From positions 372,001 through 436,000 of the forward strand of contig NZ_VWRN01000053.1 of the NCBI RefSeq assembly GCF_008632125.1: a DNA stretch of 64,000 nt, written 5' to 3'. Within the stretch, counting starts at the first letter, position 1. Each line of letters begins with the position of its first letter. Below, piece by piece: positions 1 through 64,000 of the stretch. The position numbers and the translations under genes were made by a program. This stretch comes from Cupriavidus cauae. Lineage in GTDB: Bacteria > Pseudomonadota > Gammaproteobacteria > Burkholderiales > Burkholderiaceae. The notes below the pieces were generated by a model. It saw only the letters and a list, made by a program, of their open reading frames with translations, was not told where the DNA came from and made no database searches.

Positions 1-328
1 TGAGGCTCACCCCCTGCTCGCCGGCACGCTTGCCCTTGGAGTAGGTGAAGGTGTCGGTCCACAGGTCGCCCATGCGGAAGCCAATCATCACCTTCTTCTC
101 GGCGTCGACCGCCTGAATGCAGCGGCGCACCAGGTGCTGCGCTTCCGAACCCGATACGCGCGTGTCGAAACGCACATACGAGACGTCGTCGCTGGGACCG
201 TTCAGGGCTGCGATGTCGCAGGCCAGGAACGCATCGCCTTTCTTGGGCTTCACTTCGCGGATGCGATTGAGGTACCCGAGGCCGGTGATGTGCAGATCGA
301 AGTAGGATTTTTCGTTGGAAGTGGTCAT
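1..328 (-). CDS. ICE protein, DUF3577 (STY4534) family, 3' end cut by window
   Basis: The first 109 codons of a minus-strand gene are present; the rest lies beyond position 1. The protein starts MTTSNEKSYFDLHITGLGYL and continues with a compact beta-rich segment matching the DUF3577/STY4534 family found in PFGI-1/clc-class ICEs. It resembles single-strand-binding-like small ICE proteins, but no function is established for the family. The ATG at 326-328 is preceded by an AGGAG-like site about 7 nt upstream. Upstream lies a 344-bp spacer with one copy of the two-hairpin leader element, so this gene appears to be its own transcription unit. Confidence 0.8.
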   Translation of the reverse strand, partial: MTTSNEKSYFDLHITGLGYLNRIREVKPKKGDAFLACDIAALNGPSDDVSYVRFDTRVSGSEAQHLVRRCIQAVDAEKKVMIGFRMGDLWTDTFTYSKGKRAGEQGVSL

Positions 329-493
329 GGTGAATCTCCTGGGAACAATGAGGCGGAGACACACCCGACCCAAGGCGGGGAAGGTGTGGAACCCCCGCGT
401 GGGTTGATGGAACAGCTTGGTGGCATCGCCATCGAGAACCGATGGCCGTTCGCGCATGGATGCCGGTGCGAACTGGGGTGATCAACGCGGTCG

Positions 494-562
494 GAACCGC
501 GTCGCAGCCTTGAAGATCGTGGCTGCCTGGGCATGTCGCTGACGGACGTCAGCGGAACATGG
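494..562 (-). repeat. Two-hairpin leader element, copy 1
   Basis: A 69-bp element that recurs at 2014-2082 and 3953-4021. Hairpin A pairs GCAGCC (504-509) with GGCTGC (521-526) around an 11-nt loop. Hairpin B pairs GCTGAC (538-543) with GTCAGC (548-553) around a tetraloop. The spacer between them contains CTGGGCATG. In the other two copies stem A is GCAGTC/GACTGC, so a C-G pair has become T-A with pairing kept. It lies 166 bp upstream of the DUF3577 start. Confidence 0.75.
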
Positions 563-641
563 CCGGAAGCGTGGCGCCGGGATGGCGCGCAGGCGAGCGG
601 CAATCGGCACTCGCGGCTGTCCACATTGCCGGGAAGAAAGA

Positions 642-660
642 GGCTCCCGGAGCGGGGGCC
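642..660 (-). terminator. Terminator-like hairpin after DUF3085 gene
   Basis: The stem is GGC.CCCG against CGGG.GCC with a 3-nt loop and one weak position. On the minus strand it is followed by TCTTTCTTCCC. It lies 12 nt beyond the stop codon. The purine tract on the plus strand (GAAGAAAGAG) resembles those beside the hairpins at 1068, 2158 and 3080. Confidence 0.5.
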
Positions 661-672
661 AGGGATGGGCGG

Positions 673-1038
673 TCAGCTACCGCTGGGCGTGGGAGGAACC
701 GCCTGCAGCGACAGGTGTGTCGTGGTAGCGGACACGTCGAGGTCGTCCTCGCTGCGCAGGATGCGCGCAAACACGCCCTCCTGCGGATCGAAGAACTCGC
801 CAAAGTCATCGCCGCCGAACTCGGCACGCGCCAGTTCCCACCAGTCGTCGAAGCCATCGACATCCGGGTTGCAGCCGGCGGCATAGGCGATGGTCTTCTG
901 GCGACCATCGGGTCGGCGCTCGCCGCGCTCGGCCAGGAAGTACACGCCCTGATCCTTGACCAGGATGACGCGGCATTGATTCGCCACCGCTTCGGCGAGC
1001 ACGGGCCGCAGCTCCGTGCCTTTGAATCGAACAGTCAT
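673..1038 (-). CDS. ICE protein, DUF3085 family
   Basis: A 121-aa protein starting MTVRFKGTELRPVLAEAV. It has the hallmarks of the DUF3085 family carried by clc/PAGI-2-type ICEs: a short N-terminal helix, then a stretch with repeated aromatic and acidic residues around DVDGFDDWWELARAEFGGDD. No catalytic motif is evident and no function is known for the family. A longer reading frame extends 33 codons upstream, but the ATG at 1036-1038 has a GGAG site 9 nt before it and matches the expected N-terminus. The gene is isolated by hairpins on both sides. Confidence 0.75.
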   Translation of the reverse strand: MTVRFKGTELRPVLAEAVANQCRVILVKDQGVYFLAERGERRPDGRQKTIAYAAGCNPDVDGFDDWWELARAEFGGDDFGEFFDPQEGVFARILRSEDDLDVSATTTHLSLQAVPPTPSGS

Positions 1039-1067
1039 GGGTGTGATCTCCAGGGGGCAGGAAAAGA

Positions 1068-1094
1068 AGCTTCCCGCCGCGAGGGCGGGAAGCT
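1068..1094 (-). terminator. Perfect 11-bp hairpin with T tract after the 265-aa ICE gene
   Basis: The arms 1068-1078 and 1084-1094 are perfectly complementary (AGCTTCCCGCC and its reverse complement) with a 5-nt loop. On the minus strand the hairpin is followed by TCTTTTCCTG. It lies 9 nt past the stop of the 265-aa gene and 30 nt before the DUF3085 start codon, so it can act as a terminator or as an attenuator of the next gene. Confidence 0.7.
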
Positions 1095-1103
1095 GCTGAG
1101 AGG

Positions 1104-1901
1104 TCAGTGCCGGACAGCCTTGCGACTCGACAGGCACTGCACGCGGATGCGCCTCCAGCTCCCGTCGTCAATCAGCCGTTCCAGCGTCTCGCCGAGGGTG
1201 TCGAAGAACACCTCATCGACCCGTTCGACCAGCTCGCCGTCGCGGCGCAGCTCCACCGCGTAGAGGTCGAGGCCACGCTCATACAGCACGGTGACGCGAC
1301 CCTGGAACTTCATCGTGTCGACGGTGAAGCCGATGGCCGGTGGCGTGCGGATGATGTCGGCAGGCAGCGGATCGACCCAGGTGATGTCCCGCGCACCGGC
1401 ATCCACCAACAGGTGGGTGATGCGCCGGAAACCATCGGGAGCGGGCAACTGCTCCAGTTGGACGATCAGTTCCTGCAGCTCGGGGCAGCGCGGCTCGGGG
1501 ATCGGCAGCTTCGCCGGTGCGGAACCGAGCACGAACCGCTTCACCGTGTAGGGCTGGCCGTCGGCGGTGAACTCGGTCTGCTCCTCGGGCGTGTCCGCCC
1601 GCTGACCGTCGAAGCGGCGTCTGACATAGGGTTCGACCTGCACCTTGGCGCCCTCGTCGGGCACTTCGGTCACGAGCGTACGATCGAGCACCGCGAACTC
1701 GGCTCGTCCCGTCTTGACGACGATGGCCTCGTCGGTGGTGGCGATGACCTTGCCCTCGAAAGGCTTCGGGTCGATGTGAAAGCCCAGCGTCGAAACCTTG
1801 GGCTGGCCGTCGAAGATGTTGAATTTGAACGAACGGACGTTGGAAGGCACATGACCGACAACGAGCGTCGGCATCTGTGCGCGGATGGCTTGGGTATCCA
1901 T
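1104..1901 (-). CDS. Conserved ICE hypothetical protein (265 aa)
   Basis: I do not recognise a named domain. The protein is 265 aa, acidic, and rich in beta-type sequence. It begins MDTQAIRAQMPTLVVGHVPS and has no signal peptide, membrane segment or cysteine motif. It sits in the block of single genes typical of clc/PAGI-2-like ICEs, between DUF5983 and DUF3085 genes. The ATG at 1899-1901 has an AAGGAG site 8 nt upstream, which decides against the much longer open frame. Leader copy 2 lies 113 bp upstream and a terminator-like hairpin follows, so it is probably transcribed alone. Confidence 0.65.
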   Translation of the reverse strand: MDTQAIRAQMPTLVVGHVPSNVRSFKFNIFDGQPKVSTLGFHIDPKPFEGKVIATTDEAIVVKTGRAEFAVLDRTLVTEVPDEGAKVQVEPYVRRRFDGQRADTPEEQTEFTADGQPYTVKRFVLGSAPAKLPIPEPRCPELQELIVQLEQLPAPDGFRRITHLLVDAGARDITWVDPLPADIIRTPPAIGFTVDTMKFQGRVTVLYERGLDLYAVELRRDGELVERVDEVFFDTLGETLERLIDDGSWRRIRVQCLSSRKAVRH

Positions 1902-2013
1902 GGGGAGACTCCTTGTGGCAACCAAGGGACTCCCGCCCGCAAGGGAGGTCTGTCCCTTGAGGGTGAGGTGGATGGACGCGGGTGCGCCCGGAGAACGAAG
2001 CAACCAGCACGGC

Positions 2014-2082
2014 GAACCGCGCCGCAGTCTTGAAGGTCTCGACTGCCTGGGCATGCTGCCGGCAACGCCAGCGAACATGCGG
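2014..2082 (-). repeat. Two-hairpin leader element, copy 2
   Basis: Stem A is GCAGTC (2024-2029) with GACTGC (2041-2046) and an 11-nt loop. Hairpin B (2055-2072) keeps GCTG/CAGC ends but has diverged inside, with one C.C mismatch. It lies in the 290-bp spacer upstream of the 265-aa gene. A small AAGGGA/TCCCTT hairpin at about 1942-1959 lies between it and the start codon. Confidence 0.7.
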
Positions 2083-2157
2083 CCAGCGTGCGGCACATGG
2101 CGGCGACCGTCCGTTGGGAATCGGCAATGCGCCGGCACCGCGTTCCGCGAAAAAGAA

Positions 2158-2177
2158 GAGCCCCGACGTGGGGGCTC
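2158..2177 (-). terminator. Terminator-like hairpin after DUF5983 gene
   Basis: A 7-bp stem GAGCCCC/GGGGCTC with a 6-nt loop. On the minus strand it is followed by TTCTTTTTCGC. It begins 14 nt past the stop codon at 2192 and shares the T-rich tail of the neighbouring ICE hairpins. Confidence 0.75.
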
Positions 2178-2191
2178 GAATGGGTTGCGGG

Positions 2192-2905
2192 TTACTCGTC
2201 GTCGTAGAGCGTCAGCCCGTCCAGCACGGGCGCGTCGGCATCGAACACCAACATGCGAACGTCGGCGAGCGCAGCCAGGTGCAACACTTCCACGAGGGAC
2301 TCCGGCACGCCCTTGGCCCGGTGCTCCTGCCGCAGCTCTTCGGCGGTGATGCCCTCGACATGCTGCAGGTTCGCATCCGTCCAGGGCGTGGCGATCAGCT
2401 TCACGCCGACCGCCGGGCTGTAGGGAATGCGGAAGGCCACGAACAGGAAACCGCTCGGCGTGGCGATGTCCGCCAGTTCGGCGAGGAAGCGACCGGCCTC
2501 CTCGGTGATGTGCGCCGAACTGATTTCCCAGGCACGGCTGTAGAACCCGGTCTCGAAGCGCAGGCGGCGTACCACCTCGCGCGCGGCTTCCTCGGAGTAG
2601 GTATCGCCGACGTGCAGCGGCTGGCCGGCTTCTTCGGCCATGACGGCGTAGACGAGGTTTCGGGCGATACCGTGGCTGGGGCACTGCGCGTCCAGCTCGG
2701 GCGGCACGTTCTGGCCCTCGGTGATCAGCGCGAAGTCGTCGCAGAAGACGCAGGCATGGCGCTCGACCTGGCTGTCCGGCAGGTGCGACTGCGAGACGTG
2801 CAGCGGCAGATAGCTCAGCGGGCAGTCGTCGTAGGAAATCGCCAGCAGCCGCTGCACGGACAGGCCATCGTAGCCGCGGGCGAAGGGATTGTTGGAATGG
2901 GACAT
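2192..2905 (-). CDS. ICE protein, DUF5983 family
   Basis: A 237-aa protein starting MSHSNNPFARGYDGLSVQRL. It matches the DUF5983 family of ICE proteins, which databases have sometimes mislabelled as ABC transporter substrate-binding proteins; there is no signal peptide here to support that. Residues 50-56 hold a CVFCDDF segment. No enzyme motif is visible. The start at 2903-2905 has a GGAGGA-type site. Just upstream, 2928-2956 contains an AATCCCC/GGGGATT inverted repeat. The gene stands alone between two hairpins. Confidence 0.75.
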   Translation of the reverse strand: MSHSNNPFARGYDGLSVQRLLAISYDDCPLSYLPLHVSQSHLPDSQVERHACVFCDDFALITEGQNVPPELDAQCPSHGIARNLVYAVMAEEAGQPLHVGDTYSEEAAREVVRRLRFETGFYSRAWEISSAHITEEAGRFLAELADIATPSGFLFVAFRIPYSPAVGVKLIATPWTDANLQHVEGITAEELRQEHRAKGVPESLVEVLHLAALADVRMLVFDADAPVLDGLTLYDDE

Positions 2906-3079
2906 GGGATTCCTCCAGCAGAGGATGGCCGAGGCAATCCCCTGCCGGGGATTGAACCCCAGCGAGTGGATGAAGTGGCAACCGGTTAGCCGGCCGCGGC
3001 GTCGGGCCGCCCTGGTGGCGGGCGGTGCAGGTCAGTGGAAGATGGTGATTCGGGACATGGCCGCTCCTGCGAAAAGAAG

Positions 3080-3115
3080 GAGGGACATGGCCCCGAACGA
3101 GGACGCATGTCCCTC
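3080..3115 (-). terminator. Terminator-like hairpin after the 130-aa ICE gene
   Basis: Perfect 10-bp arms GAGGGACATG (3080-3089) and CATGTCCCTC (3106-3115) enclose a 16-nt loop. On the minus strand the hairpin is followed by CTTCTTTTCGC. It lies 40 nt past the stop codon at 3156 and upstream of DUF5983. Confidence 0.7.
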
Positions 3116-3155
3116 GTGGGGTGGGATGAAAAGACGGTGGGTTGCCAGGCGCGGC

Positions 3156-3548
3156 TCACCAGCCGTTGTAGTGCAGCGTGAGGTCAGCGATGACCTGGCG
3201 CCGTTCCAGATCGAGGCCGCCGAAGTCGGACAGCCCCTCGAAGCCGCAACGCTTGAGCATCGCGCCGCCCTCGCGGGAGTTGTAGAAGCTCACCATCGCG
3301 GACAGGAACATGCGTTGACCGCTGCTCAGCACGCCCAGGGCGTCGTTGAGCATCAGCATGTTGGGCCGCAGGTCCCACTTGGTGGTGGCACGCTGCAGAC
3401 CTTCGCGTGTGCCGTCGCCGAACCACTCGTGGCCGGCGATCTGCGCGCCGCGCTTCCAGGCCTCGAAGAAGGCCTGCGGTGCAGCGTCGAAGTGCGCCTG
3501 TTCCAGCGCCATCTGATCGAGCACGTCTTCGGGTAAAGACAGATTCAT
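3156..3548 (-). CDS. Conserved ICE hypothetical protein (130 aa)
   Basis: A 130-aa, mostly alpha-helical protein starting MNLSLPEDVLDQMALEQAHF. I do not recognise a domain. The ATG at 3546-3548 has AAGGAG 8 nt upstream, which places the start 18 codons inside a longer open frame. It begins 26 bp after the stop of the 78-aa gene with no hairpin between them, so these two are probably cotranscribed. This is the only such pair in this block. Confidence 0.65.
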   Translation of the reverse strand: MNLSLPEDVLDQMALEQAHFDAAPQAFFEAWKRGAQIAGHEWFGDGTREGLQRATTKWDLRPNMLMLNDALGVLSSGQRMFLSAMVSFYNSREGGAMLKRCGFEGLSDFGGLDLERRQVIADLTLHYNGW

Positions 3549-3573
3549 GAGAGAACTCCTTGAAGGGTGGGAA

Positions 3574-3810
3574 TCAGGGGTGAGCGCGCTGTGTCCAGGC
3601 ATGGGTATCCAGGGCGCGCTGTGCTGCGAGGTGGGTCGGGAAATACTCGACGGACTCCCGCGATACCGGTCCTTCGTCGTCTTGTGTGCCGATGTAGTGG
3701 CCGGCCGCGCTGCGCAGCACCTGTAGCGGCAAACGCTTGCCGGTCCAGGTCAGCGCCAGCGCACCACTGCGCACTGCGGTTGCAGAGGAAGATGCGGAAG
3801 GTTCAGACAT
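3574..3810 (-). CDS. Small ICE hypothetical protein (78 aa)
   Basis: A 78-aa protein starting MSEPSASSSATAVRSGALAL. It has a Ser/Ala-rich N-terminus and a folded segment around TWTGKRLPLQVLRSAAGHYI. No known family is recognised. The ATG at 3808-3810 has AAGGAGC 7 nt upstream. It is the first gene after leader copy 3 and is followed 26 bp later by the 130-aa gene. Confidence 0.6.
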   Translation of the reverse strand: MSEPSASSSATAVRSGALALTWTGKRLPLQVLRSAAGHYIGTQDDEGPVSRESVEYFPTHLAAQRALDTHAWTQRAHP

Positions 3811-4587
3811 GCCGTGCTCCTTGGTGGGTCGGGGAGCACGCATCCCGCAGGGGATGGGGTTCCCCTCGGGTGGTTGAGAAAAGTGCATCGTCGCCAGGCC
3901 GGCGAGCGTCCGCGGTGGGCGATGCGAAGCGGACTGGATCGGTCGACGCGGCGAACCGCGTTGCAGTCTTGAAGACCGGGACTGCCAGGGCATGCCGCTG
4001 ACGACTGTCAGCAACGCATGGCGTGAGGATGGGCGCGCAGCATGGCTGTCGTCGCAAGGAAAACCGAATCGCGGACGGCCCGCTTTAGGCAGGCCCGCGT
4101 CACGGGACAAGGCAAGGACCAGGGCGCCGAAGGCCACGCGGACCTTCGGCTGGAGAGGAAGGAAAACCACCTGTGGGCTGCGTCAGCGCGGGCCGTCGTC
4201 AAAGCCGTTCGCTGCGTCAGCAATCGCACCCGGCCCGTTTCGTGGCTGGGGCCGGAAACCTTTGGCACGCATACGCGCACAAAGGGAGCCCGTTGTTCCG
4301 CCGGCGGGCACCGGCACGGAATACCCTCAGCCCAAGGGGCCTCCTCACGGCTCGCGCGGCGGCAAGGCGTCAGGAAGCCCCTCATGACGGAGGCAAGGCA
4401 CACCGATCAAGGGAATGGCGGCGGGCGCGATTCGTGGAGCAATGACCTTCTCGCCCGTCGCCCGATGGCGGGCAGACGGGGCGCGCACACCGTTGCAGAA
4501 GGAGACGCGCGCTTTGGAGTCCCGCGCGGTGCGGGACGTTTGCCTCGCCGCCAGTGAAGTGGCCGGCGCGGCAGGGGGAAGCGAGGA
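3811..4587. other. 777-bp spacer rich in hairpins, no gene
   Basis: I see no plausible gene on either strand. From right to left (minus-strand order after topB) it holds a 7-bp GTCCCGC/GCGGGAC hairpin (4519-4537), a CCCGTC/GACGGG hairpin with an inner GCCC/GGGC stem (about 4457-4483), an 8-bp GCCGAAGG/CCTTCGGC hairpin (4126-4150), leader copy 3 (3953-4021), and a GGGGA/TCCCC-rich block (about 3840-3870) just before the 78-aa gene. It probably contains the end of the topB transcript and the promoter and leader of the 78-aa gene. Confidence 0.5.
3953..4021 (-). repeat. Two-hairpin leader element, copy 3
   Basis: Stem A is GCAGTC (3963-3968) with GACTGC (3980-3985) and an 11-nt loop. Stem B is GCTGAC (3997-4002) with GTCAGC (4007-4012) and a tetraloop GACT, where copy 1 has GGAC. 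It lies 143 bp upstream of the 78-aa gene start. Confidence 0.75.
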
Positions 4588-6603
4588 TCAGGACACCTTG
4601 GAGGCAGCGCGCCGCTTGCGCGGTGCGCTGCGCCGGCCCGTCGGGGACTCGATCGGCAACGTGCCCTTGCAGTCCGGGTAGCGCGAGCAGGACCAGAACG
4701 CGCCGCTCTTGCCCGTGCGCTGCTGCATCGGTGCGCCGCACTGCGGGCAGGCCGGCGCCGGCGGCAGCTTGAGCGAGAGCGTTGCGCCGCGATACTGCTG
4801 CACGAGCTGGCCGACCCACACGGACTGCTTCTCGATGAAGGTGTCCAGCGCCATCTGGCCGGCCTCGATCATGTCGAGCGCCTGCTCCCACACCGCCGTG
4901 GTGCCGGGGTCGGCGATGGCCGAGGGCACCGCGTCGATGAGCGTGAATGCCGCGTCGGAAGCGCGGACGGCGCGGCCTTTCTTGACCAGGTAGCCGCGAC
5001 CGATCAGACCGTTGATGATGTTGGCGCGTGTCGCCTCGGTGCCGATGCCGGTGGTATCGCGCAGCTTCTGTTTCAGGCGCGGGTCGGTCACGAACTTGGC
5101 GACGGTCTTCATGGCCTTGATCAGCTCGCCCTGCGTGTAGGGTTTGGGCGGCAGCGTCTTCAGCGCCTTGAGATCCACCTTTCCGACCGGGCAGGACAGG
5201 CCCGCATGCAGGGCGGGCAGCACCTGGCTGCGCTGCGCATCCTCGCCACCGGCATCGTCCGGCCCCGGCGTCGCCAGCACCTCACGCCAGCCGATGACGG
5301 CGATCTGCTTGCCCACGGCCACCAGCGACTGACTGCCGCACGAGAACTGCGCCACCGTCCGGTCGAACTCATGGTGCGGGAGGAACTGCGCGAGGTAATG
5401 GGCGCGGATCAGCCGGTAGACGGCCAGCTCCTTCTCGTTCATGGCCGACAGGTTGGCGGGCTCCAGCGTCGGGATGATGCCGTGGTGAGCCGATACCTTG
5501 CCGTCGTTCCACGCACGCGAACGCTGTTGGCGATCCAGGCGCTCGATCAGCGGCCGCAGGCTGGGGTCGGTCTTGACCAGGCTGTCGAGTACGGTCGGCA
5601 CCTCGGCCAGCATGCTCTCGGGCAGGTAGCCCGAATCGGAGCGCGGGTACGTTGTCGCCTTGTGCGTCTCGTACAGCGCCTGGGCAATGTCCAGCGTCTC
5701 CTGCACGTCGAGGCCCAACTGCTTGGAGCACACCTCCTGCAGCGTGCCCAGGTCGAACGGCAGCGGCGGTGCCTCGCGCACGCGCTCGGTGTCCACTGAC
5801 ACGACCTGCGCATCGCGTGCGGCGCGAATGCAATCCGCAGCCTGCTGCGCCACCGGCTGCTGAAGGCAGCGACCCGCTGCATCCGTGCTGCCTTCGGGCG
5901 GTATCCAGCTCGCGGTGAAGGACCGGCCGGCATGGGATAGCAGCACGTCCACGGCCCAATACGGCACAGAGACGAAGCGCGCGATCTCGCGATCACGATC
6001 CACCACCAACTTCAGCGTCGGCGTCTGCACGCGCCCCACCGACAGCACGCCGGTGTAGCCGGCCTGCCGACCTAGAAGCGTAAACAGCCGGCTCAGGTTC
6101 ATGCCGATCAGCCAGTCGGCACGCGAGCGGGCCAGGGCCGAGTAGTACAGCGGCAGCGTCTCGGCGGACGGCTTGAGCGCACCCAGCGCCTTGCGGATGG
6201 ACGCATCGTTGAGCGCCGACAGCCACAGACGCTGAATCGGCCCGCAGTAGCCGCATAGCTCGATGATCTCACGGGCGATCATCTCGCCCTCGCGGTCGGC
6301 GTCGGTCGCAATCACCAGCTCGCCCGCCTTGGCGACGAGCTGCTGCACGACCTTGAATTGCGCTGCGGTCGCCGCCTTGGGCTCGACACGCCAACGCTCA
6401 GGAAGAATGGGCAGTTGCTCGATGGCCCAGCGCTTGTATTGCTCACCGTAGCCTTCGGGTGGAACCGCCTCCACCAGATGACCGATGCACCAGGTCACGA
6501 CGACACCCGCGCCGCTGTAGCAGCCATTACCGCGTTGACTGGCACCCAGCACACGGGCGATGTCCTTGCCCTGGGACGGCTTCTCGCACAGGAACACGCG
6601 CAT
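4588..6603 (-). CDS. topB: DNA topoisomerase III (ICE-borne)
   Basis: A 671-aa type IA topoisomerase, which cuts one DNA strand through a tyrosine and passes the other. The N-terminal Toprim domain has E7 and the DADRE acidic triad at 101-105. The active-site Tyr is at about 319 in TTYPRSDSGY. The tail (about 620-671) has a CPQCG...CSRYPDC zinc finger and a basic end. Length and layout match TopB proteins carried by clc/PAGI-2-type ICEs, where they probably resolve replicating or transferring DNA. The start has AAGGAGG 5 nt upstream. A 294-bp spacer with a 17-bp palindrome separates it from ssb, so it may have its own promoter. Confidence 0.95.
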   Translation of the reverse strand: MRVFLCEKPSQGKDIARVLGASQRGNGCYSGAGVVVTWCIGHLVEAVPPEGYGEQYKRWAIEQLPILPERWRVEPKAATAAQFKVVQQLVAKAGELVIATDADREGEMIAREIIELCGYCGPIQRLWLSALNDASIRKALGALKPSAETLPLYYSALARSRADWLIGMNLSRLFTLLGRQAGYTGVLSVGRVQTPTLKLVVDRDREIARFVSVPYWAVDVLLSHAGRSFTASWIPPEGSTDAAGRCLQQPVAQQAADCIRAARDAQVVSVDTERVREAPPLPFDLGTLQEVCSKQLGLDVQETLDIAQALYETHKATTYPRSDSGYLPESMLAEVPTVLDSLVKTDPSLRPLIERLDRQQRSRAWNDGKVSAHHGIIPTLEPANLSAMNEKELAVYRLIRAHYLAQFLPHHEFDRTVAQFSCGSQSLVAVGKQIAVIGWREVLATPGPDDAGGEDAQRSQVLPALHAGLSCPVGKVDLKALKTLPPKPYTQGELIKAMKTVAKFVTDPRLKQKLRDTTGIGTEATRANIINGLIGRGYLVKKGRAVRASDAAFTLIDAVPSAIADPGTTAVWEQALDMIEAGQMALDTFIEKQSVWVGQLVQQYRGATLSLKLPPAPACPQCGAPMQQRTGKSGAFWSCSRYPDCKGTLPIESPTGRRSAPRKRRAASKVS

Positions 6604-6897
6604 GAAGCCTCCTTGGAAATGTGCGGTTCATCGGATGGGCGTCAGCTTGGCGGGGCCAGGAGATGCCGTCAGCAAGGAAGCTGATTGGTGCAGACACCGC
6701 TTTGTGATCGGCAGGCGGTCCGTTGCCGCAGCGGTGCGCATAGACCGCAGGAGCTGGCACAGCAAGAGCGTCGTTTCGGGAGCGCGGCTGGGACGCTGTG
6801 GACGACCTTGGAACTATCCCCTGGGGATAGCTCGCTGGTGCATCGCGGGCGTATGACGGTTGCTACAGCCGCCCTCGGGGGAACGGCGATGGGCGAA
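6604..6897. other. ssb-topB spacer with 17-bp palindrome
   Basis: No gene is seen in this 294-bp stretch. Its main feature is the perfect palindrome at 6814-6830, about 210 bp upstream of topB. Confidence 0.5.
6814..6830. promoter_or_regulatory. 17-bp palindrome CTATCCCCTGGGGATAG, copy 1
   Basis: A perfect 8-1-8 palindrome, identical to those at 8730-8746 and 10097-10113. All three lie at boundaries between ICE gene blocks. It could be an operator for an ICE regulator; this is inferred from symmetry and recurrence only. Confidence 0.6.
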
Positions 6898-7278
6898 TTA
6901 CTGTCCGCCGGCCGGCTTGGCGCTGAGCGCCACCGACTCGATGCGGTACGGCAGGATGCCCACGCGCCGCGCCTCGACCTTGAAAGTCACGCGCTCGTTC
7001 TCGTCGGCGTCCTCCCATTCGTCGCGCACGGTGCGGCCCTCGACCAGCACCCGCATGCCTTTCTGGTACAGCGTCTTCCAGTGCTCGGCGTCGCGGTGCC
7101 ACAGCTCCACGGGCGCCCAATAGCCGCCGCGGTCTTCGTAGCCGTCCTTCGTCGGCACTGGATTGTCGAAGTAGACGTTCAGGCGCAGCAGCCGGCGCGG
7201 CTCGTCGTTGCCGTTCGGAAATTCGCGGTAGTCCGGCGCAGAACCGATGTTGCCCTCGCCGACGAAGTGCGTGCTCAT
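6898..7278 (-). CDS. ssb: Single-stranded DNA-binding protein, ICE type
   Basis: A 126-aa OB-fold protein starting MSTHFVGEGNIGSAPDYREF, typical of the SSBs of PFGI-1/clc ICEs, which bind single-stranded DNA made during transfer or replication. The usual N-terminal OB core is present (GNIGSAP, VYFDNPVPT, GYWAPVELWH, VLVEGRTVRDEW). The acidic DDDIPF-type tail of chromosomal SSB is absent; the protein ends AKPAGGQ. Its ATG overlaps the DUF3158 stop by 4 nt, and AAGGAG precedes it. In ICEclc the ssb gene likewise follows inrR in one operon. Confidence 0.9.
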   Translation of the reverse strand: MSTHFVGEGNIGSAPDYREFPNGNDEPRRLLRLNVYFDNPVPTKDGYEDRGGYWAPVELWHRDAEHWKTLYQKGMRVLVEGRTVRDEWEDADENERVTFKVEARRVGILPYRIESVALSAKPAGGQ

Positions 7279-7823
7279 GGTGACTCCTTGGTGGTGGGTG
7301 GAACGGACGCGGTATGCCCGTGGACGCGCCGCAGGTAAGCCGCTTCGGCCTGCGCGGCCTTGTTGGCGCATTCCAGGGCTTGGCGAGCGATGCTGTGGGT
7401 CAGGCTGATCTGCATGTTCAGCACGATGCGCTGCAGTTCGATCGCGTACAGCTCGTCGATCAGCGAGGCCGGCGTCGCGGGGTTGGCCAGCAGGGCCTCC
7501 CACAACGCCACGCCCATGGAGGAACGGTCGAGGTTGCGCCAGCGCAGGAAGGTCGTCCCTGCGCCAGTGGCCTGCTGGGCCAGTTGCACGTCGAGCAGGC
7601 TGAAGGGATAGGCGCGCGCCTGGGGCAGCACGCGCCGCTGCGCCAGGCCAATCACGCCGTCGCGCAGCGCTGCGCACTGGCTGGCCCAGGTCTCCAGACT
7701 CCCCTTACCCTTAAAGGGCTGTAAAAGGCCTTTTAGGTAGCCTGCGTGTTCCAGCCGCTGGAAGTCCGCCTGTTCCAGCGCCACGAAGCGCGTGGAGTGG
7801 CTGATGGGGGGCGATGCTGTCAT
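7275..7823 (-). CDS. DUF3158 family protein (InrR-like position)
   Basis: A 182-aa soluble protein matching the DUF3158 family of ICEs. It starts MTASPPISHSTRFVALEQAD and is mostly helical, with no known DNA-binding motif. In ICEclc the gene directly upstream of ssb is inrR, a positive regulator of integrase expression during transfer competence; position and size fit, but I recall this from the literature and have not aligned the proteins. It overlaps the genes on both sides by 4 nt, so TIGR03761, DUF3158 and ssb form a translationally coupled operon. Confidence 0.75.
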   Translation of the reverse strand: MTASPPISHSTRFVALEQADFQRLEHAGYLKGLLQPFKGKGSLETWASQCAALRDGVIGLAQRRVLPQARAYPFSLLDVQLAQQATGAGTTFLRWRNLDRSSMGVALWEALLANPATPASLIDELYAIELQRIVLNMQISLTHSIARQALECANKAAQAEAAYLRRVHGHTASVPPTTKESP

Positions 7824-8608
7824 GCGCCAGCACCCTCATTGCCCGTCGCACCATCGGCTGCGCCACCCGTGGGAGCCGGCGTATCGGGCTTGATGGCGGG
7901 CGCAGCAGGCGGCGTGCCGGGCTTGGTCGTCCGCCGCGCGATGGGTGGCGCGAAACGCGAGCGGCGCGTGCCTTCCAGCACGTCCTGCGGCAGCTCGCCG
8001 AACTTCTCCAGCGCCGCTCGCGCCGCGGCGTTCTTCGCCGCGAAGTCGTCGCGCGTCGTGCCCGAGTAGCGGTACTGCTGGGCCAGTGAGAACAGGCTGC
8101 GCAGCGCGTGCGCACCATCATTGAGCCAGCGCTCCAAGGTGCTGCGGTCGATCAGCGCCGTGTGGTGCGCCAGGATGAGTTTGCGTGCCAGGTCGTCGTA
8201 GTCGGCCAGCAGGTACACCGCCATGAAGCCGAGCTGGGCGTTCACGAACAGCGGCAGCTTAACCGGCTGCATGTTCATGTTCTCGCCCAGGGACAGCGCC
8301 GCTGGCACGTCGGCCAAGGCCTGATCCACCTGTTCGCGCAGGGTCTGCAGACGGGTCTTGGTGTCGGCGAGCTTGTCCTCGATCCGCAGCATCCACCAGT
8401 CCGAGTAGGGGTCGTCCTGCTCGGCGCCGCGCTTCATCTTGTTCATGGCGCCGATGAAGCCGTTGAGACCGATGATGCCTGGGCGCCCCTCGGTCGGCGC
8501 GCGGCCGTGCCAGATGCGCGAGGCGTGGTGCGTGTGCAGCGTCAGCGACATCGCGCTGCGCAGCGATCCGAGATTCAGTTGCAGGGGTTCTGTGCGTTCG
8601 TTGGCCAT
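7820..8608 (-). CDS. TIGR03761 family ICE protein (PFL_4669 family)
   Basis: A 262-aa protein with a conserved helical core (residues about 20-205) and a Pro/Ala-rich tail (about 215-262) that is probably disordered. The core matches the TIGR03761 integrating-conjugative-element family, whose function is unknown. It is the first gene of the coupled DUF3158-ssb operon. The Shine-Dalgarno site is weak (GAG about 8 nt upstream of the ATG at 8606-8608). A copy of the 17-bp palindrome lies 122 bp upstream, in the likely promoter region. Confidence 0.8.
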   Translation of the reverse strand: MANERTEPLQLNLGSLRSAMSLTLHTHHASRIWHGRAPTEGRPGIIGLNGFIGAMNKMKRGAEQDDPYSDWWMLRIEDKLADTKTRLQTLREQVDQALADVPAALSLGENMNMQPVKLPLFVNAQLGFMAVYLLADYDDLARKLILAHHTALIDRSTLERWLNDGAHALRSLFSLAQQYRYSGTTRDDFAAKNAAARAALEKFGELPQDVLEGTRRSRFAPPIARRTTKPGTPPAAPAIKPDTPAPTGGAADGATGNEGAGA

Positions 8609-8704
8609 GGGAGCGACTCGCGGTGAAGGGGCGAGTCGCCAGCATCGGCATCGGCCGGAAGGCCGTCAGTCAACAAACCGCAGCCCATGCGCGCCCGGTT
8701 TGTT

Positions 8705-8746
8705 CCGCACGGAAGGCTGTGTGTGCCGGCTATCCCCTGGGGATAG
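8705..8746. repeat. 42-bp direct repeat with 17-bp palindrome, left copy
   Basis: It matches 10072-10113 at 35 of 42 ungapped positions. The last 17 bp (8730-8746) are the perfect palindrome. The two copies flank the PLD-nuclease gene. Confidence 0.75.
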
Positions 8747-8845
8747 GTCTTGAGCCACCAATGCTTGATGTCGGGGCTTGAACCATGACAATGACTGGGG
8801 GCGCATCGCACCTGGGGTTGCTGCGCAGAAGAACGAGGGGAAAAC

Positions 8846-10063
8846 ATGCAGGATGGGAAAGCCGTTCAGTTGCTGTTGAACGAGGAAGAGCACGGGCACG
8901 GCCACGTGGTCGAGAAGCTGCTGAAGCGGGCGGAACGCCTGGAATGCCTGGTGGCGTTCGCGAAGACCTCGGCCCTCGGCGACTTGTTGAAGCCCTTGCG
9001 CAAGGCGCTGGAAAGCGGATTGAAGGCCAGGTTTGCGATAGGTCTGGACTTCTACCTGACCGAACCCGAAGCACTCCGACAGCTCTTTGCGCTCGCCGAG
9101 AAGCACGCGCTCGTCCTGTACCTCAGCAACGCCAGCGACACCTTCCACCCGAAGATCTACGCCTTCCAGAATGGCAAGCAATGCTCGGTGATCGTCGGCT
9201 CGGCCAACCTCACCCACGGAGGCTTCTACGGAAACTACGAGGCATCGGCCCTCATCGACGACGCGAGCGGCGCGCTGATGGCATCTGTCACGCGACACCT
9301 CGATGCGCTGGTCGCGGACAGGATTCTCGTGCCAGCGACCAAGCCCCGGATTGATGCCTACGAGCGGGAATACATCATCCACGACACTTGCCGGAAGGTG
9401 GCCAAGAAGCGCGCGCAGAAGGCGAGCCGAACCAAGGGGTCGGACTTCACGATCCTGGCCGACCTCCTGGAGCTGATGAAAAGCGACGATTCAGCGCATG
9501 GATTCACTGCGCAGAAGAACGGCCGCAAGGGAAACCTGCGCCAGGCAAGACGCAGGCTGGCAGAGCTGGCGGCCCTGAGCAGCAATGCCAGGCGGGACTT
9601 TCCGAGTAACTACGACGCGCTGATCGGCCTGTTCCATTCCGGCGGGCTGCACCGCAGCAAGAGCCGGATCGCCAACCACCCAGGGCAGTTCGTGGCCGCA
9701 GTGGCGGACATCCTTGACCGGCGCAACCTCTCGCCTGCCGAAGCGTTTACCGTTCTACATGGACATTTCGGCGCCATCACCGGAGCAGGCATCAACCTGC
9801 TGACTGAGATTCTGCACGCGCTGGACAACAAGCGGTTCGCCGTGATGAACCAGAACGCGGTGTCGGGACTGGCGCTCGCCGGCATCCGGGACTACCCACT
9901 GCATCCAACCAAGCAGAACGTCAGTGCGGAAAGCTACGCAAGGTACTGCGGGCATGCCGATACGGTCAGACGATCGTTGGGCCTGGACGACTTCACGGAG
10001 CTGGATGCACTGTTCAACTACGCCTATTGGCGGGAAACGGAAGAAGACGAAGCCGCGACCTGA
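8846..10063 (+). CDS. PLD-family putative nuclease with C-terminal HhH-like domain
   Basis: A 405-aa protein with a single phospholipase-D-type catalytic motif: H101 and K103 in FHPKIYAF, then S119, N121 and E132 in VGSANLTHGGFYGNYEAS. One motif per chain suggests a dimer, as in PLD-type restriction nucleases. The middle (about 165-250) is basic. Residues about 290-370 contain ITGAGINLLTEILHALDN, like helix-hairpin-helix segments seen in DNA-binding defence and repair proteins. It is the only plus-strand gene in the ICE core block and separates genes normally adjacent. AGGGG precedes the ATG. The domains suggest DNA cleavage, perhaps phage or plasmid defence; this is inference. Confidence 0.7.
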   Translation: MQDGKAVQLLLNEEEHGHGHVVEKLLKRAERLECLVAFAKTSALGDLLKPLRKALESGLKARFAIGLDFYLTEPEALRQLFALAEKHALVLYLSNASDTFHPKIYAFQNGKQCSVIVGSANLTHGGFYGNYEASALIDDASGALMASVTRHLDALVADRILVPATKPRIDAYEREYIIHDTCRKVAKKRAQKASRTKGSDFTILADLLELMKSDDSAHGFTAQKNGRKGNLRQARRRLAELAALSSNARRDFPSNYDALIGLFHSGGLHRSKSRIANHPGQFVAAVADILDRRNLSPAEAFTVLHGHFGAITGAGINLLTEILHALDNKRFAVMNQNAVSGLALAGIRDYPLHPTKQNVSAESYARYCGHADTVRRSLGLDDFTELDALFNYAYWRETEEDEAAT

Positions 10064-10071
10064 CCGGATCA

Positions 10072-10113
10072 CCCCACGGAAGGCGACCTGTTCCGTCTAT
10101 CCCCTGGGGATAG
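10072..10113. repeat. 42-bp direct repeat with 17-bp palindrome, right copy
   Basis: The partner of 8705-8746. It begins 8 bp after the PLD gene stop. The palindrome (10097-10113) ends one base before the stop codon of the STY4528 gene. Confidence 0.75.
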
Positions 10114-10114
10114 C

Positions 10115-11308
10115 TCAGGGATCGCGCAAGGCTGAACGCAGCCGTGCGAGGTAGGCGCGCGCCACCTCGGGGTCGGCTGGGCGGGAGGCCGAAGGCGACG
10201 ACGATGACGCGGGCCCCGCAGCTCGCGGCGCGAGCGGCGCTGCTGCGTCGGTGCCCGCCCACGCCTTGAACTCTCCGCGGATCGCCTTCTGGATGATGCC
10301 GAACAGGTAGCCGGCCGGGTTGCGCACCGCGCTGTTGTGGCAGCGTGCCGCCCACTCGTCGAGAACGGCCTGCCGCTGCGCTTCGTCCACCTGCTGCAGC
10401 GCCACCAGCGCGCCGGCCTGCTGTTCGTCCTTCAAGCGCAGGAAACGCTCCGGCAGCCGCAGGTTCTGCAAGGCCCTCGCGCGCGGTACTGTACGTACTT
10501 CATTTATACGATCATTACGTACTGTACGGTCCTCCTTCGGAATCCGAAGAGAGCCATCCGGCGCGGGTTTCGGCCCTGCTTCGGATTCCGAAGACGGGCG
10601 TGCGCCATTCCGAAGCAGGGCTTCCTGGCCTTCTTCGGATTCGTGGTCCGCTCCCTCCTGTGGATAACCTGGCGTCGTCCAGCCATGCCGCACCATGCGC
10701 TGCGCGAGCACCTGCAAGCGGGTCGGCAGCGTGCGCCCGCTGAGCAGCGGGTCTTCAGCGATCTCCCGCAGCGTGTTCATGCCCACGACCTGCACCGCCT
10801 TCGCCGCGTGCGTGAGCGCTTGGCTCACCAGGCCCAGATAGTCGGGGTCGAGCTGCATCGCCTCGAAGGGCGACAGCGGTTCGTCGTGCAGCACGTAGAG
10901 GTTCCCCTGGATGCGGCCGGTCTTGGGATCGCGCCGCCGCCGCACCAGGCTGAGCCAGCGCGTCAGCCGCAGCAGCGTCAAGGCGCGCGCCACGGTCTCG
11001 TGCGAGGCTTGCGCCGCACAGGGCATGGACGCCAGATAGGGGCGGAGTTGGTCGTAGGTGGGAAAGGCGGTCACGCCGTCGTCGTTGAGCTGCAGGCGGA
11101 ACACCTGCCAGGCATTGCGCTCCAGCGGCGTCAGGCGCCGGTCGAGGAACAGCGCGCGCGGCACGCTCTCGTGCCGGTTGCCGCTGTAGAGGAAACCGTC
11201 GGCGGCCGGCGCCGTTCCCTGCGCTGGCTGCAGGTGCTGCAGGGCCTCGTCGAAGAGCGCGGACAGCGCAACGGGGCCTTCGCGCCGTGGTGCGCCGCCC
11301 GTGGTCAT
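10115..11308 (-). CDS. STY4528 family ICE replication-associated protein
   Basis: A 397-aa protein. Residues about 45-190 form a helical, winged-helix-like domain (SGNRHESVPRALFLDRRLTP, then a repeated-helix region), matching the STY4528 family of pathogenicity-island and ICE proteins. The middle (about 225-275) is polar and low in complexity. A conserved C-terminal segment (about 290-345) includes NPAGYLFGIIQKAIRGEFKAW, as in plasmid-type replication or helix-turn-helix proteins. It starts 3 bp after the DUF2857 stop and closes the alpA-parA-parB operon. Confidence 0.75.
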   Translation of the reverse strand: MTTGGAPRREGPVALSALFDEALQHLQPAQGTAPAADGFLYSGNRHESVPRALFLDRRLTPLERNAWQVFRLQLNDDGVTAFPTYDQLRPYLASMPCAAQASHETVARALTLLRLTRWLSLVRRRRDPKTGRIQGNLYVLHDEPLSPFEAMQLDPDYLGLVSQALTHAAKAVQVVGMNTLREIAEDPLLSGRTLPTRLQVLAQRMVRHGWTTPGYPQEGADHESEEGQEALLRNGARPSSESEAGPKPAPDGSLRIPKEDRTVRNDRINEVRTVPRARALQNLRLPERFLRLKDEQQAGALVALQQVDEAQRQAVLDEWAARCHNSAVRNPAGYLFGIIQKAIRGEFKAWAGTDAAAPLAPRAAGPASSSSPSASRPADPEVARAYLARLRSALRDP

Positions 11309-11311
11309 GGC

Positions 11312-11872
11312 CTACACCAGCCCCTGGTCGATCCAGTTCCGTATCGCCGCCCACACCACCGACATCGGCAGGCTCAACGCCTCGGCCAGGTCCATGGTCA
11401 GCGCCAGCATCGCCATGTCGTCGGACAGGGCGATATGGCGCTCGGTGACGCCGGCCTTCCAGCGCTCCCACAAGGTCACGTCCTGTGCCTCGTCGAGCAC
11501 CGGATGCCGGCCCTTGCGCTTGGGCAGCCCAAGGATGTCGCGGCGCAGCGCCACTTCCTGATGCGTGAGGCCGTAGAACTTGCTGACCATCTCCGTGCTC
11601 GCTCCCAGGCGCAGCATGCGGTCCACCGTGGCGATCTCCCGCTCCACGTCGTGCATCTGGCTCAGCAGCCGCTTCAACACATCCCGGTTCACCGACACCG
11701 AACACCACGATACCGTGGCATTCACCAGCATGCTCACGAGTTCGGGGTGCTTCAGCGCATCCAGCTCTTCCTCGCCGAAGCCCATGGCCTTGCAGCGGCG
11801 CAACTGGCCGTTGCGCAAGTCATGCAGGGCCTGGGCGATCACGGCTTGGTTGAGTGGGTGCGGTGCCGACAT
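11312..11872 (-). CDS. DUF2857 family regulator (BisC/BisD-type candidate)
   Basis: A 186-aa helical protein of the DUF2857 family, starting MSAPHPLNQAVIAQALHDLR. Residues about 60-130 contain a helix-turn-helix-like pattern (EMVSKFYGLTHQEVALRRDI). In ICEclc the genes around parB in the alpA operon encode BisD and BisC, a FlhDC-like activator of transfer competence, and the DUF2857 protein is the likely BisC counterpart. That equivalence rests on gene order and remembered literature. It starts 17 bp after parB ends. The ATG at 11870-11872 was chosen over a longer open frame by family length. Confidence 0.7.
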   Translation of the reverse strand: MSAPHPLNQAVIAQALHDLRNGQLRRCKAMGFGEEELDALKHPELVSMLVNATVSWCSVSVNRDVLKRLLSQMHDVEREIATVDRMLRLGASTEMVSKFYGLTHQEVALRRDILGLPKRKGRHPVLDEAQDVTLWERWKAGVTERHIALSDDMAMLALTMDLAEALSLPMSVVWAAIRNWIDQGLV

Positions 11873-11889
11873 GCGGAAGCCTCCTGCGC

Positions 11890-13527
11890 TCAGGAATCCT
11901 GGCTCGCTACGCCGGCTTCCAGATCCAGCAGCCGGCGCGCCAGGCGCAGCAGACGGAACAGCTTCACCAGCGCAGCATCGCTCAGGCGTGTAGCCGAGCC
12001 GCCATGGCCATGCAGCAGCGCAGCCAGCTCGTCGGCCAGCCGCGCGCGGTCCACTCCGTTCGCGGAGGGCGGCGCCGCACTCAGCACATGCAGCAGGGTC
12101 AGCACCGCCCGCGCGAACGCCGGCAGCGCCTTCGCCTGGCCCACAACCGGCGCCGCGCAGACGAAGCCGATGCCGCCGACGCTGGCCTCGATGTGGTCGG
12201 CGACCGCCGCTTCCTCGCCGATTTCGCGCGCGAACTGCGCGATGTGCACACGCAGGCGATCCGGCACGTCCAAGCTCGGCTCGATGTACCAGACGTCCGA
12301 GATGGGATAGAGCCCGCCCGCCTGCACGGGGATCGCACGCAGCGCATCGGCCTCGAAGTCGGGCAGCTTGTCGCCGAGCTGGTCGGCGACCATCCGCTGG
12401 ATGGACTGCAGGCGCTCGGTGGTCGGTGCCGGTGTCACGATGTGCCCTTGCAGGCGCTCGTCGCGTTGTCCGTGCTGGTCCTGCGGCGCTTCGGGCGATG
12501 CAGGCGGTGGCGCTGCTGACGCCGCAGGCGAGACCGGCGTGGTGTCGCGCGGACCGGACGACACGGGTGGCTGCTGAGGCGCGGAGACCGGTGCGGAAGG
12601 AGCAGCAGGCACGACAGGCGCCGGTTCGCTGGTCAGCGCACGCTGGCGGCTTTCGCTGTCGTCGATCTCCAGCGCCAGCGTGTCGTAGTCCGCCTCCAGC
12701 AGCTCGGCCATCTGGCCCACCAGTTCGTCCTGCACCCGCTGTGGCGAGAAGTCGTCCGGTTGTGTGTCGAACTGCGTCAGCACGTCCTGAAACAAGGTGG
12801 CGAAGTCCACGGCCACGGTGCGGCCCAGCGCACGCCGCTCCCAGGTGCGCTCGCACGCCTTGCGCAGCACCGCGAGCCGGTCCACCTGATGCCGGCCCAG
12901 TCCGCCGTACAACAGCGTCGGGATCGCCGGCAGCAGGTAGCGCACCGCATCGTTCATGCGGCTGATGTGCGACTGCGGCACCGGATAACCGTCGGCAGTC
13001 AGCCGCCGCGCGAGTTCGCTCTGCGACAGTGCCTGGCCGCTTTCCTGCTCGTAGAACTCGCGCGCCTTCTCGATGCCCAACGCCCGCTCGATGAAGGTCA
13101 GCCCGCCACGCAGCTCGTTCTCGGCCAGATGCCCGGTCAGCGCCACGATTTCGCCGCGCGCCGGCCACGGGCGGAACAGGCACGCGATGCGGAAGAAGCG
13201 TTCTTCCTTGGTTTCGCTCCACAATTCGCGCAGGATCGCCAGCCGCGTATTGCCACCGTTCCTGATGATGTAGTGCGCCTCGCCCGGCCGGCGCGTGATC
13301 GCGGGCGGTGCGTCCAGCCCGCGCTCGCGGATCGAGGTCTTGATTTCCTCGTAGGCCGGGTTGCGCGTCACGCGTGGGTCATGTTCATAGGGGCGCAGCT
13401 CGTCCAGCGTCACCACCATCGGTGTGTCGGCGATGGGGTCGGTCAACGCCGCGGCCGAAGGACCGTTGCGTTCGAAGCCCTTGGCCAGCAGCTTGGTGGC
13501 CATGTCCTGCGGCGTCGGATCAGCCAT
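11890..13527 (-). CDS. ICE-type ParB family protein (TIGR03764-like)
   Basis: A 545-aa protein. A ParB/sulfiredoxin-like domain spans about 37-125 (VVTLDELRPYEHDPRVTRNP, then RNGGNTRLAIL, the nucleotide-binding box). A helix-turn-helix follows at about 165-190 (SQSELARRLTADGYPVPQSH). A long Pro/Ala linker (about 295-355) leads to a second domain (about 360-545) particular to the PFGI-1-class ICE ParB family. In ICEclc this operon position makes a subunit of the competence activator rather than only a partition protein. It overlaps the HicA-like gene by 8 nt. Confidence 0.85.
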   Translation of the reverse strand: MADPTPQDMATKLLAKGFERNGPSAAALTDPIADTPMVVTLDELRPYEHDPRVTRNPAYEEIKTSIRERGLDAPPAITRRPGEAHYIIRNGGNTRLAILRELWSETKEERFFRIACLFRPWPARGEIVALTGHLAENELRGGLTFIERALGIEKAREFYEQESGQALSQSELARRLTADGYPVPQSHISRMNDAVRYLLPAIPTLLYGGLGRHQVDRLAVLRKACERTWERRALGRTVAVDFATLFQDVLTQFDTQPDDFSPQRVQDELVGQMAELLEADYDTLALEIDDSESRQRALTSEPAPVVPAAPSAPVSAPQQPPVSSGPRDTTPVSPAASAAPPPASPEAPQDQHGQRDERLQGHIVTPAPTTERLQSIQRMVADQLGDKLPDFEADALRAIPVQAGGLYPISDVWYIEPSLDVPDRLRVHIAQFAREIGEEAAVADHIEASVGGIGFVCAAPVVGQAKALPAFARAVLTLLHVLSAAPPSANGVDRARLADELAALLHGHGGSATRLSDAALVKLFRLLRLARRLLDLEAGVASQDS

Positions 13528-13768
13528 CGCTGCTCTCCCGAGATGCCGTCAGTGCCTGTCGATCGGCGCGGCGAAGCTGCGCGCGTGCGTTGCGGCTGGC
13601 GCGGTGATCGCTCGCAGTCGAGCTGGTATAGATCGCGGCGCAGCCGGGCTTGGTGAACATCAGGTGCCCGCCGCGCGTGCGTTTCACGTGCCAACCTTCG
13701 CCCAGCGCGAACTCGATCAGCGCGCGTAGCCGCGCATGGCCGCGGGCCAGTTCATGCGCGATCGCCAT
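13520..13768 (-). CDS. Small HicA-like protein, positional match to Shi of ICEclc
   Basis: An 82-aa basic protein starting MAIAHELARGHARLRALIEF. Residues 22-75 resemble a HicA-type double-stranded-RNA-binding fold: GEGWHVKRTRGGHLMFTKPG with the His at 35 where HicA toxins keep their catalytic His, then YTSSTASDHRASRNARAQLR. It lies between parA and parB and overlaps both (17 and 8 nt). In ICEclc the gene in this slot, shi, slows growth of transfer-competent cells together with parA. The HicA likeness is read by eye; no HicB antitoxin gene lies beside it. Confidence 0.7.
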   Translation of the reverse strand: MAIAHELARGHARLRALIEFALGEGWHVKRTRGGHLMFTKPGCAAIYTSSTASDHRASRNARAQLRRADRQALTASRESSDG

Positions 13769-14618
13769 GACTGGCTCCTCCTGCGCGGCCTCTGCCGGTA
13801 ACGCATGCAAAGCGCTCCCGCCATGCCGGGAACAGCTCGCCAGCCAGCGCACGCATCGTCTCCAACGCCGCAGGCGCAGTACGGCCCACTGGTTGCCGGT
13901 ATTCGACGCGATGCACTGGCAGCCCCCGTGTTGCGGCACGTGGGTAGGCTTCAATGGCCGGGACGTCGGTGCTCAGGACCTGTATGCCAGCGTGCGCCTG
14001 GAACACTTGTCGCAGGGCCTGCTGGATCAGTCGGGCGTTCGACGAAACCGGATGCACACGGTTGATGAGCAAGCGCAGCGGTGGCGGCTCGATGCCGAGG
14101 TGCCGATACGGAGCGATGTCCTCGATCAGTTGCAGCGTGCCGCGCCTCAGCTCACGCGCCGCCAGGATTTCCGGCGTCACCGGTGACAGCGCCAGACTGG
14201 AGGCCAGTACCGCCATTTCCAGCAGCACACTGCGCGCTCCCTGGGTATCGATCAGCAGCAGGTCGTAGTGCGACGCCAGCGCGGGGAGCAGGTGACGCAG
14301 GCGCAGCCGACCGTCGGGTGCGTGCAGCAGCAGTGTGTTCAGTTCGCCGCGATGGTCGTTCGACACCACCAGGTCGAGACCCGCCACAGCGGTCTGCGAA
14401 GCCAATTGCTCGATACGCTGCTCATTGAAGGCCAGCATCTCATAGATGCCGGCAGGCGCATGCGTGCCGAGCGTGAAGTAGCTCGACAAGGTGGGCTGTA
14501 CGTCCAGGTCCAGCAGCAGCACGCGCAGTCCCGCATCGGCGATGAAGCCGCCCAGGTTCGCTGCGGTGGTCGTCTTGCCGACGCCACCCTTGGTCGAAAT
14601 GATGGATACCACCTGCAT
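13752..14618 (-). CDS. parA: ParA family ATPase of the ICE regulatory operon
   Basis: A 288-aa deviant-Walker ATPase. KGGVGKTT (10-17) is the Walker A motif with the signature lysine, LLLDLDVQPT (35-44) is the A' motif, and DLLLIDTQGA (about 117-126) is Walker B. It is a short Soj/MinD-type ParA lacking the N-terminal HTH of plasmid P1-type ParA. It lies in the alpA-parA-shi-parB order known from ICEclc, where parA contributes to partition or to the growth behaviour of transfer cells. The tail after about 265 is basic and Gly-rich. Confidence 0.9.
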   Translation of the reverse strand: MQVVSIISTKGGVGKTTTAANLGGFIADAGLRVLLLDLDVQPTLSSYFTLGTHAPAGIYEMLAFNEQRIEQLASQTAVAGLDLVVSNDHRGELNTLLLHAPDGRLRLRHLLPALASHYDLLLIDTQGARSVLLEMAVLASSLALSPVTPEILAARELRRGTLQLIEDIAPYRHLGIEPPPLRLLINRVHPVSSNARLIQQALRQVFQAHAGIQVLSTDVPAIEAYPRAATRGLPVHRVEYRQPVGRTAPAALETMRALAGELFPAWRERFACVTGRGRAGGASHGDRA

Positions 14619-14658
14619 GGTGCGACTCCTCGTGGAAGGGATTCCGGGGGGCGCGGGC

Positions 14659-14877
14659 TCACGCCCGCTCCCTGAGTCGATCGGTGATCCACTGATCGAT
14701 CTCCACCGAATCCCATCCGATGGCGCGTACCCCGAGGCGCAGGGGCTTAGGAAACTTGCCCTCCTTGATCAGGTTGTAGATGTGGGCGCGTTTGAAGCCG
14801 GTCTTGGCCTCGACTTCCGCGCGGCGCAGGATGCGGTGTTCGTTCGGCGTCGCGGTGGCGATGGTCTGGGCAATCAC
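14659..14877 (-). CDS. alpA: AlpA family excisionase-like regulator
   Basis: A 72-aa MerR/Xis-type winged-helix protein: ILRRAEVEAKTGFKRAHIYN followed by LIKEGKFPKPLRLGVRAIGW, the classic AlpA pattern, ending in DQWITDRLRERA. The AAGGAG site ends only 1 nt before an upstream GTG (14884-14886) but lies 8 nt before the GTG at 14875-14877, so I choose the latter. It heads the parA-parB operon. In ICEclc the promoter of this gene is the switch point of the BisR/BisDC competence cascade. Confidence 0.85.
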   Translation of the reverse strand: MIAQTIATATPNEHRILRRAEVEAKTGFKRAHIYNLIKEGKFPKPLRLGVRAIGWDSVEIDQWITDRLRERA

Positions 14878-14956
14878 GAGGGACACTCCTTGGCGCTGTG
14901 TAGCGGCGGTGATGGAAGTGCCCCGTATTCAATAGCGCGGTTCCCGCGCGGTCACC

Positions 14957-14985
14957 GCAAGTGCAGACACGCCGTCTGCACTTGC
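14957..14985. promoter_or_regulatory. Perfect 12-bp inverted repeat between bisR-like gene and alpA
   Basis: The arms GCAAGTGCAGAC (14957-14968) and GTCTGCACTTGC (14974-14985) surround a 5-nt centre. It begins 2 nt after the BisR-like stop codon and lies about 80 bp upstream of alpA. No T tract follows on the minus strand, so an operator in the alpA promoter is as likely as a terminator. Confidence 0.65.
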
Positions 14986-14987
14986 AG

Positions 14988-15749
14988 TCAGCGGTCCTGG
15001 GTAGCGAGATGACGCTTGGCTGCCGAAAACTTCGCCCACAGCGTTCGCTCGCTGATTCCGGATTTGTCGCCGTAGTGGGCAACCAGCGCACTGATGACCG
15101 ATTCCAGCGTCTCGAAGGACGAATAGGGAACGCCATTGGGCGACTTGCCCAACAGCAGGGTCAGAAGGCCGCCAACGATGTTCAGGTAGGTGGACTCACT
15201 GCGGGCGCCCGGCATCCCGGAGCGCTTCTCGCGTTCCGCGCGTGCCTGGTGCTCCTGGCTGAGCGTCTGGAACTGGGCATAGAGCGCATCCCAGGCCTGC
15301 ACCCTGTCGGCAAGCTGGAGCTTCAACGCCTCGCGATCCATGATCAGTGCCTGCACGGCATCGACACTGACGGCCGGATGCAGGTGGCGCTCGAAGGCAT
15401 CGAACAAAAAGGCCGGTCGCTGGTCGGGATAGAAGCGGATCATCCAGGCCTTCAGGTCGACATGGCGGATCGTGAGGCCGGGGTCATCAAGCAAGGCGGG
15501 GTCGTTGCTCGTGATGCCATCCTTGCCGTAGGGAAGGTCGAGATGCACCAGTGCGTCGTAGATCCGTTCCGCGTTCAGGCGAAGCTGTGGCCAGCGCGCC
15601 AGTGCAGCGTGCTCCGGCAGCCGGTTCATCCCCTCGGCGACATCGAGGATACGGCGCTCGAAGCGTGACAGCCCCGCCCACTGGATGGCCGCCTCGATCG
15701 GACGATAGAAGACCTTGGCTTGGGCGCCGGAAGAAGATGACTTTCTCAT
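14988..15749 (-). CDS. BisR-like ICE regulator candidate (253 aa)
   Basis: A 253-aa protein starting MRKSSSSGAQAKVFYRPIEA. It is helical, with a conserved TLWAKFSAAKRHL segment near the C-terminus and no standard DNA-binding motif visible by eye. In ICEclc the gene immediately upstream of alpA is bisR, which activates the alpA promoter and starts the bistable transfer programme. Position, orientation and size (about 250 aa) fit, and I have not compared sequences. The gene is separated from alpA by 110 bp holding a strong inverted repeat. Confidence 0.6.
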   Translation of the reverse strand: MRKSSSSGAQAKVFYRPIEAAIQWAGLSRFERRILDVAEGMNRLPEHAALARWPQLRLNAERIYDALVHLDLPYGKDGITSNDPALLDDPGLTIRHVDLKAWMIRFYPDQRPAFLFDAFERHLHPAVSVDAVQALIMDREALKLQLADRVQAWDALYAQFQTLSQEHQARAEREKRSGMPGARSESTYLNIVGGLLTLLLGKSPNGVPYSSFETLESVISALVAHYGDKSGISERTLWAKFSAAKRHLATQDR

Positions 15750-16394
15750 GGGCTACTCCCTGGTGAACGGGTTCAGGACATCGGCTTTTCTCGTGGTCTG
15801 GTCGACGCCATCCCACACCTTCGCGGCGCGGAGCGGTGGCGACTTGGCTTGTGGAAAGGTTGTAGTGACGGCGAATGGCTGCAATGCTCACCCCAGCAAC
15901 CAGTCGATGTGGCACCTTCTCCACCAACACCGAGCCTCTGCGTGGCGGTATGCTTCAAGATGTTTCTCGCCCATGACGGGGAGGCTTGGTAGTGAGGTTT
16001 TGCTACAGATGCCATCGCGGCGAAAGACGCATTCAGTCTCTGCGCCCTCATGTCTGGGCATCACCCGCATGTCGGACGCCGATGGTCTTTCAGCAGACGC
16101 GGTTCGGGTGGCACCGGGCGCGGCGATGCCGCCGCGACGGGCAACGATGAAGCATCACGCCAGACGGTACGGGTCTTCTTTCAGATCAACAAAGAATGAC
16201 GGGCGAATGTCATCGATTCGCCGGCAAGTCATAGAGCGGCAAGCGTTCCATTGCGGGCGGGGTCAATGCCGAATGGCTGCGATTCAGCACGAAGCGCGGG
16301 GCGCGGCCCGCGAACCCGGCGGCGGAACGCCGAGACGCTGGGCGGTTTGCCTTGCATTCGCTCATTAATTCAATAAATGTTGTAATATCGAACT
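15750..16394. other. 645-bp spacer between ICE regulator and ars operon
   Basis: No gene is supported. It must hold the divergent promoters of the BisR-like gene and arsR. One 7-bp inverted repeat, GGCGAAT/ATTCGCC, lies at 16202-16222. Short frames over 15773-16051 and 15715-16368 have no recognisable protein and no ribosome-binding site. Confidence 0.5.
16360..16388 (+). promoter_or_regulatory. Predicted arsR promoter with -10 six bases before ATG
   Basis: TAATAT (16383-16388) lies just 6 nt before the arsR ATG at 16395, in a locally A/T-rich stretch. No Shine-Dalgarno site precedes the ATG. The -35 box is weak. If used, transcription would begin at or beside the start codon. Confidence 0.4.
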
Positions 16395-16718
16395 ATGAAA
16401 GAAGATCAAGCCGTTTGCGCCCTGAGTGCCCTGGCCCATGCCCAGCGCCTGCGCGTGTTCCGCGCCCTGGTCATCGCCGGCCCCGAAGGGCGGACGCCCA
16501 GCGTGCTGGCCGAGCAACTGGACGTGGCCCGCAACACGCTGTCCTTTCACCTGAAGGAGCTGGCCCATGCCGGCCTCGTCACCATCGAGCAGCAGGGCCG
16601 CAACCTCATCTATCGCGCCGACTTTTTCCAGATGAACGGACTGCTCGGCTACCTGACCGAACACTGCTGCCAGGGCGGCGTGTGCGAGGTCACCGAATCC
16701 TCCCACTGCGACTGCTGA
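16395..16718 (+). CDS. arsR: ArsR family arsenic-responsive repressor
   Basis: A 107-aa winged-helix repressor that leaves DNA on binding As(III) and so derepresses the operon. The HTH is in the middle (VLAEQLDVARNTLSFHLKEL). Cysteines cluster at the C-terminus (HCCQGGVCEV and HCDC), a likely metalloid site unlike the classical CVC in helix alpha-3 of E. coli ArsR. It is the first gene of arsR-arsC-acr3-arsC-arsH, with arsC 4 bp downstream. Confidence 0.9.
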   Translation: MKEDQAVCALSALAHAQRLRVFRALVIAGPEGRTPSVLAEQLDVARNTLSFHLKELAHAGLVTIEQQGRNLIYRADFFQMNGLLGYLTEHCCQGGVCEVTESSHCDC

Positions 16719-16722
16719 TGCC

Positions 16723-17220
16723 ATGACCACCGACACCACCTACAACGCACTGTTCATCTGCACGGGCAACTCGGCCCGTTCGATCCTCGCCGAAGGCATC
16801 CTCAACGGACTGGGCAAGGGGCGCTTTCACGCGTACTCGGCGGGCAGCCACCCCAAGGGAGAGGTGCATCCGCTGGCACTCGCTACGCTGGAGCGGCTGC
16901 ACATGCCGACGGCAGGCTACCGCAGCAAGAGCTGGGACGAGTTCGTGGCACCGGGCGCTCCGGTATTCGATTTCATCTTCACCGTCTGCGACAACGCCGC
17001 CGGCGAGGCGTGCCCGCTCTGGCCCGGCAAGCCGGTGTCCGCTCATTGGGGCGTGCCCGATCCCGCAGCGGTCGAAGGCTCCCAAGAGCAACAAGTCAAG
17101 GCCTTCAAGGACGCCGCATTGACCCTGCGCCGCCGCATCGAGCTGTTCCTGTCGCTGCCGCTGCAGCGCCTGGACGCCATGTCCTTGCAGCACGAACTGC
17201 GCGACATCGGCAAGCAGTGA
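16723..17220 (+). CDS. arsC: Arsenate reductase, LMW-phosphatase (thioredoxin-linked) type
   Basis: A 165-aa protein of the low-molecular-weight phosphatase fold. The C13-R19 loop (CTGNSAR) is the catalytic CX5R, and a second conserved cysteine lies in VCDNAAGEACP (about 88-98), supplying the redox relay. It reduces As(V) to As(III) for export by Acr3. The start lies 4 bp after arsR, and acr3 follows after 7 bp. Confidence 0.9.
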   Translation: MTTDTTYNALFICTGNSARSILAEGILNGLGKGRFHAYSAGSHPKGEVHPLALATLERLHMPTAGYRSKSWDEFVAPGAPVFDFIFTVCDNAAGEACPLWPGKPVSAHWGVPDPAAVEGSQEQQVKAFKDAALTLRRRIELFLSLPLQRLDAMSLQHELRDIGKQ

Positions 17221-17227
17221 GGCGCCC

Positions 17228-18313
17228 ATGACCGCAGCGACTGAAACGGCCCGCTCCATGCCGGCCACCCCGACCATGAGTGTGTTCGAACGCTATCTGA
17301 CGGTGTGGGTTCTCCTGTGCATCGTTGTTGGCATTGCGCTGGGCCAATTCGCGTCCGGCGTGTTCCAGGCCATCGGCCATATGGAAGTGGCCCAGGTCAA
17401 CCTGCCGGTGGGCCTGCTGATCTGGGTCATGATCATTCCCATGCTGCTCAAGGTGGACTTCGGCGCGCTGGGCCAGGTCAAGCAGCACTGGCGTGGCATC
17501 GGCGTCACGCTGTTCATCAATTGGGCGGTCAAGCCGTTCTCAATGGCGCTGCTGGCGTGGGTCTTCATCCGCCACGTCTTCGCCGATGCGCTGCCCGCCG
17601 ACCAGCTCGACAGCTATGTCGCCGGCCTGATACTGCTGGCCGCCGCGCCCTGCACGGCCATGGTCTTCGTCTGGAGCCGGCTCACGGGCGGCGATCCGGT
17701 GTTCACGCTGTCGCAGGTGGCGCTGAACGACACCATCATGGTGTTCGCCTTTGCCCCCATCGTCGGCCTGCTGCTGGGCCTGTCGGCCATCACCGTGCCG
17801 TGGGATACGCTGCTGGTGTCGGTGGCGCTCTACATCGTCATCCCCGTCATCCTCGCGCAGGTCTGGCGTCGCGCCTTACTGCGGCGAGGCCAGGCCGCGT
17901 TCGATCGCGCCCTGGAGCGTATCGGCCCACTGTCCATCGCGGCGCTGCTGCTCACGCTGGTGCTGTTGTTCGCCTTCCAGGGCCAGGCCATACTGCAGCA
18001 GCCGCTGGTCATCGCCATGCTGGCCGTGCCGATCCTCATCCAGGTGTTCTTCAACTCCGGGCTGGCCTACTGGCTCAATCGCAAGGTGGGTGAGAAGCAC
18101 AACATCGCCTGTCCTTCGGCACTGATCGGCGCGTCCAACTTCTTCGAGCTGGCCGTGGCGGCAGCTATCAGCCTGTTCGGCTTCCAGTCAGGCGCAGCGC
18201 TGGCCACCGTGGTCGGCGTGCTGATCGAAGTGCCCGTCATGCTGCTGGTCGTGCGTGTCGTCAACCGGTCTCGCGGCTGGTACGAAGGCGACCCGAACCC
18301 ATCAACCCGATAA
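17228..18313 (+). CDS. acr3: ACR3 family arsenite efflux permease
   Basis: A 361-aa inner-membrane protein with ten predicted hydrophobic helices. The conserved APCTAMVFVWS in TM4 holds the essential cysteine, and GASNFFELAVAAAI in TM9 is the other Acr3 signature. It exports arsenite driven by the proton gradient. A 16-residue polar N-terminus precedes TM1. It lies between the two different arsenate reductases in one operon. Confidence 0.93.
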   Translation: MTAATETARSMPATPTMSVFERYLTVWVLLCIVVGIALGQFASGVFQAIGHMEVAQVNLPVGLLIWVMIIPMLLKVDFGALGQVKQHWRGIGVTLFINWAVKPFSMALLAWVFIRHVFADALPADQLDSYVAGLILLAAAPCTAMVFVWSRLTGGDPVFTLSQVALNDTIMVFAFAPIVGLLLGLSAITVPWDTLLVSVALYIVIPVILAQVWRRALLRRGQAAFDRALERIGPLSIAALLLTLVLLFAFQGQAILQQPLVIAMLAVPILIQVFFNSGLAYWLNRKVGEKHNIACPSALIGASNFFELAVAAAISLFGFQSGAALATVVGVLIEVPVMLLVVRVVNRSRGWYEGDPNPSTR

Positions 18314-18326
18314 CCACGACATGCCC

Positions 18327-18749
18327 ATGAGCACCATCACGATCTACCACAATCCCGCCTGCGGCACGTCGCGCAACACGCTGGCGCTGATCCGCAACAG
18401 CGGCGAAGAGCCCGCGGTTATCGAGTACCTGAAGACGCCACCCGATCGCGCCACGCTGGTCAAGCTGCTGGCCGATGCGGGCCTTGGCGTGCGCAACGTG
18501 CTGCGCGAAAAAGGCACCCCCTATGCCGAACTCGGCCTGGGCGATCCGAAGTGGACGGATGAGCAGCTGCTCAATTTCATCGAGCAGCACCCCATTCTCA
18601 TCAACCGACCCATCGTGGTCACGCCGCTGGGCACGCGCCTGTGCCGCCCTTCGGAAACAGTACTGGACATCCTGCCGCAGCCCCAGCGCGGCGCGTTCAA
18701 CAAGGAAGACGGTGAGCCGGTGATCGACGCGGAGGGCCGCCGTGTCTGA
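18327..18749 (+). CDS. arsC: Arsenate reductase, glutaredoxin-linked type
   Basis: A 140-aa ArsC of the plasmid R773 type. [14 protein letters not shown] gives the nucleophile C12, and [17 protein letters not shown] supplies conserved arginines. It uses glutathione and glutaredoxin, unlike the other arsC in this operon. An ATG two codons upstream (18321) is also possible, and neither has a clear ribosome-binding site. The stop overlaps the GTG of arsH by 8 nt. Confidence 0.9.
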
Positions 18750-19464
18750 AGCGCGACTTGACCTGCCCAACATCGACACAACGCTGTTTCAGGAACCGGA
18801 TATAGCGCGGCTGCTGCCGCCCGAGCGCGGCAGCCATGCACCGCGCTTTCTGCTGCTCTATGGCTCGCTGCGGGAACGCTCATACAGCCGACTTTCCGCC
18901 GAGGAAGCCGCGCGCATCCTGCGCGCGCTCGGCGGCGAGACGCGCATGTTCAACCCCTCCGGCCTGCCGCTGGTGGATGATGCGCCGGGTGATCACCCCA
19001 AGGTCCAGGAACTGCATGCGCTCACGCAATGGGCCGAAGGCATGGTGTGGTGCTCGCCCGAGCGCCACGGCGCCATGACCGGCCTGATGAAGACCCAAAT
19101 CGACTGGATTCCACTGTCGGTCGGCGCGGTGCGCCCGACCCAGGGCAAGACGCTGGCCGTGATGCAGGTCTCGGGCGGCTCGCAGTCCTTCAACGCCGTG
19201 AACCAGATGCGCGTGCTGGGCCGTTGGATGCGCATGCTGACCATCCCCAACCAGTCCTCGGTTGCCAAGGCGTACCAGGAGTTCGACGAGGGCGGGCGCA
19301 TGAAGCCCTCGGCCTACTACGACCGCATCGTGGACGTGATGGAGGAGCTGATGAAGTTCACACTGCTCACGCGCGACGCGGCGCCGTACCTGGTGGATCG
19401 CTACAGCGAGCGCAAGGAGAGCGCCGAGGCGCTGTCCTTGCGCATGAAGCAAAGGGCTATTTGA
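18742..19464 (+). CDS. arsH: ArsH NADPH-dependent FMN reductase / organoarsenical oxidase
   Basis: A 240-aa flavodoxin-like protein. [20 protein letters not shown] (about 37-56) is the FMN-binding loop, followed by [20 protein letters not shown] and the core typical of ArsH. It oxidises trivalent methylated arsenicals and protects against organoarsenicals and oxidative stress. It starts at GTG 18742, translationally coupled to arsC, and is the last gene of the operon. Confidence 0.9.
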
Positions 19465-20107
19465 TGGGAGTGCCCAGCACCTCAGAGCGCAGCAGCGCCT
19501 GGCAGTTTTTCTATGGTTTTCCTGCGGTTGGGGCTGGCCAGCATCGCCAGCCGTACAAGCGCTCTCCGCTCATGACGACGAGAACGCCGTGCTACGGTGC
19601 AGGGAACTGAAACACCGGGCTCGTCCTGCACACACTGCACACCCTCGGCTTTCGGCGAAAGAGAAGCACGAGGCCCACAAGGGATGGAGGCGTCAGCGTG
19701 CAAAGCCGAATGGAGGGCCGATCATGTTCGCCTCGTCGAATACGAAGGAGCACAACGCGCCGAACACCTGACGTTTTCCAGATGAAATCGCTGCCGATCT
19801 GGAGGACGTTGGTATGGCGTACGCCCCAAACATCGGAGCAGCGAAACACAGTCTCGGCCCACAGGCGCATCTGAACATGACCCTGGTGGCTGTGCATGGA
19901 CGTTGCTGGGCGATGGCAGACGATCCCGGGTTGCCGGGCACGTGGGGCTGGTACATAATCTGGTCTAATTCCGTGGCGCTCACGGAAGAAACCCGTTATC
20001 AATCAACGGGTTGAGTGCGGCGTGATGTTCCCATCGCCCGCTCCACCCTCCCCTGCAGTCCATCCCCTGGTCCGATCCGAAAGCGCTGTCCGTAAGCATG
20101 CGAACGG
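19465..20107. other. 643-bp spacer, possible ICE/chromosome junction zone
   Basis: No gene is supported on either strand. It ends with two tandem hairpins (19972-19987 and 19990-20012). No tRNA 3' end or integrase gene is visible here, so an attachment site cannot be named. Confidence 0.4.
19972..20012. terminator. Two tandem hairpins downstream of arsH
   Basis: TTCCGTG/CACGGAA (7-bp stem, 19972-19987) is followed by AACCCGTT/AACGGGTT (8-bp stem, 7-nt loop, 19990-20012). Neither has a T run. They may end transcription from either side or mark a recombination site. Confidence 0.35.
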
Positions 20108-21040
20108 TCAAGGCCGCGCTCGTCTTGCGCTACGGTCCGCGGGCGGTTTCCCCGAATACCGCAGCGTCTCGATCAGCAAGGTCATCGCCCGCGACGAATG
20201 CCGGCGGCTCGGGTAGTAGAGGTGGTAGCCAGGAAAAACCGGGCACCAGTCCTCGAGCAATGGCACCAGGTCGCCCCGCTCGACGTGGGGCAGGATCATG
20301 TTTTCCGGAACGAAGGCCAGTCCCATGCCGGCCAGGGCGGCGGTCACCATCTGGTCGCTGTCGTTGGCCACGAATTGCCCATCCACGCGGATATTCAGTT
20401 CGCGCTTGCCCTTCCTGAACTCCCAGGCATACAGCCCGCCGTAGGTCGGCAAATACAGATTGATGCAGCGATGCCCGGTCAGCTCCTGCGGCGTCCTGGG
20501 GTGTGGCTTGCCGGCAAGGTAGGCGGGCGAGCCGACGACGGCGAAGCGCACGTCGGGACCGATGCGCACCGCGACCATGTCTTGCGCGACCAGGTCGCCC
20601 AATCGCACGCCCATGTCATAGCGGTCGGCGGCGATGTCCGACAGCCCGTTATCGAGGATCAGTTCGACGCGGACATCGGGATACGTCCGCATGAAATCAC
20701 CCAGACGCGGCCACAGCACCGAATTGGCGGCGTGCTCGGTGGCGGTGATGCGAATGGTCCCGCGCGGCTGGTCGCGCAATTCCGCGATGGCGCCCAGCTC
20801 GGCCTCGACCTCCTCGAGGCGAGGCGCCACGGTCGCCAGCAGGCGCTCGCTGGCCTCGGTGGCCGAGACGCTGCGCGTCGTGCGAGACAACAGACGGACG
20901 CCGAGCCGTGCCTCCAGGCCCCGGACCGCCTGGCTCAGAGCCGACTGCGATACGCCCAGTTGCGCCGCCGCACGGGTAAAGCTGCGCGCACGCGCGACGG
21001 CGATAAAGGCGGCGAGATCGTCGAAGGTCGTGCGCGGCAT
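20108..21040 (-). CDS. LysR family transcriptional regulator
   Basis: A 310-aa LysR-type regulator. The N-terminal winged helix spans about 1-62 (FDDLAAFIAVARARSFTRAA, then LGVSQSALSQAVRGLEARLG). The effector-binding domain spans about 90-295 and is of the CrgA-like group. The ATG at 21038-21040 is preceded by a strong AAGGAGGG site, which decides against a start 17 codons upstream. It is divergent from the cupin/CMD pair across a 133-bp shared promoter region and most likely controls it. Confidence 0.88.
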   Translation of the reverse strand: MPRTTFDDLAAFIAVARARSFTRAAAQLGVSQSALSQAVRGLEARLGVRLLSRTTRSVSATEASERLLATVAPRLEEVEAELGAIAELRDQPRGTIRITATEHAANSVLWPRLGDFMRTYPDVRVELILDNGLSDIAADRYDMGVRLGDLVAQDMVAVRIGPDVRFAVVGSPAYLAGKPHPRTPQELTGHRCINLYLPTYGGLYAWEFRKGKRELNIRVDGQFVANDSDQMVTAALAGMGLAFVPENMILPHVERGDLVPLLEDWCPVFPGYHLYYPSRRHSSRAMTLLIETLRYSGKPPADRSARRARP

Positions 21041-21173
21041 TGATAAGCCCTCCTTATAACCGCGTGCGAATCTAGCATCTTTTTCGGTCAACGGCAGTCG
21101 CGTAAAGTCGGCGCGGACGGTGGCGGACGCCTGAGCGGTGGCGCCCGTCGATCAATGACCGAGGAGCATCGCA

Positions 21174-21662
21174 ATGAAGAGATCCCTGACACGAACGGCC
21201 CTGTGCGCCGCCGCGCTGCAGGCCGCGGTCGCCGGCGCGGCCGAGCCGAAGGCGGCGGACGGGCAGCGCATCACCCGCGTCGGCAGCCAGGCCTCGGCCG
21301 CCGGTCCGGCCGAGTACTTCACGGGGCGCGCGCGTATCGACCCGCTATGGCCAGCCGGCGACGACATCCATGCCTCCGGCGCAATGGTGACCTTCGAGCC
21401 CGGCGCGCGCTCGGCCTGGCACACGCATCCGGCCGGCCAGCGCCTGGTGGTGGTCTCGGGTGTCGGGCTGACGCAGGAGTGGGGCAAGCCGGTGCAGGAG
21501 ATCCGGCCCGGCGACGTGGTCTGGTGCCCGCCCGGGGTCAAGCACTGGCACGGCGCGTCCCCGACGACCGCGATGACGCATCTTGCGGTCAGCGGCACCA
21601 GGGACGGCAAGAACGTCGAGTGGATGGAGAAGGTCAGCGATGCGCAATACCAGGGCCGCTAA
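21174..21662 (+). CDS. Exported cupin-domain protein
   Basis: A 162-aa protein with an N-terminal signal peptide ([20 protein letters not shown], cleavage near AGAAEP) and one cupin barrel. [11 protein letters not shown] and PPGVKHWHG give the metal-binding His residues. The arrangement resembles the manganese-dependent cupin hydroxynitrile lyase group, which is often beside a carboxymuconolactone-decarboxylase gene, but substrate cannot be read from sequence. GAGGAG precedes the ATG, and the next gene overlaps by 23 nt. Confidence 0.8.
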
Positions 21663-22428
21663 GGTGTTTTCCGCTCGGCGCGTGGCCGGCAAGACAGGCA
21701 TCGTTGCGGTGGCGCTTGGCCTCGCGGCGGCGCTGTGCCAGGCCCAGCCCGACCGACAGGAGTCCACAGGCATGCCGCAAACCCGGACCGCTTCCGACAC
21801 GCTCGACGCCCGCCAGCAGGCCATCGTGCCGATCGCTGCCTTCGCGGCGGCGGGCGACATCGCCCGGCTCAATACCGCCCTGCAACAGGGACTGGACGCG
21901 GGCCTGACGGTCAGCGATGCCAGGGAGATCCTGGTGCAGCTCTACGCCTATGCGGGCTTTCCGCGCAGCCTGAACGCGCTGGCCGAACTGATGAAGGTGC
22001 TGGAGACACGCAGGCAGCGCGGCGTCCACGATGCGCCCGGCCGCGAGCCGAGCAAGGCCATTCCCGAAGGCCAGGCGCTGCTGGCCGCAGGCACCGCCAA
22101 CCAGACCAGGTTGGTCGGCGCGCCGGCCAGCAGCCCCGTGTTCGAGTTCGCGCCAGCCATCGACCAATACCTGAAGTCCCACCTGTTCGGCGATATCTTC
22201 GAGCGCGACAACCTCGACTGGCAAAGCCGCGAACTGGCGACGGTGGGCATGCTGTCAGCGTTGCAGGGCGCGGAGTCGCAACTGCAATCGCACATGCGGA
22301 TCAGCATGAACGTCGGCATCACCGCGAGCCAGTTGCGGCTACTCGCCCGCGTGCTGGAAGAGCGCGTGGATGCCGACGCCGCACGGCGCGCACGCGAGGC
22401 CCTGGCGCGGGCCACGGCCCGGCGCTGA
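21640..22428 (+). CDS. Exported carboxymuconolactone-decarboxylase-like protein
   Basis: A 262-aa protein with an N-terminal hydrophobic export signal (about 17-36) and two CMD-like helical repeats (about 60-130 and 165-255). The redox CxxC of AhpD-type members is absent; the only cysteine is in the signal. The second repeat keeps Glu and His in [15 protein letters not shown]. It overlaps the cupin gene by 23 nt, so the pair is coupled and probably works together in the periplasm on a small organic substrate. Confidence 0.75.
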
Positions 22429-22574
22429 ATGGGGCGAATCCACTCGATATCGGATCAATCGCGTCAAATCGCGTCGTATCCGCCGATGGATTGGGCGTTG
22501 CCTGCGTGGAAGCGCCCATATCATCACAACTAATGGCGACCCGCGGCGCGGCTCCGTATGGGGAGGCACTGCGC

Positions 22575-22580
22575 TAGAAT
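22575..22580 (+). promoter_or_regulatory. Candidate -10 box upstream of trmB
   Basis: TAGAAT preceded by GCGC, a common Burkholderiales -10 form, 130 bp before the trmB start. No good -35 box is visible. The 283-bp gap around it (22429-22711) holds no gene. Confidence 0.35.
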
Positions 22581-22711
22581 ACGCGCTTGCCGCTGGCCGC
22601 CCGGCTCCACCAGGCACCGGCCACTGGCCCACGGAACCCATCATTCTCTGGCCGCCCCTCCGACACCGGGTCATTCCGAACGGTGAATCGCCCGGCGGCC
22701 TTTTTGTTGCC

Positions 22712-23479
22712 ATGTTTCCCGACGATCCCATTCCGACCGAGGCCACCGTGCCCGACGACGAGCCGGCCGGCACGGCTGGCGATCCCGCCGCCAACGTCGC
22801 CCATCCCCGCCGCATCCGTTCCTTCGTGCGCCGTGCGGGACGGACCTCGACCGGCCAGCAGCGCGCCATCGACGAGCTCGGGCCCCGCTTCGTGCTGCCC
22901 TACACCGGCCAGCCGCTGGACTGGCAGGCCGCGTTCGGGCGCGCGGCCCCGTCGATCCTGGAGATCGGCTTCGGCATGGGGGAGACGACCGCGCATATCG
23001 CGCAGCTGCGGCCGCAGGACAACTTCCTGGGCTGCGAGGTGCACGAGCCCGGCGTAGGCGCGCTGCTGAAGCTGATCGGCGAACGGGGCATCGACAATAT
23101 CCGCATCCTGCAGCACGACGCGGTCGAAGTGGTCGCCCACATGCTGACCGAGGAAAGCCTGGATGGGGTGCATATCTTCTTCCCCGATCCCTGGCACAAG
23201 AAGCGCCACAACAAGCGCCGGCTGGTGCAGCCGCCTCTGGTCAAGCTGCTGGCGAGCCGGCTCAAGCCCGGCGGCTATCTGCACTGTGCGACCGACTGGG
23301 AGGAATACGCGCACCAGATGGTCGAGGTGCTGTCGGGCGAGCCGACGCTGGCCAATACCTCGGAGGCGCCCGGCGGCTTCGCGCAGCGGCCGGACTACCG
23401 GCCGGTGACCAAGTTCGAGCGGCGCGGGCTGCGGCTCGGGCACGGCGTGTGGGACGTGGTGTTCCGCAAGCGGGGATGA
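22712..23479 (+). CDS. trmB: tRNA (guanine-46-N7)-methyltransferase
   Basis: A 255-aa SAM-dependent enzyme that methylates G46 in the variable loop of tRNAs. The SAM motif is [11 protein letters not shown] (about 88-98), and [17 protein letters not shown] (about 156-172) is the TrmB signature. The first 35 residues are a Pro/Ala/Asp-rich extension. The ATG at 22712 follows a T-rich stretch and has no strong ribosome-binding site. It converges on uppP with a hairpin between them. This is the first clearly chromosomal housekeeping gene after the ICE. Confidence 0.93.
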
Positions 23480-23486
23480 GATTGCA

Positions 23487-23515
23487 CTCCCCTCTCTCGC
23501 ACGCGAGAGGGGAAT
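23487..23515. terminator. Convergent terminator between trmB and uppP
   Basis: CCCCTCTC pairs with GAGAGGGG around an 8-nt loop (about 23489-23512) in the 38-bp gap between the two stop codons. It is short of T residues on both sides. Confidence 0.55.
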
Positions 23516-23517
23516 CT

Positions 23518-24399
23518 TCAACCGTGCCAGGCCACGATGCCCAGCTGCGCCGTCGCCAGCACCAGCACCCCGAACACGATCCGATACCAGGCGAACGGCT
23601 TGAAGTCGTGCGTCGCCACGAATCGCAGCAGCCAGCGCACGCACAGGAAGGCCGACAGGAAGGCGAACACGAAGCCGACCGCGAACACGCCGATGTCGTC
23701 GGCCGACAGCAGGTTGCGCGCCTTGTACAGTTCGTAGACGCTGGCGCCGAAGATCACCGGGATCGCCAGGAAGAACGAGAATTCGGTCGCCACCTGGCGC
23801 GACAGGCCGAACAGCATGCCGCCGATGATGGTGGCGCCCGAGCGCGAAGTGCCCGGCACCAGCGCGAAACACTGCGCGATGCCGACCTTCAGCGCGTCGC
23901 GCCAGTTCATGTCGTCGACCGATTCGATGCGCGGAGCGCTCGCCTTGGCCGCTTCCAGCAGCGCATTGCCCTGCGGATGCGAGACCTGCCCGCGCCGGCT
24001 CTCGCGCCATTCGGCCAGCAGGATCACCAGCCCGCCGACGATAAATGCGGTCGCCACGGTGATCGGGTTGAACAGATAGGCCTTGATCCAGGGGCCGAGC
24101 AGGAAGGCGAGCACGATCGCCGGCACCGTGGCGATGATCACGTTCATCGCGAAACGCTGCGCGCGCGGCTCGGTGGCGAGCCCGCCGACCACGTCGACGA
24201 TGCGCCGGCGGAATTCCCAGCAGACGGCCAGGATCGCGCCGAACTGGATCACGATCTCGAAGATCTTGCCCTTCTCGTCGTTGAAGTTCAGCAACTCGCC
24301 AGCCAGGATCAGGTGTCCGGTGCTGGAGATCGGGAGAAACTCGGTCAGTCCTTCGACGATGCCGAGGATCAGGGCTTTGAGGGCGATGGCAATATCCAT
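23518..24399 (-). CDS. uppP: Undecaprenyl-diphosphate phosphatase
   Basis: A 293-aa membrane protein with about eight hydrophobic helices. [16 protein letters not shown] (17-32) and [10 protein letters not shown] (about 181-190) are the two UppP/BacA signature loops containing catalytic Glu, Ser, His and Arg. It recycles the undecaprenyl carrier used for peptidoglycan and for the O-antigen made by the locus further right. Overproduction of this family confers bacitracin resistance. Confidence 0.95.
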
Positions 24400-24584
24400 G
24401 CGATGGCGGACGATTGGAGCGATTCAGGGACAATGCGCCCGCCGGCCGGCGCATTGGCGCAGCCACACGAGCACGCGTAATTGGCAAATTGCGTTGATAC
24501 CGGGGGACGACCCTGGGCGGCACGACCATGCCGCCCCGCGATGGCCGGGCGAACGCCGGCCTCGCCATGGATTGTTCTGCGCTG

Positions 24585-25157
24585 CTACGGACGACTGATC
24601 TTGACGTTGATGCCGTCCGGCAGCACGGTGATTGTACCGGGCTCGACACGCGTGCCCCCGAACTTGAGCTCGTCGGGCTTGAACGTGTAGAGCGGATAGT
24701 CCTGCAGCAACTGCTCGGCCAGAATGCCGCCGAGCGCGTTCAACTGGCGCGAGTACTGCTGCGGCAGACCGGCCACGTCGAACTGCTTGACCTCGGGGTC
24801 CTGCAGCACCAGCGAACGGGTCGACGGGTCGTAGCGCAGCGCGCTGTCCAGCGCGAACCGTCCCTTCATCGCCTCGCGGAAGAACAGCCGGTTGTCCAGC
24901 GTGGCGTCGAACGTGATGCTGACGCGATTGCGCTGCGGATCGAGCAGCAGCTGCGGGTTGGCCAGCTGGATGTCGAACAGCTGCATGTAGCGCTGGCTGA
25001 ACGGGAACTTGCGCTCGAGCGCCGCCTGCAACTGGCTCTGCGAAAAGGTGTATTCATTGCCCACCCAGCCGCAGCCGGCCAGCCAGGCCGTCACGGACAC
25101 GGTGAGTGCGGCGGTGCCGCAGGCCGCCAGCCAGCGCCGGCGAGAAATCGTGGCCAT
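24585..25157 (-). CDS. DUF1439 lipoprotein (YceB-like)
   Basis: A 190-aa protein with a twin-Arg-containing signal and a lipobox at WLAGC (Cys about 29), so it is probably an outer- or inner-membrane lipoprotein. The mature part (FSQSQLQAALERKFPFSQRY onward) is the DUF1439 beta-helix-grip fold, related to lipid-binding-type proteins. No function is assigned. A 20-bp gap separates it from the upstream ykgJ-like gene, so the two are probably cotranscribed. Confidence 0.8.
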   Translation of the reverse strand: MATISRRRWLAACGTAALTVSVTAWLAGCGWVGNEYTFSQSQLQAALERKFPFSQRYMQLFDIQLANPQLLLDPQRNRVSITFDATLDNRLFFREAMKGRFALDSALRYDPSTRSLVLQDPEVKQFDVAGLPQQYSRQLNALGGILAEQLLQDYPLYTFKPDELKFGGTRVEPGTITVLPDGINVKISRP

Positions 25158-25177
25158 CCACAGGTCTCCAGATTCGG

Positions 25178-25468
25178 TCAGGCGCCGCGGGCCGATGCCG
25201 GCGCGGTCGCGACCTCAAGTTGCGTCAGCCAGTGCAGCGCCGCCTCGCGCGATTCGCCGCACATCTCGGCCGACGGCCGCAGGCCGCCGCAGAAGGCGGG
25301 CCGCTCGGGGCGGCCGAACACCGCGCAGCGCATGTCAGGTAGCAACTGCGCGCACGGCACGCCGGCCGGCTTGCCGTGCGGCATGCCCGGCAGCGGCGAG
25401 GCGATCGACGGCGCGATACAGCAAGCGCCGCAACCGGCACGGCAGGAAACGTCAGACTGGCAGGACAT
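25178..25468 (-). CDS. YkgJ family cysteine cluster protein
   Basis: A 96-aa protein with seven cysteines, including [15 protein letters not shown] at the N-terminus, then [13 protein letters not shown] and FCGGL. This is the pattern of the YkgJ/zinc- or iron-chelating Cx8C family. Function is unknown. It lies upstream of the DUF1439 gene on the same strand. The 170 bp between it and the TetR gene hold divergent promoters not clearly recognisable. Confidence 0.75.
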
Positions 25469-25638
25469 CGCAATGGTTCAGAACGGCTTTGGCGCCATTG
25501 TGCACCACCGCACCGCCATGGCCTGTGTTCCCGCCCACATCCGGGCGGCGCGCTTGACCGCTCCGGAGGCGCACACTACATTACTGACCCATCGGTTATT
25601 TATTTCGCCGCCCGTCCTGGCCCGGCGCTCCCCCTGCA

Positions 25639-26670
25639 GTGAATCCACCCCAAGTCCCACGCCTCGATGCCCGCGTTGGCGCCAACGAAGGTGCGAACGA
25701 CGGTGCCAACGACGGCGCCCCCGAAGCGCGACGCTGGTCGCGCCGCAAGTCCGCCCGCCCGCAGGAGCTGGTGGCGGCCGCGCTCGACCTCTTCGTCGAG
25801 CGCGGCTACGCGGCCACGCGGCTGGAGGACGTCGCCGCGGCGGCCGGCGTGTCGAAGGGCACGGTCTATCTGTACTTCGCCAACAAGAAGGAACTGTTCA
25901 AGACCGTGGTGCGCGAGAACCTGGTGCCGGCGCTGGTGCGCGGCACCGATCTGGTCGACAGCTACGAGGGTTCGACCCCTGAGCTGCTGCGCGAACTGCT
26001 GCGCGGCTGGTGGGGCCTGATCGGCGCGACGCCGGTGGCGGGCCTGACCAAGCTGATCATGGCCGAATCGGCCAACTTCCCCGATATCGCGCGCTTCTAC
26101 CACGAGGAAGTGATGGTGCCCGGCGACGAGCTGTTCGCGCGCGTGCTGGCGCGCGGCGTCGCACGGGGCGAGTTCCGCGCGCTGCCGGCCAATCCGACCA
26201 CCACGCTGATCTGCGCCCCGCTGGTCTTCCTGATGCTGTGGCAGCGTGCGTTCCGCATCGGCTCGGACGTCGACATCGATCCCGAGGCGTTTCTCGACAA
26301 CCTGCTGCAGGTGCTGCTGTTCGGCCTGACCGCCGGGGCCGCGCGCGATACCCCGCTGCCGCCGCAGGCCGGCCCCTACGTCTGGGAACAGATCCGCGAC
26401 GAGATGCAGCAGCAAGCCCGCTTGCAGGGCGACGCGCCCGCCGACGGCACGACGCCCATCACGGTACATGGCGCCGGACGTACCGCCGGTCACAGCACCG
26501 TACGAAGCAAAGTCAGCACCAAAGCCGGCACCAAAGCCAGCGCCAAGGTACGCACCCACCCCCGGCCCACCGCACGCGCAAACGGCCGCCCTGCTCCGGC
26601 GGCCACTCCCGAACCGAAACCGAAGCGCCGCCGCACCGGCCGCGCCCCTGACGATGAAGATCTCGCGTAA
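25639..26670 (+). CDS. TetR family repressor with long basic tail
   Basis: A 343-aa TetR/AcrR regulator, well over the usual 190-220 aa. The HTH is at about 35-80 (LEDVAAAAGVSKGTVYLYFA). Residues 14-29 are three to four copies of a GANDG unit encoded by 12-bp repeats. After the ligand domain (ends about 235) comes a roughly 100-residue Lys/Ala/Thr/Pro-rich tail like histone H1. It starts at GTG 25639 with no clear ribosome-binding site. Its end overlaps the efflux MFP gene by 17 nt, so it is cotranscribed with the pump it presumably represses. Confidence 0.82.
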   Translation: MNPPQVPRLDARVGANEGANDGANDGAPEARRWSRRKSARPQELVAAALDLFVERGYAATRLEDVAAAAGVSKGTVYLYFANKKELFKTVVRENLVPALVRGTDLVDSYEGSTPELLRELLRGWWGLIGATPVAGLTKLIMAESANFPDIARFYHEEVMVPGDELFARVLARGVARGEFRALPANPTTTLICAPLVFLMLWQRAFRIGSDVDIDPEAFLDNLLQVLLFGLTAGAARDTPLPPQAGPYVWEQIRDEMQQQARLQGDAPADGTTPITVHGAGRTAGHSTVRSKVSTKAGTKASAKVRTHPRPTARANGRPAPAATPEPKPKRRRTGRAPDDEDLA

Positions 26671-27775
26671 CAAGCTGCTGCTCGTGGTGCTGGCCCTGGC
26701 CGTACTGGCCGGCGCCGGCGCGATGGTGCGCAAGGCCAGCGGCAGCAAGCAGCCCGCCACGGTGGCCGCTGCCCCGGCGGCCAACGTCATCGAGCTGCTG
26801 CAGACCGATGTGGTCGCCGCCGCGGCGCACGACCTGCGCGTGACCCTGCCCTTGTCCGGCAGCCTGCGCGCGCTGAACCAGGCCGCCGTCAAGGCCAAGG
26901 TTTCGGGCGAGGTGCCCGACGTGCTGGTGCGCGAGGGCGAACCGGTGCGCGCCGGCCAGGTGATCGTGCGCATCGATCCGACCGAATACCAGGCCAAGGT
27001 CACGCAGGCCCGCGGGCAGATGCTGGCGCAGCGCGGCCAGTACGAGAACGCGCGCCAGACCTGGGAGCGCAATCGCGACCTGGTGGGCCGCGGCTTCATC
27101 TCGAAGACCGCCTTCGACAAGTTCCAGTCCGAGCTCGACGTGGCCAAGGCCAACCTCGATGCGGCCGAGGGCGGGCTGGCGGTCGCGCAGAAGGCGCTGG
27201 CCGACACCGTGGTCAAGTCGCCGCTGGACGGCATGGTCGCTGTGCGCTCGGTGCAGCCCGGCGAGAAGGTTTCACCCGACACCGCGCTGCTGGAGGTGGT
27301 GGACCTGCGCATCCTCGAGCTGGAGGCGCCGGTGCCGATGGCCGATGTCGGCCGCGTGGCGATCGGCCAGCCGGTGCAGCTCGACGTCGAGGGCGCGGGC
27401 CGCTTCGAGGGCAAGCTGGTGCGGATCAATCCGGCCGTCACGCAAGGCACGCGCAGCATCATGGTCTATGTCCGCGTCGACAACCCCGAGCACCGGCTGC
27501 GCGCCGGCATGTTCGCGCAAGGCGGACTGGTACTGGGACAGCGCGCCGGCGTGGTGTCGGTGCCGATCACCGCGGTGCGCACCGAAGGCGAGCGCGCCTT
27601 CGTCTATGTGATCGAGAACGGCATGCTGGCCGAGCGGCCGGTGGAGCTCGGCATTCGCGACGACAGCGCCGGGCTCGTCGAGATCGCCGGGGGCCTTGCC
27701 AGCGGCGCGCAGGTCGTGCGCAGCAATCTCGGCACCTTGCGGGTCGGCAGTCAGGTTCGCCTGGTCAAGGCCTGA
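26654..27775 (+). CDS. RND efflux periplasmic adaptor (MFP)
   Basis: A 373-aa membrane-fusion protein. An N-terminal signal or anchor (KLLLVVLALAVLAGAGAMV), then the biotinyl-lipoyl half-motif, an alpha-hairpin (about 115-185), the second lipoyl half (VVKSPLDGMVAVRSVQPGEK), beta-barrel and membrane-proximal domains. It connects the RND pump to TolC. The ATG is inside the end of tetR, and the pump gene begins 18 bp downstream. Confidence 0.9.
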   Translation: MKISRNKLLLVVLALAVLAGAGAMVRKASGSKQPATVAAAPAANVIELLQTDVVAAAAHDLRVTLPLSGSLRALNQAAVKAKVSGEVPDVLVREGEPVRAGQVIVRIDPTEYQAKVTQARGQMLAQRGQYENARQTWERNRDLVGRGFISKTAFDKFQSELDVAKANLDAAEGGLAVAQKALADTVVKSPLDGMVAVRSVQPGEKVSPDTALLEVVDLRILELEAPVPMADVGRVAIGQPVQLDVEGAGRFEGKLVRINPAVTQGTRSIMVYVRVDNPEHRLRAGMFAQGGLVLGQRAGVVSVPITAVRTEGERAFVYVIENGMLAERPVELGIRDDSAGLVEIAGGLASGAQVVRSNLGTLRVGSQVRLVKA

Positions 27776-27793
27776 ACGAGCGGAGCGCCCGAT

Positions 27794-30700
27794 ATGTGGT
27801 TCACGCGTCTGTCGATCCGCAACCCGGTGATGGCCACCATGATGATGATGGCCTTCATCGTGATCGGGCTGTTCTCGTACCAGCGGCTGCCGGTCGACCA
27901 GTTTCCCGACATCACGTTCCCCATCGTCGTGGTGCAGACCGAGTACCCGGGCGCGCCGCCCGAGTCGGTCGAGTCCGATGTCACGCGCAAGGTCGAGGAG
28001 ATCGTCAATACGATCTCCGGCATCGACGAGATCTTCTCGCACTCGTACCAGGGCACCTCGGTGGTCGTGATCAAGTTCGACCTGAGCGTCGACGTGGCCC
28101 AGGCCGCGCAGGACGTGCGCGACAAGATCGCGCTGATCCGGCCGCAATTCCGCGACGAGGTCGAGGAACCGCGCGTGCTGCGCTACGACCCCTCCGACGC
28201 GCCGATCTTCCATCTGTCGGTATCGAACGCCCCCGGCTCCGCGCGCAGCCAGCGCGAGCTGACCACCATCGCCGACCAGATCGTGCGCAAGCGGCTGGAG
28301 ACGGTGCGCGGCGTCGGCGCGATCAGCATCGTCGGCGGCACCAAGCGCGAGATCGAGATCCGCATCCGGCCGGCCCAGCTCGAGGCGCTGGGCATCGGCG
28401 TCGACCAGGTGATGACCGCGATCCGCAACGAGAACCAGGAACTGCCGGCGGGCGAGCTGCGTTCCTCGGCGACCGAGACCGTGGTGCAGATCAAGGGCCG
28501 CGTGGTCGATCCGGCCGCCTTCAGGCAGATCATCGTCGCGCGGCGCGGCAATCAGCCGGTCACGCTCGAGCAGGTGGCCGAGGTGCGCGACGGCGAGCAG
28601 GAGCAGGAGAGCCTGGCCCTGCTCGGCGGCAAGCGCGCGCTGTTCCTGTCGGTGGTCAAGGCGCAGGGGCAGAACACCGTCGATACGGTGGACGGCCTGG
28701 TCCGCATGACCGACGAGGTGCGCAAGCTGGTGCCGGCCGGCGTGCAGCTGACCGTGATCAACGACAGCGCGCGCGGCATCCGGCGCAGCGTCGACGAGGT
28801 CCGCTCGACGCTGCTCGAAGGCGCCTTCCTGACGGTGGCGATCGTCTTCCTGTTCCTCGGCTCGTGGCGCAGCACGGTGATCACCGGCCTGACGCTGCCG
28901 ATCGCGCTGATCGGCACCTTCGGCGTGATGTACCTGTTCGGCTTCACGCTGAACGTGATCACGCTGATGGCGCTGTCGCTGTGCGTCGGCCTGCTGATCG
29001 ACGACGCGATCGTCGTGCGCGAGAACATCGTGCGGCACAACCTGATGGGCAAGAACCACCGCGCCGCAGCGCTGGATGGCACCGAGGAAATCGGTCTGGC
29101 GGTGCTGGCGACGACCTTCTCGATCGTCGCGGTGTTCCTGCCGGTCGGCTTCATGGGCGGCATCATCGGGCGCTTCTTCCATCAGTTCGGCATCACCGTG
29201 GTGGCCGCGGTGATGATCTCGATGTTCGTGTCGTTCACGCTGGACCCGATGCTGTCGTCGGTCTGGCACGATCCCGACCTGCACGGCACCGGCAACAAGC
29301 GCAGCTGGTACGGGCGCAGCATCGGCCGGCTGCTGGACTGGTTCTCGGCGCGGATGGACGCGCTCGGCCACGGCTATGGCGCGATGCTCGGCTGGGCGCT
29401 GAAACACCGGCTGGCCACCGCGCTGATCGCCGTGGTGACCTTCTTCGGCAGCTTCGCGCTGGTGCCGCTGATCGGCACCGAGTTCGTGCCCAACGCGGAC
29501 CTGGGCGAGACGCAGATCGGCTTCACCACGCCGGTCGGCACGGCGCTCGAGGTCACCGAGGCCAAGGTGCGGCAGGTCGAGGCCGCGCTGCGCGAATTCC
29601 CGGAAGTGGCCTACACCTACGCCACCATCAACGCCGGCAATACCTCGGGCCGCAACAACGCGCTGGTGTCGGTGCGGCTGGTCGACCGCAAGCAGCGCGA
29701 GCGGACCACCACGCAGCTCAATCCGCTGATCCGCGAGCGGATGAACCGCATCGCCGGCATCACGCTGACGATGGTCGGCATGCCCGATGGCGCCGGCGGG
29801 CAGAAGGCGATCCAGGTCTCGCTGCAGGGCGACGACCTGGGCGAGCTGAAGCGGCTGTCGGAGGAAGCGTCGCGCCGGATGCGGGCGATTCCGGGCCTGG
29901 TCGATCTGGATTCGAGCATGAAGGACGATCGCCCGACGGTGGAAGTGCGCATCCGCCGCGAGCTCGCCTCGGACCTGGGCATCGGCATCACGCAGATCGG
30001 CAACGCGCTGCGGCCGCTGCTGGCGGGCGACGCCATCAGCAGCTGGCGCGCGCCGGACGACGAGAACTACGACGTGCGCGTGCGGCTGCCGAAGGACGCG
30101 CGCACCGGCATGGCGGACCTGTCGGCGCTGATGATCGCCAGCACGCAGACCAACCCCGACGGTTCGCCCCGGATGGTGCCGCTGCGCCAGATCGCCGAGC
30201 TGGTGCCCACCACCGGCGCCAACCAGATCAGCCGCCGCGACCTGAACCGCGAGGTCGAGCTGACCGCCAATACCGCGGGCCGCTCGCAGGGCGAGGTCGC
30301 GCGCGACATCAAGCAGGCGCTCGACGGCATGACGTGGCCGGTCGGCTACAAGTACCGCTTCGGCGGCTCGACCAAGTCGATGAACGAATCGTTCGGCTAT
30401 GCGGTGTCGGCGCTCGCGCTGGCGGTGATCTTCATCTACATGATCCTGGCCTCGCAGTTCGCGAGCTTCTTCCAGCCGATCGCCATCATGACCTCGCTGC
30501 CGCTGACGCTGATCGGCGTGTTCGCGGCGCTGCTGCTGTTCGGCTCGACGCTGAACATGTTCTCGATCATCGGCTTCATCATGCTGATGGGGCTGGTGAC
30601 CAAGAACGCGATCCTGCTGGTCGACTTCGCCAACCAGGCGCGGCGCGGCGAGCACGGCAAGGCCCCGCTGTCGCGCGAGGCCGCGCTGGTCGAAGCGGCG

Positions 30701-31081
30701 CGCGTGCGGCTGCGCCCGATCCTGATGACCACGCTGGCGATGATCTTCGGCATGGTGCCGCTGGCCTTCAGCCTCGGCGAGGGCGCTGAGCAGCGCGCGC
30801 CGATGGGGCAGACCGTGATCGGCGGCATCATTACCTCGTCGATCCTGACGCTGGTGGTGGTGCCGGTGATCTACACCTACCTGGACGATCTTGGCGGCTG
30901 GCTGGCACGGCGCTGGCGGGGCAAGGCCGCGGCGGAGGGGACGCAGGGCGGGGCCGCGGCAGTGGCCCCGGCGGGCCCCCGGCAGGACCACGAGCGAGGC
31001 CACGGTCAAGGCCACGTCCAAGGCCACGAGCCCGCCAACCCCGCCCGGCCTGCCCCCGGCCGGCCGGCGAGCGCGGAATGA
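27794..31081 (+). CDS. RND multidrug efflux permease (HAE-1 family)
   Basis: A 1095-aa inner-membrane proton/drug antiporter. The first TM starts at residue 12, and the two large periplasmic loops and twelve TM helices are in the usual order. The relay Asp pair is in GLLIDDAIVVREN (TM4) and the Lys in GLVTKNAILLVDFANQ (TM10). The last 50 residues are a cytoplasmic Gly/His/Pro-rich tail with GHGQGHVQGH encoded by 12-bp repeats, unlike AcrB. The long open frame on the opposite strand is a high-GC shadow. The partner MFP is upstream; TolC lies three genes downstream. Confidence 0.93.
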   Translation: MWFTRLSIRNPVMATMMMMAFIVIGLFSYQRLPVDQFPDITFPIVVVQTEYPGAPPESVESDVTRKVEEIVNTISGIDEIFSHSYQGTSVVVIKFDLSVDVAQAAQDVRDKIALIRPQFRDEVEEPRVLRYDPSDAPIFHLSVSNAPGSARSQRELTTIADQIVRKRLETVRGVGAISIVGGTKREIEIRIRPAQLEALGIGVDQVMTAIRNENQELPAGELRSSATETVVQIKGRVVDPAAFRQIIVARRGNQPVTLEQVAEVRDGEQEQESLALLGGKRALFLSVVKAQGQNTVDTVDGLVRMTDEVRKLVPAGVQLTVINDSARGIRRSVDEVRSTLLEGAFLTVAIVFLFLGSWRSTVITGLTLPIALIGTFGVMYLFGFTLNVITLMALSLCVGLLIDDAIVVRENIVRHNLMGKNHRAAALDGTEEIGLAVLATTFSIVAVFLPVGFMGGIIGRFFHQFGITVVAAVMISMFVSFTLDPMLSSVWHDPDLHGTGNKRSWYGRSIGRLLDWFSARMDALGHGYGAMLGWALKHRLATALIAVVTFFGSFALVPLIGTEFVPNADLGETQIGFTTPVGTALEVTEAKVRQVEAALREFPEVAYTYATINAGNTSGRNNALVSVRLVDRKQRERTTTQLNPLIRERMNRIAGITLTMVGMPDGAGGQKAIQVSLQGDDLGELKRLSEEASRRMRAIPGLVDLDSSMKDDRPTVEVRIRRELASDLGIGITQIGNALRPLLAGDAISSWRAPDDENYDVRVRLPKDARTGMADLSALMIASTQTNPDGSPRMVPLRQIAELVPTTGANQISRRDLNREVELTANTAGRSQGEVARDIKQALDGMTWPVGYKYRFGGSTKSMNESFGYAVSALALAVIFIYMILASQFASFFQPIAIMTSLPLTLIGVFAALLLFGSTLNMFSIIGFIMLMGLVTKNAILLVDFANQARRGEHGKAPLSREAALVEAARVRLRPILMTTLAMIFGMVPLAFSLGEGAEQRAPMGQTVIGGIITSSILTLVVVPVIYTYLDDLGGWLARRWRGKAAAEGTQGGAAAVAPAGPRQDHERGHGQGHVQGHEPANPARPAPGRPASAE

Positions 31082-31257
31082 CGCGCGGAATGACGGCCCG
31101 ACCTGTCGGCCACAGGCGCCTGGCCCCCCGCTCCGGTCGGATGCCCCGGCGTCACGCCGGGGAGTTAAAATGTCGGGTTTGACGGAATTCCCCGGCCCCT
31201 GGCACCGCGCGGCCGGAACACGAAACAGATAGCGGTTGGCATAGCAAGGAAGGCAAG

Positions 31258-31911
31258 ATGGACCTCGAAAAAGCCCGATTCAACATGATCGAACAGCAGA
31301 TCCGGCCCTGGGACGTGCTGGATCAGGAAATCCTCGACCTGCTGGCCGTGGTCAAGCGCGAGCAGTTCGTGCCCACGGCGTACCAGGCGCTGGCCTTCGT
31401 CGATACGGAAATCCCGCTGCCGGGCGGCCAGAACATGCTGGCCCCGCGCGTCGAGGCCCGCGTGCTGCAGGAGCTGGGCGTGCGCAAGCATGAGAACGTG
31501 CTGGAGATCGGCGCAGGTTCGGGCTACATGGCGGCGCTGCTGGCCCATCGCGCCCGCCACGTGCTGACGGTCGACATCCGCCCCGAGCTGGCCGCGCTGG
31601 CCCGCGACAACCTCGCCAAGGCCGGCATCGTCAATGTCGAGGTCGCCGAGGGCAACGCCGCCGAAGGCTGGCCCGCCGGCGCCCCCTACGACGTGATCTG
31701 CATCTCCGGCTCGCTGCCGGTGGTGCCCGAAGCGATCCTGTCGCAGATCAAGGTCGGCGGCCGCATCGCCGCCTTCGTCGGCACGCTGCCGGTGATGGAG
31801 GCCCAGCTGATCACGCGCGTGTCCGACACCGAATACCAGACCGTCAATCTGTTCGAGACCGCGGTCGCCCCGCTGACCGGCGCCAAGGCGCCGTCGCGCT
31901 TCCAGTTCTGA
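31258..31911 (+). CDS. pcm: Protein-L-isoaspartate O-methyltransferase
   Basis: A 217-aa SAM methyltransferase that repairs isoaspartyl residues in aged proteins. VLEIGAGSGYMAALLA (about 80-95) is the SAM motif, and LPGGQNMLAPRVEARVLQEL upstream is the family substrate-loop region. A strong AAGGAAGG site precedes the ATG. A CCCCGGC/GCCGGGG hairpin (31144-31162) and a TAAAAT box (31166-31171) lie upstream. The rhodanese gene starts 13 bp later. Confidence 0.92.
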   Translation: MDLEKARFNMIEQQIRPWDVLDQEILDLLAVVKREQFVPTAYQALAFVDTEIPLPGGQNMLAPRVEARVLQELGVRKHENVLEIGAGSGYMAALLAHRARHVLTVDIRPELAALARDNLAKAGIVNVEVAEGNAAEGWPAGAPYDVICISGSLPVVPEAILSQIKVGGRIAAFVGTLPVMEAQLITRVSDTEYQTVNLFETAVAPLTGAKAPSRFQF

Positions 31912-31924
31912 GCCGGAAACCACC

Positions 31925-32251
31925 ATGCAGCAGATTACCGCCACCGAGTTGTCCCAATGGCTGGGCGACGCCAGCCGCGCCAAGCCGGTGCTGCTGGACG
32001 TGCGCGAGGACTGGGAAGTCCAGACCTGCGCGCTGCCCGGCATCACGCATATCCCGATGGGACAGATCGTCGCGCGCGCGGCCGAGCTGGACCCGGACGC
32101 CGAGGTCGTCTGCGTCTGCCATCACGGCGGCCGCAGCATGCAGGTGGCCAACTTCCTGGAGCGGCAGCACGGCTTCGGCAAGGTCTACAACCTGAGCGGC
32201 GGCGTGCATGCGTGGGCCGAGCAGGTCGATCCCGCGATGCCGAAATACTGA
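31925..32251 (+). CDS. Rhodanese-domain sulfurtransferase
   Basis: A 108-aa single-domain rhodanese. The active-site loop is CHHGGRS (about 62-68), with Cys as the persulfide carrier. VLLDVREDWEVQTCALPG is the typical N-terminal signature. It lies between pcm and tolC with short gaps (13 and 48 bp), an arrangement common in Burkholderiales; the physiological substrate is unknown. Confidence 0.9.
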   Translation: MQQITATELSQWLGDASRAKPVLLDVREDWEVQTCALPGITHIPMGQIVARAAELDPDAEVVCVCHHGGRSMQVANFLERQHGFGKVYNLSGGVHAWAEQVDPAMPKY

Positions 32252-32299
32252 GCGGACGCTAACCGTCGGCCGCGCCGCGTCCGACAAGCTGGAGACGTC

Positions 32300-33844
32300 A
32301 TGAGGTTTGCGCTGTGTCCCGCGCGGAGTGCCGCGCATGCTGTTGCGTCGAATGTTGCGTCGAATGGTGTGCCGATCGGTGTGTCGGATGCTCTGAGCGA
32401 GGATCGGCGCGGTCGCCTTCCGCACGCGCCTTCGCGCGCCGCCTCCGGCGTGGCGCTGGCGCTGTGCCTGGCCGCCCTGCTGCCGCTTCCGGCCAGCGCG
32501 GCCGACCTGCTGCAGGTCTATCGCGAAGCGCAGTCCAACGACGCCCAGTTCGCCAGCGCGCGCGCCCAGCTTGCCGCCTCGCAGGAACGCCTGCCGCAGG
32601 GCCGTGCCGGCCTGCTGCCCCAGATCAACGGCGTGGCCGGTGTCACCCGCACCAAGATCGACCAGAGCGCGCCGATCGACGCCAACCGCTTCCTGAACAA
32701 CAAGAACTGGGCGCTGCAGCTGACCCAGCCGCTGTTCCGCTGGGATCGCTGGGAAACCTACAAGCAGGGCGAACTGGCCGCGCTGGCGGGGGAAGTCACC
32801 TTCAGCCAGGCGCAGCTGGACCTGATCACGCGCACTGCGCAGGCATATTTCGACGTGCTGGCGGCGCAGGACAACCTGTATCTGGCCGGCGCGCAGAAGC
32901 GCGCGATCGCCGAGCAGCTCGAACAGGCCAAGCGCAATTTCGAGGTCGGCACCGCCACCATCACCGATACCAACGACGCGCAGGCCCGCTACGACCTCGC
33001 GGTCTCGACCGAGATCGCCGCGCAGAACGAGCTCGAAGTCCGGCGCGCGACGCTGCAGCAGATCACCGGCAGGCCGGTCGACGAACTGATGGGGCTGCGC
33101 CCCGCCGCCGATATCCCGGGTCCGCAGCCGGCCGACGTCAACCTCTGGGCCCAGCAGGCCGAACAGACCAACCCGCAGGTCAGCCTCGCCCGCTACAACC
33201 TGGAAACGGCGCAGCGCGAATACAACAAGGCGCGCGCCGGCCACCTGCCGTCGGTCGACCTGGTCGCCTCCTACGGCTATCAGGACTCGTCGGGCCTGAT
33301 CCAGCAGCAGGTCAACGTCGCCAGCCGCTACAACAGTGCGCAGATCGGCGTGCAGCTGACCATTCCGATCTACGCCGGGGGCCAGATCCAGTCCCGTGCG
33401 CGCGAAACGCTGGCGCTGGCCGACCGCGCCGCCAGCGATCTCGAATTCGCGCGCCGCACCGCCGCGCAGAACGCGCGGCAGACCTTCTCCGGCGTCTCCA
33501 ACGGGCTGGCCCAGGTGCGCGCGCTGGAGGCGGCCGAACGCTCGGCGCAGACCGCGGTCGAGTCGAACCGGCTCGGCTACGAGGTGGGCGTACGCATCAA
33601 CATCGACGTGCTGAACGCCGAGGCGCAGCTGTTCTCGACCCGCCGCGATCTCGCCCGCGCCCGCTACGACACCATCATGAACGGCCTGCGCCTGAAGGCC
33701 GCCACCGGCTCTCTCAGCGAAGACGACCTGGTGCAGATCAATACGCTGCTGACGCTGCCGCCGGGCTCGATGTACAAGCTGCCCGAGCCGCCGAAGGCCG
33801 CCGCGCCGGGCGCGAAGCCGGCGCGGACGGCAAAGCGCGGCTAG
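32300..33844 (+). CDS. TolC family outer-membrane channel
   Basis: A 514-aa outer-membrane efflux protein. A roughly 50-residue N-terminal extension precedes a hydrophobic signal (about 50-72: GVALALCLAALLPLPASAAD). The mature part has two OEP repeats with long coiled-coil helices, ending in a Pro/Ala tail. The extension contains VASNVASN from a 12-bp tandem repeat (32342-32365). If translation starts nearer the signal, the repeat would lie in the leader. It is the probable third component of the RND pump upstream. Confidence 0.9.
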   Translation: MRFALCPARSAAHAVASNVASNGVPIGVSDALSEDRRGRLPHAPSRAASGVALALCLAALLPLPASAADLLQVYREAQSNDAQFASARAQLAASQERLPQGRAGLLPQINGVAGVTRTKIDQSAPIDANRFLNNKNWALQLTQPLFRWDRWETYKQGELAALAGEVTFSQAQLDLITRTAQAYFDVLAAQDNLYLAGAQKRAIAEQLEQAKRNFEVGTATITDTNDAQARYDLAVSTEIAAQNELEVRRATLQQITGRPVDELMGLRPAADIPGPQPADVNLWAQQAEQTNPQVSLARYNLETAQREYNKARAGHLPSVDLVASYGYQDSSGLIQQQVNVASRYNSAQIGVQLTIPIYAGGQIQSRARETLALADRAASDLEFARRTAAQNARQTFSGVSNGLAQVRALEAAERSAQTAVESNRLGYEVGVRINIDVLNAEAQLFSTRRDLARARYDTIMNGLRLKAATGSLSEDDLVQINTLLTLPPGSMYKLPEPPKAAAPGAKPARTAKRG

Positions 33845-33919
33845 CGCAAATCGATCCACGGCCATCGGTGCAATGCCGATGGCCGAATTCCTTCCGTTCG
33901 CGCCGCATCGGCAAAGGGG

Positions 33920-33992
33920 CGATCCCCTCCCTCTCGCGATTCAATCCGCCATGGGCGTGCGCGCCGCCGGGGAGAGGGGGTTCTCCCCATCG
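33920..33992. terminator. Probable convergent terminator after tolC
   Basis: CCCTCTC (about 33928-33934) can pair with GAGAGGG (about 33974-33980) around a long loop in the 165-bp gap between two convergent genes. No T run is present. Confidence 0.35.
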
Positions 33993-34009
33993 GTAAATCC
34001 TGCTTGCCT

Positions 34010-34885
34010 TCAATTCACCCGCGTACGCCGCTGTACCTCCAGCAGCTCCCAGCGGATCGCGGACGCATCGGCCGGGGGATTGGGCACGCGGTACTCGCGC
34101 ACGCGCAGCGTGTAGGCGATGCCGGGCTCGAAATCGAGCCCTTCGATCGGCCCGTACCACAGCTGCCAGGGGGCGTTGGGATCGTCGCGGACGCGATAGC
34201 AGGTCTGCTTGCCGACCCCGGTGCATTCGACGCGCTGCGAATCCACATAGACGGTCTTCTCGACGCCCGACGCGGCGGCCTGGCCTTGGCCCTGGCCCGT
34301 TTGCCCTGGCTGGCCTTGCTGGCCCTGCCCTTGCTGCCCATCGAGCCGATCGCCGCGGCGGCCCACGCCCTCGCGTTCGACGAAATGCAGCAGATCGCCA
34401 TCGGCGGTCTTCCAGATGATCTGGCGGCCCGTGGAGCCTGCCGACGGCTGCGTGCCGACCGTCGTAAACGGCGACTGCATCGCATTCAGCAGGCTGTTCT
34501 CCACCTCCATCAACGGCGGCGGACAGGCGCGGCGCGTGCTGGCGACGCGATCGAAGCGCATGCCGCTGTCGGTCTTGCCATAGCTGCCCGTCATGCGATT
34601 GCAGCCGGTGTTGCCGGTGACCGTGCCCTGCGCCGCGTCGATGCCGGCGTTGAACTCGAACAGCACCGGCTCGCCGTTATCGCCATGCGGGATCTGTTTC
34701 AGCGAGCCGTCCGGCATCTGCCAGCGCACCAGCTCCCAGCGGCTGGGGCCGCCGGGCCGGGTCTCGCTCAGGGTCGGCGTCGCCGACGGCGAATCGGGGG
34801 CCGGCGCGGTGACGCAGCCGGACATCGCGGCACCAAGCAGCGCTGCGGCCGCGGCTGCGGTACCCATGCGGAAGGACAGGGACAT
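34010..34885 (-). CDS. META / DUF4377 domain lipoprotein
   Basis: A 291-aa protein. A lipobox at LGAAMSGC (Cys about 24) marks a lipoprotein. Residues about 45-155 are a META/HslJ-like domain (GTVTGNTGCNRMTGSYG). A Gln/Gly linker (QGQGQQGQPGQTGQGQGQ, about 182-205) follows, then a DUF4377 domain (about 210-285, YVDSQRVECTGVGKQTCYRV). These domains occur together in envelope stress proteins, but the role is not known. It converges with tolC. Confidence 0.82.
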   Translation of the reverse strand: MSLSFRMGTAAAAAALLGAAMSGCVTAPAPDSPSATPTLSETRPGGPSRWELVRWQMPDGSLKQIPHGDNGEPVLFEFNAGIDAAQGTVTGNTGCNRMTGSYGKTDSGMRFDRVASTRRACPPPLMEVENSLLNAMQSPFTTVGTQPSAGSTGRQIIWKTADGDLLHFVEREGVGRRGDRLDGQQGQGQQGQPGQTGQGQGQAAASGVEKTVYVDSQRVECTGVGKQTCYRVRDDPNAPWQLWYGPIEGLDFEPGIAYTLRVREYRVPNPPADASAIRWELLEVQRRTRVN

Positions 34886-35036
34886 CGGTTCGCTCCTCGA
34901 GTTGGCGGGATGCATCGACGACGATGATGCGTCCCGAAGCAAAGAGAGTGCCGGACGCACCCACAAGGTGACGCCACGGAGGACGCCACAGGGGGACGCC
35001 CGGCAAGTGTACGCAATCGATTTGACGCAGCCGGGA

Positions 35037-36422
35037 TCAGCGAGTGCCCGGGCTGTCCGCCGGGGCCGGCCCATCGGCGGCGTCGCCGGCCTTGCCCGGG
35101 GCGGCCGGCGCAGGCAGCGCGGGCACCAGCGCCTCGACCGTGCGCGCGGTGGCGCCGCGATGCTCGCCGGCGAAGGCGCGGGCCTGCGTCTGCATGCGGG
35201 CGAGCCGTTCGCGATCGGACAGCAGCACCGCGGCGGTATGCATCAGCTGCTCGGCGCTGTCGACGCGCAGGCAGGCGCCCGCGGCAATCGCATCGTCGGT
35301 GGCCTGGGCAAAGTTGAAGGTATGCGGGCCGATCAGCACCGGCGTGCCGACGGCGCAGGCCTCGATCAGGTTCTGGCCGCCCAGCGGCAGCAGGCTGCCG
35401 CCGATAAAGGCGACATCCGATGCCGCAAAATACATGGCCATTTCGCCCATCGAATCGCCCAGCAGCACGTCGGCCTCGATGGGCTGATCGAGCCCGTCCT
35501 CGCCCAGTGCACTGCGGCGCTGCAATGTGAAGCCGGTCTGCGTGACCATCGCCGCCACCGCATCGAAGCGTTGCGGATGGCGCGGCACCAGCAGCAGCGC
35601 CGGCGGACGCGCCGTGTCCGAACCCTGGTCCCACACCTCGCCGCACAGCTTGCGCCAGCGCGACAGCGCGTCGAGCAGCATCGCCTCCTCGCCCTCGCGC
35701 GTGCTCGCCGCCGCCAGCACCGGCCGCGTGCCGAAGGCCCGGCGCAGCCGTCGTCCGCGTTCGATCTGCTCGTCCGATGGCTGCATGTCGAACTTCAGGT
35801 TGCCGGTCACGCGCACCGCCGCCACGCCCAGCGCGCGAAAGCGCTCGGCATCGGCCTGGGTCTGCGCCAGTACCTCGGTGAAGTCCGCATACATCGCCGC
35901 CGCAGCGCGCCCGAAGCGGGCGGTACGGCGAAAGCTGCGCGGCGACAGCCGGGCATTGACCAGATACAGCGGCACGCCGGCCAGGCGCGCACCGCGCACC
36001 AGGTTCGGCCAGACCTCGGTTTCCATCAGCATGCCGGCCTCCGGCCGGAAATGCGCCAGGAAACGCCGCACCAGCGCCGGCACGTCGTACGGCAGGTAGC
36101 ACTGCACCAGCCGCGGCTCCTTGCCGAACAGTTCGGCGCCGGTCTGCCGGCCGGTCGGGGTCATATGGGTCAGCACGATGCGATGGCCGGGATAGGCCGC
36201 CAGCAGCCGCGCGATCAGCGGCTGCGCGGCGCGCGTCTCGCCAACGGAGACCGCATGGACCCAGATCCAGGGACCTTGCCTCGGCAACGCGTCGTAGCGT
36301 CCGAGCCGTTCGCCGACATGCCGGAGATAGCCGGGCTCCTTGCGCGCGCGCCACGCCAGCCGCGCCAGCGCGGCCGGCAGGATCAAACCCCAGGCCAGGT
36401 TGTACAGAACACGCAACAGCAT
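35037..36422 (-). CDS. waaA: 3-deoxy-D-manno-octulosonic-acid (Kdo) transferase
   Basis: A 461-aa GT30 enzyme that transfers Kdo from CMP-Kdo to lipid A precursor at the inner membrane. It has an N-terminal TM anchor (LYNLAWGLILPAALARLA), IWVHAVSVGE (about 51-60), ETEVWPNL (catalytic-region Glu) and the GGSLLPLGGQNLIEACAVGT nucleotide-sugar site. A Pro/Ala tail ends the protein. Its ATG overlaps the waaC stop (ATGA), so the two are translationally coupled. Confidence 0.94.
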   Translation of the reverse strand: MLLRVLYNLAWGLILPAALARLAWRARKEPGYLRHVGERLGRYDALPRQGPWIWVHAVSVGETRAAQPLIARLLAAYPGHRIVLTHMTPTGRQTGAELFGKEPRLVQCYLPYDVPALVRRFLAHFRPEAGMLMETEVWPNLVRGARLAGVPLYLVNARLSPRSFRRTARFGRAAAAMYADFTEVLAQTQADAERFRALGVAAVRVTGNLKFDMQPSDEQIERGRRLRRAFGTRPVLAAASTREGEEAMLLDALSRWRKLCGEVWDQGSDTARPPALLLVPRHPQRFDAVAAMVTQTGFTLQRRSALGEDGLDQPIEADVLLGDSMGEMAMYFAASDVAFIGGSLLPLGGQNLIEACAVGTPVLIGPHTFNFAQATDDAIAAGACLRVDSAEQLMHTAAVLLSDRERLARMQTQARAFAGEHRGATARTVEALVPALPAPAAPGKAGDAADGPAPADSPGTR

Positions 36423-37528
36423 CAGCCTTCCCGTCCGAGCCCACGCACGCGGCGCGCCGCCGCGTGGACTTCCTCGACCGTCGGCGCCTCGCCGTCGTCG
36501 CCGACATTGGCGATGCGTGGCGACCAATAGCCCTCGGTCTTCCAGCGCCAGGTCGCGGTATAGATTTCAACGGTCGGCCGGCACAGCGCCGCGGCGATAT
36601 GCACCAGCCCCGTGTCGACGCCGACCACCAGTTCGGCGCGATTGATCAGGCCGAAGCCCTGCATCACCGTGAAGCGCGGCAGCACGCGCGAGCCCGGCAC
36701 GCCCGCGGCGATGCGCTCGGCGGCATGCCGCTCGGCCTCGTTGCCCCAGGGCAGCATCACCGCCAGCCCCTCGGCGAACAGGCGCCGGCCCAGCTCATGC
36801 CAGTGCTCCAGCGGCCAGCGCTTCTTCGCGCCGGCGGTCGCATGGAAGCAGACCGCGTAGCGCGTCGGCAGGTCGGACCACAGCGGATCGTTGGCATGCA
36901 GCACGCGCGCCTCGTCGCCGAAGAAACGCGGCGGCTCGGCCGGGGCGACGCCGGTCAGCGCGGCCCCGAGCAGGCGCGAGCGACGAACGGAATGGGTCTG
37001 CAGCGGGACCTGGATCGGATCGGTGTAGAACAGCCGCGCCGCCGGCTCGTACCCCGAGCCCTGCGTCGCATTGCCCAGTCCGATCACCGGCGCGCCCGCA
37101 TGGCGGCGCGCGATGCGCGAGACCACCGCGGTCTTCAGCAGCCCCTGCGTCTCGATCACCGCGTCGTAGGCGTCCTCGCGCAGCGCGCGGCGGAACGCGC
37201 CCAGCTCGGTCCACACCGCGCCCGAGAACAGGCCCTTGCGCCAGCGCCGCAGCGCGAACGGAATCACGCGCCGCACCTGCGGCAGCAGGCGCACCAGTTC
37301 GACATAGCCCTCCTCGACCACCCAGTCGATCTCGCAACCGGGCCAGCGCGCGCGCAGATCGTGGATCAGCGGCATGTTGTGCACGACGTCGCCGAGGGAG
37401 GACACCTTGACCACCAGGATGCGCGGCCGCTCCGGCATGGGCACGCCCAGCGGGCGCGGCATGCCGGCGGTCTCGATCGCCTCGGGGGCGGCGCTGTCCT
37501 GCAACGGTACTGCCGGATCGACCGGCAT
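36422..37528 (-). CDS. waaC: LPS heptosyltransferase I
   Basis: A 368-aa GT9 enzyme adding the first L,D-heptose to Kdo. The typical start of the fold is ILVVKVSSLGDVVHNMPLIH, about 36 residues in. DTGLVHIAAALCRPTVEIYT is the C-terminal nucleotide-sugar site. The ATG at 37526-37528 lies 4 nt after the phosphomannomutase stop; an ATG at 37552 overlapping that gene, or one nearer the fold at about 37438, is also possible. It forms an operon with the upstream phosphomutase and waaA. Confidence 0.9.
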   Translation of the reverse strand: MPVDPAVPLQDSAAPEAIETAGMPRPLGVPMPERPRILVVKVSSLGDVVHNMPLIHDLRARWPGCEIDWVVEEGYVELVRLLPQVRRVIPFALRRWRKGLFSGAVWTELGAFRRALREDAYDAVIETQGLLKTAVVSRIARRHAGAPVIGLGNATQGSGYEPAARLFYTDPIQVPLQTHSVRRSRLLGAALTGVAPAEPPRFFGDEARVLHANDPLWSDLPTRYAVCFHATAGAKKRWPLEHWHELGRRLFAEGLAVMLPWGNEAERHAAERIAAGVPGSRVLPRFTVMQGFGLINRAELVVGVDTGLVHIAAALCRPTVEIYTATWRWKTEGYWSPRIANVGDDGEAPTVEEVHAAARRVRGLGREG

Positions 37529-37532
37529 CCGC

Positions 37533-38918
37533 TCAGAACGGCAGCTGGGCATCCGGCTTCTCGGCCAGGATCACGCGCTTGAACTCCGCCTGGATGCGGG
37601 CCAGCGCGGCGTCGTTATCGGCCTCGAAGCGCATCACCACCACGGGCGTGGTGTTCGACGGGCGGGCCAGCCCGAAACCGTCGGGATATTCGACGCGCAC
37701 GCCGTCGATCGTGATGACCTCGCGCGCGCCCTCGAACTTCGCATTGGCGCGGATCTTGTCGAGCAGCGTGAAGGGCTCGCCCTCGGCGCACTTGAGCTGC
37801 AGCTCGGGCGTGCAGATCGAATTGGGCAGCGCGTTCAGCACCGCGCTCGGATTGTCGTGCTGCGACAGGATCTCCAGCAGGCGTGCGCCGGTATAGAGGC
37901 CGTCGTCGAAGCCGTACCAGCGATCCTTGAAGAACACGTGGCCGCTCATCTCGCCGGCGATCGGCGCGCCGGTTTCCTTCAGCTTGGCCTTGACCAGCGA
38001 ATGGCCGGTCTTCCACATCAGCGGCTCGCCGCCATGCTCGCGGATCCACGGGGCCAGCTTGCCGGTGCACTTGACGTCGTAGATGATCTGCTGGCCCGGA
38101 TGGCGCGACAGGATCTCCTGCGCGAACAGCATCAGCTGGCGGTCGGGGAAGATGACCTGGCCGTCCTTGGTGACCACGCCGAGCCGGTCACCGTCGCCAT
38201 CGAAGGCCAGGCCCAGCTCGTTGTCGGTCTCGCGCAGGCAGCGCATCAGGTCCTGCAGGTTTTCCAGATGCGCGGGGTCCGGATGGTGGTTGGGGAAGGT
38301 GCCATCGACGTCGCAGAACAGCTCGGTCACTTCGCAGCCCAGCGCGCGGAACAGATCGCCGACGAAGGCGCCGGCCACGCCGTTGCCCGCATCGAGCGCG
38401 ATCTTCATCGGCCGCGCCAGCTTGACGTCGCTGGCGATGCGGTCCAGATACAGCTGGCGGATGTCGACCTCTTGATAAGCGCCCGCGCCGCTGGCAAAGC
38501 GCTCGTCGACGATGCGCTGGCGCAGCCCCTGGATCTGCTCGCCGTAGATCGCCTTGCCGGCCAGCACCATCTTGAAGCCGTTGTAGTCGGGCGGGTTATG
38601 GCTGCCGGTGACCATGATGCCCGAGGTCGCGCGACGGCCGGCGAGTTCGATATTGGTGCCGAAGTACACCATCGGCGTGGCGACCATGCCGAGGTCGATC
38701 ACGTCCATGCCGGCGGCGCGCAGGCCCTCGACCAGCGCCGACAGCAGATCCGGTCCGGACAGGCGCCCGTCGCGGCCGACGACTACCGCGGTCTCGCCGG
38801 CCTCGGCGGCAGCGGAACCGAAGGACAGGCCAATGGCACGGGCGACGTCGCGAGTCAGGGTCTTGCCGACGATGCCGCGGATGTCGTAAGCCTTGAAGAT
38901 GGAGGAGTCGATTTGCAT
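37533..38918 (-). CDS. Phosphomannomutase / phosphoglucomutase
   Basis: A 461-aa alpha-D-phosphohexomutase of the AlgC/ManB type. FKAYDIRGIVGKTLTRDVAR is the N-terminal signature, ATSGIMVTGSHNPPDYNGFK (about 93-112) has the phosphoserine in TGSHNP, and AFDGDGDRLG (about 226-235) binds the metal. It makes mannose-1-P (and glucose-1-P), the substrate of the manC product encoded 8 kb away. AGGAAG precedes the ATG at 38916-38918. It is the first gene of the core operon with waaC and waaA. Confidence 0.92.
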   Translation of the reverse strand: MQIDSSIFKAYDIRGIVGKTLTRDVARAIGLSFGSAAAEAGETAVVVGRDGRLSGPDLLSALVEGLRAAGMDVIDLGMVATPMVYFGTNIELAGRRATSGIMVTGSHNPPDYNGFKMVLAGKAIYGEQIQGLRQRIVDERFASGAGAYQEVDIRQLYLDRIASDVKLARPMKIALDAGNGVAGAFVGDLFRALGCEVTELFCDVDGTFPNHHPDPAHLENLQDLMRCLRETDNELGLAFDGDGDRLGVVTKDGQVIFPDRQLMLFAQEILSRHPGQQIIYDVKCTGKLAPWIREHGGEPLMWKTGHSLVKAKLKETGAPIAGEMSGHVFFKDRWYGFDDGLYTGARLLEILSQHDNPSAVLNALPNSICTPELQLKCAEGEPFTLLDKIRANAKFEGAREVITIDGVRVEYPDGFGLARPSNTTPVVVMRFEADNDAALARIQAEFKRVILAEKPDAQLPF

Positions 38919-39052
38919 GCAGCTTCCTGGAAGTGAAGGGAGCGGGCGCCCCGCCGCGGGGCATGGAACCGCGGGACTTCGTGATCCCGCCATGTGCCCA
39001 GAACGGCGCGCCAAAACCTGTATTTTGCCGGATTGCGATCAGGCACGGCAGT

Positions 39053-39058
39053 TATAAT
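39053..39058 (+). promoter_or_regulatory. Candidate -10 TATAAT for the first polysaccharide operon
   Basis: A perfect TATAAT in the 250-bp divergent region between the phosphomutase and the first GT gene. The -35 region is poor (TTGCGA at 14-bp spacing only). It leaves a leader of about 105 nt before the GTG start. Confidence 0.45.
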
Positions 39059-39168
39059 CGGTTCGGCCGGGCAGTTCGGTGTCCTGACACACGCCATCGC
39101 ACGCACGATTTGCTGCGCCGCCCGCCGCCATTCCCGCCGCCATTCCGATATCGCGCCCTCCTGCCACC

Positions 39169-40488
39169 GTGCCCCTGTCGCCGCGCTCGTTTCCCCATTC
39201 TCCGGCGCGCCGGTCTCAGCGCCGGTCCCTGCGTTGGTCCTTGCGTTGGTCCCCGCGTTGCGCCGAACCCGAGCGCTTGCCTGCCTCCGCCTCGGCGGCG
39301 GACCTGGGACAGGCCGAGCGGCCCCGCATCGCCTACCTGATCACCAATTCGGAGATCGGCGGCGCGCAGGCCCATGTGGCCACGCTGCTGGAGGCATTGG
39401 GCGAGCGCGTGGAAGCGATCGTGCTGGCCGGCGGCGACGGTCCGCTGCTGCCGGCCGCCGAGGCATTGGGCGCGCGCACGGTCCGGCTGTCCCGGCTCGA
39501 CAACGCGTTGTCGCCGCTGCGCGCGATCGCGGCGCTGCGCGAGCTGATGAAGGCGCTGCGGCAGGCCGATCCGGACCTGATCCACGCGCACAGCGCCAAG
39601 GCCGGCGCCCTGGGCCGCATCGCCGGCTGGCTGCTCGGCATCCCGGTCGTCTATACCGTGCACGGCTTTGGCTTCAAGCCGGCCGCGCCGCGCCGGCAAC
39701 GGCTCGCCGCCCGCGTCGCGGAATGGTTGCTGGCCCCGCTGACCGCACGGCTGATCTGCGTGTCCGAGGCCGAGCGCGAACTGGCACGCAGCCTGCCGCT
39801 GCCCGCGCGGCGGATCGCGGTGATCCACAACGGCATTGGCGATGTCCCCGAGCGGGCCGAGCCTGGCGCGCCGATGCATCGCATCGTGATGGTTGCGCGC
39901 TTTGCCGCCCCGAAACGGCCCGATCTGCTGATCCGCGCCTTCGCCAAACTCGCCGAGATGGCCGAGCCCGCCGAACGCGCCGAACCTGGCGATGGCGCGC
40001 TGGCCCGCTGCGAGCTGGTGATCGCCGGCGATGGCCCGCAACTGCCGGCCATGCGCGCGCTCGCGCAACGCCTCGCTCCCGGCCGCGTGGTGTTCACCGG
40101 CAACGTCGCCGCGGTGCCCGCGCTGCTGGCCTCGGCGCAGGCCTTCGTGCTGGCCTCCGACCACGAAGGCTTTCCGCTGTCCATTCTCGAGGCGATGCGC
40201 GCCGGCCTGCCGGTCGTCGCCAGCGATCTGCCCGGCATTCGCGAACAACTCGACGAGGGCCGTTGCGGGCTGCTGTGCGCGCCGGGCAGCGTGCCGGCGC
40301 TGGCCGATGCACTGGCGCGCCTGGCCGGCGATGCCACGCTGCGGACGTCGCTCGGCACGGCCGCACGCGAACGCTGGGCGCTGCAATATGGCGTGACGGC
40401 GATGGCCGATGCGACCTGGGCGATCTACCGCGAGCAGCTGCCCGCCACCGCGCCGGCCAACGGCCCGCTTGCGCGGGACCGGGCCTGA
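39169..40488 (+). CDS. Glycosyltransferase family 4
   Basis: A 439-aa GT-B enzyme. IAYLITNSEIGGAQAHVATL (about 54-73) is the acceptor-side glycine loop. The donor domain has VIAGDGPQLPAM and SDHEGFPLSILEAMRAGLPV, the EX7E-type motif. Sugar specificity cannot be read. The first 50 residues are basic and contain three RWS/RSL units from 12-bp DNA repeats (39223-39261). The start is GTG 39169, and a later start is possible. It is the first gene of a five-gene operon with gaps under 12 bp. Confidence 0.85.
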   Translation: MPLSPRSFPHSPARRSQRRSLRWSLRWSPRCAEPERLPASASAADLGQAERPRIAYLITNSEIGGAQAHVATLLEALGERVEAIVLAGGDGPLLPAAEALGARTVRLSRLDNALSPLRAIAALRELMKALRQADPDLIHAHSAKAGALGRIAGWLLGIPVVYTVHGFGFKPAAPRRQRLAARVAEWLLAPLTARLICVSEAERELARSLPLPARRIAVIHNGIGDVPERAEPGAPMHRIVMVARFAAPKRPDLLIRAFAKLAEMAEPAERAEPGDGALARCELVIAGDGPQLPAMRALAQRLAPGRVVFTGNVAAVPALLASAQAFVLASDHEGFPLSILEAMRAGLPVVASDLPGIREQLDEGRCGLLCAPGSVPALADALARLAGDATLRTSLGTAARERWALQYGVTAMADATWAIYREQLPATAPANGPLARDRA

Positions 40489-40498
40489 GGGGATGCGC

Positions 40499-41815
40499 AT
40501 GAACAAGGCATCGGGCACCGCCCGCCCCGCCCTGGCCATCCGCGCCCGCGGCTCCGAAACGATGCGCCGCGCCAGCCGTATGCTCGGCTGGGCCCTGCTC
40601 GGCCTGCTGCCGTTCGCGCTGAACATGGGACTGGCCGAGGCCGCCCATCAGGCCGGCTATGTGACCCACGTGTTCCCGCGCACGCTGCTGTGGTCGATCG
40701 CGCCTTACCTGCTCGCCTTCGTGCTGCTGCACCGCTCGCTGCATCTGCCGGCGATGGAGGGCAACAGCCTGGTCGGCCTGGCGGCGACCTTGCCCTTCGT
40801 CGCGCTGCTGTTCGCCTTCGCCGCCTTCCAGATTCCCTACTCGCGCGGCGCGCTGCTGCTGGGCTATCTGACCACGCTGGCGTGGATCTGGGCCGGCTAC
40901 CGGCGCTATGTGCAGAACTACGTGCCGGTGTTCGGCTACACCGATCCCGCCGCGCTGGCGCAACTGCAGCAGTTGCTGGCGATGCCGGGCGCGCTGCCGC
41001 CGGGACGCACCCGCTTCGAGCCGATCGGCTCGATCGAGGAAGCGGTGCATTGCGACGGCCTGATGCTCGACCGCAGTGCCGCGGCCGATCCGGAACGGAC
41101 CCGGCTGCTGGCGCGCTACAAGATGAGCCACGTGCGGATCTACTCCGTGGAGCGTGTGGGCGAGATGCTGACCGGCCGGCTCGGGCTCGACCATATCGAC
41201 GAGAACTTCCTCGACGATCATGCCGCGCACTATTTCTACGGCTATCTGAAGCGCCTGATCGATGTGGCCACGGTACTGTGCCTGGCGCCGCTGGCGCTGC
41301 CCGCGGCGCTGGTGGTGGCGCTCGCGATCCGCCTGGACTCCCCCGGCCCGGCGCTGTTCCGGCAGAGCCGCGTCGGACTGCTCGGCAAGCCGTTCACGAT
41401 GCTGAAGTTCCGCAGCATGGAGACCGCGCCGCAGGACACCGCGCGCTTTGCCGCCCGGCGCGATCCGCGCGTGACGCGCGTCGGCCGCGTGATCCGCAAA
41501 TACCGGCTCGACGAGATTCCGCAGCTATGGAACGTGCTGACGGGCGACATGAGCCTGATCGGACCGCGTCCCGAGCAGGTGCCGATGGTCGAGCGCTTCG
41601 CCGACACGATCCCCTATTACCCGTACCGGCATCTGGTGAGGCCGGGGCTGTCGGGCTGGGCGCAGGTCCAGCAGGGCTATGCGGGCACGCACGAGGAAAC
41701 GGTCACCAAGCTCAGCTACGACCTGTACTACGTCAAGCATTGCAGCTTCGCGCTGGACCTGCTGGTGGCGGTGAAGACGGTGCGGACGCTGCTGACCGGG
41801 TACGGGGCGCGTTGA
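40499..41815 (+). CDS. Polyprenyl-phosphate glycosyl-1-phosphate transferase (WbaP/WcaJ type)
   Basis: A 438-aa protein. Four hydrophobic helices span about 20-145, a nucleotide-binding-like middle follows, then one TM (about 252-278) and the catalytic Bac_transf domain: MLKFRSMETAPQ, KYRLDEIPQLWNVLTGDMSL, IGPRPEQ and VRPGLSGWAQVQ. It starts a repeat unit by moving sugar-1-P onto undecaprenyl phosphate. I chose the second of two nearby ATGs (40499), which is 6 nt after AGGGG. It is the classic Wzx-pathway initiating enzyme and sits with a Wzx-like flippase. Confidence 0.9.
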   Translation: MNKASGTARPALAIRARGSETMRRASRMLGWALLGLLPFALNMGLAEAAHQAGYVTHVFPRTLLWSIAPYLLAFVLLHRSLHLPAMEGNSLVGLAATLPFVALLFAFAAFQIPYSRGALLLGYLTTLAWIWAGYRRYVQNYVPVFGYTDPAALAQLQQLLAMPGALPPGRTRFEPIGSIEEAVHCDGLMLDRSAAADPERTRLLARYKMSHVRIYSVERVGEMLTGRLGLDHIDENFLDDHAAHYFYGYLKRLIDVATVLCLAPLALPAALVVALAIRLDSPGPALFRQSRVGLLGKPFTMLKFRSMETAPQDTARFAARRDPRVTRVGRVIRKYRLDEIPQLWNVLTGDMSLIGPRPEQVPMVERFADTIPYYPYRHLVRPGLSGWAQVQQGYAGTHEETVTKLSYDLYYVKHCSFALDLLVAVKTVRTLLTGYGAR

Positions 41816-43101
41816 TGCGGGCGCGTGAGCAAGGCGTGGCGCCGGTGCCGGGGCTGTCGCCGGATGCGGCCCGTTCGTTGGGCTCGACTGGCTCGCCGTT
41901 CGCGCCGGCTTCGTCCGCCTCGTCCGCCTCGTCCGCCTCCACGGAATCGCCGCAGTTGTCGCGATCGCCGATGCGCATTCTGCTGCTGACCACCGGCCTG
42001 CGCCTTGGCGGTGCCGAGCAGCAGGTCGCCGCGCTCGCGCGCCGCTTCGATGCACTCGGCCACGCCGTCGCGGTGGCCAGCCTGACGCCGGGATGCGAGG
42101 TCACGTTGCCGCCCGAGATCGAGACATTGAACCTGGCCATGCGCAAATCGCCGTGGTCGATGGCGCGGGCGCTGCGGCAGATGCGCCGTTTCGTCCAGCA
42201 CTGGCGGCCGGACGTCATCCACGCGCATATGGTCCATGCCAACCTGTTCGGCCGCGCCCTGATCGCGACCGGTCCGGCGCGCGCGATGCCGCCGCTGATC
42301 TGCACCGCGCACAGTGCCCGCGAGGGCGGCACGGCGCGCATGCTGGCCTATCGGCTGACCGATCGCTGGGCCGGCCTGACGACGCATGTCAGCGCCGAAG
42401 GCCGGGAAAGAATGATCGCGGCCGGCGCGGTGCCGGCGGGGCGCATCGCGGTGATGCCCAATGGCATCGATACCGCACGGTTCCGGCCCGATGGCACGGC
42501 GCGGGCGCAGACGCGCGCGGCGCTGGGCCTCGATGCGGCCGCACCGCTGCTGCTTCATGTCGGACGACTCGTCCCCGAGAAGAACCAGACTTTGCTGCTG
42601 GAGGCATTTGCCCGCCTGCCGTCGTCGCTTGCCTCCGCACAACTGCTGATCGCGGGCGACGGCCCCGAACGCGCCGCGCTGGAACGCCGCATTGCCGCCC
42701 TGTCCCTTGGCGACCGCGTACGCCTGCTCGGCACGCGCGCCGACGTCCCGGCCCTGCTCAACGCGGCGGACGTGTTTGCGCTGTCGTCCGACATCGAGGG
42801 CATGCCGCTGGTGGTCGGCGAAGCGATGGCCTGCGGCTGCCCGGTGGTGGCGACCGATGCGGCCGGTGTCGCGCAGATGGTCGACGGCTTTGGGCAGGTG
42901 GTACCGCGCGGCGATGCCGACGCACTGGCGGCCGCCCTCTCCCGCGCACTCCGCGACGGGCGCGGCGACCTGGCACAGGAAACGGCAAGGCATCGGCATA
43001 TCGCGGATTCGCTCGGCCTCGAGGCCATCGCGGACCAATGGCTGGCCCGCTACGCCGCGCTTGCCGCTGCAAAGGCCCACGCACGCATGGGGACCGCCTG
43101 A
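41815..43101 (+). CDS. Glycosyltransferase family 4
   Basis: A 428-aa GT4. ILLLTTGLRLGGAEQQVAAL (about 54-73) is the N-terminal glycine loop. LLLHVGRLVPEKNQTLLLEA and ALSSDIEGMPLVVGEAMACG mark the donor site. The ATG overlaps the preceding stop (TGATG). The first 52 residues are Ser/Ala-rich with SSA repeats from a 9-bp unit (41911-41937), and a second ATG at 41971 sits directly before the fold. The next gene overlaps by 1 nt. Confidence 0.85.
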   Translation: MRAREQGVAPVPGLSPDAARSLGSTGSPFAPASSASSASSASTESPQLSRSPMRILLLTTGLRLGGAEQQVAALARRFDALGHAVAVASLTPGCEVTLPPEIETLNLAMRKSPWSMARALRQMRRFVQHWRPDVIHAHMVHANLFGRALIATGPARAMPPLICTAHSAREGGTARMLAYRLTDRWAGLTTHVSAEGRERMIAAGAVPAGRIAVMPNGIDTARFRPDGTARAQTRAALGLDAAAPLLLHVGRLVPEKNQTLLLEAFARLPSSLASAQLLIAGDGPERAALERRIAALSLGDRVRLLGTRADVPALLNAADVFALSSDIEGMPLVVGEAMACGCPVVATDAAGVAQMVDGFGQVVPRGDADALAAALSRALRDGRGDLAQETARHRHIADSLGLEAIADQWLARYAALAAAKAHARMGTA

Positions 43102-44369
43102 TGCGCAGACGGGTCGCCGGCAACCTGCTGTGGATGCTGACCGAGCGCGGGCTGCAGGTGGTCACCGGCATCGCCATCGTCGCGATGCTGGCGCGCGCGC
43201 TCGGCCCCGAAGGCTTCGCGCATTTCCAGTATGCCCAGGCCGTGGTCACGATCGCGGCGTCGGTCGCGCTGATCTGCGGCAGCGAAGTGGTGGTGCCGCG
43301 GCTGGTCGCCGATTCCGCCAGCACAGCGCAGCATCGCCTGCTGGCGCACGCCTTCGTGCTGCGCGCGTTCGGCGGCCTGCTCGGCTATGCGCTGATGTGC
43401 GGCTACCTGGCCGTGGCAGGCGCCGCCGCCGAGGTCTGGGCCGTGGCGCTGCTGCTCGGCATCGCGATCCTGCTGCGCGAACCGTTTGGCGTGGTCGGTG
43501 CCTGGATGCAGGCGCATACCAACAACCGGCCGGCCACCGTGTTCAGCCTGATTTCGCTGACCATCAAGGCCGGCATGGTGGCGCTGCTGTTCACCGCCGG
43601 CAGCCGCGCCGCACCGGCCTTCGCCAGCGCCTTCGCGGTCGAGGCGGTGGTGCTGGCGCTGCTGCTCGCCGGCTACTACCTGAGCCGCGTGCCGCACCGG
43701 CGCATCGCGGTCGATTCCGCGCTGGCGGGTCAACTGCTGCGCGGCGGAACGCTGTTCTGGGCCAGCTTCATGATGATGATGGCCGCGCGCCGCGTCGATC
43801 AGCTGATCCTGCAGCCGCTGGTGCCGCTCGCAGACTTCGGCGCCTATGCCGCGACGATGCAGATCCTCGACAACTACGCGGCCGCGGCGACCATCATCGC
43901 GGCAGGCGCCGCGCCGGTCTATGTCTACGGGCAAGCGGATCCCGTGCTGGCACGGCGCAATGTCGGACGCCTGGCGCTGCTGCTCGGCGCGGTGGGGCTG
44001 GCCGGCGCGGCGGTGATCGCCGCTGCCGCCGACTGGATCATCCATCTGCTCTATGGCGAACAGTTCGGCGCGGCCGTCGGGCTGCTGCGCGTCGCGGCAT
44101 TCGCCACCGCGCTGGTGTTCGTCGATGTCGGCCTGACCCTGCTGCCGGTGTATCTGCGCAAGCCCGAATGGGTCGCGCTGAAATGGGCCGGCACGCTGGC
44201 GATGATCCTGATTTTCGACCTGATCGCGGTGCCGCGTTATGGCATATGGGGTGCGGTCGCAGGGTATGCGTTGGCCAACGGATTCGCGGTCCTGATCGGG
44301 CTCGCGCTGTGGTGGCGCTGCCGGACGGCCACGTCGCTGCGGACGGCAAGGGCAGCGCATGAGCACTAA
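43101..44369 (+). CDS. wzx: Wzx-like polysaccharide flippase (MATE/MOP superfamily)
   Basis: A 422-aa protein with about 12 hydrophobic helices and a basic N-terminus (MRRRVAGNLLWMLTERGLQV). LARALGPEGFAHFQYAQAVV is typical of O-antigen flippases. It moves lipid-linked repeat units across the inner membrane. No Wzy polymerase or Wzz chain-length protein accompanies it here. It overlaps the genes on both sides by 1 and 11 nt. Confidence 0.85.
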   Translation: MRRRVAGNLLWMLTERGLQVVTGIAIVAMLARALGPEGFAHFQYAQAVVTIAASVALICGSEVVVPRLVADSASTAQHRLLAHAFVLRAFGGLLGYALMCGYLAVAGAAAEVWAVALLLGIAILLREPFGVVGAWMQAHTNNRPATVFSLISLTIKAGMVALLFTAGSRAAPAFASAFAVEAVVLALLLAGYYLSRVPHRRIAVDSALAGQLLRGGTLFWASFMMMMAARRVDQLILQPLVPLADFGAYAATMQILDNYAAAATIIAAGAAPVYVYGQADPVLARRNVGRLALLLGAVGLAGAAVIAAAADWIIHLLYGEQFGAAVGLLRVAAFATALVFVDVGLTLLPVYLRKPEWVALKWAGTLAMILIFDLIAVPRYGIWGAVAGYALANGFAVLIGLALWWRCRTATSLRTARAAHEH

Positions 44370-45465
44370 GCCGACCCTCTGCTTCCTGACCGGGACGCTG
44401 AACGCATTCGCCGGCGCCGAGCGCATGACCGCGGTGATCGCCAACGAGCTGGCGCGGCGCGGGTACACGGTGCATATCCTCAGCCTGTGGGACGCCGCGA
44501 GCTGCTTCGAACTCGAACCGGCGGTGCGACACGATGCGCTGTTCGCGCAGCGGCCTTCGTTCAAGACGCGGTATCTGTCGACGGTCCTCGGCATTCGGCG
44601 GTATCTGAAGCGGCATCGGATCGAGGTGCTGATCGAGGTCGATACGATGCTGACGTTGTTTACGCTGCCGGCATGCGTGGGCCTCGGCGTGCGCCGCATT
44701 GCCTGGGAGCACTGCAACTTCGACCAGGATCTCGGGCGACGGGCGCGACGGCTGGCGCGGCGGCTGGCGGTTCGCAGTTGCGAGCATGTGGTGGTGCTGA
44801 CGCAGCGGGATCGGGAGAAGTGGGAACGGGGGTTGGGCGCGCGGAATGTGGTGGTGATTCCGAATGCGTTGCCGTTTGCGATGCCCTCCGAGCCGGCGCC
44901 GCGGACGTCGAAGGTGGCGTTGGCGGTGGGGCGGTTGACGCATGCGAAAGGGTTCGATGTACTGCTGCGGGCGTGGGCCTTGGTGGCGCAGCGGCATCCG
45001 GATTGGCGACTCGATATCGTCGGCGACGGGGAGTTGCGCCAGGAGCTGCTCGCATTGCGCAAGACCTGCGGTCTGGAACGCTATGTTCAGTTTCAGCCCG
45101 CGCGGACCGAAGTGGCTTCCCTGTATCGGCAGGCGGCATTGTTCTGCCTGCCGTCGCGCTACGAGGGCTTCGGCGTGGTGCTGATAGAGGCGATGGCGTT
45201 CGGTTTGCCCGTGGTGGCGACCGATTGCGAGACCGGGCCAAGGGAGCTATTGCGCGACAGCGCCGCAGCCATGCTGGCGCCCGTCGACAACGCTGCCGCC
45301 CTGGCCCATGCCATCTGCGCGACGATCTCGGATCGCGATCGCGCACAGGCGATGTCGGAAGCGGCGGTCCGAATGGCTGCCCGGTTCGAATCGACTACGG
45401 TAGTTGAAATCTGGCTGCGCCAGATACTTGGGCCAATAGGGCGGGCCCCTAGTGGCGCGCTCTGA
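44359..45465 (+). CDS. Glycosyltransferase family 4
   Basis: A 368-aa GT4. CFLTGTLNAFAGAERMTAVI is the N-terminal loop. VALAVGRLTHAKGFDVLLRA and LPSRYEGFGVVLIEAMAFGL mark the donor-binding half; the latter holds the EX7E motif. It is the last gene of the first operon and overlaps the convergent WecA-like gene by 17 nt at their 3' ends. Codon use becomes less G/C-biased near its end. Confidence 0.87.
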   Translation: MSTKPTLCFLTGTLNAFAGAERMTAVIANELARRGYTVHILSLWDAASCFELEPAVRHDALFAQRPSFKTRYLSTVLGIRRYLKRHRIEVLIEVDTMLTLFTLPACVGLGVRRIAWEHCNFDQDLGRRARRLARRLAVRSCEHVVVLTQRDREKWERGLGARNVVVIPNALPFAMPSEPAPRTSKVALAVGRLTHAKGFDVLLRAWALVAQRHPDWRLDIVGDGELRQELLALRKTCGLERYVQFQPARTEVASLYRQAALFCLPSRYEGFGVVLIEAMAFGLPVVATDCETGPRELLRDSAAAMLAPVDNAAALAHAICATISDRDRAQAMSEAAVRMAARFESTTVVEIWLRQILGPIGRAPSGAL

Positions 45466-46531
45466 CCCGGCTGATCATCCGTCTGCCGATTCGGATGATG
45501 CGCCACGCACTGCGCATCACAAGCAAGTGCAAGACCACCAGTCCCAGGAAAAGCAGGAACAACGTTTGCTCGGACAGCCCGGCCTTCCAGCCCAGCACGC
45601 CGCAAAGTCCGAGCGATGCATTACAGACGAGGATGACCAGAACGATCGCATCCGGTCCCAGCCCCAGACGCAACAGGACATGGTGCAGGTGCGTACGATC
45701 CGCCGACAACGGGTTCTTTCCCTTCATGACGCGCCGTACGACGACGGAGAACAGATCGATCAGGACGAAGCCGAGCACCCACAGCATCACGACCGGCGGC
45801 ACGCTCTTTTGTGCATTATACTCCACTTGTGATAGCAGGACCGAGAACCATACAATAGCGAACCCCAACATAAGACTGCCGGCGTCCCCAAGAAAGACCC
45901 GATGCTTCCCGCGCAGTGGGTTGCGTATATTGAAAATCAGAAAACCTAGAATCGCCCCGGTAAATATAATGCATATCCGCTGCGCGGCGCCATTTTCGAC
46001 CTCGCCCGCCAAATACGCAAACCAACTGAAGATTATCGCCGCCAATCCGCCTGCCAGGCCGTCGAGCCCGTCCGACATATTCATCGCGTTGGTTACGGCG
46101 ACCGCCGCAAACAGGGTCATCGGAATTCCCCAATTCGCTAACAGAATCTCGCGGCGTGCAAATAAATCACCCAGCGAATGCAGATAGATGCCGCCCCATG
46201 ACGTCATCAGCATGGCGGCAAGAAACTGGGCACCAAGCTTCGCCACGGGGGACACACCGCGCAGATCGTCGGCGATCCCGACGATGGCGAGCAGTGTCAG
46301 ACCCGCCAGCAGCGCCACGTAGTAGCCCTGCGAGCGCATGAAGATCAACGAACCGGCCCAGATGGCGATGGTCAGGGCGATGCCGCCGACCAGAGGCACT
46401 TCACCCTGGTGCCGCTTGCGGGCATCGGGGCGATCCACCAATCCGCCTGCAATGGCAAGCGGGCGCAGCAGGACCACCGCGAACGCGGTTGCCAGAAAGC
46501 AGAACAGGGGAACCCAAAAAAAATCGAACAT
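45449..46531 (-). CDS. WecA/TagO-like UDP-sugar:undecaprenyl-P sugar-1-P transferase
   Basis: A 360-aa membrane enzyme of the MraY/WecA family with about 11 TM helices. NAMNMSDGLDGLAGG (about 150-164) is the Asp-rich catalytic loop, FLGDAGSLMLGF is the second, and RTHLHHVLLRLG is the His motif of the GlcNAc-type branch. It can start O-antigen synthesis with HexNAc-1-P. The gene is visibly richer in A/T than its neighbours, suggesting separate acquisition. It is transcribed alone, opposite to the GT operon and divergent from manC. Confidence 0.9.
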   Translation of the reverse strand: MFDFFWVPLFCFLATAFAVVLLRPLAIAGGLVDRPDARKRHQGEVPLVGGIALTIAIWAGSLIFMRSQGYYVALLAGLTLLAIVGIADDLRGVSPVAKLGAQFLAAMLMTSWGGIYLHSLGDLFARREILLANWGIPMTLFAAVAVTNAMNMSDGLDGLAGGLAAIIFSWFAYLAGEVENGAAQRICIIFTGAILGFLIFNIRNPLRGKHRVFLGDAGSLMLGFAIVWFSVLLSQVEYNAQKSVPPVVMLWVLGFVLIDLFSVVVRRVMKGKNPLSADRTHLHHVLLRLGLGPDAIVLVILVCNASLGLCGVLGWKAGLSEQTLFLLFLGLVVLHLLVMRSAWRIIRIGRRMISRVRARH

Positions 46532-46986
46532 TGTGTCAAGTATGATCCGACGCAAGCATTGCCAACGCGGCCCGGCGCTGTGCGGACTGCGAGCATACCT
46601 TGGAGCACACCGCTGGTGACCACGATTTTCGCCAGTCCGTGGCCGGCCCCGCATCCCCAGCCTCTTCCCAGCGGGCCGCACGACGCTTGATGCAAAAAAA
46701 CAACAGCCCGCAAGCGCTTATTCCGTGCAGCCAGTGCTTTCTATTTTCTGCCGTGGCGATCAAACGGACTGAATGTCCGCGTGAACATGGATGTTATACG
46801 AGTCCGCGCAAAGCGGACGTTTTACCGGGTGCCCGTAACCGGCACTTCAAAAGCCAGTTGATTATGGTTGCAAACGTGAAGCGCAGAGCGCCGCAGTTAC
46901 ACTTCGAAAGAATTCGAGCCTGCTCGCGTGCTCAAACGAATGCCAAAGGGACTATAATCGCCCACCTCCATACAGGATCGGTCAGC
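46532..46986. other. 455-bp divergent promoter region wecA-like / manC
   Basis: No gene is seen in this A/T-rich stretch. It holds a GTCCGC/GCGGAC hairpin followed by GTTTTACC (46802-46818 and on) and a TATAAT box at 46953-46958 for manC. I did not find a JUMPstart/ops sequence. Confidence 0.55.
46929..46958 (+). promoter_or_regulatory. Predicted sigma-70 promoter of the manC operon
   Basis: TATAAT at 46953-46958 with a weak -35 (TGCTCA, 18-bp spacer). It predicts a 5' leader of about 20 nt, with AGGA 9 nt before the manC ATG. Confidence 0.55.
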
Positions 46987-48429
46987 ATGCACATTGTTCC
47001 CGTGATCATCTCCGGGGGAGCCGGCAGCCGTTTGTGGCCCGTCTCCAGAGAAGCGTTCCCGAAACCACTTCTGAAACTGTCGGACGGCGAAAGCCTGCTG
47101 CAGAAGACGTTCTTGCGCGCCACGCATGGCGCGCAGGTGTCCGAGGTGCTCGTTGTCACGAATCGTGACACCTACTTCCTGACCCGGGATGATTGCCAGG
47201 AAGTGAACGCGGACAGGGTGCCGCTGCGATTCCTGCTCGAACCGATGGGCCGCAATACCGCCCCCGCCGTCGCTGCGGCGGCCCTGTGGGTGCAGGCGCA
47301 GGTGGGACCGGACGCGGTGATGCTGGTCCTGCCCGCCGATCACCTGGTCAACAATCTCGAGCGCTTCGCCACCGCCGTGGCGACAGCGGCGGAGACCGCG
47401 CTCGAAGGACGCATCGTCACCTTCGGCATCCAGCCCACTTCTCCCGAGACCGGGTACGGCTATATCGAGGTGGAGCAGGCCAGCGTCGGCAATGGCGCCG
47501 TACCGGTGAAGCGGTTCGTCGAGAAGCCGTCGCTGCCCCAGGCCGAACAACTGGTGGCCGATGGGCGCCATTTGTGGAATTCGGGGATGTTCTGCTTCAC
47601 GGCGAAGACCATCCTGGAGGAGTTCGCGACGCACGCGCCGGATCTGCTGGCCGTCTGCGAAAAAAGTCTGCAACAAGGTGTGACGTCGGAATCGGCCGGA
47701 TGCTCCTCCACGGAGCTGCACGGAGAAACGTTCCGCCACGCCACCGATATCTCGATCGACTACGCGGTCATGGAAAGATCGTCGCGCGTGTCGGTCGTCC
47801 CCAGCGATATGGGATGGAGCGACATCGGCTCCTGGGAGGCCATCAGCGAGCTGACGCCGCCAGATGCGCATGGCAACCGGATTTACGGCGAGGCGCTGCT
47901 GCACGAAGTAAGCAACTCCTACATCAAGTCCGAAGGGCGGGTGGTGGGCGCGGTCGGCGTGGATAACCTGATCATCGTCGACACCCCCGATGCTCTGCTT
48001 GTGGCAAACCGGGATTGCACCCAGGACGTCAAGCACATCGTGGGGCAATTGAAGAAGCGCGGCCACGAGTGCTATCGGATTCACCGGACCGCGCACCGGC
48101 CCTGGGGCACCTATACCGTGCTCGAGGAAGGTGACAGATTCAAGATCAAGCGCATCGTGGTCAAGCCCGGCGCACAGTTGTCGCTGCAGATGCATCATCA
48201 CCGCAGCGAGCACTGGATCGTCGTCAGCGGCAGCGCCGACGTGGTGAACGGCGACAAGACGATCTCGTTGCAGCCCAACCAGTCCACCTATATTCCGGCC
48301 GGACACCGGCATCGGCTGATCAATCCGGGCGTGATCGACCTCGTGTTGATTGAAGTCCAGTGCGGCGAGTATCTGGGTGAGGACGACATCGTCCGCTTCG
48401 AAGACCAGTACGGTCGCGTACAGAACTAA
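46987..48429 (+). CDS. manC: Mannose-1-P guanylyltransferase / mannose-6-P isomerase
   Basis: A 480-aa bifunctional type II enzyme. GGAGSRLWPVSREAFPKPLL (9-28) is the nucleotidyltransferase signature. After the C-terminal beta-helix comes a cupin (about 375-480: RPWGTYTVLEEGDRFKIKRI and QMHHHRSEHWIVVSG) for isomerisation. It makes GDP-mannose, the donor or precursor for the following transferases. It is the first gene of the ABC-exported O-antigen operon. Confidence 0.94.
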   Translation: MHIVPVIISGGAGSRLWPVSREAFPKPLLKLSDGESLLQKTFLRATHGAQVSEVLVVTNRDTYFLTRDDCQEVNADRVPLRFLLEPMGRNTAPAVAAAALWVQAQVGPDAVMLVLPADHLVNNLERFATAVATAAETALEGRIVTFGIQPTSPETGYGYIEVEQASVGNGAVPVKRFVEKPSLPQAEQLVADGRHLWNSGMFCFTAKTILEEFATHAPDLLAVCEKSLQQGVTSESAGCSSTELHGETFRHATDISIDYAVMERSSRVSVVPSDMGWSDIGSWEAISELTPPDAHGNRIYGEALLHEVSNSYIKSEGRVVGAVGVDNLIIVDTPDALLVANRDCTQDVKHIVGQLKKRGHECYRIHRTAHRPWGTYTVLEEGDRFKIKRIVVKPGAQLSLQMHHHRSEHWIVVSGSADVVNGDKTISLQPNQSTYIPAGHRHRLINPGVIDLVLIEVQCGEYLGEDDIVRFEDQYGRVQN

Positions 48430-48470
48430 GCCGCTTACGAGCCCCGGCCATTGGCGGGGCCGCTTCCGCC

Positions 48471-48902
48471 ATGACCTGGAAAACGCATCCGCTTACACGC
48501 AAGGCATCGGCATTCGCCAAGCGCTGCATCGGCCACGGAGCCGAGGCGTTGCCTTGGAAGGAAATTCTGCGGCGGGTACTGCGGCGGCTGATGCGGCACG
48601 CCAAGGGTTTCCCCGGCGTATTGCCGGTCGCCCGCTGGTTGAGGGCCTGCTTTCCGGGGCTGTGGCAACGCACCGCTGGCCGCGTCCTGAGCGCAGCCAG
48701 CGATCGGCAGCCTTCCGAGTACGCCGGGCAGTTCGACTTTTCCGGCCGCAGCCACACCATCCCGATCGCCTCCCTGCTTGCCGTTGCCAGCGCCGAGCCG
48801 GTGGATCCAGGCTTTCTTTCGATGAACGGCACGCCCGACGACACGCAGGCGCTGCTCGATGCCATTCAACGGGAACTCGACGCCGTGCTGCCGGGCCGCT
48901 AG
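48471..48902 (+). CDS. Hypothetical protein in O-antigen operon (143 aa)
   Basis: A 143-aa protein starting MTWKTHPLTRKASAFAKRCI. The N-terminal half is basic and helical; the C-terminal half contains AGQFDFSGRSHTIPIASLLA and an acidic end. No family is recognised. It fills the space between manC (41 bp) and the large transferase (35 bp) on the same strand, which is why I keep it. Start signals are weak. Confidence 0.5.
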   Translation: MTWKTHPLTRKASAFAKRCIGHGAEALPWKEILRRVLRRLMRHAKGFPGVLPVARWLRACFPGLWQRTAGRVLSAASDRQPSEYAGQFDFSGRSHTIPIASLLAVASAEPVDPGFLSMNGTPDDTQALLDAIQRELDAVLPGR

Positions 48903-48937
48903 CCGGGCTGCCTCGGGAAGCCGAGCGATACTGATCC

Positions 48938-51900
48938 ATGTCCGCATTCAAGACTTCTCTGCCCACTGCCGACCAGAACGTCATGCCCGCTGCCACATCG
49001 CGGGCGCAGGCGGGAAGCATCGCGCGGCCGGCCGTGCATCAGTTCCACTCGGGCTCCGCTGTCGGCGATGCGGTCACGAATGCGATGCTGATGATCCGGA
49101 GCATGCTGCGCCGGCTTGGCTTCGAATCGGAGATCTACGCCGAACATGTGGCGCCCGAGCTTGCGGGCGAACTCCACGCTCACCATCTTCTGAACAGGAA
49201 TCCTGGCGACGTCCTCCTGATCCATCATTCGATGGGTCACGATCTGGATGACTGGATCCTGCAGTTGCCTGGGCGCAATATCCTCTGCTACCACAACATC
49301 ACGCCCGCTTCGTTCTTCCCGCCGAGCAATCCGTTCCACCACTACGCGCAGAAAGGGCGGCAGCAACTGGTCGACTTCCGTCCGGTGATGGAGCGCGCGA
49401 TCGCCGTGTCCGAGCTGAACGCCAGCGAACTGCGTGAAGCCGGTTATGACGATGTCACGGTATTGCCGCTGCTCCTGGACGTGGACAAGGTGCGCGATCG
49501 CACCTGGAACCGGCAACTGGCGCTGCGCGAGTCGTCCATTCTGACGGTACTGTTCGTCGGTCGGGTCTCGTCGCACAAGGGGCATGCCGACCTGATCAAG
49601 ACCATGGCCTTTCTTCGCGCCATGTGCGACGAGCCGATCCGGCTGGTCTGCGTGGGCGGCTACGATGCGGGCGATCCCTACTACGAAGACCTGCAACGGC
49701 TGACCGCAGAGCTGGGACTGCAAGGGTTCGTGCAGTTCACCGGCAAAGTGTCCGACGAGGATCTGGGCGCCTGGTATCGCGCGGCGGACGTGTTCCTCTG
49801 CATGAGCGAGCATGAAGGGTTCGGTGTGCCATTGATCGAAGCCATGGCACTCGATGTCCCCGTGGTCGCCTTCGACAGCGGCAATGTCGCAGCCACGCTG
49901 TCGGGCGCGGGCATCCTGGTCCGACAGCGCAATCATGGCGCCATCGCGGGGCTGGTCAAGCGGCTTTGCCTGGACCGCCAACTGCGTGCCAGCGTGCTGG
50001 CGAAACAACGGGAACGCGTCGCCGCCTTGTCGCCCCTCGCACTGACGCGGGAACTGGGCAATTATCTTGCTTCGATCGGACTCCCACGTCCGCCGCTTTC
50101 CCTGGACGAACAGGTGGCAGCGGCAGTGCCCCGCTACCAGTTTGAAGGTCCATTGGAGACCAGCTATAGCCTGGCCCTGGTCAATCGCCGCCTGGCGTTG
50201 GAAATGGAATCGCTCGCCCCGACACAAGTTGCGGCACGTGCGACCGAAGGCAACGGCGACTACCCGGTAGACCGCCGGGCGTTGGAAGCCATCGACGGGC
50301 TTGCCGAACTGGTCGATCGCCGCTCGGACGACAGCCGGGCCGTCACGCTGATACGCAATCTGTATCCGCCGCGCGTCGCCGACATGCGGGGTGACCGCAA
50401 CCTGCTCTGTTTTGCCTGGGAAGAAAGCGGGCTGCCTCCCGAATGGGTCATGCAGTTCAATACATGGCTCGACGGGATCGGTGCCACATCGACCTTCGTC
50501 AAGAAGGTCTTGCGCGACAACGGCGTGCATATACCGATTACGGTGTATGGCCATGGCGTGGACCACCACGCAGCCGACGCCGCTCCCGCGCACCAGTGGG
50601 ACCTGCCCGAAGGCTTCCGCTTTCTCCATGTCTCGTCGTGCTTTCCCCGCAAGGGCGCCGACGTGTTGCTGCAAGCGTACTGCGAGGAGTTTCGCCACGA
50701 TTCCGGCGTAACGCTCGTCATCAAGACCTTCCCGAATCCGCATAATACCGTGGCGGCGCAGGTGCGCGAGCTGCAGGCCATGCCCGGCTGCCCCCGGATC
50801 GTGCTGATCGAACGGGACGTGCCCGACGCGGACCTGCAGGCTTTGTATAAGGCTTGCGATGCCTTCGTTGCACCCAGCCGCGGTGAAGGTTTCGGGCTGC
50901 CCATGGCCGAGGCCATGCTGCAGGGCCTGCCGGTGATCACCACCGCCTATGGCGGCCAGGCCGACTTCTGTACGGAAGAGACGGCATGGCTGGTGGACTA
51001 CCGCTTCGCCGCCGCGCGTTCTCATCTCGGCGTCGCGGACTCCATGTGGGTCGAACCCGATCTGGCCAGCTTGCGCAGCCAGATGCGAGCCGTGGCATCG
51101 GCTACGGACAGCGAACGCCGGGCGCGCACGGAGACGGCACAAGCCATGGCAACACAGCAGTTGCGTTGGAACCTCGCCACGAAGCGTCTCGTGGAACTCG
51201 ACGCGCAACTGGCATCGCGGACGGGGCTCGCCAACAGCCGCCAGCGGTTGGGCTGGGTTTCCTCGTGGAATGCGAAGTGCGGCATTGCGACGTATTCAAG
51301 CTTTCTGCTGCGCCATCTGAATCCGGCCGATTTCGATGTGACGATCTTCGCCTCCGAACTCGATGCAACCGTCGAGCCCGACGACGACCGTGTGAACCGA
51401 TGCTGGACCAACCGCCACGGAACGGTGGACAAGCTGACCGCGGCGATTGAGGCGGCGAATCTGGATACGCTGATGGTCCAGTACAACTTCGGCTTCCTTT
51501 CCACCGAAGGCCTGGGCCGGGTCATCCGCCTCTGCCACCGCCGCGGCATTTCGGTCCTGGTGACCTTCCATTCGACGAAGGACATCGTGACGCCCGGGCA
51601 AGAGGCGAGCCTGAAGGATATCCGCGCGGAACTGTCCCTTGCCGATCGGCTGGTCGTGCATTCGGTGGACGACGTCAATCGGCTCAAGGCGCTCGGCCTG
51701 GTCGACAATGTCTGCCTGTTCCCGCACGGCGTCACCGCCCGCACTCCCACGCCGGTGCCCGTCGCACGAGCGGCAGCCGGTATTCCCGCCGATGCCGAGG
51801 TCATTGCCGCCTACGGCTTCATGCTTCCGCACAAGGGTCTGGAGCAGTTGATCGAAGCCCTGCCGCAGATCCTCCAGGCCAGGCCGAAGGCCATGCTGCT

Positions 51901-52369
51901 GCTGGTCAATGCACTCTATCCGGGCGATGTCTCCCGCGAAGTCCACGAGCGCTGCCAGTCGCTCGCATCGTCGCTTGGCTGCGCGGACCGGGTTCGCTTT
52001 TGCACCGAGTTTCTCCCCGACGACAAGAGCTTCGCGCTGCTCGATTGCGCGGACCTCGTTGCGTTCCCGTACCAGAACACCGCCGAGTCGGCGAGTGGCG
52101 CCGTCCGTTATGGCATCGCCTCCCACCGGCCGGTGGTATGCACGCCGCTGCCGATTTTCAGCGACGTCGAGGAAATCGTGCACTCGCTGCCGGGCACCAG
52201 TCCGGACCACATCGCGCGCGGTATCGTGGCGCTGCTGGCCAATCCGGAGATCCTTGCCAATACGGCGTCGCGGCAATCGGAGTGGCTACGGACCCGGGCC
52301 TGGCCCCTGCTGGCCTACCGCCTGGGCGGGGTCATGCGCGGGCTGCGCCAGGATCGTCTCGACTCATGA
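48938..52369 (+). CDS. Three-module GT4 glycosyltransferase (WbdA-like size)
   Basis: A 1143-aa cytoplasmic protein made of three GT-B units. Module 1 (about 35-400) has LFVGRVSSHKGHADLIKTM and CMSEHEGFGVPLIEAMALD. Module 2 (about 460-770) has LHVSSCFPRKGADVLLQAYC and SRGEGFGLPMAEAMLQGLPV. Module 3 (about 785-1140) has GWVSSWNAKCGIATYSSFLL and AYGFMLPHKGLEQLIEAL but ends in PYQNTAESASGAVRYGIA, without the usual EX7E. Modules 1 and 2 keep both Glu residues. The layout recalls WbdA-type polymerising mannosyltransferases of ABC-exported O-antigens. The next gene overlaps by 4 nt. Confidence 0.87.
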   Translation: MSAFKTSLPTADQNVMPAATSRAQAGSIARPAVHQFHSGSAVGDAVTNAMLMIRSMLRRLGFESEIYAEHVAPELAGELHAHHLLNRNPGDVLLIHHSMGHDLDDWILQLPGRNILCYHNITPASFFPPSNPFHHYAQKGRQQLVDFRPVMERAIAVSELNASELREAGYDDVTVLPLLLDVDKVRDRTWNRQLALRESSILTVLFVGRVSSHKGHADLIKTMAFLRAMCDEPIRLVCVGGYDAGDPYYEDLQRLTAELGLQGFVQFTGKVSDEDLGAWYRAADVFLCMSEHEGFGVPLIEAMALDVPVVAFDSGNVAATLSGAGILVRQRNHGAIAGLVKRLCLDRQLRASVLAKQRERVAALSPLALTRELGNYLASIGLPRPPLSLDEQVAAAVPRYQFEGPLETSYSLALVNRRLALEMESLAPTQVAARATEGNGDYPVDRRALEAIDGLAELVDRRSDDSRAVTLIRNLYPPRVADMRGDRNLLCFAWEESGLPPEWVMQFNTWLDGIGATSTFVKKVLRDNGVHIPITVYGHGVDHHAADAAPAHQWDLPEGFRFLHVSSCFPRKGADVLLQAYCEEFRHDSGVTLVIKTFPNPHNTVAAQVRELQAMPGCPRIVLIERDVPDADLQALYKACDAFVAPSRGEGFGLPMAEAMLQGLPVITTAYGGQADFCTEETAWLVDYRFAAARSHLGVADSMWVEPDLASLRSQMRAVASATDSERRARTETAQAMATQQLRWNLATKRLVELDAQLASRTGLANSRQRLGWVSSWNAKCGIATYSSFLLRHLNPADFDVTIFASELDATVEPDDDRVNRCWTNRHGTVDKLTAAIEAANLDTLMVQYNFGFLSTEGLGRVIRLCHRRGISVLVTFHSTKDIVTPGQEASLKDIRAELSLADRLVVHSVDDVNRLKALGLVDNVCLFPHGVTARTPTPVPVARAAAGIPADAEVIAAYGFMLPHKGLEQLIEALPQILQARPKAMLLLVNALYPGDVSREVHERCQSLASSLGCADRVRFCTEFLPDDKSFALLDCADLVAFPYQNTAESASGAVRYGIASHRPVVCTPLPIFSDVEEIVHSLPGTSPDHIARGIVALLANPEILANTASRQSEWLRTRAWPLLAYRLGGVMRGLRQDRLDS

Positions 52370-53487
52370 GTGCGCTCAAGATCGGCCTGACGGCCAATAC
52401 CCTCGAGCCTGCATTGAACGGCGGGATCCTGGACGGCATCGGGATATACACGCAGGCGCTGCAATCCAGGCTTCCGGCCCTCGGTATCGCACCGCAAGCG
52501 ATGTCCTTTCCGACCCGCGCGGTACCTGCGCAGCGGTTGCAGGCCATGGCGATGCCGCGCTCGTATCCGGCCCAGCTGGTGCTGTCCATGTTCGGTGCAG
52601 CCGTGCGACCGCCGGACTCGGCGGCCCTGGTGCACGTCACCGATTACCGCTGCATACGGATGACCTGCCCCGTCGTCGCGACCTTGCACGATGCCATTCC
52701 GCTGCGCTATCCGCAGTGGGCCTCGACGCGATTGCGCGCACTGAAGAATGCGCTGATGCGGCATGCCGCCCGCTATGCCGACAAGATCATCGCGGTTTCC
52801 GAGGCCGCAGTCCCGGAACTGATCGAGTATTTCGGCGTGCAGCAGGACCGCATTGCCGTGGTACCCAATGGGGTCGAGGCGGCATGGTTGCAGCCGGCCG
52901 ATGCGCAGGCGGTGGCCGCGATGCAGGAGTCGGCTGGCTTGCGGCCCGGCTACTTCCTCTTTGTCGGCACGCTGCAGCCGCGCAAGAACGTGGGGCGGCT
53001 GATTCAGGCTTATCGCACCCTGCCCGCATCCACGCGAGAGCAGCGCCAGCTGGTACTGGTGGGGCGTTCGGGCTGGTCGTGCGACGACGATATCGCGGCG
53101 ATCCGCCAGGCGCAGCATGACGGCTACGATGTGGTCTGGCTCAACGATCTGAAAGGCCAGGAAAAGCTGCGCCTGGTCTATGCCGGAGCCGGCGCGCTCG
53201 TGTTCCCCTCGCTGCATGAGGGGTACGGCATCCCGATCCTCGAAGCGTTCGGCTGCGGCATTCCTGTCGCGTGCTCGAACGTGTCTTCGATGCCGGAAGT
53301 CGCCGGCAACGCTGCGATCGAGTTCGACCCGCTCGACGTGGAAGCGATCGCGGCGGCCATGCGGGACGCCGTGGCGGACAACGAGGAAAATCGCGCACGC
53401 ATCGCGCTGGGCCGGCAACGCGCCGCGGCGCTGTCCTGGGACAACACCGCAAGGCTGACAGCCGCGGTCTACCGCGAACTGGTCTAG
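52366..53487 (+). CDS. Glycosyltransferase family 4
   Basis: A 373-aa GT4 of the mannosyltransferase-like branch. GILDGIGIYTQALQSRLPAL (about 20-39) is the acceptor loop, YFLFVGTLQPRKNVGRLIQA and FPSLHEGYGIPILEAFGCGI the donor site. Its ATG overlaps the stop of the large transferase (ATGA), so they are translationally coupled and probably act on the same chain. Confidence 0.88.
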   Translation: MSALKIGLTANTLEPALNGGILDGIGIYTQALQSRLPALGIAPQAMSFPTRAVPAQRLQAMAMPRSYPAQLVLSMFGAAVRPPDSAALVHVTDYRCIRMTCPVVATLHDAIPLRYPQWASTRLRALKNALMRHAARYADKIIAVSEAAVPELIEYFGVQQDRIAVVPNGVEAAWLQPADAQAVAAMQESAGLRPGYFLFVGTLQPRKNVGRLIQAYRTLPASTREQRQLVLVGRSGWSCDDDIAAIRQAQHDGYDVVWLNDLKGQEKLRLVYAGAGALVFPSLHEGYGIPILEAFGCGIPVACSNVSSMPEVAGNAAIEFDPLDVEAIAAAMRDAVADNEENRARIALGRQRAAALSWDNTARLTAAVYRELV

Positions 53488-53496
53488 GGACGAATC

Positions 53497-54672
53497 ATGC
53501 GTGTACTTCACGTCTACAAGACCTACTACCCGGATACGTTCGGCGGCATCGAACAGGTGATCCGGCAGATTGCACTGTCGACGCGGCAGTTGGGCGTGGA
53601 TGCGAAGATCTTCACCGTGAGCAGGCAGGGCCGGCAGACGCCTCGCATCGAGCAGGACGGTGTGCCAGTGTTGCGCGCCCCCGTCACCATCGAGATCGCG
53701 TCCAACGCGATGTCATTGCGGGCGTTCGGCGAGTTTCGTCAGGCAGCTGCCTGGGCCGACATAATTCAGTACCACTTCCCGTGGCCCTTCGGAGACCTGC
53801 TGCATCTCGCAGCCGCGGCAGGCAAGCCGGCACTGGCGACATATCACTCCGACGTGGTCCGACAGAAGGCCCTGATGCACATTTATCGTCCACTGATGCA
53901 TCGCTTCTTGGCATCGATGGGCGCCATTGTCGCGACGTCTCCCAACTACGCGGAAAGCAGCACGATACTGCAGCGGCATCGGCAACGAGTGACCGTCATC
54001 CCGATCGGGGTCGACGAGGAGAGCTTTCCCACTCCGTCGAACACCATCCGAGAAACATGGCGCGAGCGTGTGGGGGAGAATTTCTTCCTCTTTGTTGGGG
54101 TCCTGCGGTATTACAAGGGATTGCACATACTTCTTGAGGCCATTCGGGAAACCGGTCTGTCGCTCGTCATCGTGGGCGCTGGACCTGAAGAGGAGCGCCT
54201 GCGCCAACAGGCAAAGGCGGCCGGCCTGCATCGCGTGATCTTTGTCGGCGCTGTGACGGACGAGGACAAGATGGCACTGATCGCACTCGCACGCGCCATG
54301 GTGTTTCCTTCGCACTTGCGCTCCGAAGCCTACGGCGTCACGCTAGTCGAGGCGGCGATGTGCGGCAAGCCAATGATCTCCACTGAGATCGGTACCGGAA
54401 CGAGTTTCGTCAATCTGGACCGGGAAACCGGCTTGGTATTGCCGCCGGACGACGTCCACGCATTGCGCGAAGCCTTGCTCTGGTTCGCCCGGAACGATGA
54501 TGCGGTGGCGGCGATGGGCATGCGCGCGCGCGCCCGCTTCGAGGAGCGGTTCACTGCCACGCGGATGGCGCACGAATACATACGGTTGTACAAAGAACTG
54601 GCGCATTCGACACTGCCTTCCCAGGCGTTTCAAACAGTTTCCGCCTCGGACACCACCAGGCCCTTCAAGTAG
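53497..54672 (+). CDS. Glycosyltransferase family 4
   Basis: A 391-aa GT4. HVYKTYYPDTFGGIEQVIRQ (5-24) is the N-terminal signature of the WbdC/PimB-like branch, and FFLFVGVLRYYKGLHILLEA plus FPSHLRSEAYGVTLVEAAMC form the donor site. It starts 9 bp after the previous gene. The last 20 residues are Ser/Thr-rich. The order large GT, GT, GT is consistent with polymerase and adaptor transferases of a homopolymer O-antigen. Confidence 0.88.
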   Translation: MRVLHVYKTYYPDTFGGIEQVIRQIALSTRQLGVDAKIFTVSRQGRQTPRIEQDGVPVLRAPVTIEIASNAMSLRAFGEFRQAAAWADIIQYHFPWPFGDLLHLAAAAGKPALATYHSDVVRQKALMHIYRPLMHRFLASMGAIVATSPNYAESSTILQRHRQRVTVIPIGVDEESFPTPSNTIRETWRERVGENFFLFVGVLRYYKGLHILLEAIRETGLSLVIVGAGPEEERLRQQAKAAGLHRVIFVGAVTDEDKMALIALARAMVFPSHLRSEAYGVTLVEAAMCGKPMISTEIGTGTSFVNLDRETGLVLPPDDVHALREALLWFARNDDAVAAMGMRARARFEERFTATRMAHEYIRLYKELAHSTLPSQAFQTVSASDTTRPFK

Positions 54673-54715
54673 AATCGCCCTGTCAGTGCGCTCGTGCGCT
54701 CCGAAATTCTCCCTT

Positions 54716-55855
54716 ATGAAGACCAGTACCGACTTACCGATGGCCGCTTCCACTTCCGTTCCGCTTCGCGAACGTATTCGAAAGGCAGTTCGCCGTCTTG
54801 CCGACCAGCCTCTCGTCGGGCGACTCGTCCGCGTTAGCGTTGCGACCTGGCGCGGCCCACAGACCCGTGACATGGTCATGCAGGAGTTCCAGGATCTTGC
54901 GACGCTACGCCGTTTCGTCAACGAGCAAGTGCCTACGCTGCTGGAAGCCATCTCACATCTCAATCATCAGCAAACCATCGTTTCACGCGATGAGAGCAAC
55001 CTTGCCATCTCGGTACCCGTGGCACTGCGTAGCATGCGCCGCGAACTGAACCACTTGCAGCAAGTTCAGGCTTGGGATCCGGCCACCACGACAGCGCGGC
55101 TTGATGCCATCGAGGCACAACTGCGCTCGAAGGAAGAGGCCTGGGCCCCTCGCCTCAACGCCATTCAGGAGGAACTCGATGGCATGCGCAATGCGCTGAA
55201 GCAATCGCACGAAACTGTCGACTATCTAGTTGGCCGAGTCGAATTCGTGCGACGCGAACTGATGTACGAAATGCGGCATGGCGGATCGTCGCCGTCGACT
55301 GAAGGCGACACGCTGGAGGTCGAACCCAAGGTGGTCAATGGCGACAAACTGACAGCGGCGCGCCAAGGTCAGTTGCGGTTGAACCTCGGGTGCGGGCATA
55401 TTCCCTTGGAAGGCTATCTGAATGTCGACCGCCGCGATCTCGCGGGAGTCGATATCGTTTCGGAAGTCAGCAATTTGCCGCTCGAGCGCGGGGAGGTGGA
55501 CGAAATCTTCTCCTCCCATATGCTCGAACACTTCCCACAAGAGCAGCTACGTCGCGAGTTGCTGCCCTATTGGAAATCACTGTTGAAGCCGGGCGGCAAG
55601 CTTGCAGCAGTGGTGCCCGATGCGGAAGCGATGATTCGCGAGTACGGAGCGGGCCGATACGACTACGACGATATGCGGGAAGTCATGTACGGCGCGCAGG
55701 ACTACGACGGCGACTTCCACTTCAACATGTTCACGCCGTCGCACCTTGGCAGGCTGCTGCAGGAAGCGGGATTCACCGACATCGAGGTCCATGCGGCGGG
55801 TCGGCGCAATGGCAAGTGCTTCGAATTCGAGATTTCCGCACGCAATCCCGGATGA
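54716..55855 (+). CDS. Coiled-coil SAM methyltransferase, candidate chain terminator
   Basis: A 379-aa protein. Residues about 55-215 are predicted coiled coil (heptad-like LDAIEAQLRSKEEAWAPRLN, then QEELDGMRNALKQSHETVDY). Residues about 225-375 are a class-I methyltransferase: LNLGCGHIPLEGYLNVDRRD (SAM site), SSHMLEHFPQEQ and LKPGGKLAAVVPDAEAMIRE. It lies directly upstream of wzm-wzt, where WbdD-type terminators are found. WbdD has methyltransferase first and coiled coil last, with a kinase between; here the order is reversed and no kinase is seen. Confidence 0.8.
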   Translation: MKTSTDLPMAASTSVPLRERIRKAVRRLADQPLVGRLVRVSVATWRGPQTRDMVMQEFQDLATLRRFVNEQVPTLLEAISHLNHQQTIVSRDESNLAISVPVALRSMRRELNHLQQVQAWDPATTTARLDAIEAQLRSKEEAWAPRLNAIQEELDGMRNALKQSHETVDYLVGRVEFVRRELMYEMRHGGSSPSTEGDTLEVEPKVVNGDKLTAARQGQLRLNLGCGHIPLEGYLNVDRRDLAGVDIVSEVSNLPLERGEVDEIFSSHMLEHFPQEQLRRELLPYWKSLLKPGGKLAAVVPDAEAMIREYGAGRYDYDDMREVMYGAQDYDGDFHFNMFTPSHLGRLLQEAGFTDIEVHAAGRRNGKCFEFEISARNPG

Positions 55856-55993
55856 TGCGCGTGCCACGACGCCGCTGGCTGCGCCTGACCCTACTAATTC
55901 GCCCTTGCCGGAACGGCGCGGCCGTTGAAGAATCACGCCGGCATTGGCGTCGCCTTGCTGGCGACGGCAACCTCCCCCTCGCCTGACACCCTC

Positions 55994-56812
55994 ATGTTCG
56001 AACTACAGACCCGCAAACAGACCGGTATCGCAGGCCTTTCGCTCGCGCTGATGCTGGCCAGACGCGATCTCAAGAACCGGTACGCAAGCTCGTATGCGGG
56101 CGTCGCTTGGAATATCGGCGTTCCGCTACTGTATTCCCTTATCAATGTGGTGGTCTTCTCCATCCTGATGCAGGGACGTATCGGAGGCGACTATGGCCCG
56201 CTGCCATTCTCGCTCTTTTACTTTGTGCCGTTCTCGCTGTGGACCTTCTTCGCCGAAGTTATGGGGCGAAGCCCCAACATCATGCGCGAGTACAGCTACC
56301 TGATCAACAAGATCGCGTTTCCAGCCTGGGTGTTGCCGCTCGTACCGCTCGCCTCCGCCCTGCTCAGCCAGTTGATCATCATGGGCATTGTGGTGGCGCT
56401 TCTCGTCATCAAGGGTATGGTGCCGGCCTCCACTGTTTGGCTTTTTCCGGTGATCTGGCTGATTTCCACGCTCTTCACGATCGGCTGCGCCTATTTCGTC
56501 GCCGCGGTCTCGGTCTATATCCCGGACATGGGTCAGATCGTGCCGGTGCTGGTCAATGTACTCTTCTGGCTCACGCCCGTGCTCTACCCCCCCTCGCTGG
56601 TCGAGAAGTCGAGCATGGCGTGGGTGAAGCCCATCGTGATGGATCTGAATCCCTTCTTCTATTTGGCGGAGGCATCGCGACTTTCGGTGTTCGGGTCCGC
56701 TGCCTTCCCGCTCGGGCATCTTGCAATCCCGGCGCTCTTTGCGGCAGGCGCCCTAATTGTCGGCGCGCTTACCTTCCGCAAGCTGCGCCCTGGCTTTGCT
56801 GATGTCCTCTGA
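55994..56812 (+). CDS. wzm: O-antigen ABC transporter permease Wzm
   Basis: A 272-aa ABC-2-type permease with six hydrophobic helices. The amphipathic RRDLKNRYASSYAGVAWNIG (about 24-43) is the typical Wzm/TagG connecting segment. It exports the finished lipid-linked glycan with Wzt. The ATG at 55994 was chosen by family length; the 138-bp gap upstream has no gene. wzt begins 16 bp downstream. Confidence 0.92.
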   Translation: MFELQTRKQTGIAGLSLALMLARRDLKNRYASSYAGVAWNIGVPLLYSLINVVVFSILMQGRIGGDYGPLPFSLFYFVPFSLWTFFAEVMGRSPNIMREYSYLINKIAFPAWVLPLVPLASALLSQLIIMGIVVALLVIKGMVPASTVWLFPVIWLISTLFTIGCAYFVAAVSVYIPDMGQIVPVLVNVLFWLTPVLYPPSLVEKSSMAWVKPIVMDLNPFFYLAEASRLSVFGSAAFPLGHLAIPALFAAGALIVGALTFRKLRPGFADVL

Positions 56813-56828
56813 AGCGACCGAGGCCTTT

Positions 56829-58199
56829 ATGTCTCATTCCGAACTGACGCAAGCCATCGCGCTACAGGGCGTCTCCAAGATCTACCATACCTATTCGCAC
56901 CCGCGGCATCGCCTGCTCGAACTGTTATCCGGCGGCAAGAAGCAATACGCCCGAGAAACGAGGGCGCTCGACGAAGTCAGTTTCACTCTGGAAAAGGGCG
57001 GCCGTCTTGGCATCGTCGGAGAAAACGGCAGCGGTAAGAGCACCTTGCTGAAGGTGTTGGCGCGCGTGCTAACGCCAACCACGGGCACTGTGCAGGTGAG
57101 CGGCAGGGTTTCCGCGCTGCTCGAATTAGGAGCGGGTTTCAATCCAGAGCTGACCGGTCGGGAAAACATTAGCCAGTTCGGCTTACTGCACGGCATGACG
57201 GCAGCACAGATCGAGGAAGCGCTTCCTGCGATCATCCAATTCAGCGAACTTCGCGATGCCATCGAACATCCGATCAAGACTTACAGCAGCGGCATGGCGG
57301 TACGCCTTGGATTCGCCTGCGCGGTCTACTCGCAGCCTGACATCCTGATCGTCGATGAAGCGCTGTCCGTGGGCGACGCCTACTTCCAAAACAAGTGCCT
57401 GCACAAGATCAAGTCGATGCTGGACGAAGGTGTGACGTTCCTCTATGTCACCCATGCCGCCGACGCGATCCGCTCACTCTGCAATCAGGGCCTGTGGATG
57501 AGGAACGGGCGTGTCCAGATGACGGGCTCGTCCACCGACGTGGGGGCGGCGTACCAGCGCGAAATTTTCAACCGCATGGTACGAGCCGGATATTCCCCTC
57601 CCGAAGGCGAAGTCGTCGGGGACATCACCGACGAAGATCAAACACCACTTCCAAGCTCAATCACCCCCGCCCAGCAGGCGAGCGCGGCGGCCTTCGCCGA
57701 GCGGGTCGCCTCGATGCGGACCGGCAGCGGCGAAGCGCGAATCACCGATATCGTTCTGTACGGCCGCGATGGCAACGCGACCGACTCGATGGAATTCCTG
57801 GAGCCGCACCGCCTGCGCGTGTTCGTCCGCGTGGACGGTCCCCTTCCCCCCAATACGTCGCTGAACGTGGGGATTCAAGACAGTAGCGGCAAGCAGATTT
57901 GCCACTTCAGTTCATTGGCGCAGGGAATTGACTTGTCTCGCTTTGATACCGGCACCATCTACTCGGTGGAATTTGACTACAAGCCCTCCTTGTGTCCCGG
58001 CGAATACAGCCTGGTAGCTGGCATTAGCTCGATGTATTCCCATCCTTCGAACCAAGCGCAAATGTTGATCGATAACGTCATCGACTACTGCGCCGGTGGC
58101 AGCCGCTTCTCTGTACGCTTTCCCGACAAGCCCATGGACCTTGACCTATGGGGCATTGTCGCCTTCAAATACAAGGCCGAATACCTGAAGCTGGATTGA
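56829..58199 (+). CDS. wzt: O-antigen ABC transporter ATPase Wzt with C-terminal binding domain
   Basis: A 456-aa protein. The nucleotide-binding domain (about 5-245) has GENGSGKST (Walker A), TYSSGMAVRLGFACAV (signature) and ILIVDEALSVGD (Walker B). A linker (about 250-305) leads to a beta-sandwich (about 310-456: RITDIVLYGRDGNATDSMEF) like the Wzt C-domain that recognises the terminally modified O-antigen of E. coli O9a. GAGG lies 6 nt before the ATG at 56829. This domain implies that export depends on a chain-end tag made by a nearby methyltransferase. Confidence 0.93.
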   Translation: MSHSELTQAIALQGVSKIYHTYSHPRHRLLELLSGGKKQYARETRALDEVSFTLEKGGRLGIVGENGSGKSTLLKVLARVLTPTTGTVQVSGRVSALLELGAGFNPELTGRENISQFGLLHGMTAAQIEEALPAIIQFSELRDAIEHPIKTYSSGMAVRLGFACAVYSQPDILIVDEALSVGDAYFQNKCLHKIKSMLDEGVTFLYVTHAADAIRSLCNQGLWMRNGRVQMTGSSTDVGAAYQREIFNRMVRAGYSPPEGEVVGDITDEDQTPLPSSITPAQQASAAAFAERVASMRTGSGEARITDIVLYGRDGNATDSMEFLEPHRLRVFVRVDGPLPPNTSLNVGIQDSSGKQICHFSSLAQGIDLSRFDTGTIYSVEFDYKPSLCPGEYSLVAGISSMYSHPSNQAQMLIDNVIDYCAGGSRFSVRFPDKPMDLDLWGIVAFKYKAEYLKLD

Positions 58200-58283
58200 A
58201 GGCGGTGGCTATGCAGGCCGCCTTACCGCAGGATACGTAGCAAGTGGCACCGCCGTAGGCAAATATACGGCGGCCGATCGCCG

Positions 58284-59417
58284 CTATGCCTCGGCCGGAA
58301 CGCGCCGGCGCTGCAACACGGCGCGTTCGACGGACCTCAGAAAACGCGCTTTCGTCCGGGCGGGCGAGAATCGCGCCGCGTAGGCGCTCGCACGACTCGC
58401 ATAGGCTTGGAAACCACCGGCATCGTGCCACGCCGGGTCACCGACTTCGGCTGCCACATCGGCAATCGCCCGCATCAATGCCACTGCATCGCCAGTGGGC
58501 ACCAGCGTGCCGAGCCCGCCGCAGATCGAAGGCATATTCGAGTTGTCATATGCAATGACCCTGCAGCCGCTGGCAAATGCCTCGACCACTGGCACGCAGA
58601 ATCCTTCGTGGTACGTAGGAAGGACGAACAAATCGCTCTCGAGAAACAGTTGGTGCTTCCGATCGTCGTCAGCATTGCCGTGGATCATCACGCGCGCCCG
58701 CTCGCCGAATTGCCGATGAAGGCCCGCCCTGGCTTCTTCGACCTGAGCCACCATGTTGGCGTCCGAGAACTGCAGATTGCCGACCATATCCAGTCGCAAG
58801 CGCAAGTCTCCGTTCTCCCTGAGCAACTGCCGTAGAGCGCTCAATAGCTCGAGCGGTCCTTTAGATCGGACGAAGCGCCCTACGAACAACAATCGAATCA
58901 CTCCATCGCACGCACTCGGCTTTCGATCGGGAAGGGAGAGATCCCCATGTACTGCGATGGGCAACACCGTGGCCGGCGTCTGGATACCCGCGCCACGCAG
59001 GACATCGAGATTAGTCTGGCTAACGCACCATACCTCGTCGGCGAATGCAATGTTGGAGAGCTGCAAGAATGAGCGATCGATGACGGCATGATTGCTGGGC
59101 GCGACGAAGGCCTTCGGCGTGATGTTGTGAAACACGACGACTCGGCGCGCCCGCGCCGGCACTACAGGGAGCACATCAAACAGCGGGTAGTACACGCCAA
59201 AATGAAGGATCACAACGTCGCTGGCTTGCAGATGCGGATGCAGGTAGAGATCGCGCGGTGAACCAACGGGAATAAACGGCAGATCCGGATAGTCACAAGC
59301 GTAGCCGAATAGCTTCGCATCGTGCCCCTCCTGCAGCAGCCAGCGAACCTCGTCACGGATCGAGTTGGATATGGCGTCGTTCCTTACGCAGATGCCATGA
59401 ACATGCGAAATCTTCAC
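58284..59417 (-). CDS. Glycosyltransferase family 4
   Basis: A 377-aa GT4 starting MKISHVHGICVRNDAISNSI. LLFVGRFVRSKGPLELLSAL (about 175-194) and LPTYHEGFCVPVVEAFASGC mark the donor half; VVVFHNITPKAFVAPSNHAV resembles a segment in the large transferase (YHNITPASFFPPSNPF), so the two probably share ancestry. The start overlaps the stop of the GT2-GT4 gene by 4 nt. It ends 85 bp from the convergent wzt stop. Confidence 0.88.
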   Translation of the reverse strand: MKISHVHGICVRNDAISNSIRDEVRWLLQEGHDAKLFGYACDYPDLPFIPVGSPRDLYLHPHLQASDVVILHFGVYYPLFDVLPVVPARARRVVVFHNITPKAFVAPSNHAVIDRSFLQLSNIAFADEVWCVSQTNLDVLRGAGIQTPATVLPIAVHGDLSLPDRKPSACDGVIRLLFVGRFVRSKGPLELLSALRQLLRENGDLRLRLDMVGNLQFSDANMVAQVEEARAGLHRQFGERARVMIHGNADDDRKHQLFLESDLFVLPTYHEGFCVPVVEAFASGCRVIAYDNSNMPSICGGLGTLVPTGDAVALMRAIADVAAEVGDPAWHDAGGFQAYASRASAYAARFSPARTKARFLRSVERAVLQRRRVPAEA

Positions 59418-61627
59418 GCGACGGTTTCCTCCCAGCCAGCGCGCGAGAGCGCATACAGTCCATGGCTCTCTCGCGCCATTCTGTCCGCGGTAAACCGCTG
59501 CTCGAAATGGCGGCGACCCGCCTCGCCCATTGACTCACGCAAACCGGCGTCCTGCGCCAGTCGGCTCAGGGCCTTAGCCAACGATACCGGATCGCCGGGC
59601 TCCGTTAGCAAGCCGGTGACACCATCCTGAACCACCTCTGGAATGCCACCCGCTGTCGTCCCGACGACAGGCTTTCCTTGTCGCATTGCCTCAAGATAAA
59701 CCAAGCCGAAAGACTCGAATCTGCTAGGCGCGACAAAGATGTCGCAGTCGGCATAAGCCATGTCCAACTCAGGGTCGGATAGGCGCCCTTCGAAACGGAC
59801 ATTTCCGAACCATGATGTCCCCGCATAGCGCTCGGCAAACGCTTTGCGGTAGTCGACATGCCCGACCTCCGTCGCATCTCCGACGATGCGCACGATGGCT
59901 TCCGGTGCGGCATGCATCAGTTCAGGCAGGGCTTCGAGCAACACATCGATACCCTTGCGCGGCTCCAACCGCCCAACGTACAGGATCTGAACGGCATCCG
60001 CCTTATTGACTCGTGTACCAGCCGGAACAGCGGCCGGTCCCATTCCGTGCGGAATGATGCGTAGCCGCTCCGGATCAAAGGCAAAACCATAGGCTTCTTC
60101 GATGCGCTGCACGATGGCTCTACTATTGGCGCGAACGCCCTGCACGGCCGTCATCATCTGCCGCTCCAGTGCTAGCATCGGTTGTCCGAAGGTACGCATC
60201 CATTCCGCGTCTTCTGCCATTTCCGGGTGCGACTCGATCCAGAAATGCAAAGTGGTATGCAGACTGGTGACCAACGGCCATTCGCCATCAAGCAGGAATG
60301 CCACGCCCTCGCAATCCCAGATCGGCGCTTCCACAACGGCGACCTCGCGGTGTGTCGCGATACGGCGTACCTCTTGCAACGCCGTCGCCGACCAATCCCA
60401 GATATGCTGCGGCACCGCGAGCGATATAGCTCCGGGCGAGCGCTCAGAGCACTGTTGCACCATGCGATGTACCCACACGCCTTGCTCAAAATCAACACGA
60501 TTGATATCCGTGCTACGTGTGATGACATGGACGATATGTCCTTGCGCGCCGAGAGCTTGCGCCAAGTCACGCGAGAAAGTGGCAATGCCACCGCTATGGT
60601 TCGGCGGAAAGTCTTGGGACACCAGAACGATAGCCTTGCGGTCGGCGTTGTGGATCGGGGTAAATCGGTGAAAATCGCCCCTGCCTGCCGCCAGCTTCTC
60701 CGGTGTGATCAGCTCGCGATGGGAGTCCATGCCCCGTGCAAGCCCGACTTCCCAAGCGCGTTCGTTCTCTTCACGAAACTTCTCCAGTTCGCTCTCTGGT
60801 AAACGGCCGCCAGCAATGTGGAATTCCACGTCGCCACGGTGTCCCTCGGAGAACCTCCGGTTGTCCTCAAGGATGTCGGCCAAGTCCCGATACGGACGGC
60901 CATGTTTGAGGGAGAAGTAGATCTTGTTCTTAATTACCGGATAGCGATAGCGCGTAATCTTGTGGTCATCACGTACGTGGCTCGGCGCGAACTTGTGATG
61001 TACATAGGCATTGGGCAATTGCCGAATGACGTAGCCCGCATCGACAAGCCGGCAACAGAGTTCGGTTTCATCGAGATAGTATTCGATCTCCTCGTCGAAC
61101 CCGCCCACTTCCAGTAATGCCGAGCGACGAAACGACGCATTAGTGCCTTGCAGGTATGGAAACTCGAATGAAGCTGGAAAACACAAGTGGCTGGCACTGC
61201 CGCCCGCAGCCCAGTTGGCATTTCCCAATCGATTTGCGGTGGAATATTCGTACTGATAGGTATATCCCGACTGGTCGAACACCAGCCCCCCAGCACCACC
61301 GACCTCTGGGTCATCATATGCTGCGGCAAGCTGTGTCAGCCATTCCGGCTCCGGGATTGCGTCATCATCGATAAACGCCACCACATCACCCTGCGCCATA
61401 CAGATGCCGATGTTGCGCGACATCGAAAGGTTTGCCATCGGACAACGACCAGCGCGGATTTTGGGCAGCCACGATTGAATCACCGCATCGGAGTCGTCCG
61501 TTGAAGGGCCATTGACAACGATTACCTCGAACTCTCCTTCGTACTTGAGCCAACGAAGGCTCTCGAGCGTTTTCTGCAGCGAGGGGCCGCGGTTGAGAGT
61601 ATTGATAACAATAGAAAACGAAAGCAA
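59414..61627 (-). CDS. GT2-GT4 fusion glycosyltransferase
   Basis: A 737-aa protein with two catalytic domains. The N-terminal GT2 (GT-A fold, about 1-260) has SIVINTLNRGPSLQKTLESL, FIDDDAIPEPEWL (DDD metal motif) and LDETELCCRLVDAG. The C-terminal GT4 (about 340-735) has VSQDFPPNHSGGIATFSRDL, ILYVGRLEPRKGIDVLLEAL and APSRFESFGLVYLEAMRQGK. Start: TTG at 61625-61627, 7 nt after AGGGG and just after the methyltransferase stop; an earlier TTG at 61663 overlaps that gene. It probably adds two successive residues. Confidence 0.88.
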   Translation of the reverse strand: MLSFSIVINTLNRGPSLQKTLESLRWLKYEGEFEVIVVNGPSTDDSDAVIQSWLPKIRAGRCPMANLSMSRNIGICMAQGDVVAFIDDDAIPEPEWLTQLAAAYDDPEVGGAGGLVFDQSGYTYQYEYSTANRLGNANWAAGGSASHLCFPASFEFPYLQGTNASFRRSALLEVGGFDEEIEYYLDETELCCRLVDAGYVIRQLPNAYVHHKFAPSHVRDDHKITRYRYPVIKNKIYFSLKHGRPYRDLADILEDNRRFSEGHRGDVEFHIAGGRLPESELEKFREENERAWEVGLARGMDSHRELITPEKLAAGRGDFHRFTPIHNADRKAIVLVSQDFPPNHSGGIATFSRDLAQALGAQGHIVHVITRSTDINRVDFEQGVWVHRMVQQCSERSPGAISLAVPQHIWDWSATALQEVRRIATHREVAVVEAPIWDCEGVAFLLDGEWPLVTSLHTTLHFWIESHPEMAEDAEWMRTFGQPMLALERQMMTAVQGVRANSRAIVQRIEEAYGFAFDPERLRIIPHGMGPAAVPAGTRVNKADAVQILYVGRLEPRKGIDVLLEALPELMHAAPEAIVRIVGDATEVGHVDYRKAFAERYAGTSWFGNVRFEGRLSDPELDMAYADCDIFVAPSRFESFGLVYLEAMRQGKPVVGTTAGGIPEVVQDGVTGLLTEPGDPVSLAKALSRLAQDAGLRESMGEAGRRHFEQRFTADRMARESHGLYALSRAGWEETVA

Positions 61628-61628
61628 T

Positions 61629-62867
61629 TTATATCCCCTGCTTCTTCCCCAGCAAGCTGACAAAGCTGGAGAAGTAGCGCAATTCCTGTTCTGAAATATG
61701 GCTGTCGAGTTGGCGCGCGATATTTAGCAAGTCATCCAATTTGCCCCCCTGCCCGGACGCACGCAACGAGGTCAGTCCATAGCACCACTCCAATGTTTCG
61801 GAGAATTTACCATGCGGACGGACTTCAACTATCTCGAAATCACGAAACAAACGCTCCAGACCCCAGCCTGTGGTATTAAAAAAATGGTATGGAACGGCAT
61901 GCAAAGGCTGCATGAAAGCAGATTCGACATAAACCACGCCACCGGGCTTAAGCACGCGGTGAATTTCGCGCGCGGCAACGAACGGGTCTTCCAAATGTTC
62001 GAACACCGCCTGCGACAGCACTAGTTCGAATGTGTTGTCGGCAAAAGGCAAGCGATGTCCATCCCCAAAGACATCGGGACATTGAAACCGCGAATACTCG
62101 AAGCTGATGACGCGCGGATCCGGATGACTGCGATCACCGCAACCACAATCTAGGATCAACCCATCAGGGCACACTTTGGCCATCAGAGAGGCCAGGCAGT
62201 CCGGATACGGATTGCCGTTATTACGCCACGGATAGCAAATTTCCGAAGGCAAATGCGATGCCACATTGGATTCCGACTGCTCCAGCACGAACACCTGCGC
62301 ACCGTGTGAACGAGGATCCCGCTTTCCTGTCACCACGACTTCCACCAGATGCTCGCCGCCACCCAAAAAGACGGGATACCATAGCCGCATGGAGCCGTTT
62401 GGTTCGAACAGGTCGAGTTCCGCGATCAGCTCACCGTCGCGCAGTATTTGGGCAATCCCGGACCACGGATGCTTGAGCAGCGTGATGGCAACTCCTATAC
62501 CGCGAGAGCGTATGGAAAAACGCGCGCCAGGGACATCGCTATAGAACTGCTCGCTACTAAGCTGCCAGGCACCTTCCGGCGCCAAATGTTCTGGCGAAAT
62601 TGGGCGGCAAGTTGCTTCGAATTTCCCGCTGATGTCAGCCGACGATGCTCCGAATTGCGGTAGATCGTTGCAGCCAAACACGAATTTTCCATTATAAACC
62701 CTGCCGATGTCACCGCACCCCTGGCAGTAAATATTTCCCATCAACGGAATGCCATTTAGCGTTTGAGCACCGGTCACCCGGACTCTGCCCCGGCACGTAG
62801 GACACACTACCGCGTTGAACAGCTTTTCATGCTTCCAGAGAAGAGTACCCGGCACAGTCATCAGCAT
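61629..62867 (-). CDS. Zinc-ribbon methyltransferase with central beta-sandwich
   Basis: A 412-aa protein with three parts. Residues 22-53 have CPTC and CQGC, a zinc ribbon. About 95-200 is a beta-rich segment (RFSIRSRGIGVAITLLKHPW through EHLVEVVVTGK) like a carbohydrate-binding sandwich. About 225-345 is a class-I methyltransferase: LILDCGCGDRSHPDPRVI, LSQAVFEHLEDPF and HRVLKPGGVVYVE. ATGs lie at 62867 and 62861, the latter better spaced from CGGAG. The gene overlaps the next by nothing (1-nt gap) and is A/T-richer than the region to the left. Confidence 0.82.
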   Translation of the reverse strand: MLMTVPGTLLWKHEKLFNAVVCPTCRGRVRVTGAQTLNGIPLMGNIYCQGCGDIGRVYNGKFVFGCNDLPQFGASSADISGKFEATCRPISPEHLAPEGAWQLSSEQFYSDVPGARFSIRSRGIGVAITLLKHPWSGIAQILRDGELIAELDLFEPNGSMRLWYPVFLGGGEHLVEVVVTGKRDPRSHGAQVFVLEQSESNVASHLPSEICYPWRNNGNPYPDCLASLMAKVCPDGLILDCGCGDRSHPDPRVISFEYSRFQCPDVFGDGHRLPFADNTFELVLSQAVFEHLEDPFVAAREIHRVLKPGGVVYVESAFMQPLHAVPYHFFNTTGWGLERLFRDFEIVEVRPHGKFSETLEWCYGLTSLRASGQGGKLDDLLNIARQLDSHISEQELRYFSSFVSLLGKKQGI

Positions 62868-62987
62868 GCACTCCGAAGAGGTCCTACCAGTGAATCAATC
62901 TCGATTCAGCTCCCGCGGGCCGGGGCATGAAGTGAACTCGAAAACACCTGTTGCGCAGGAGATGCCATGTTGAGCGCAAAGCAGTTC

Positions 62988-63016
62988 ATCTTAAAGTGGT
63001 ATCCAGTGCGGTCCAA
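62988..63016 (-). promoter_or_regulatory. Predicted sigma-70 promoter upstream of zinc-ribbon methyltransferase
   Basis: On the minus strand TTGGAC (63016-63011), a 17-bp spacer, then TAAGAT (62993-62988). It predicts a start near 62981 and a leader of about 114 nt. It lies in the 223-bp gap between rmlC and the methyltransferase gene, which otherwise holds nothing recognisable. Confidence 0.55.
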
Positions 63017-63090
63017 TGCTCCTTTCGTTTTGTAACACACGGTTACACCGGTGGGACCGCGATTGTCGCGGCCGAAGCAAGGGAAAGGGG

Positions 63091-63687
63091 TCAGCGTGAG
63101 CCCTTCCTGGGGGAGGCACTAGCAGGGCCAGCCAACAGTTCGCAGTCAAACGTCTCCGCTTCGCGCAGAGATGTGCCTGCAGCGTCCTTCGCGGAAAGCA
63201 CAGGGGGGCCGGACAGTGGCCAAACAATGCCCACATCAGGATCATCCCAACGCAAGCTGCGCTCGTGCTCCGGATACCAGTAATCGGTGCTCTTGTAGAG
63301 AAATTCCGCATGCTCGGAGACCACGAGGAAACCGTGCGCAAACCCTTCTGGCACCCAAAGCAATCGCTTGTTAGCCGCAGAGAGCGTTACTCCGACCCAT
63401 TTCCCGAAGGTAGGCGATCGCCGGCGCAGATCGACCACCACGTCGTAGACCTCTCCGACTACGACGCGCGTCAGTTTCCCTTGCGGATGCCGGATCTGAT
63501 AATGCAGCCCGCGCAAGACGTTGCGCGAAGAGCGCGAGTGGTTGTCCTGCACGAACGTTCGGCGGACGCCGGTCGCGGCTTCAAAGCGCGCGGCGTTGAA
63601 ACTCTCATAAAAGAATCCACGCTCGTCGCCGAACACGTTAGGCTCGATCATCAGCACCTCGGCGATCGCAGTCGGAATCACGTTCAT
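63091..63687 (-). CDS. rmlC: dTDP-4-dehydrorhamnose 3,5-epimerase
   Basis: A 198-aa cupin-type epimerase for the third step of dTDP-L-rhamnose synthesis. [19 protein letters not shown] (about 14-32) is the N-terminal signature. [20 protein letters not shown] (59-78) has the catalytic His, and [20 protein letters not shown] the second half. The C-terminus ends in a basic tail. Its ATG overlaps the rmlA stop by 3 nt (ATGA). Confidence 0.94.
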
Positions 63688-64000
63688 TTGATCTGCCCGG
63701 AGATGATCTGCTTCAGGTAACGGCCATAGCCGCTCTTCGCCAATGGCAGTGCCAGGCGCTCGACGTCTTCAGCGGTAATCCATTTGCTACGAAATGCGAT
63801 TTCCTCAGGGCATGCCACCATCAGACCTTGACGGCTTTGCAGCGTGGCGATAAAGGTCGCCGCTTCGAGCAGGGACGTGTGCGTCCCCATATCGAGCCAA
63901 GCGTAGCCGCGGCCCATGATTTCAACGTCGAGCTGCCCGCGGTCGAGGTAGTGTTTATTGATATCCGTGATTTCGAGTTCTCCGCGCGCCGAGGGGCGGA
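63684..64000 (-). CDS. rmlA: Glucose-1-phosphate thymidylyltransferase, 5' end cut by window
   Basis: The last 105 codons of RmlA, which makes dTDP-glucose. [13 protein letters not shown] and [20 protein letters not shown] are the conserved C-terminal-third motifs; the tail [20 protein letters not shown] completes the family pattern. The start lies beyond 64000. Overlap with rmlC shows an rml operon; rmlB and rmlD are presumably outside the window. Confidence 0.93.

Follow-up and report, generated by a model that had tools for sequence, protein, structure and literature searches.

Copies of the radC RNA ahead of mobile-element genes in Cupriavidus cauae, with a candidate translational switch at the start codon

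The repeats and the genes behind them

The window, a stretch of 64,000 nucleotides of Cupriavidus cauae (contig NZ_VWRN01000053.1, positions 372,001 to 436,000), carries near its left end three ICE genes on the minus strand. A DUF3577 / STY4534-family gene, with its start at 328, extends beyond the edge of the window. The second gene (1104..1901) encodes a 265-aa protein with weak similarity to the KfrB domain, below the Pfam cut-off (E = 0.0011, 19.3 bits, cut-off 25). For the 78-aa product of the third gene (3574..3810) no family match was found. Each gene is preceded by a copy of a repeat, and the element-to-start-codon distances were 166, 113 and 143, counted from minus-strand start codons with first base 328, 1901 and 3810; the range given earlier (113-166) was accurate. 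A terminator-like hairpin was located immediately before the copy 2 leader (2158..2177, minus strand) by consensus scan only, a method that returned 5 such sites in positions 1-4700 against 3.0 expected.

The three repeats are copies of the radC RNA, RF01754, ahead of mobile-element genes. The covariance model gave 131.1 bits for copy 1 (423..571, minus strand), 119.1 bits for copy 3 (3885..4030, minus strand) and 100.2 bits for copy 2 (1933..2089, minus strand), with E-values of 7e-25, 3.8e-22 and 7.3e-18 for the three. Model R1 scored copies 1 and 3 at 131.4 and 120.9 bits, and found copy 2 at 1945-2089 with 98.1 bits. Another copy, the fourth, was found outside the window, 4.6 kb to its left (contig position 367284-367428, 87.7 bits). 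All four passed the gathering score of 40 across the full model, and family membership is thereby shown by comparison of sequences. The RNA was described by Weinberg et al. 2010 (PMC2864571), in a table of which it is marked 'Y' as an RNA, 'y' as cis-regulatory and '?' as a switch; the earlier note, which did not know it as described, was mistaken on this point.

That note had placed three copies of a 69-bp, two-hairpin element here, and all three were present where it put them, with their stem letters and 11-nt loops read directly. Stem A is GCAGCC/GGCTGC in copy 1 (504-526) and GCAGTC/GACTGC in copies 2 (2024-2046) and 3 (3963-3985), always with a loop of 11 nt. Copies 1 and 3 have GCTGAC/GTCAGC as stem B, as had been noted; copy 2, on which the note was silent, also keeps this stem (minus strand GCTGGC/GCCGGC, with one G-U pair). 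The stem-A pattern, allowing up to 3 mismatches, matched the window at these three places and nowhere else, against 0.43 matches expected. Since this pattern was derived from the same copies, the Rfam match is the independent test. The extent and the two-hairpin picture had to be revised: the element measures about 149 nt, acts from the minus strand, and contains a 3' domain as well as one more hairpin (CGCGG-UUCG-CCGCG). In all there are three hairpins and two pseudoknots, with a candidate switch adjacent to the start codon. Copy 2 diverges in its 3' part, which overlaps with the switch.

The radC RNA is common and is carried by elements that spread adaptive genes. Among the genomes sampled it was found in at least 222 of 398 from one genus and in at least 11 of 60 from the host's genus, the per-genome counts being lower bounds among the 7 to 42 candidates scored. 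It lies sense-oriented upstream of genes, with a start preceded by a Shine-Dalgarno (SD) sequence within 260 nt in 242 of 255 matches and in 34 of 51 of a later set. The earlier proposal of an RNA leader therefore holds, given the RF01754 matches, the sense-strand folding and the positions in leaders of several ICE genes. Many ICE loci have a similar set of leaders following the SSB gene (at least one leader in 70 of 80), and it is plausible, from these arrangements, that the element coordinates dispersed ICE genes.

For the analyses below, the 71 first loci were reduced to 45 for A2. Among the 255 matches, 13 were geneless by rule, and the remainder was reduced to 73 non-redundant leaders. 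Model R1 yielded the later set, whose 51 matches comprised 17 geneless, 14 redundant and 20 kept. This set came from the same genus as many of the first loci and from two plasmids, and is partly independent; it was uninvolved in the choice of thresholds.

Fold and acting strand

The conserved part of the radC RNA consists of hairpin P1 and two H-type pseudoknots. Both pseudoknots lie outside the printed Rfam model and outside our own search model, yet they covary. In 125 distinct sequences 91.3% of the pseudoknot cells were paired, and double-change cells numbered 131, against 33.8 in shuffles. For 49 later sequences the corresponding values were 99.6%, and 102 against 37.2. The selected structure argued for earlier is borne out by this covariation in relatives. 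A passage of PMC7657543 already names radC among the families with covarying pairs missing from the database structure. A self-cleaving ribozyme was considered, because tandem pseudoknots are present and transcript processing has been reported for ICEclc. A mini-ORF in P1 was also considered and was rejected, conservation being absent by eye.

The wobble asymmetry indicated that the sense strand folds: G-U numbered 276 and A-C 127, with 573 and 443 expected. In P4 the asymmetry was slight (G-U 11, A-C 7), and one slid control equalled the real pairing in double-change pairs (9 vs 8). Single-sequence folding of the isolated elements gave z-scores of -4.1, -2.2 and -2.0 for the minus strand and -3.8, +0.6 and -4.6 for the plus strand, so the strands are not distinguishable by this method. 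Pseudoknots and acting strand can be regarded as shown by comparison of relatives, as predicted features of the RNA. A conserved structured domain was found in the 5' leader, whose transcription start is inferred. Promoter-like elements, where present, were upstream of the fold and not within it, the sigma-70 scan of window positions 1-4700 found none, and in copies that precede radC genes within operons the RNA was kept and promoter-like elements were absent.

These observations bear on the reading of the repeat as a single-stranded DNA promoter of the Frpo type, in which the incoming strand would be transcribed before second-strand synthesis. The gene content resembles that of early DNA-processing genes, and hairpins precede conjugative-element genes, as in the systems presented in sections of PMC11541004. 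However, it is the sense strand that folds and not the template, the promoter-like elements stand outside the fold, the scan was empty and the operon copies are promoter-free. This reading is extremely improbable and was set aside, as neither promoter elements in the fold nor template-strand folding was found.

A separate inverted repeat, AATGCGG-N-TGCCGATT, was observed about 42 bp upstream of the RNA. It is conserved, and its length is about that of the 27-bp motif shared by the BisDC-dependent promoters of clc ICEs. The RNA repeat itself could be imagined as a double-stranded operator for this FlhDC-like activator of clc-family ICEs, its stems representing dyad symmetry. Two of the four leaders probably match the bimodal ICEclc promoters P88400 and P81655, as judged by coordinate offset from partial source data. 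A search for ICEclc by ORF spacing among the 80 SSB loci found nothing; the assignment of leaders to ORF88400 and ORF81655 is therefore based on their offsets relative to the genes for topoisomerase and SSB. The upstream inverted repeat is a better operator candidate, and crossing helices, wobble asymmetry and promoter-free copies favour an RNA. The operator reading, very improbable, was set aside on these grounds. A protein-binding DNA hairpin, offered as an option in the earlier note, is likewise disfavoured.

Pairings at the Shine-Dalgarno site

Between the radC RNA and the start codon, four segments were recognised that could form alternative helices. In copy 1 (334..398, minus strand) the script detected them in the near-identical leaders L124, L081 and L146, and the window copy was folded; the segments are GCGGGGGT (1, 398-391), TCCCCGC (2, 381-375), GTCTCCGC (3, 360-353) and the SD sequence GGAGAT (4, 339-334). 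The copy 2 switch (1911..1959, minus strand) was assigned by eye and folded, the script having found it in a relative (L047), and consists of CAAGGGAC (1959-1952), TCCCTTG (1946-1940), GTCCCTTG (1930-1923) and CAAGG (1915-1911). In copy 3 (3813..3866, minus strand), found by the script (window:3885-4030) and then folded, the segments are AGGGGA (3866-3861), TCCCCT (3854-3849), CGTGCTCC(CC) (3840-3831) and the SD sequence GGAGCACG (3820-3813). What had looked like a third pseudoknot close to the start codon was rejected, as the constrained copy 1 fold shows an extension of the ON helix.

At the strict threshold of 14 the four-segment switch was detected in 31 of 73 leaders, against 9 of 378 other ORF starts at the same loci and none of 146 shuffles; 9 of 20 later leaders also carried it. 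A loose threshold of 10 weakens the contrast (shuffles 52/146, controls 56/378). The control ORFs for SD pairing and for the switch were picked by script, and some may be false genes. A further comparison used annotated starts instead; there, at threshold 10, the switch occurred in 7 of 7 radC-led genes, six of them also in the later set, against 12 of 26. At the loose threshold the script fails in 18 of the 73 leaders, including the fourth copy and four other leaders of the 265-aa type or related to it, and it missed the copy 2-type switch in three other copies of that gene type. In a single type of Pseudomonas island, about 550 nt separate the RNA from the next ORF, and no nearby switch was seen; this held for 9 of 9 loci examined.

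The pairing tests took 52 of the 73 leaders in the first instance and 50 in the energy comparisons. The SD sequence was paired with upstream sequence at 0.82 in leaders, against 0.41 in 381 control starts. A pairing contrast of -22.1 vs -17.1 kcal/mol is partly due to pairs between segments 1 and 2. A later test excludes these, and in it segment 1 paired with its own anti-SD arm at -12.0 and with the arms of others at -10.0 kcal/mol. None of 10,000 permutations matched the preference for the own arm, whether or not they were stratified by G+C, and the preference was present in all of 500 draws that took a single leader from each gene family. Comparison thus shows SD sequestration and mutually exclusive helices at the SD site as predicted pairings, though some leaders lack them.

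The OFF state was the minimum-energy fold in 3/3 window leaders. In the window the ON folds, computed without pseudoknots, were 8.6-11.1 kcal/mol weaker, so that a trigger must pay the difference or act during transcription. This strong preference in silico would suit a static structured leader, with an RNA that protects or processes the message and an SD hairpin that merely lowers translation, without sensing. Such a view also draws on the ICEclc work, which reports transcript processing together with read steps, lacking promoter activity, in front of ORFs 73676, 84835 and 89247. A static leader has no need, however, of two mutually exclusive pairings that are both kept despite sequence change, and the double pseudoknots exceed what a stability hairpin needs. 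It is considered unlikely.

Proposed mechanism and known systems

On comparative evidence, the radC RNA is probably a riboswitch-like translational switch that acts in cis and recurs in front of several ICE genes. The conserved part, P1 and the two pseudoknots, would be the sensor, and a bistable expression platform would occupy the sequence from there to the start codon. At rest, in the OFF fold, segments 1 and 2 would pair and segment 3 would cover the SD site, keeping translation off. In the ON state segment 1 would take segment 3 and expose the ribosome-binding site. We infer the coupling of sensor and switch, the sign of control and a single signal for all copies. This sensor-plus-switch model names bases, and is therefore testable. 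If it is right, the transfer genes of a large ICE family would be translationally controlled by a common signal.

Candidate triggers are a metabolite, an ICE protein or an RNA. Instead of a small-molecule riboswitch, the radC RNA could be the translational operator of a single RNA-binding protein encoded by the ICE, with control either autogenous or shared. It is confined to mobile elements among the cases seen, always before element genes and in multiple copies per element; yet the same RNA precedes unrelated genes on differing elements, all of which would need a shared protein. This possibility is held tentatively. It is a variant of the best explanation, with the kind of trigger specified. 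That the radC RNA is an orphan riboswitch class, with a shared small-molecule signal that the double-pseudoknot domain would sense and that would open translation of several DNA-processing genes of ICEs and related plasmids simultaneously, appears rather doubtful; if true, it would add translational control to the bistable switch already known to act on transcription in clc-type ICEs. A literature search outside supplements, with ICE-riboswitch papers judged by title, found no function assigned to the radC RNA and no description of the four-segment switch.

The leaders resemble the Frpo / ssi promoters, as portrayed in PMC11541004, in being repeated structured elements before conjugative-element genes; they differ in folding on the sense strand and in having promoter-like elements outside the folded region. 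They agree with RF01754 in the full-model score above gathering, the leader position and the occurrence in Proteobacteria, while two pseudoknots and the SD switch are added here to the printed model. In translational riboswitches with an SD-sequestering platform, mutually exclusive helices downstream of a conserved domain either mask the SD site or leave it accessible. The same order, a conserved domain and then mutually exclusive helices at the SD site, was observed in the radC leaders. Unlike in translational riboswitches, the genes downstream belong to mobile elements and not to one metabolic pathway.

Copies, neighbouring genes and distribution

Direct reading of the sequence confirmed the three two-hairpin copies that the earlier note had placed in this region, and its compensatory change in stem A was correct; stem B is also retained in copy 2. 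The copies matched the radC RNA family (Rfam RF01754, gathering score 40) over model positions 1-149, all on the minus strand: copy 1 at 423-571 (131.1 bits), copy 2 at 1933-2089 (100.2 bits) and copy 3 at 3885-4030 (119.1 bits). A fourth copy (87.7 bits) was found on the same strand 4.6 kb left of the window, at contig positions 367284-367428.

A start with an SD sequence lay within 260 nt of the radC RNA in 242 of 255 matches. The downstream groups, each named from a single representative, were the DUF3577/STY4534-family ICE replication protein (copy 1 type, n=66), the 78-aa protein (copy 3 type, n=63), the 265-aa protein (copy 2 type, n=54), RadC (n=21), the 216-aa protein of the fourth copy (n=5) and others (n=12, 10, 5, 3, 1, 1 and 1). 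The RadC-gene copy of an annotated plasmid (L161, 4969-5119) is located within a conjugation operon, where the 3'-terminal part of a thioredoxin-domain gene overlaps it. Stretches of two further plasmids carry three copies apiece.

Across the phylum, 6 of 398 sampled genomes, counting the one analysed here, carried the family (3 of 212 genera), as did 11 of 60 genomes of the host's genus and 222 of 398 genomes of a second genus. With copy 1 as blastn query, matches were obtained in at least 8 of 72,556 plasmids and none in E. coli genomes, both being lower bounds because a single copy was used at blastn sensitivity. When loci around the ICE single-strand-binding (SSB) gene were taken (best 80 of 388 relatives), 70 had at least one match, always on the strand of the SSB gene; 8 of the 10 match-free loci stop less than 2 kb from it.

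Two Pseudomonas islands (L206, 9360-9503, minus; L207, 5985-6128, plus) have a single radC RNA and a tmRNA gene, adjoined in L206 by a recombinase-like ORF; L207 also contains a C4 antisense RNA. About 550 nt separate the island radC RNA from the next SD-led ORF. This stretch, with 95% column identity across seven aligned species, is possibly a long noncoding RNA.

RNA structure and acting strand

A covariance model of 34 nested pairs, trained on 45 sequences, gathered 144 sequences (125 distinct). Once two crossing helices had been included, paired cells made up 92.3% of the total, and 40 of 44 pairs displayed both-side changes. By themselves the crossing helices were 91.3% paired, with 131 double-change cells versus 33.8 in shuffles; slid versions were just 21-43% paired, one of them having 9 double-change pairs versus 8 in the real helices. 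PK1 (97.4% paired) links the stem A loop with bases 3' of hairpin 3, and P4 (87.3%) crosses P5 within the 3' domain. In a later set of 49 distinct sequences, the crossing helices were 99.6% paired. Missing pairs in the database structure are not new, since PMC7657543 already lists radC among families whose database structure misses covarying pairs; our helices were assigned independently of its pairs.

Sense-strand cells contained 276 G-U versus 127 A-C (shuffle expectation 573 and 443). The same asymmetry was seen in PK1 (29 versus 6) and slightly in P4 (11 versus 7). As template-strand wobble would appear as A-C, this excess favours folding as RNA.

A putative translation switch

The SD core paired with upstream sequence at a mean probability of 0.82 in 73 non-redundant leaders, versus 0.41 for 381 control ORF starts taken from the loci of these leaders, and an anti-SD helix scoring at least 14 was found in 44/73 and 40/381, respectively. 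A segment farther upstream (segment 1) is able to pair with either the second segment or the anti-SD segment (segment 3), as in GCGGGGGT/GTCTCCGC (copy 1 type), GCGGGGAATC/GGTTCTCCGC, GGAGGGC/GCCCTCC and, among later leaders, TGACGGAGAC/GTCTCCGTCA. At minimum helix scores of 10, 12 and 14, the full four-segment switch was detected in 55, 38 and 31 of the 73 leaders, versus 56, 20 and 9 of 378 control ORF starts and 52, 14 and 0 of 146 shuffles preserving the SD region. Later leaders gave 16, 12 and 9 of 20. At annotated starts of three plasmid stretches the counts were 7, 5 and 3 of 7 radC-led genes, versus 12, 5 and 2 of 26 others. Segment 1 paired with its own anti-SD arm at -12.0 kcal/mol, versus -10.0 with the arms of other leaders (50 leaders), a preference reached in 0 of 10,000 permutations, G+C strata included. 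It also held in every one of 500 draws that took a single leader from each of 9 gene families.

A conserved leader domain joined to a covarying, mutually exclusive SD switch would most simply be a riboswitch-type translational regulator, in which domain and switch may be coupled, answering a signal of either sign. Against this reading stand the poor discrimination at the loose threshold, the 18 of 73 leaders where the script found no switch, an island type with its radC RNA far from a gene, and the strong preference for the OFF fold, which hides the SD: it is the minimum-energy fold of all three window leaders, the ON fold being weaker by 11.1, 8.6 and 9.5 kcal/mol.

By eye, the 237-aa gene (2192-2905) has a similar SD-pairing hairpin in its leader (2906-2960, minus strand), which lacks a radC RNA; the platform may thus not be limited to radC leaders.

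Upstream region and correspondence with ICEclc

Among 96 non-redundant sequences preceding radC RNAs, 28 had a TTGAC-like hexamer about 20 nt upstream, a spacing that would place the predicted transcription start near P1. A half-site of an AATGCGG-N-TGCCGATT-type inverted repeat was present in 38, and 30 matched neither rule; these include 11 RadC-gene copies behind a coding end and, by eye, about 10 with repeat variants. The window copies are of the inverted-repeat type, the conserved repeat having its centre some 42 bp before the radC RNA (upstream parts of the leaders at about 467-630, 1985-2145 and 3926-4090). This repeat is a candidate activator box. Scanning of window positions 1-4700 detected no sigma-70 promoter, and a terminator-like hairpin precedes copy 2 (5 such sites versus 3.0 expected).

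For ICEclc, the source paper describes a 27-bp motif common to 8 of 9 bimodal promoters, to which we infer that the inverted repeat corresponds. Offsets from the topoisomerase (ORF91884) and SSB (ORF94175) anchors would equate the 265-aa gene with ORF88400 and that of the fourth copy with roughly ORF81655, and both counterparts would sit behind bimodal promoters. According to the same paper, P81655 had the top read coverage, yet its reporter output was ordinary, and post-transcriptional control was suggested there.
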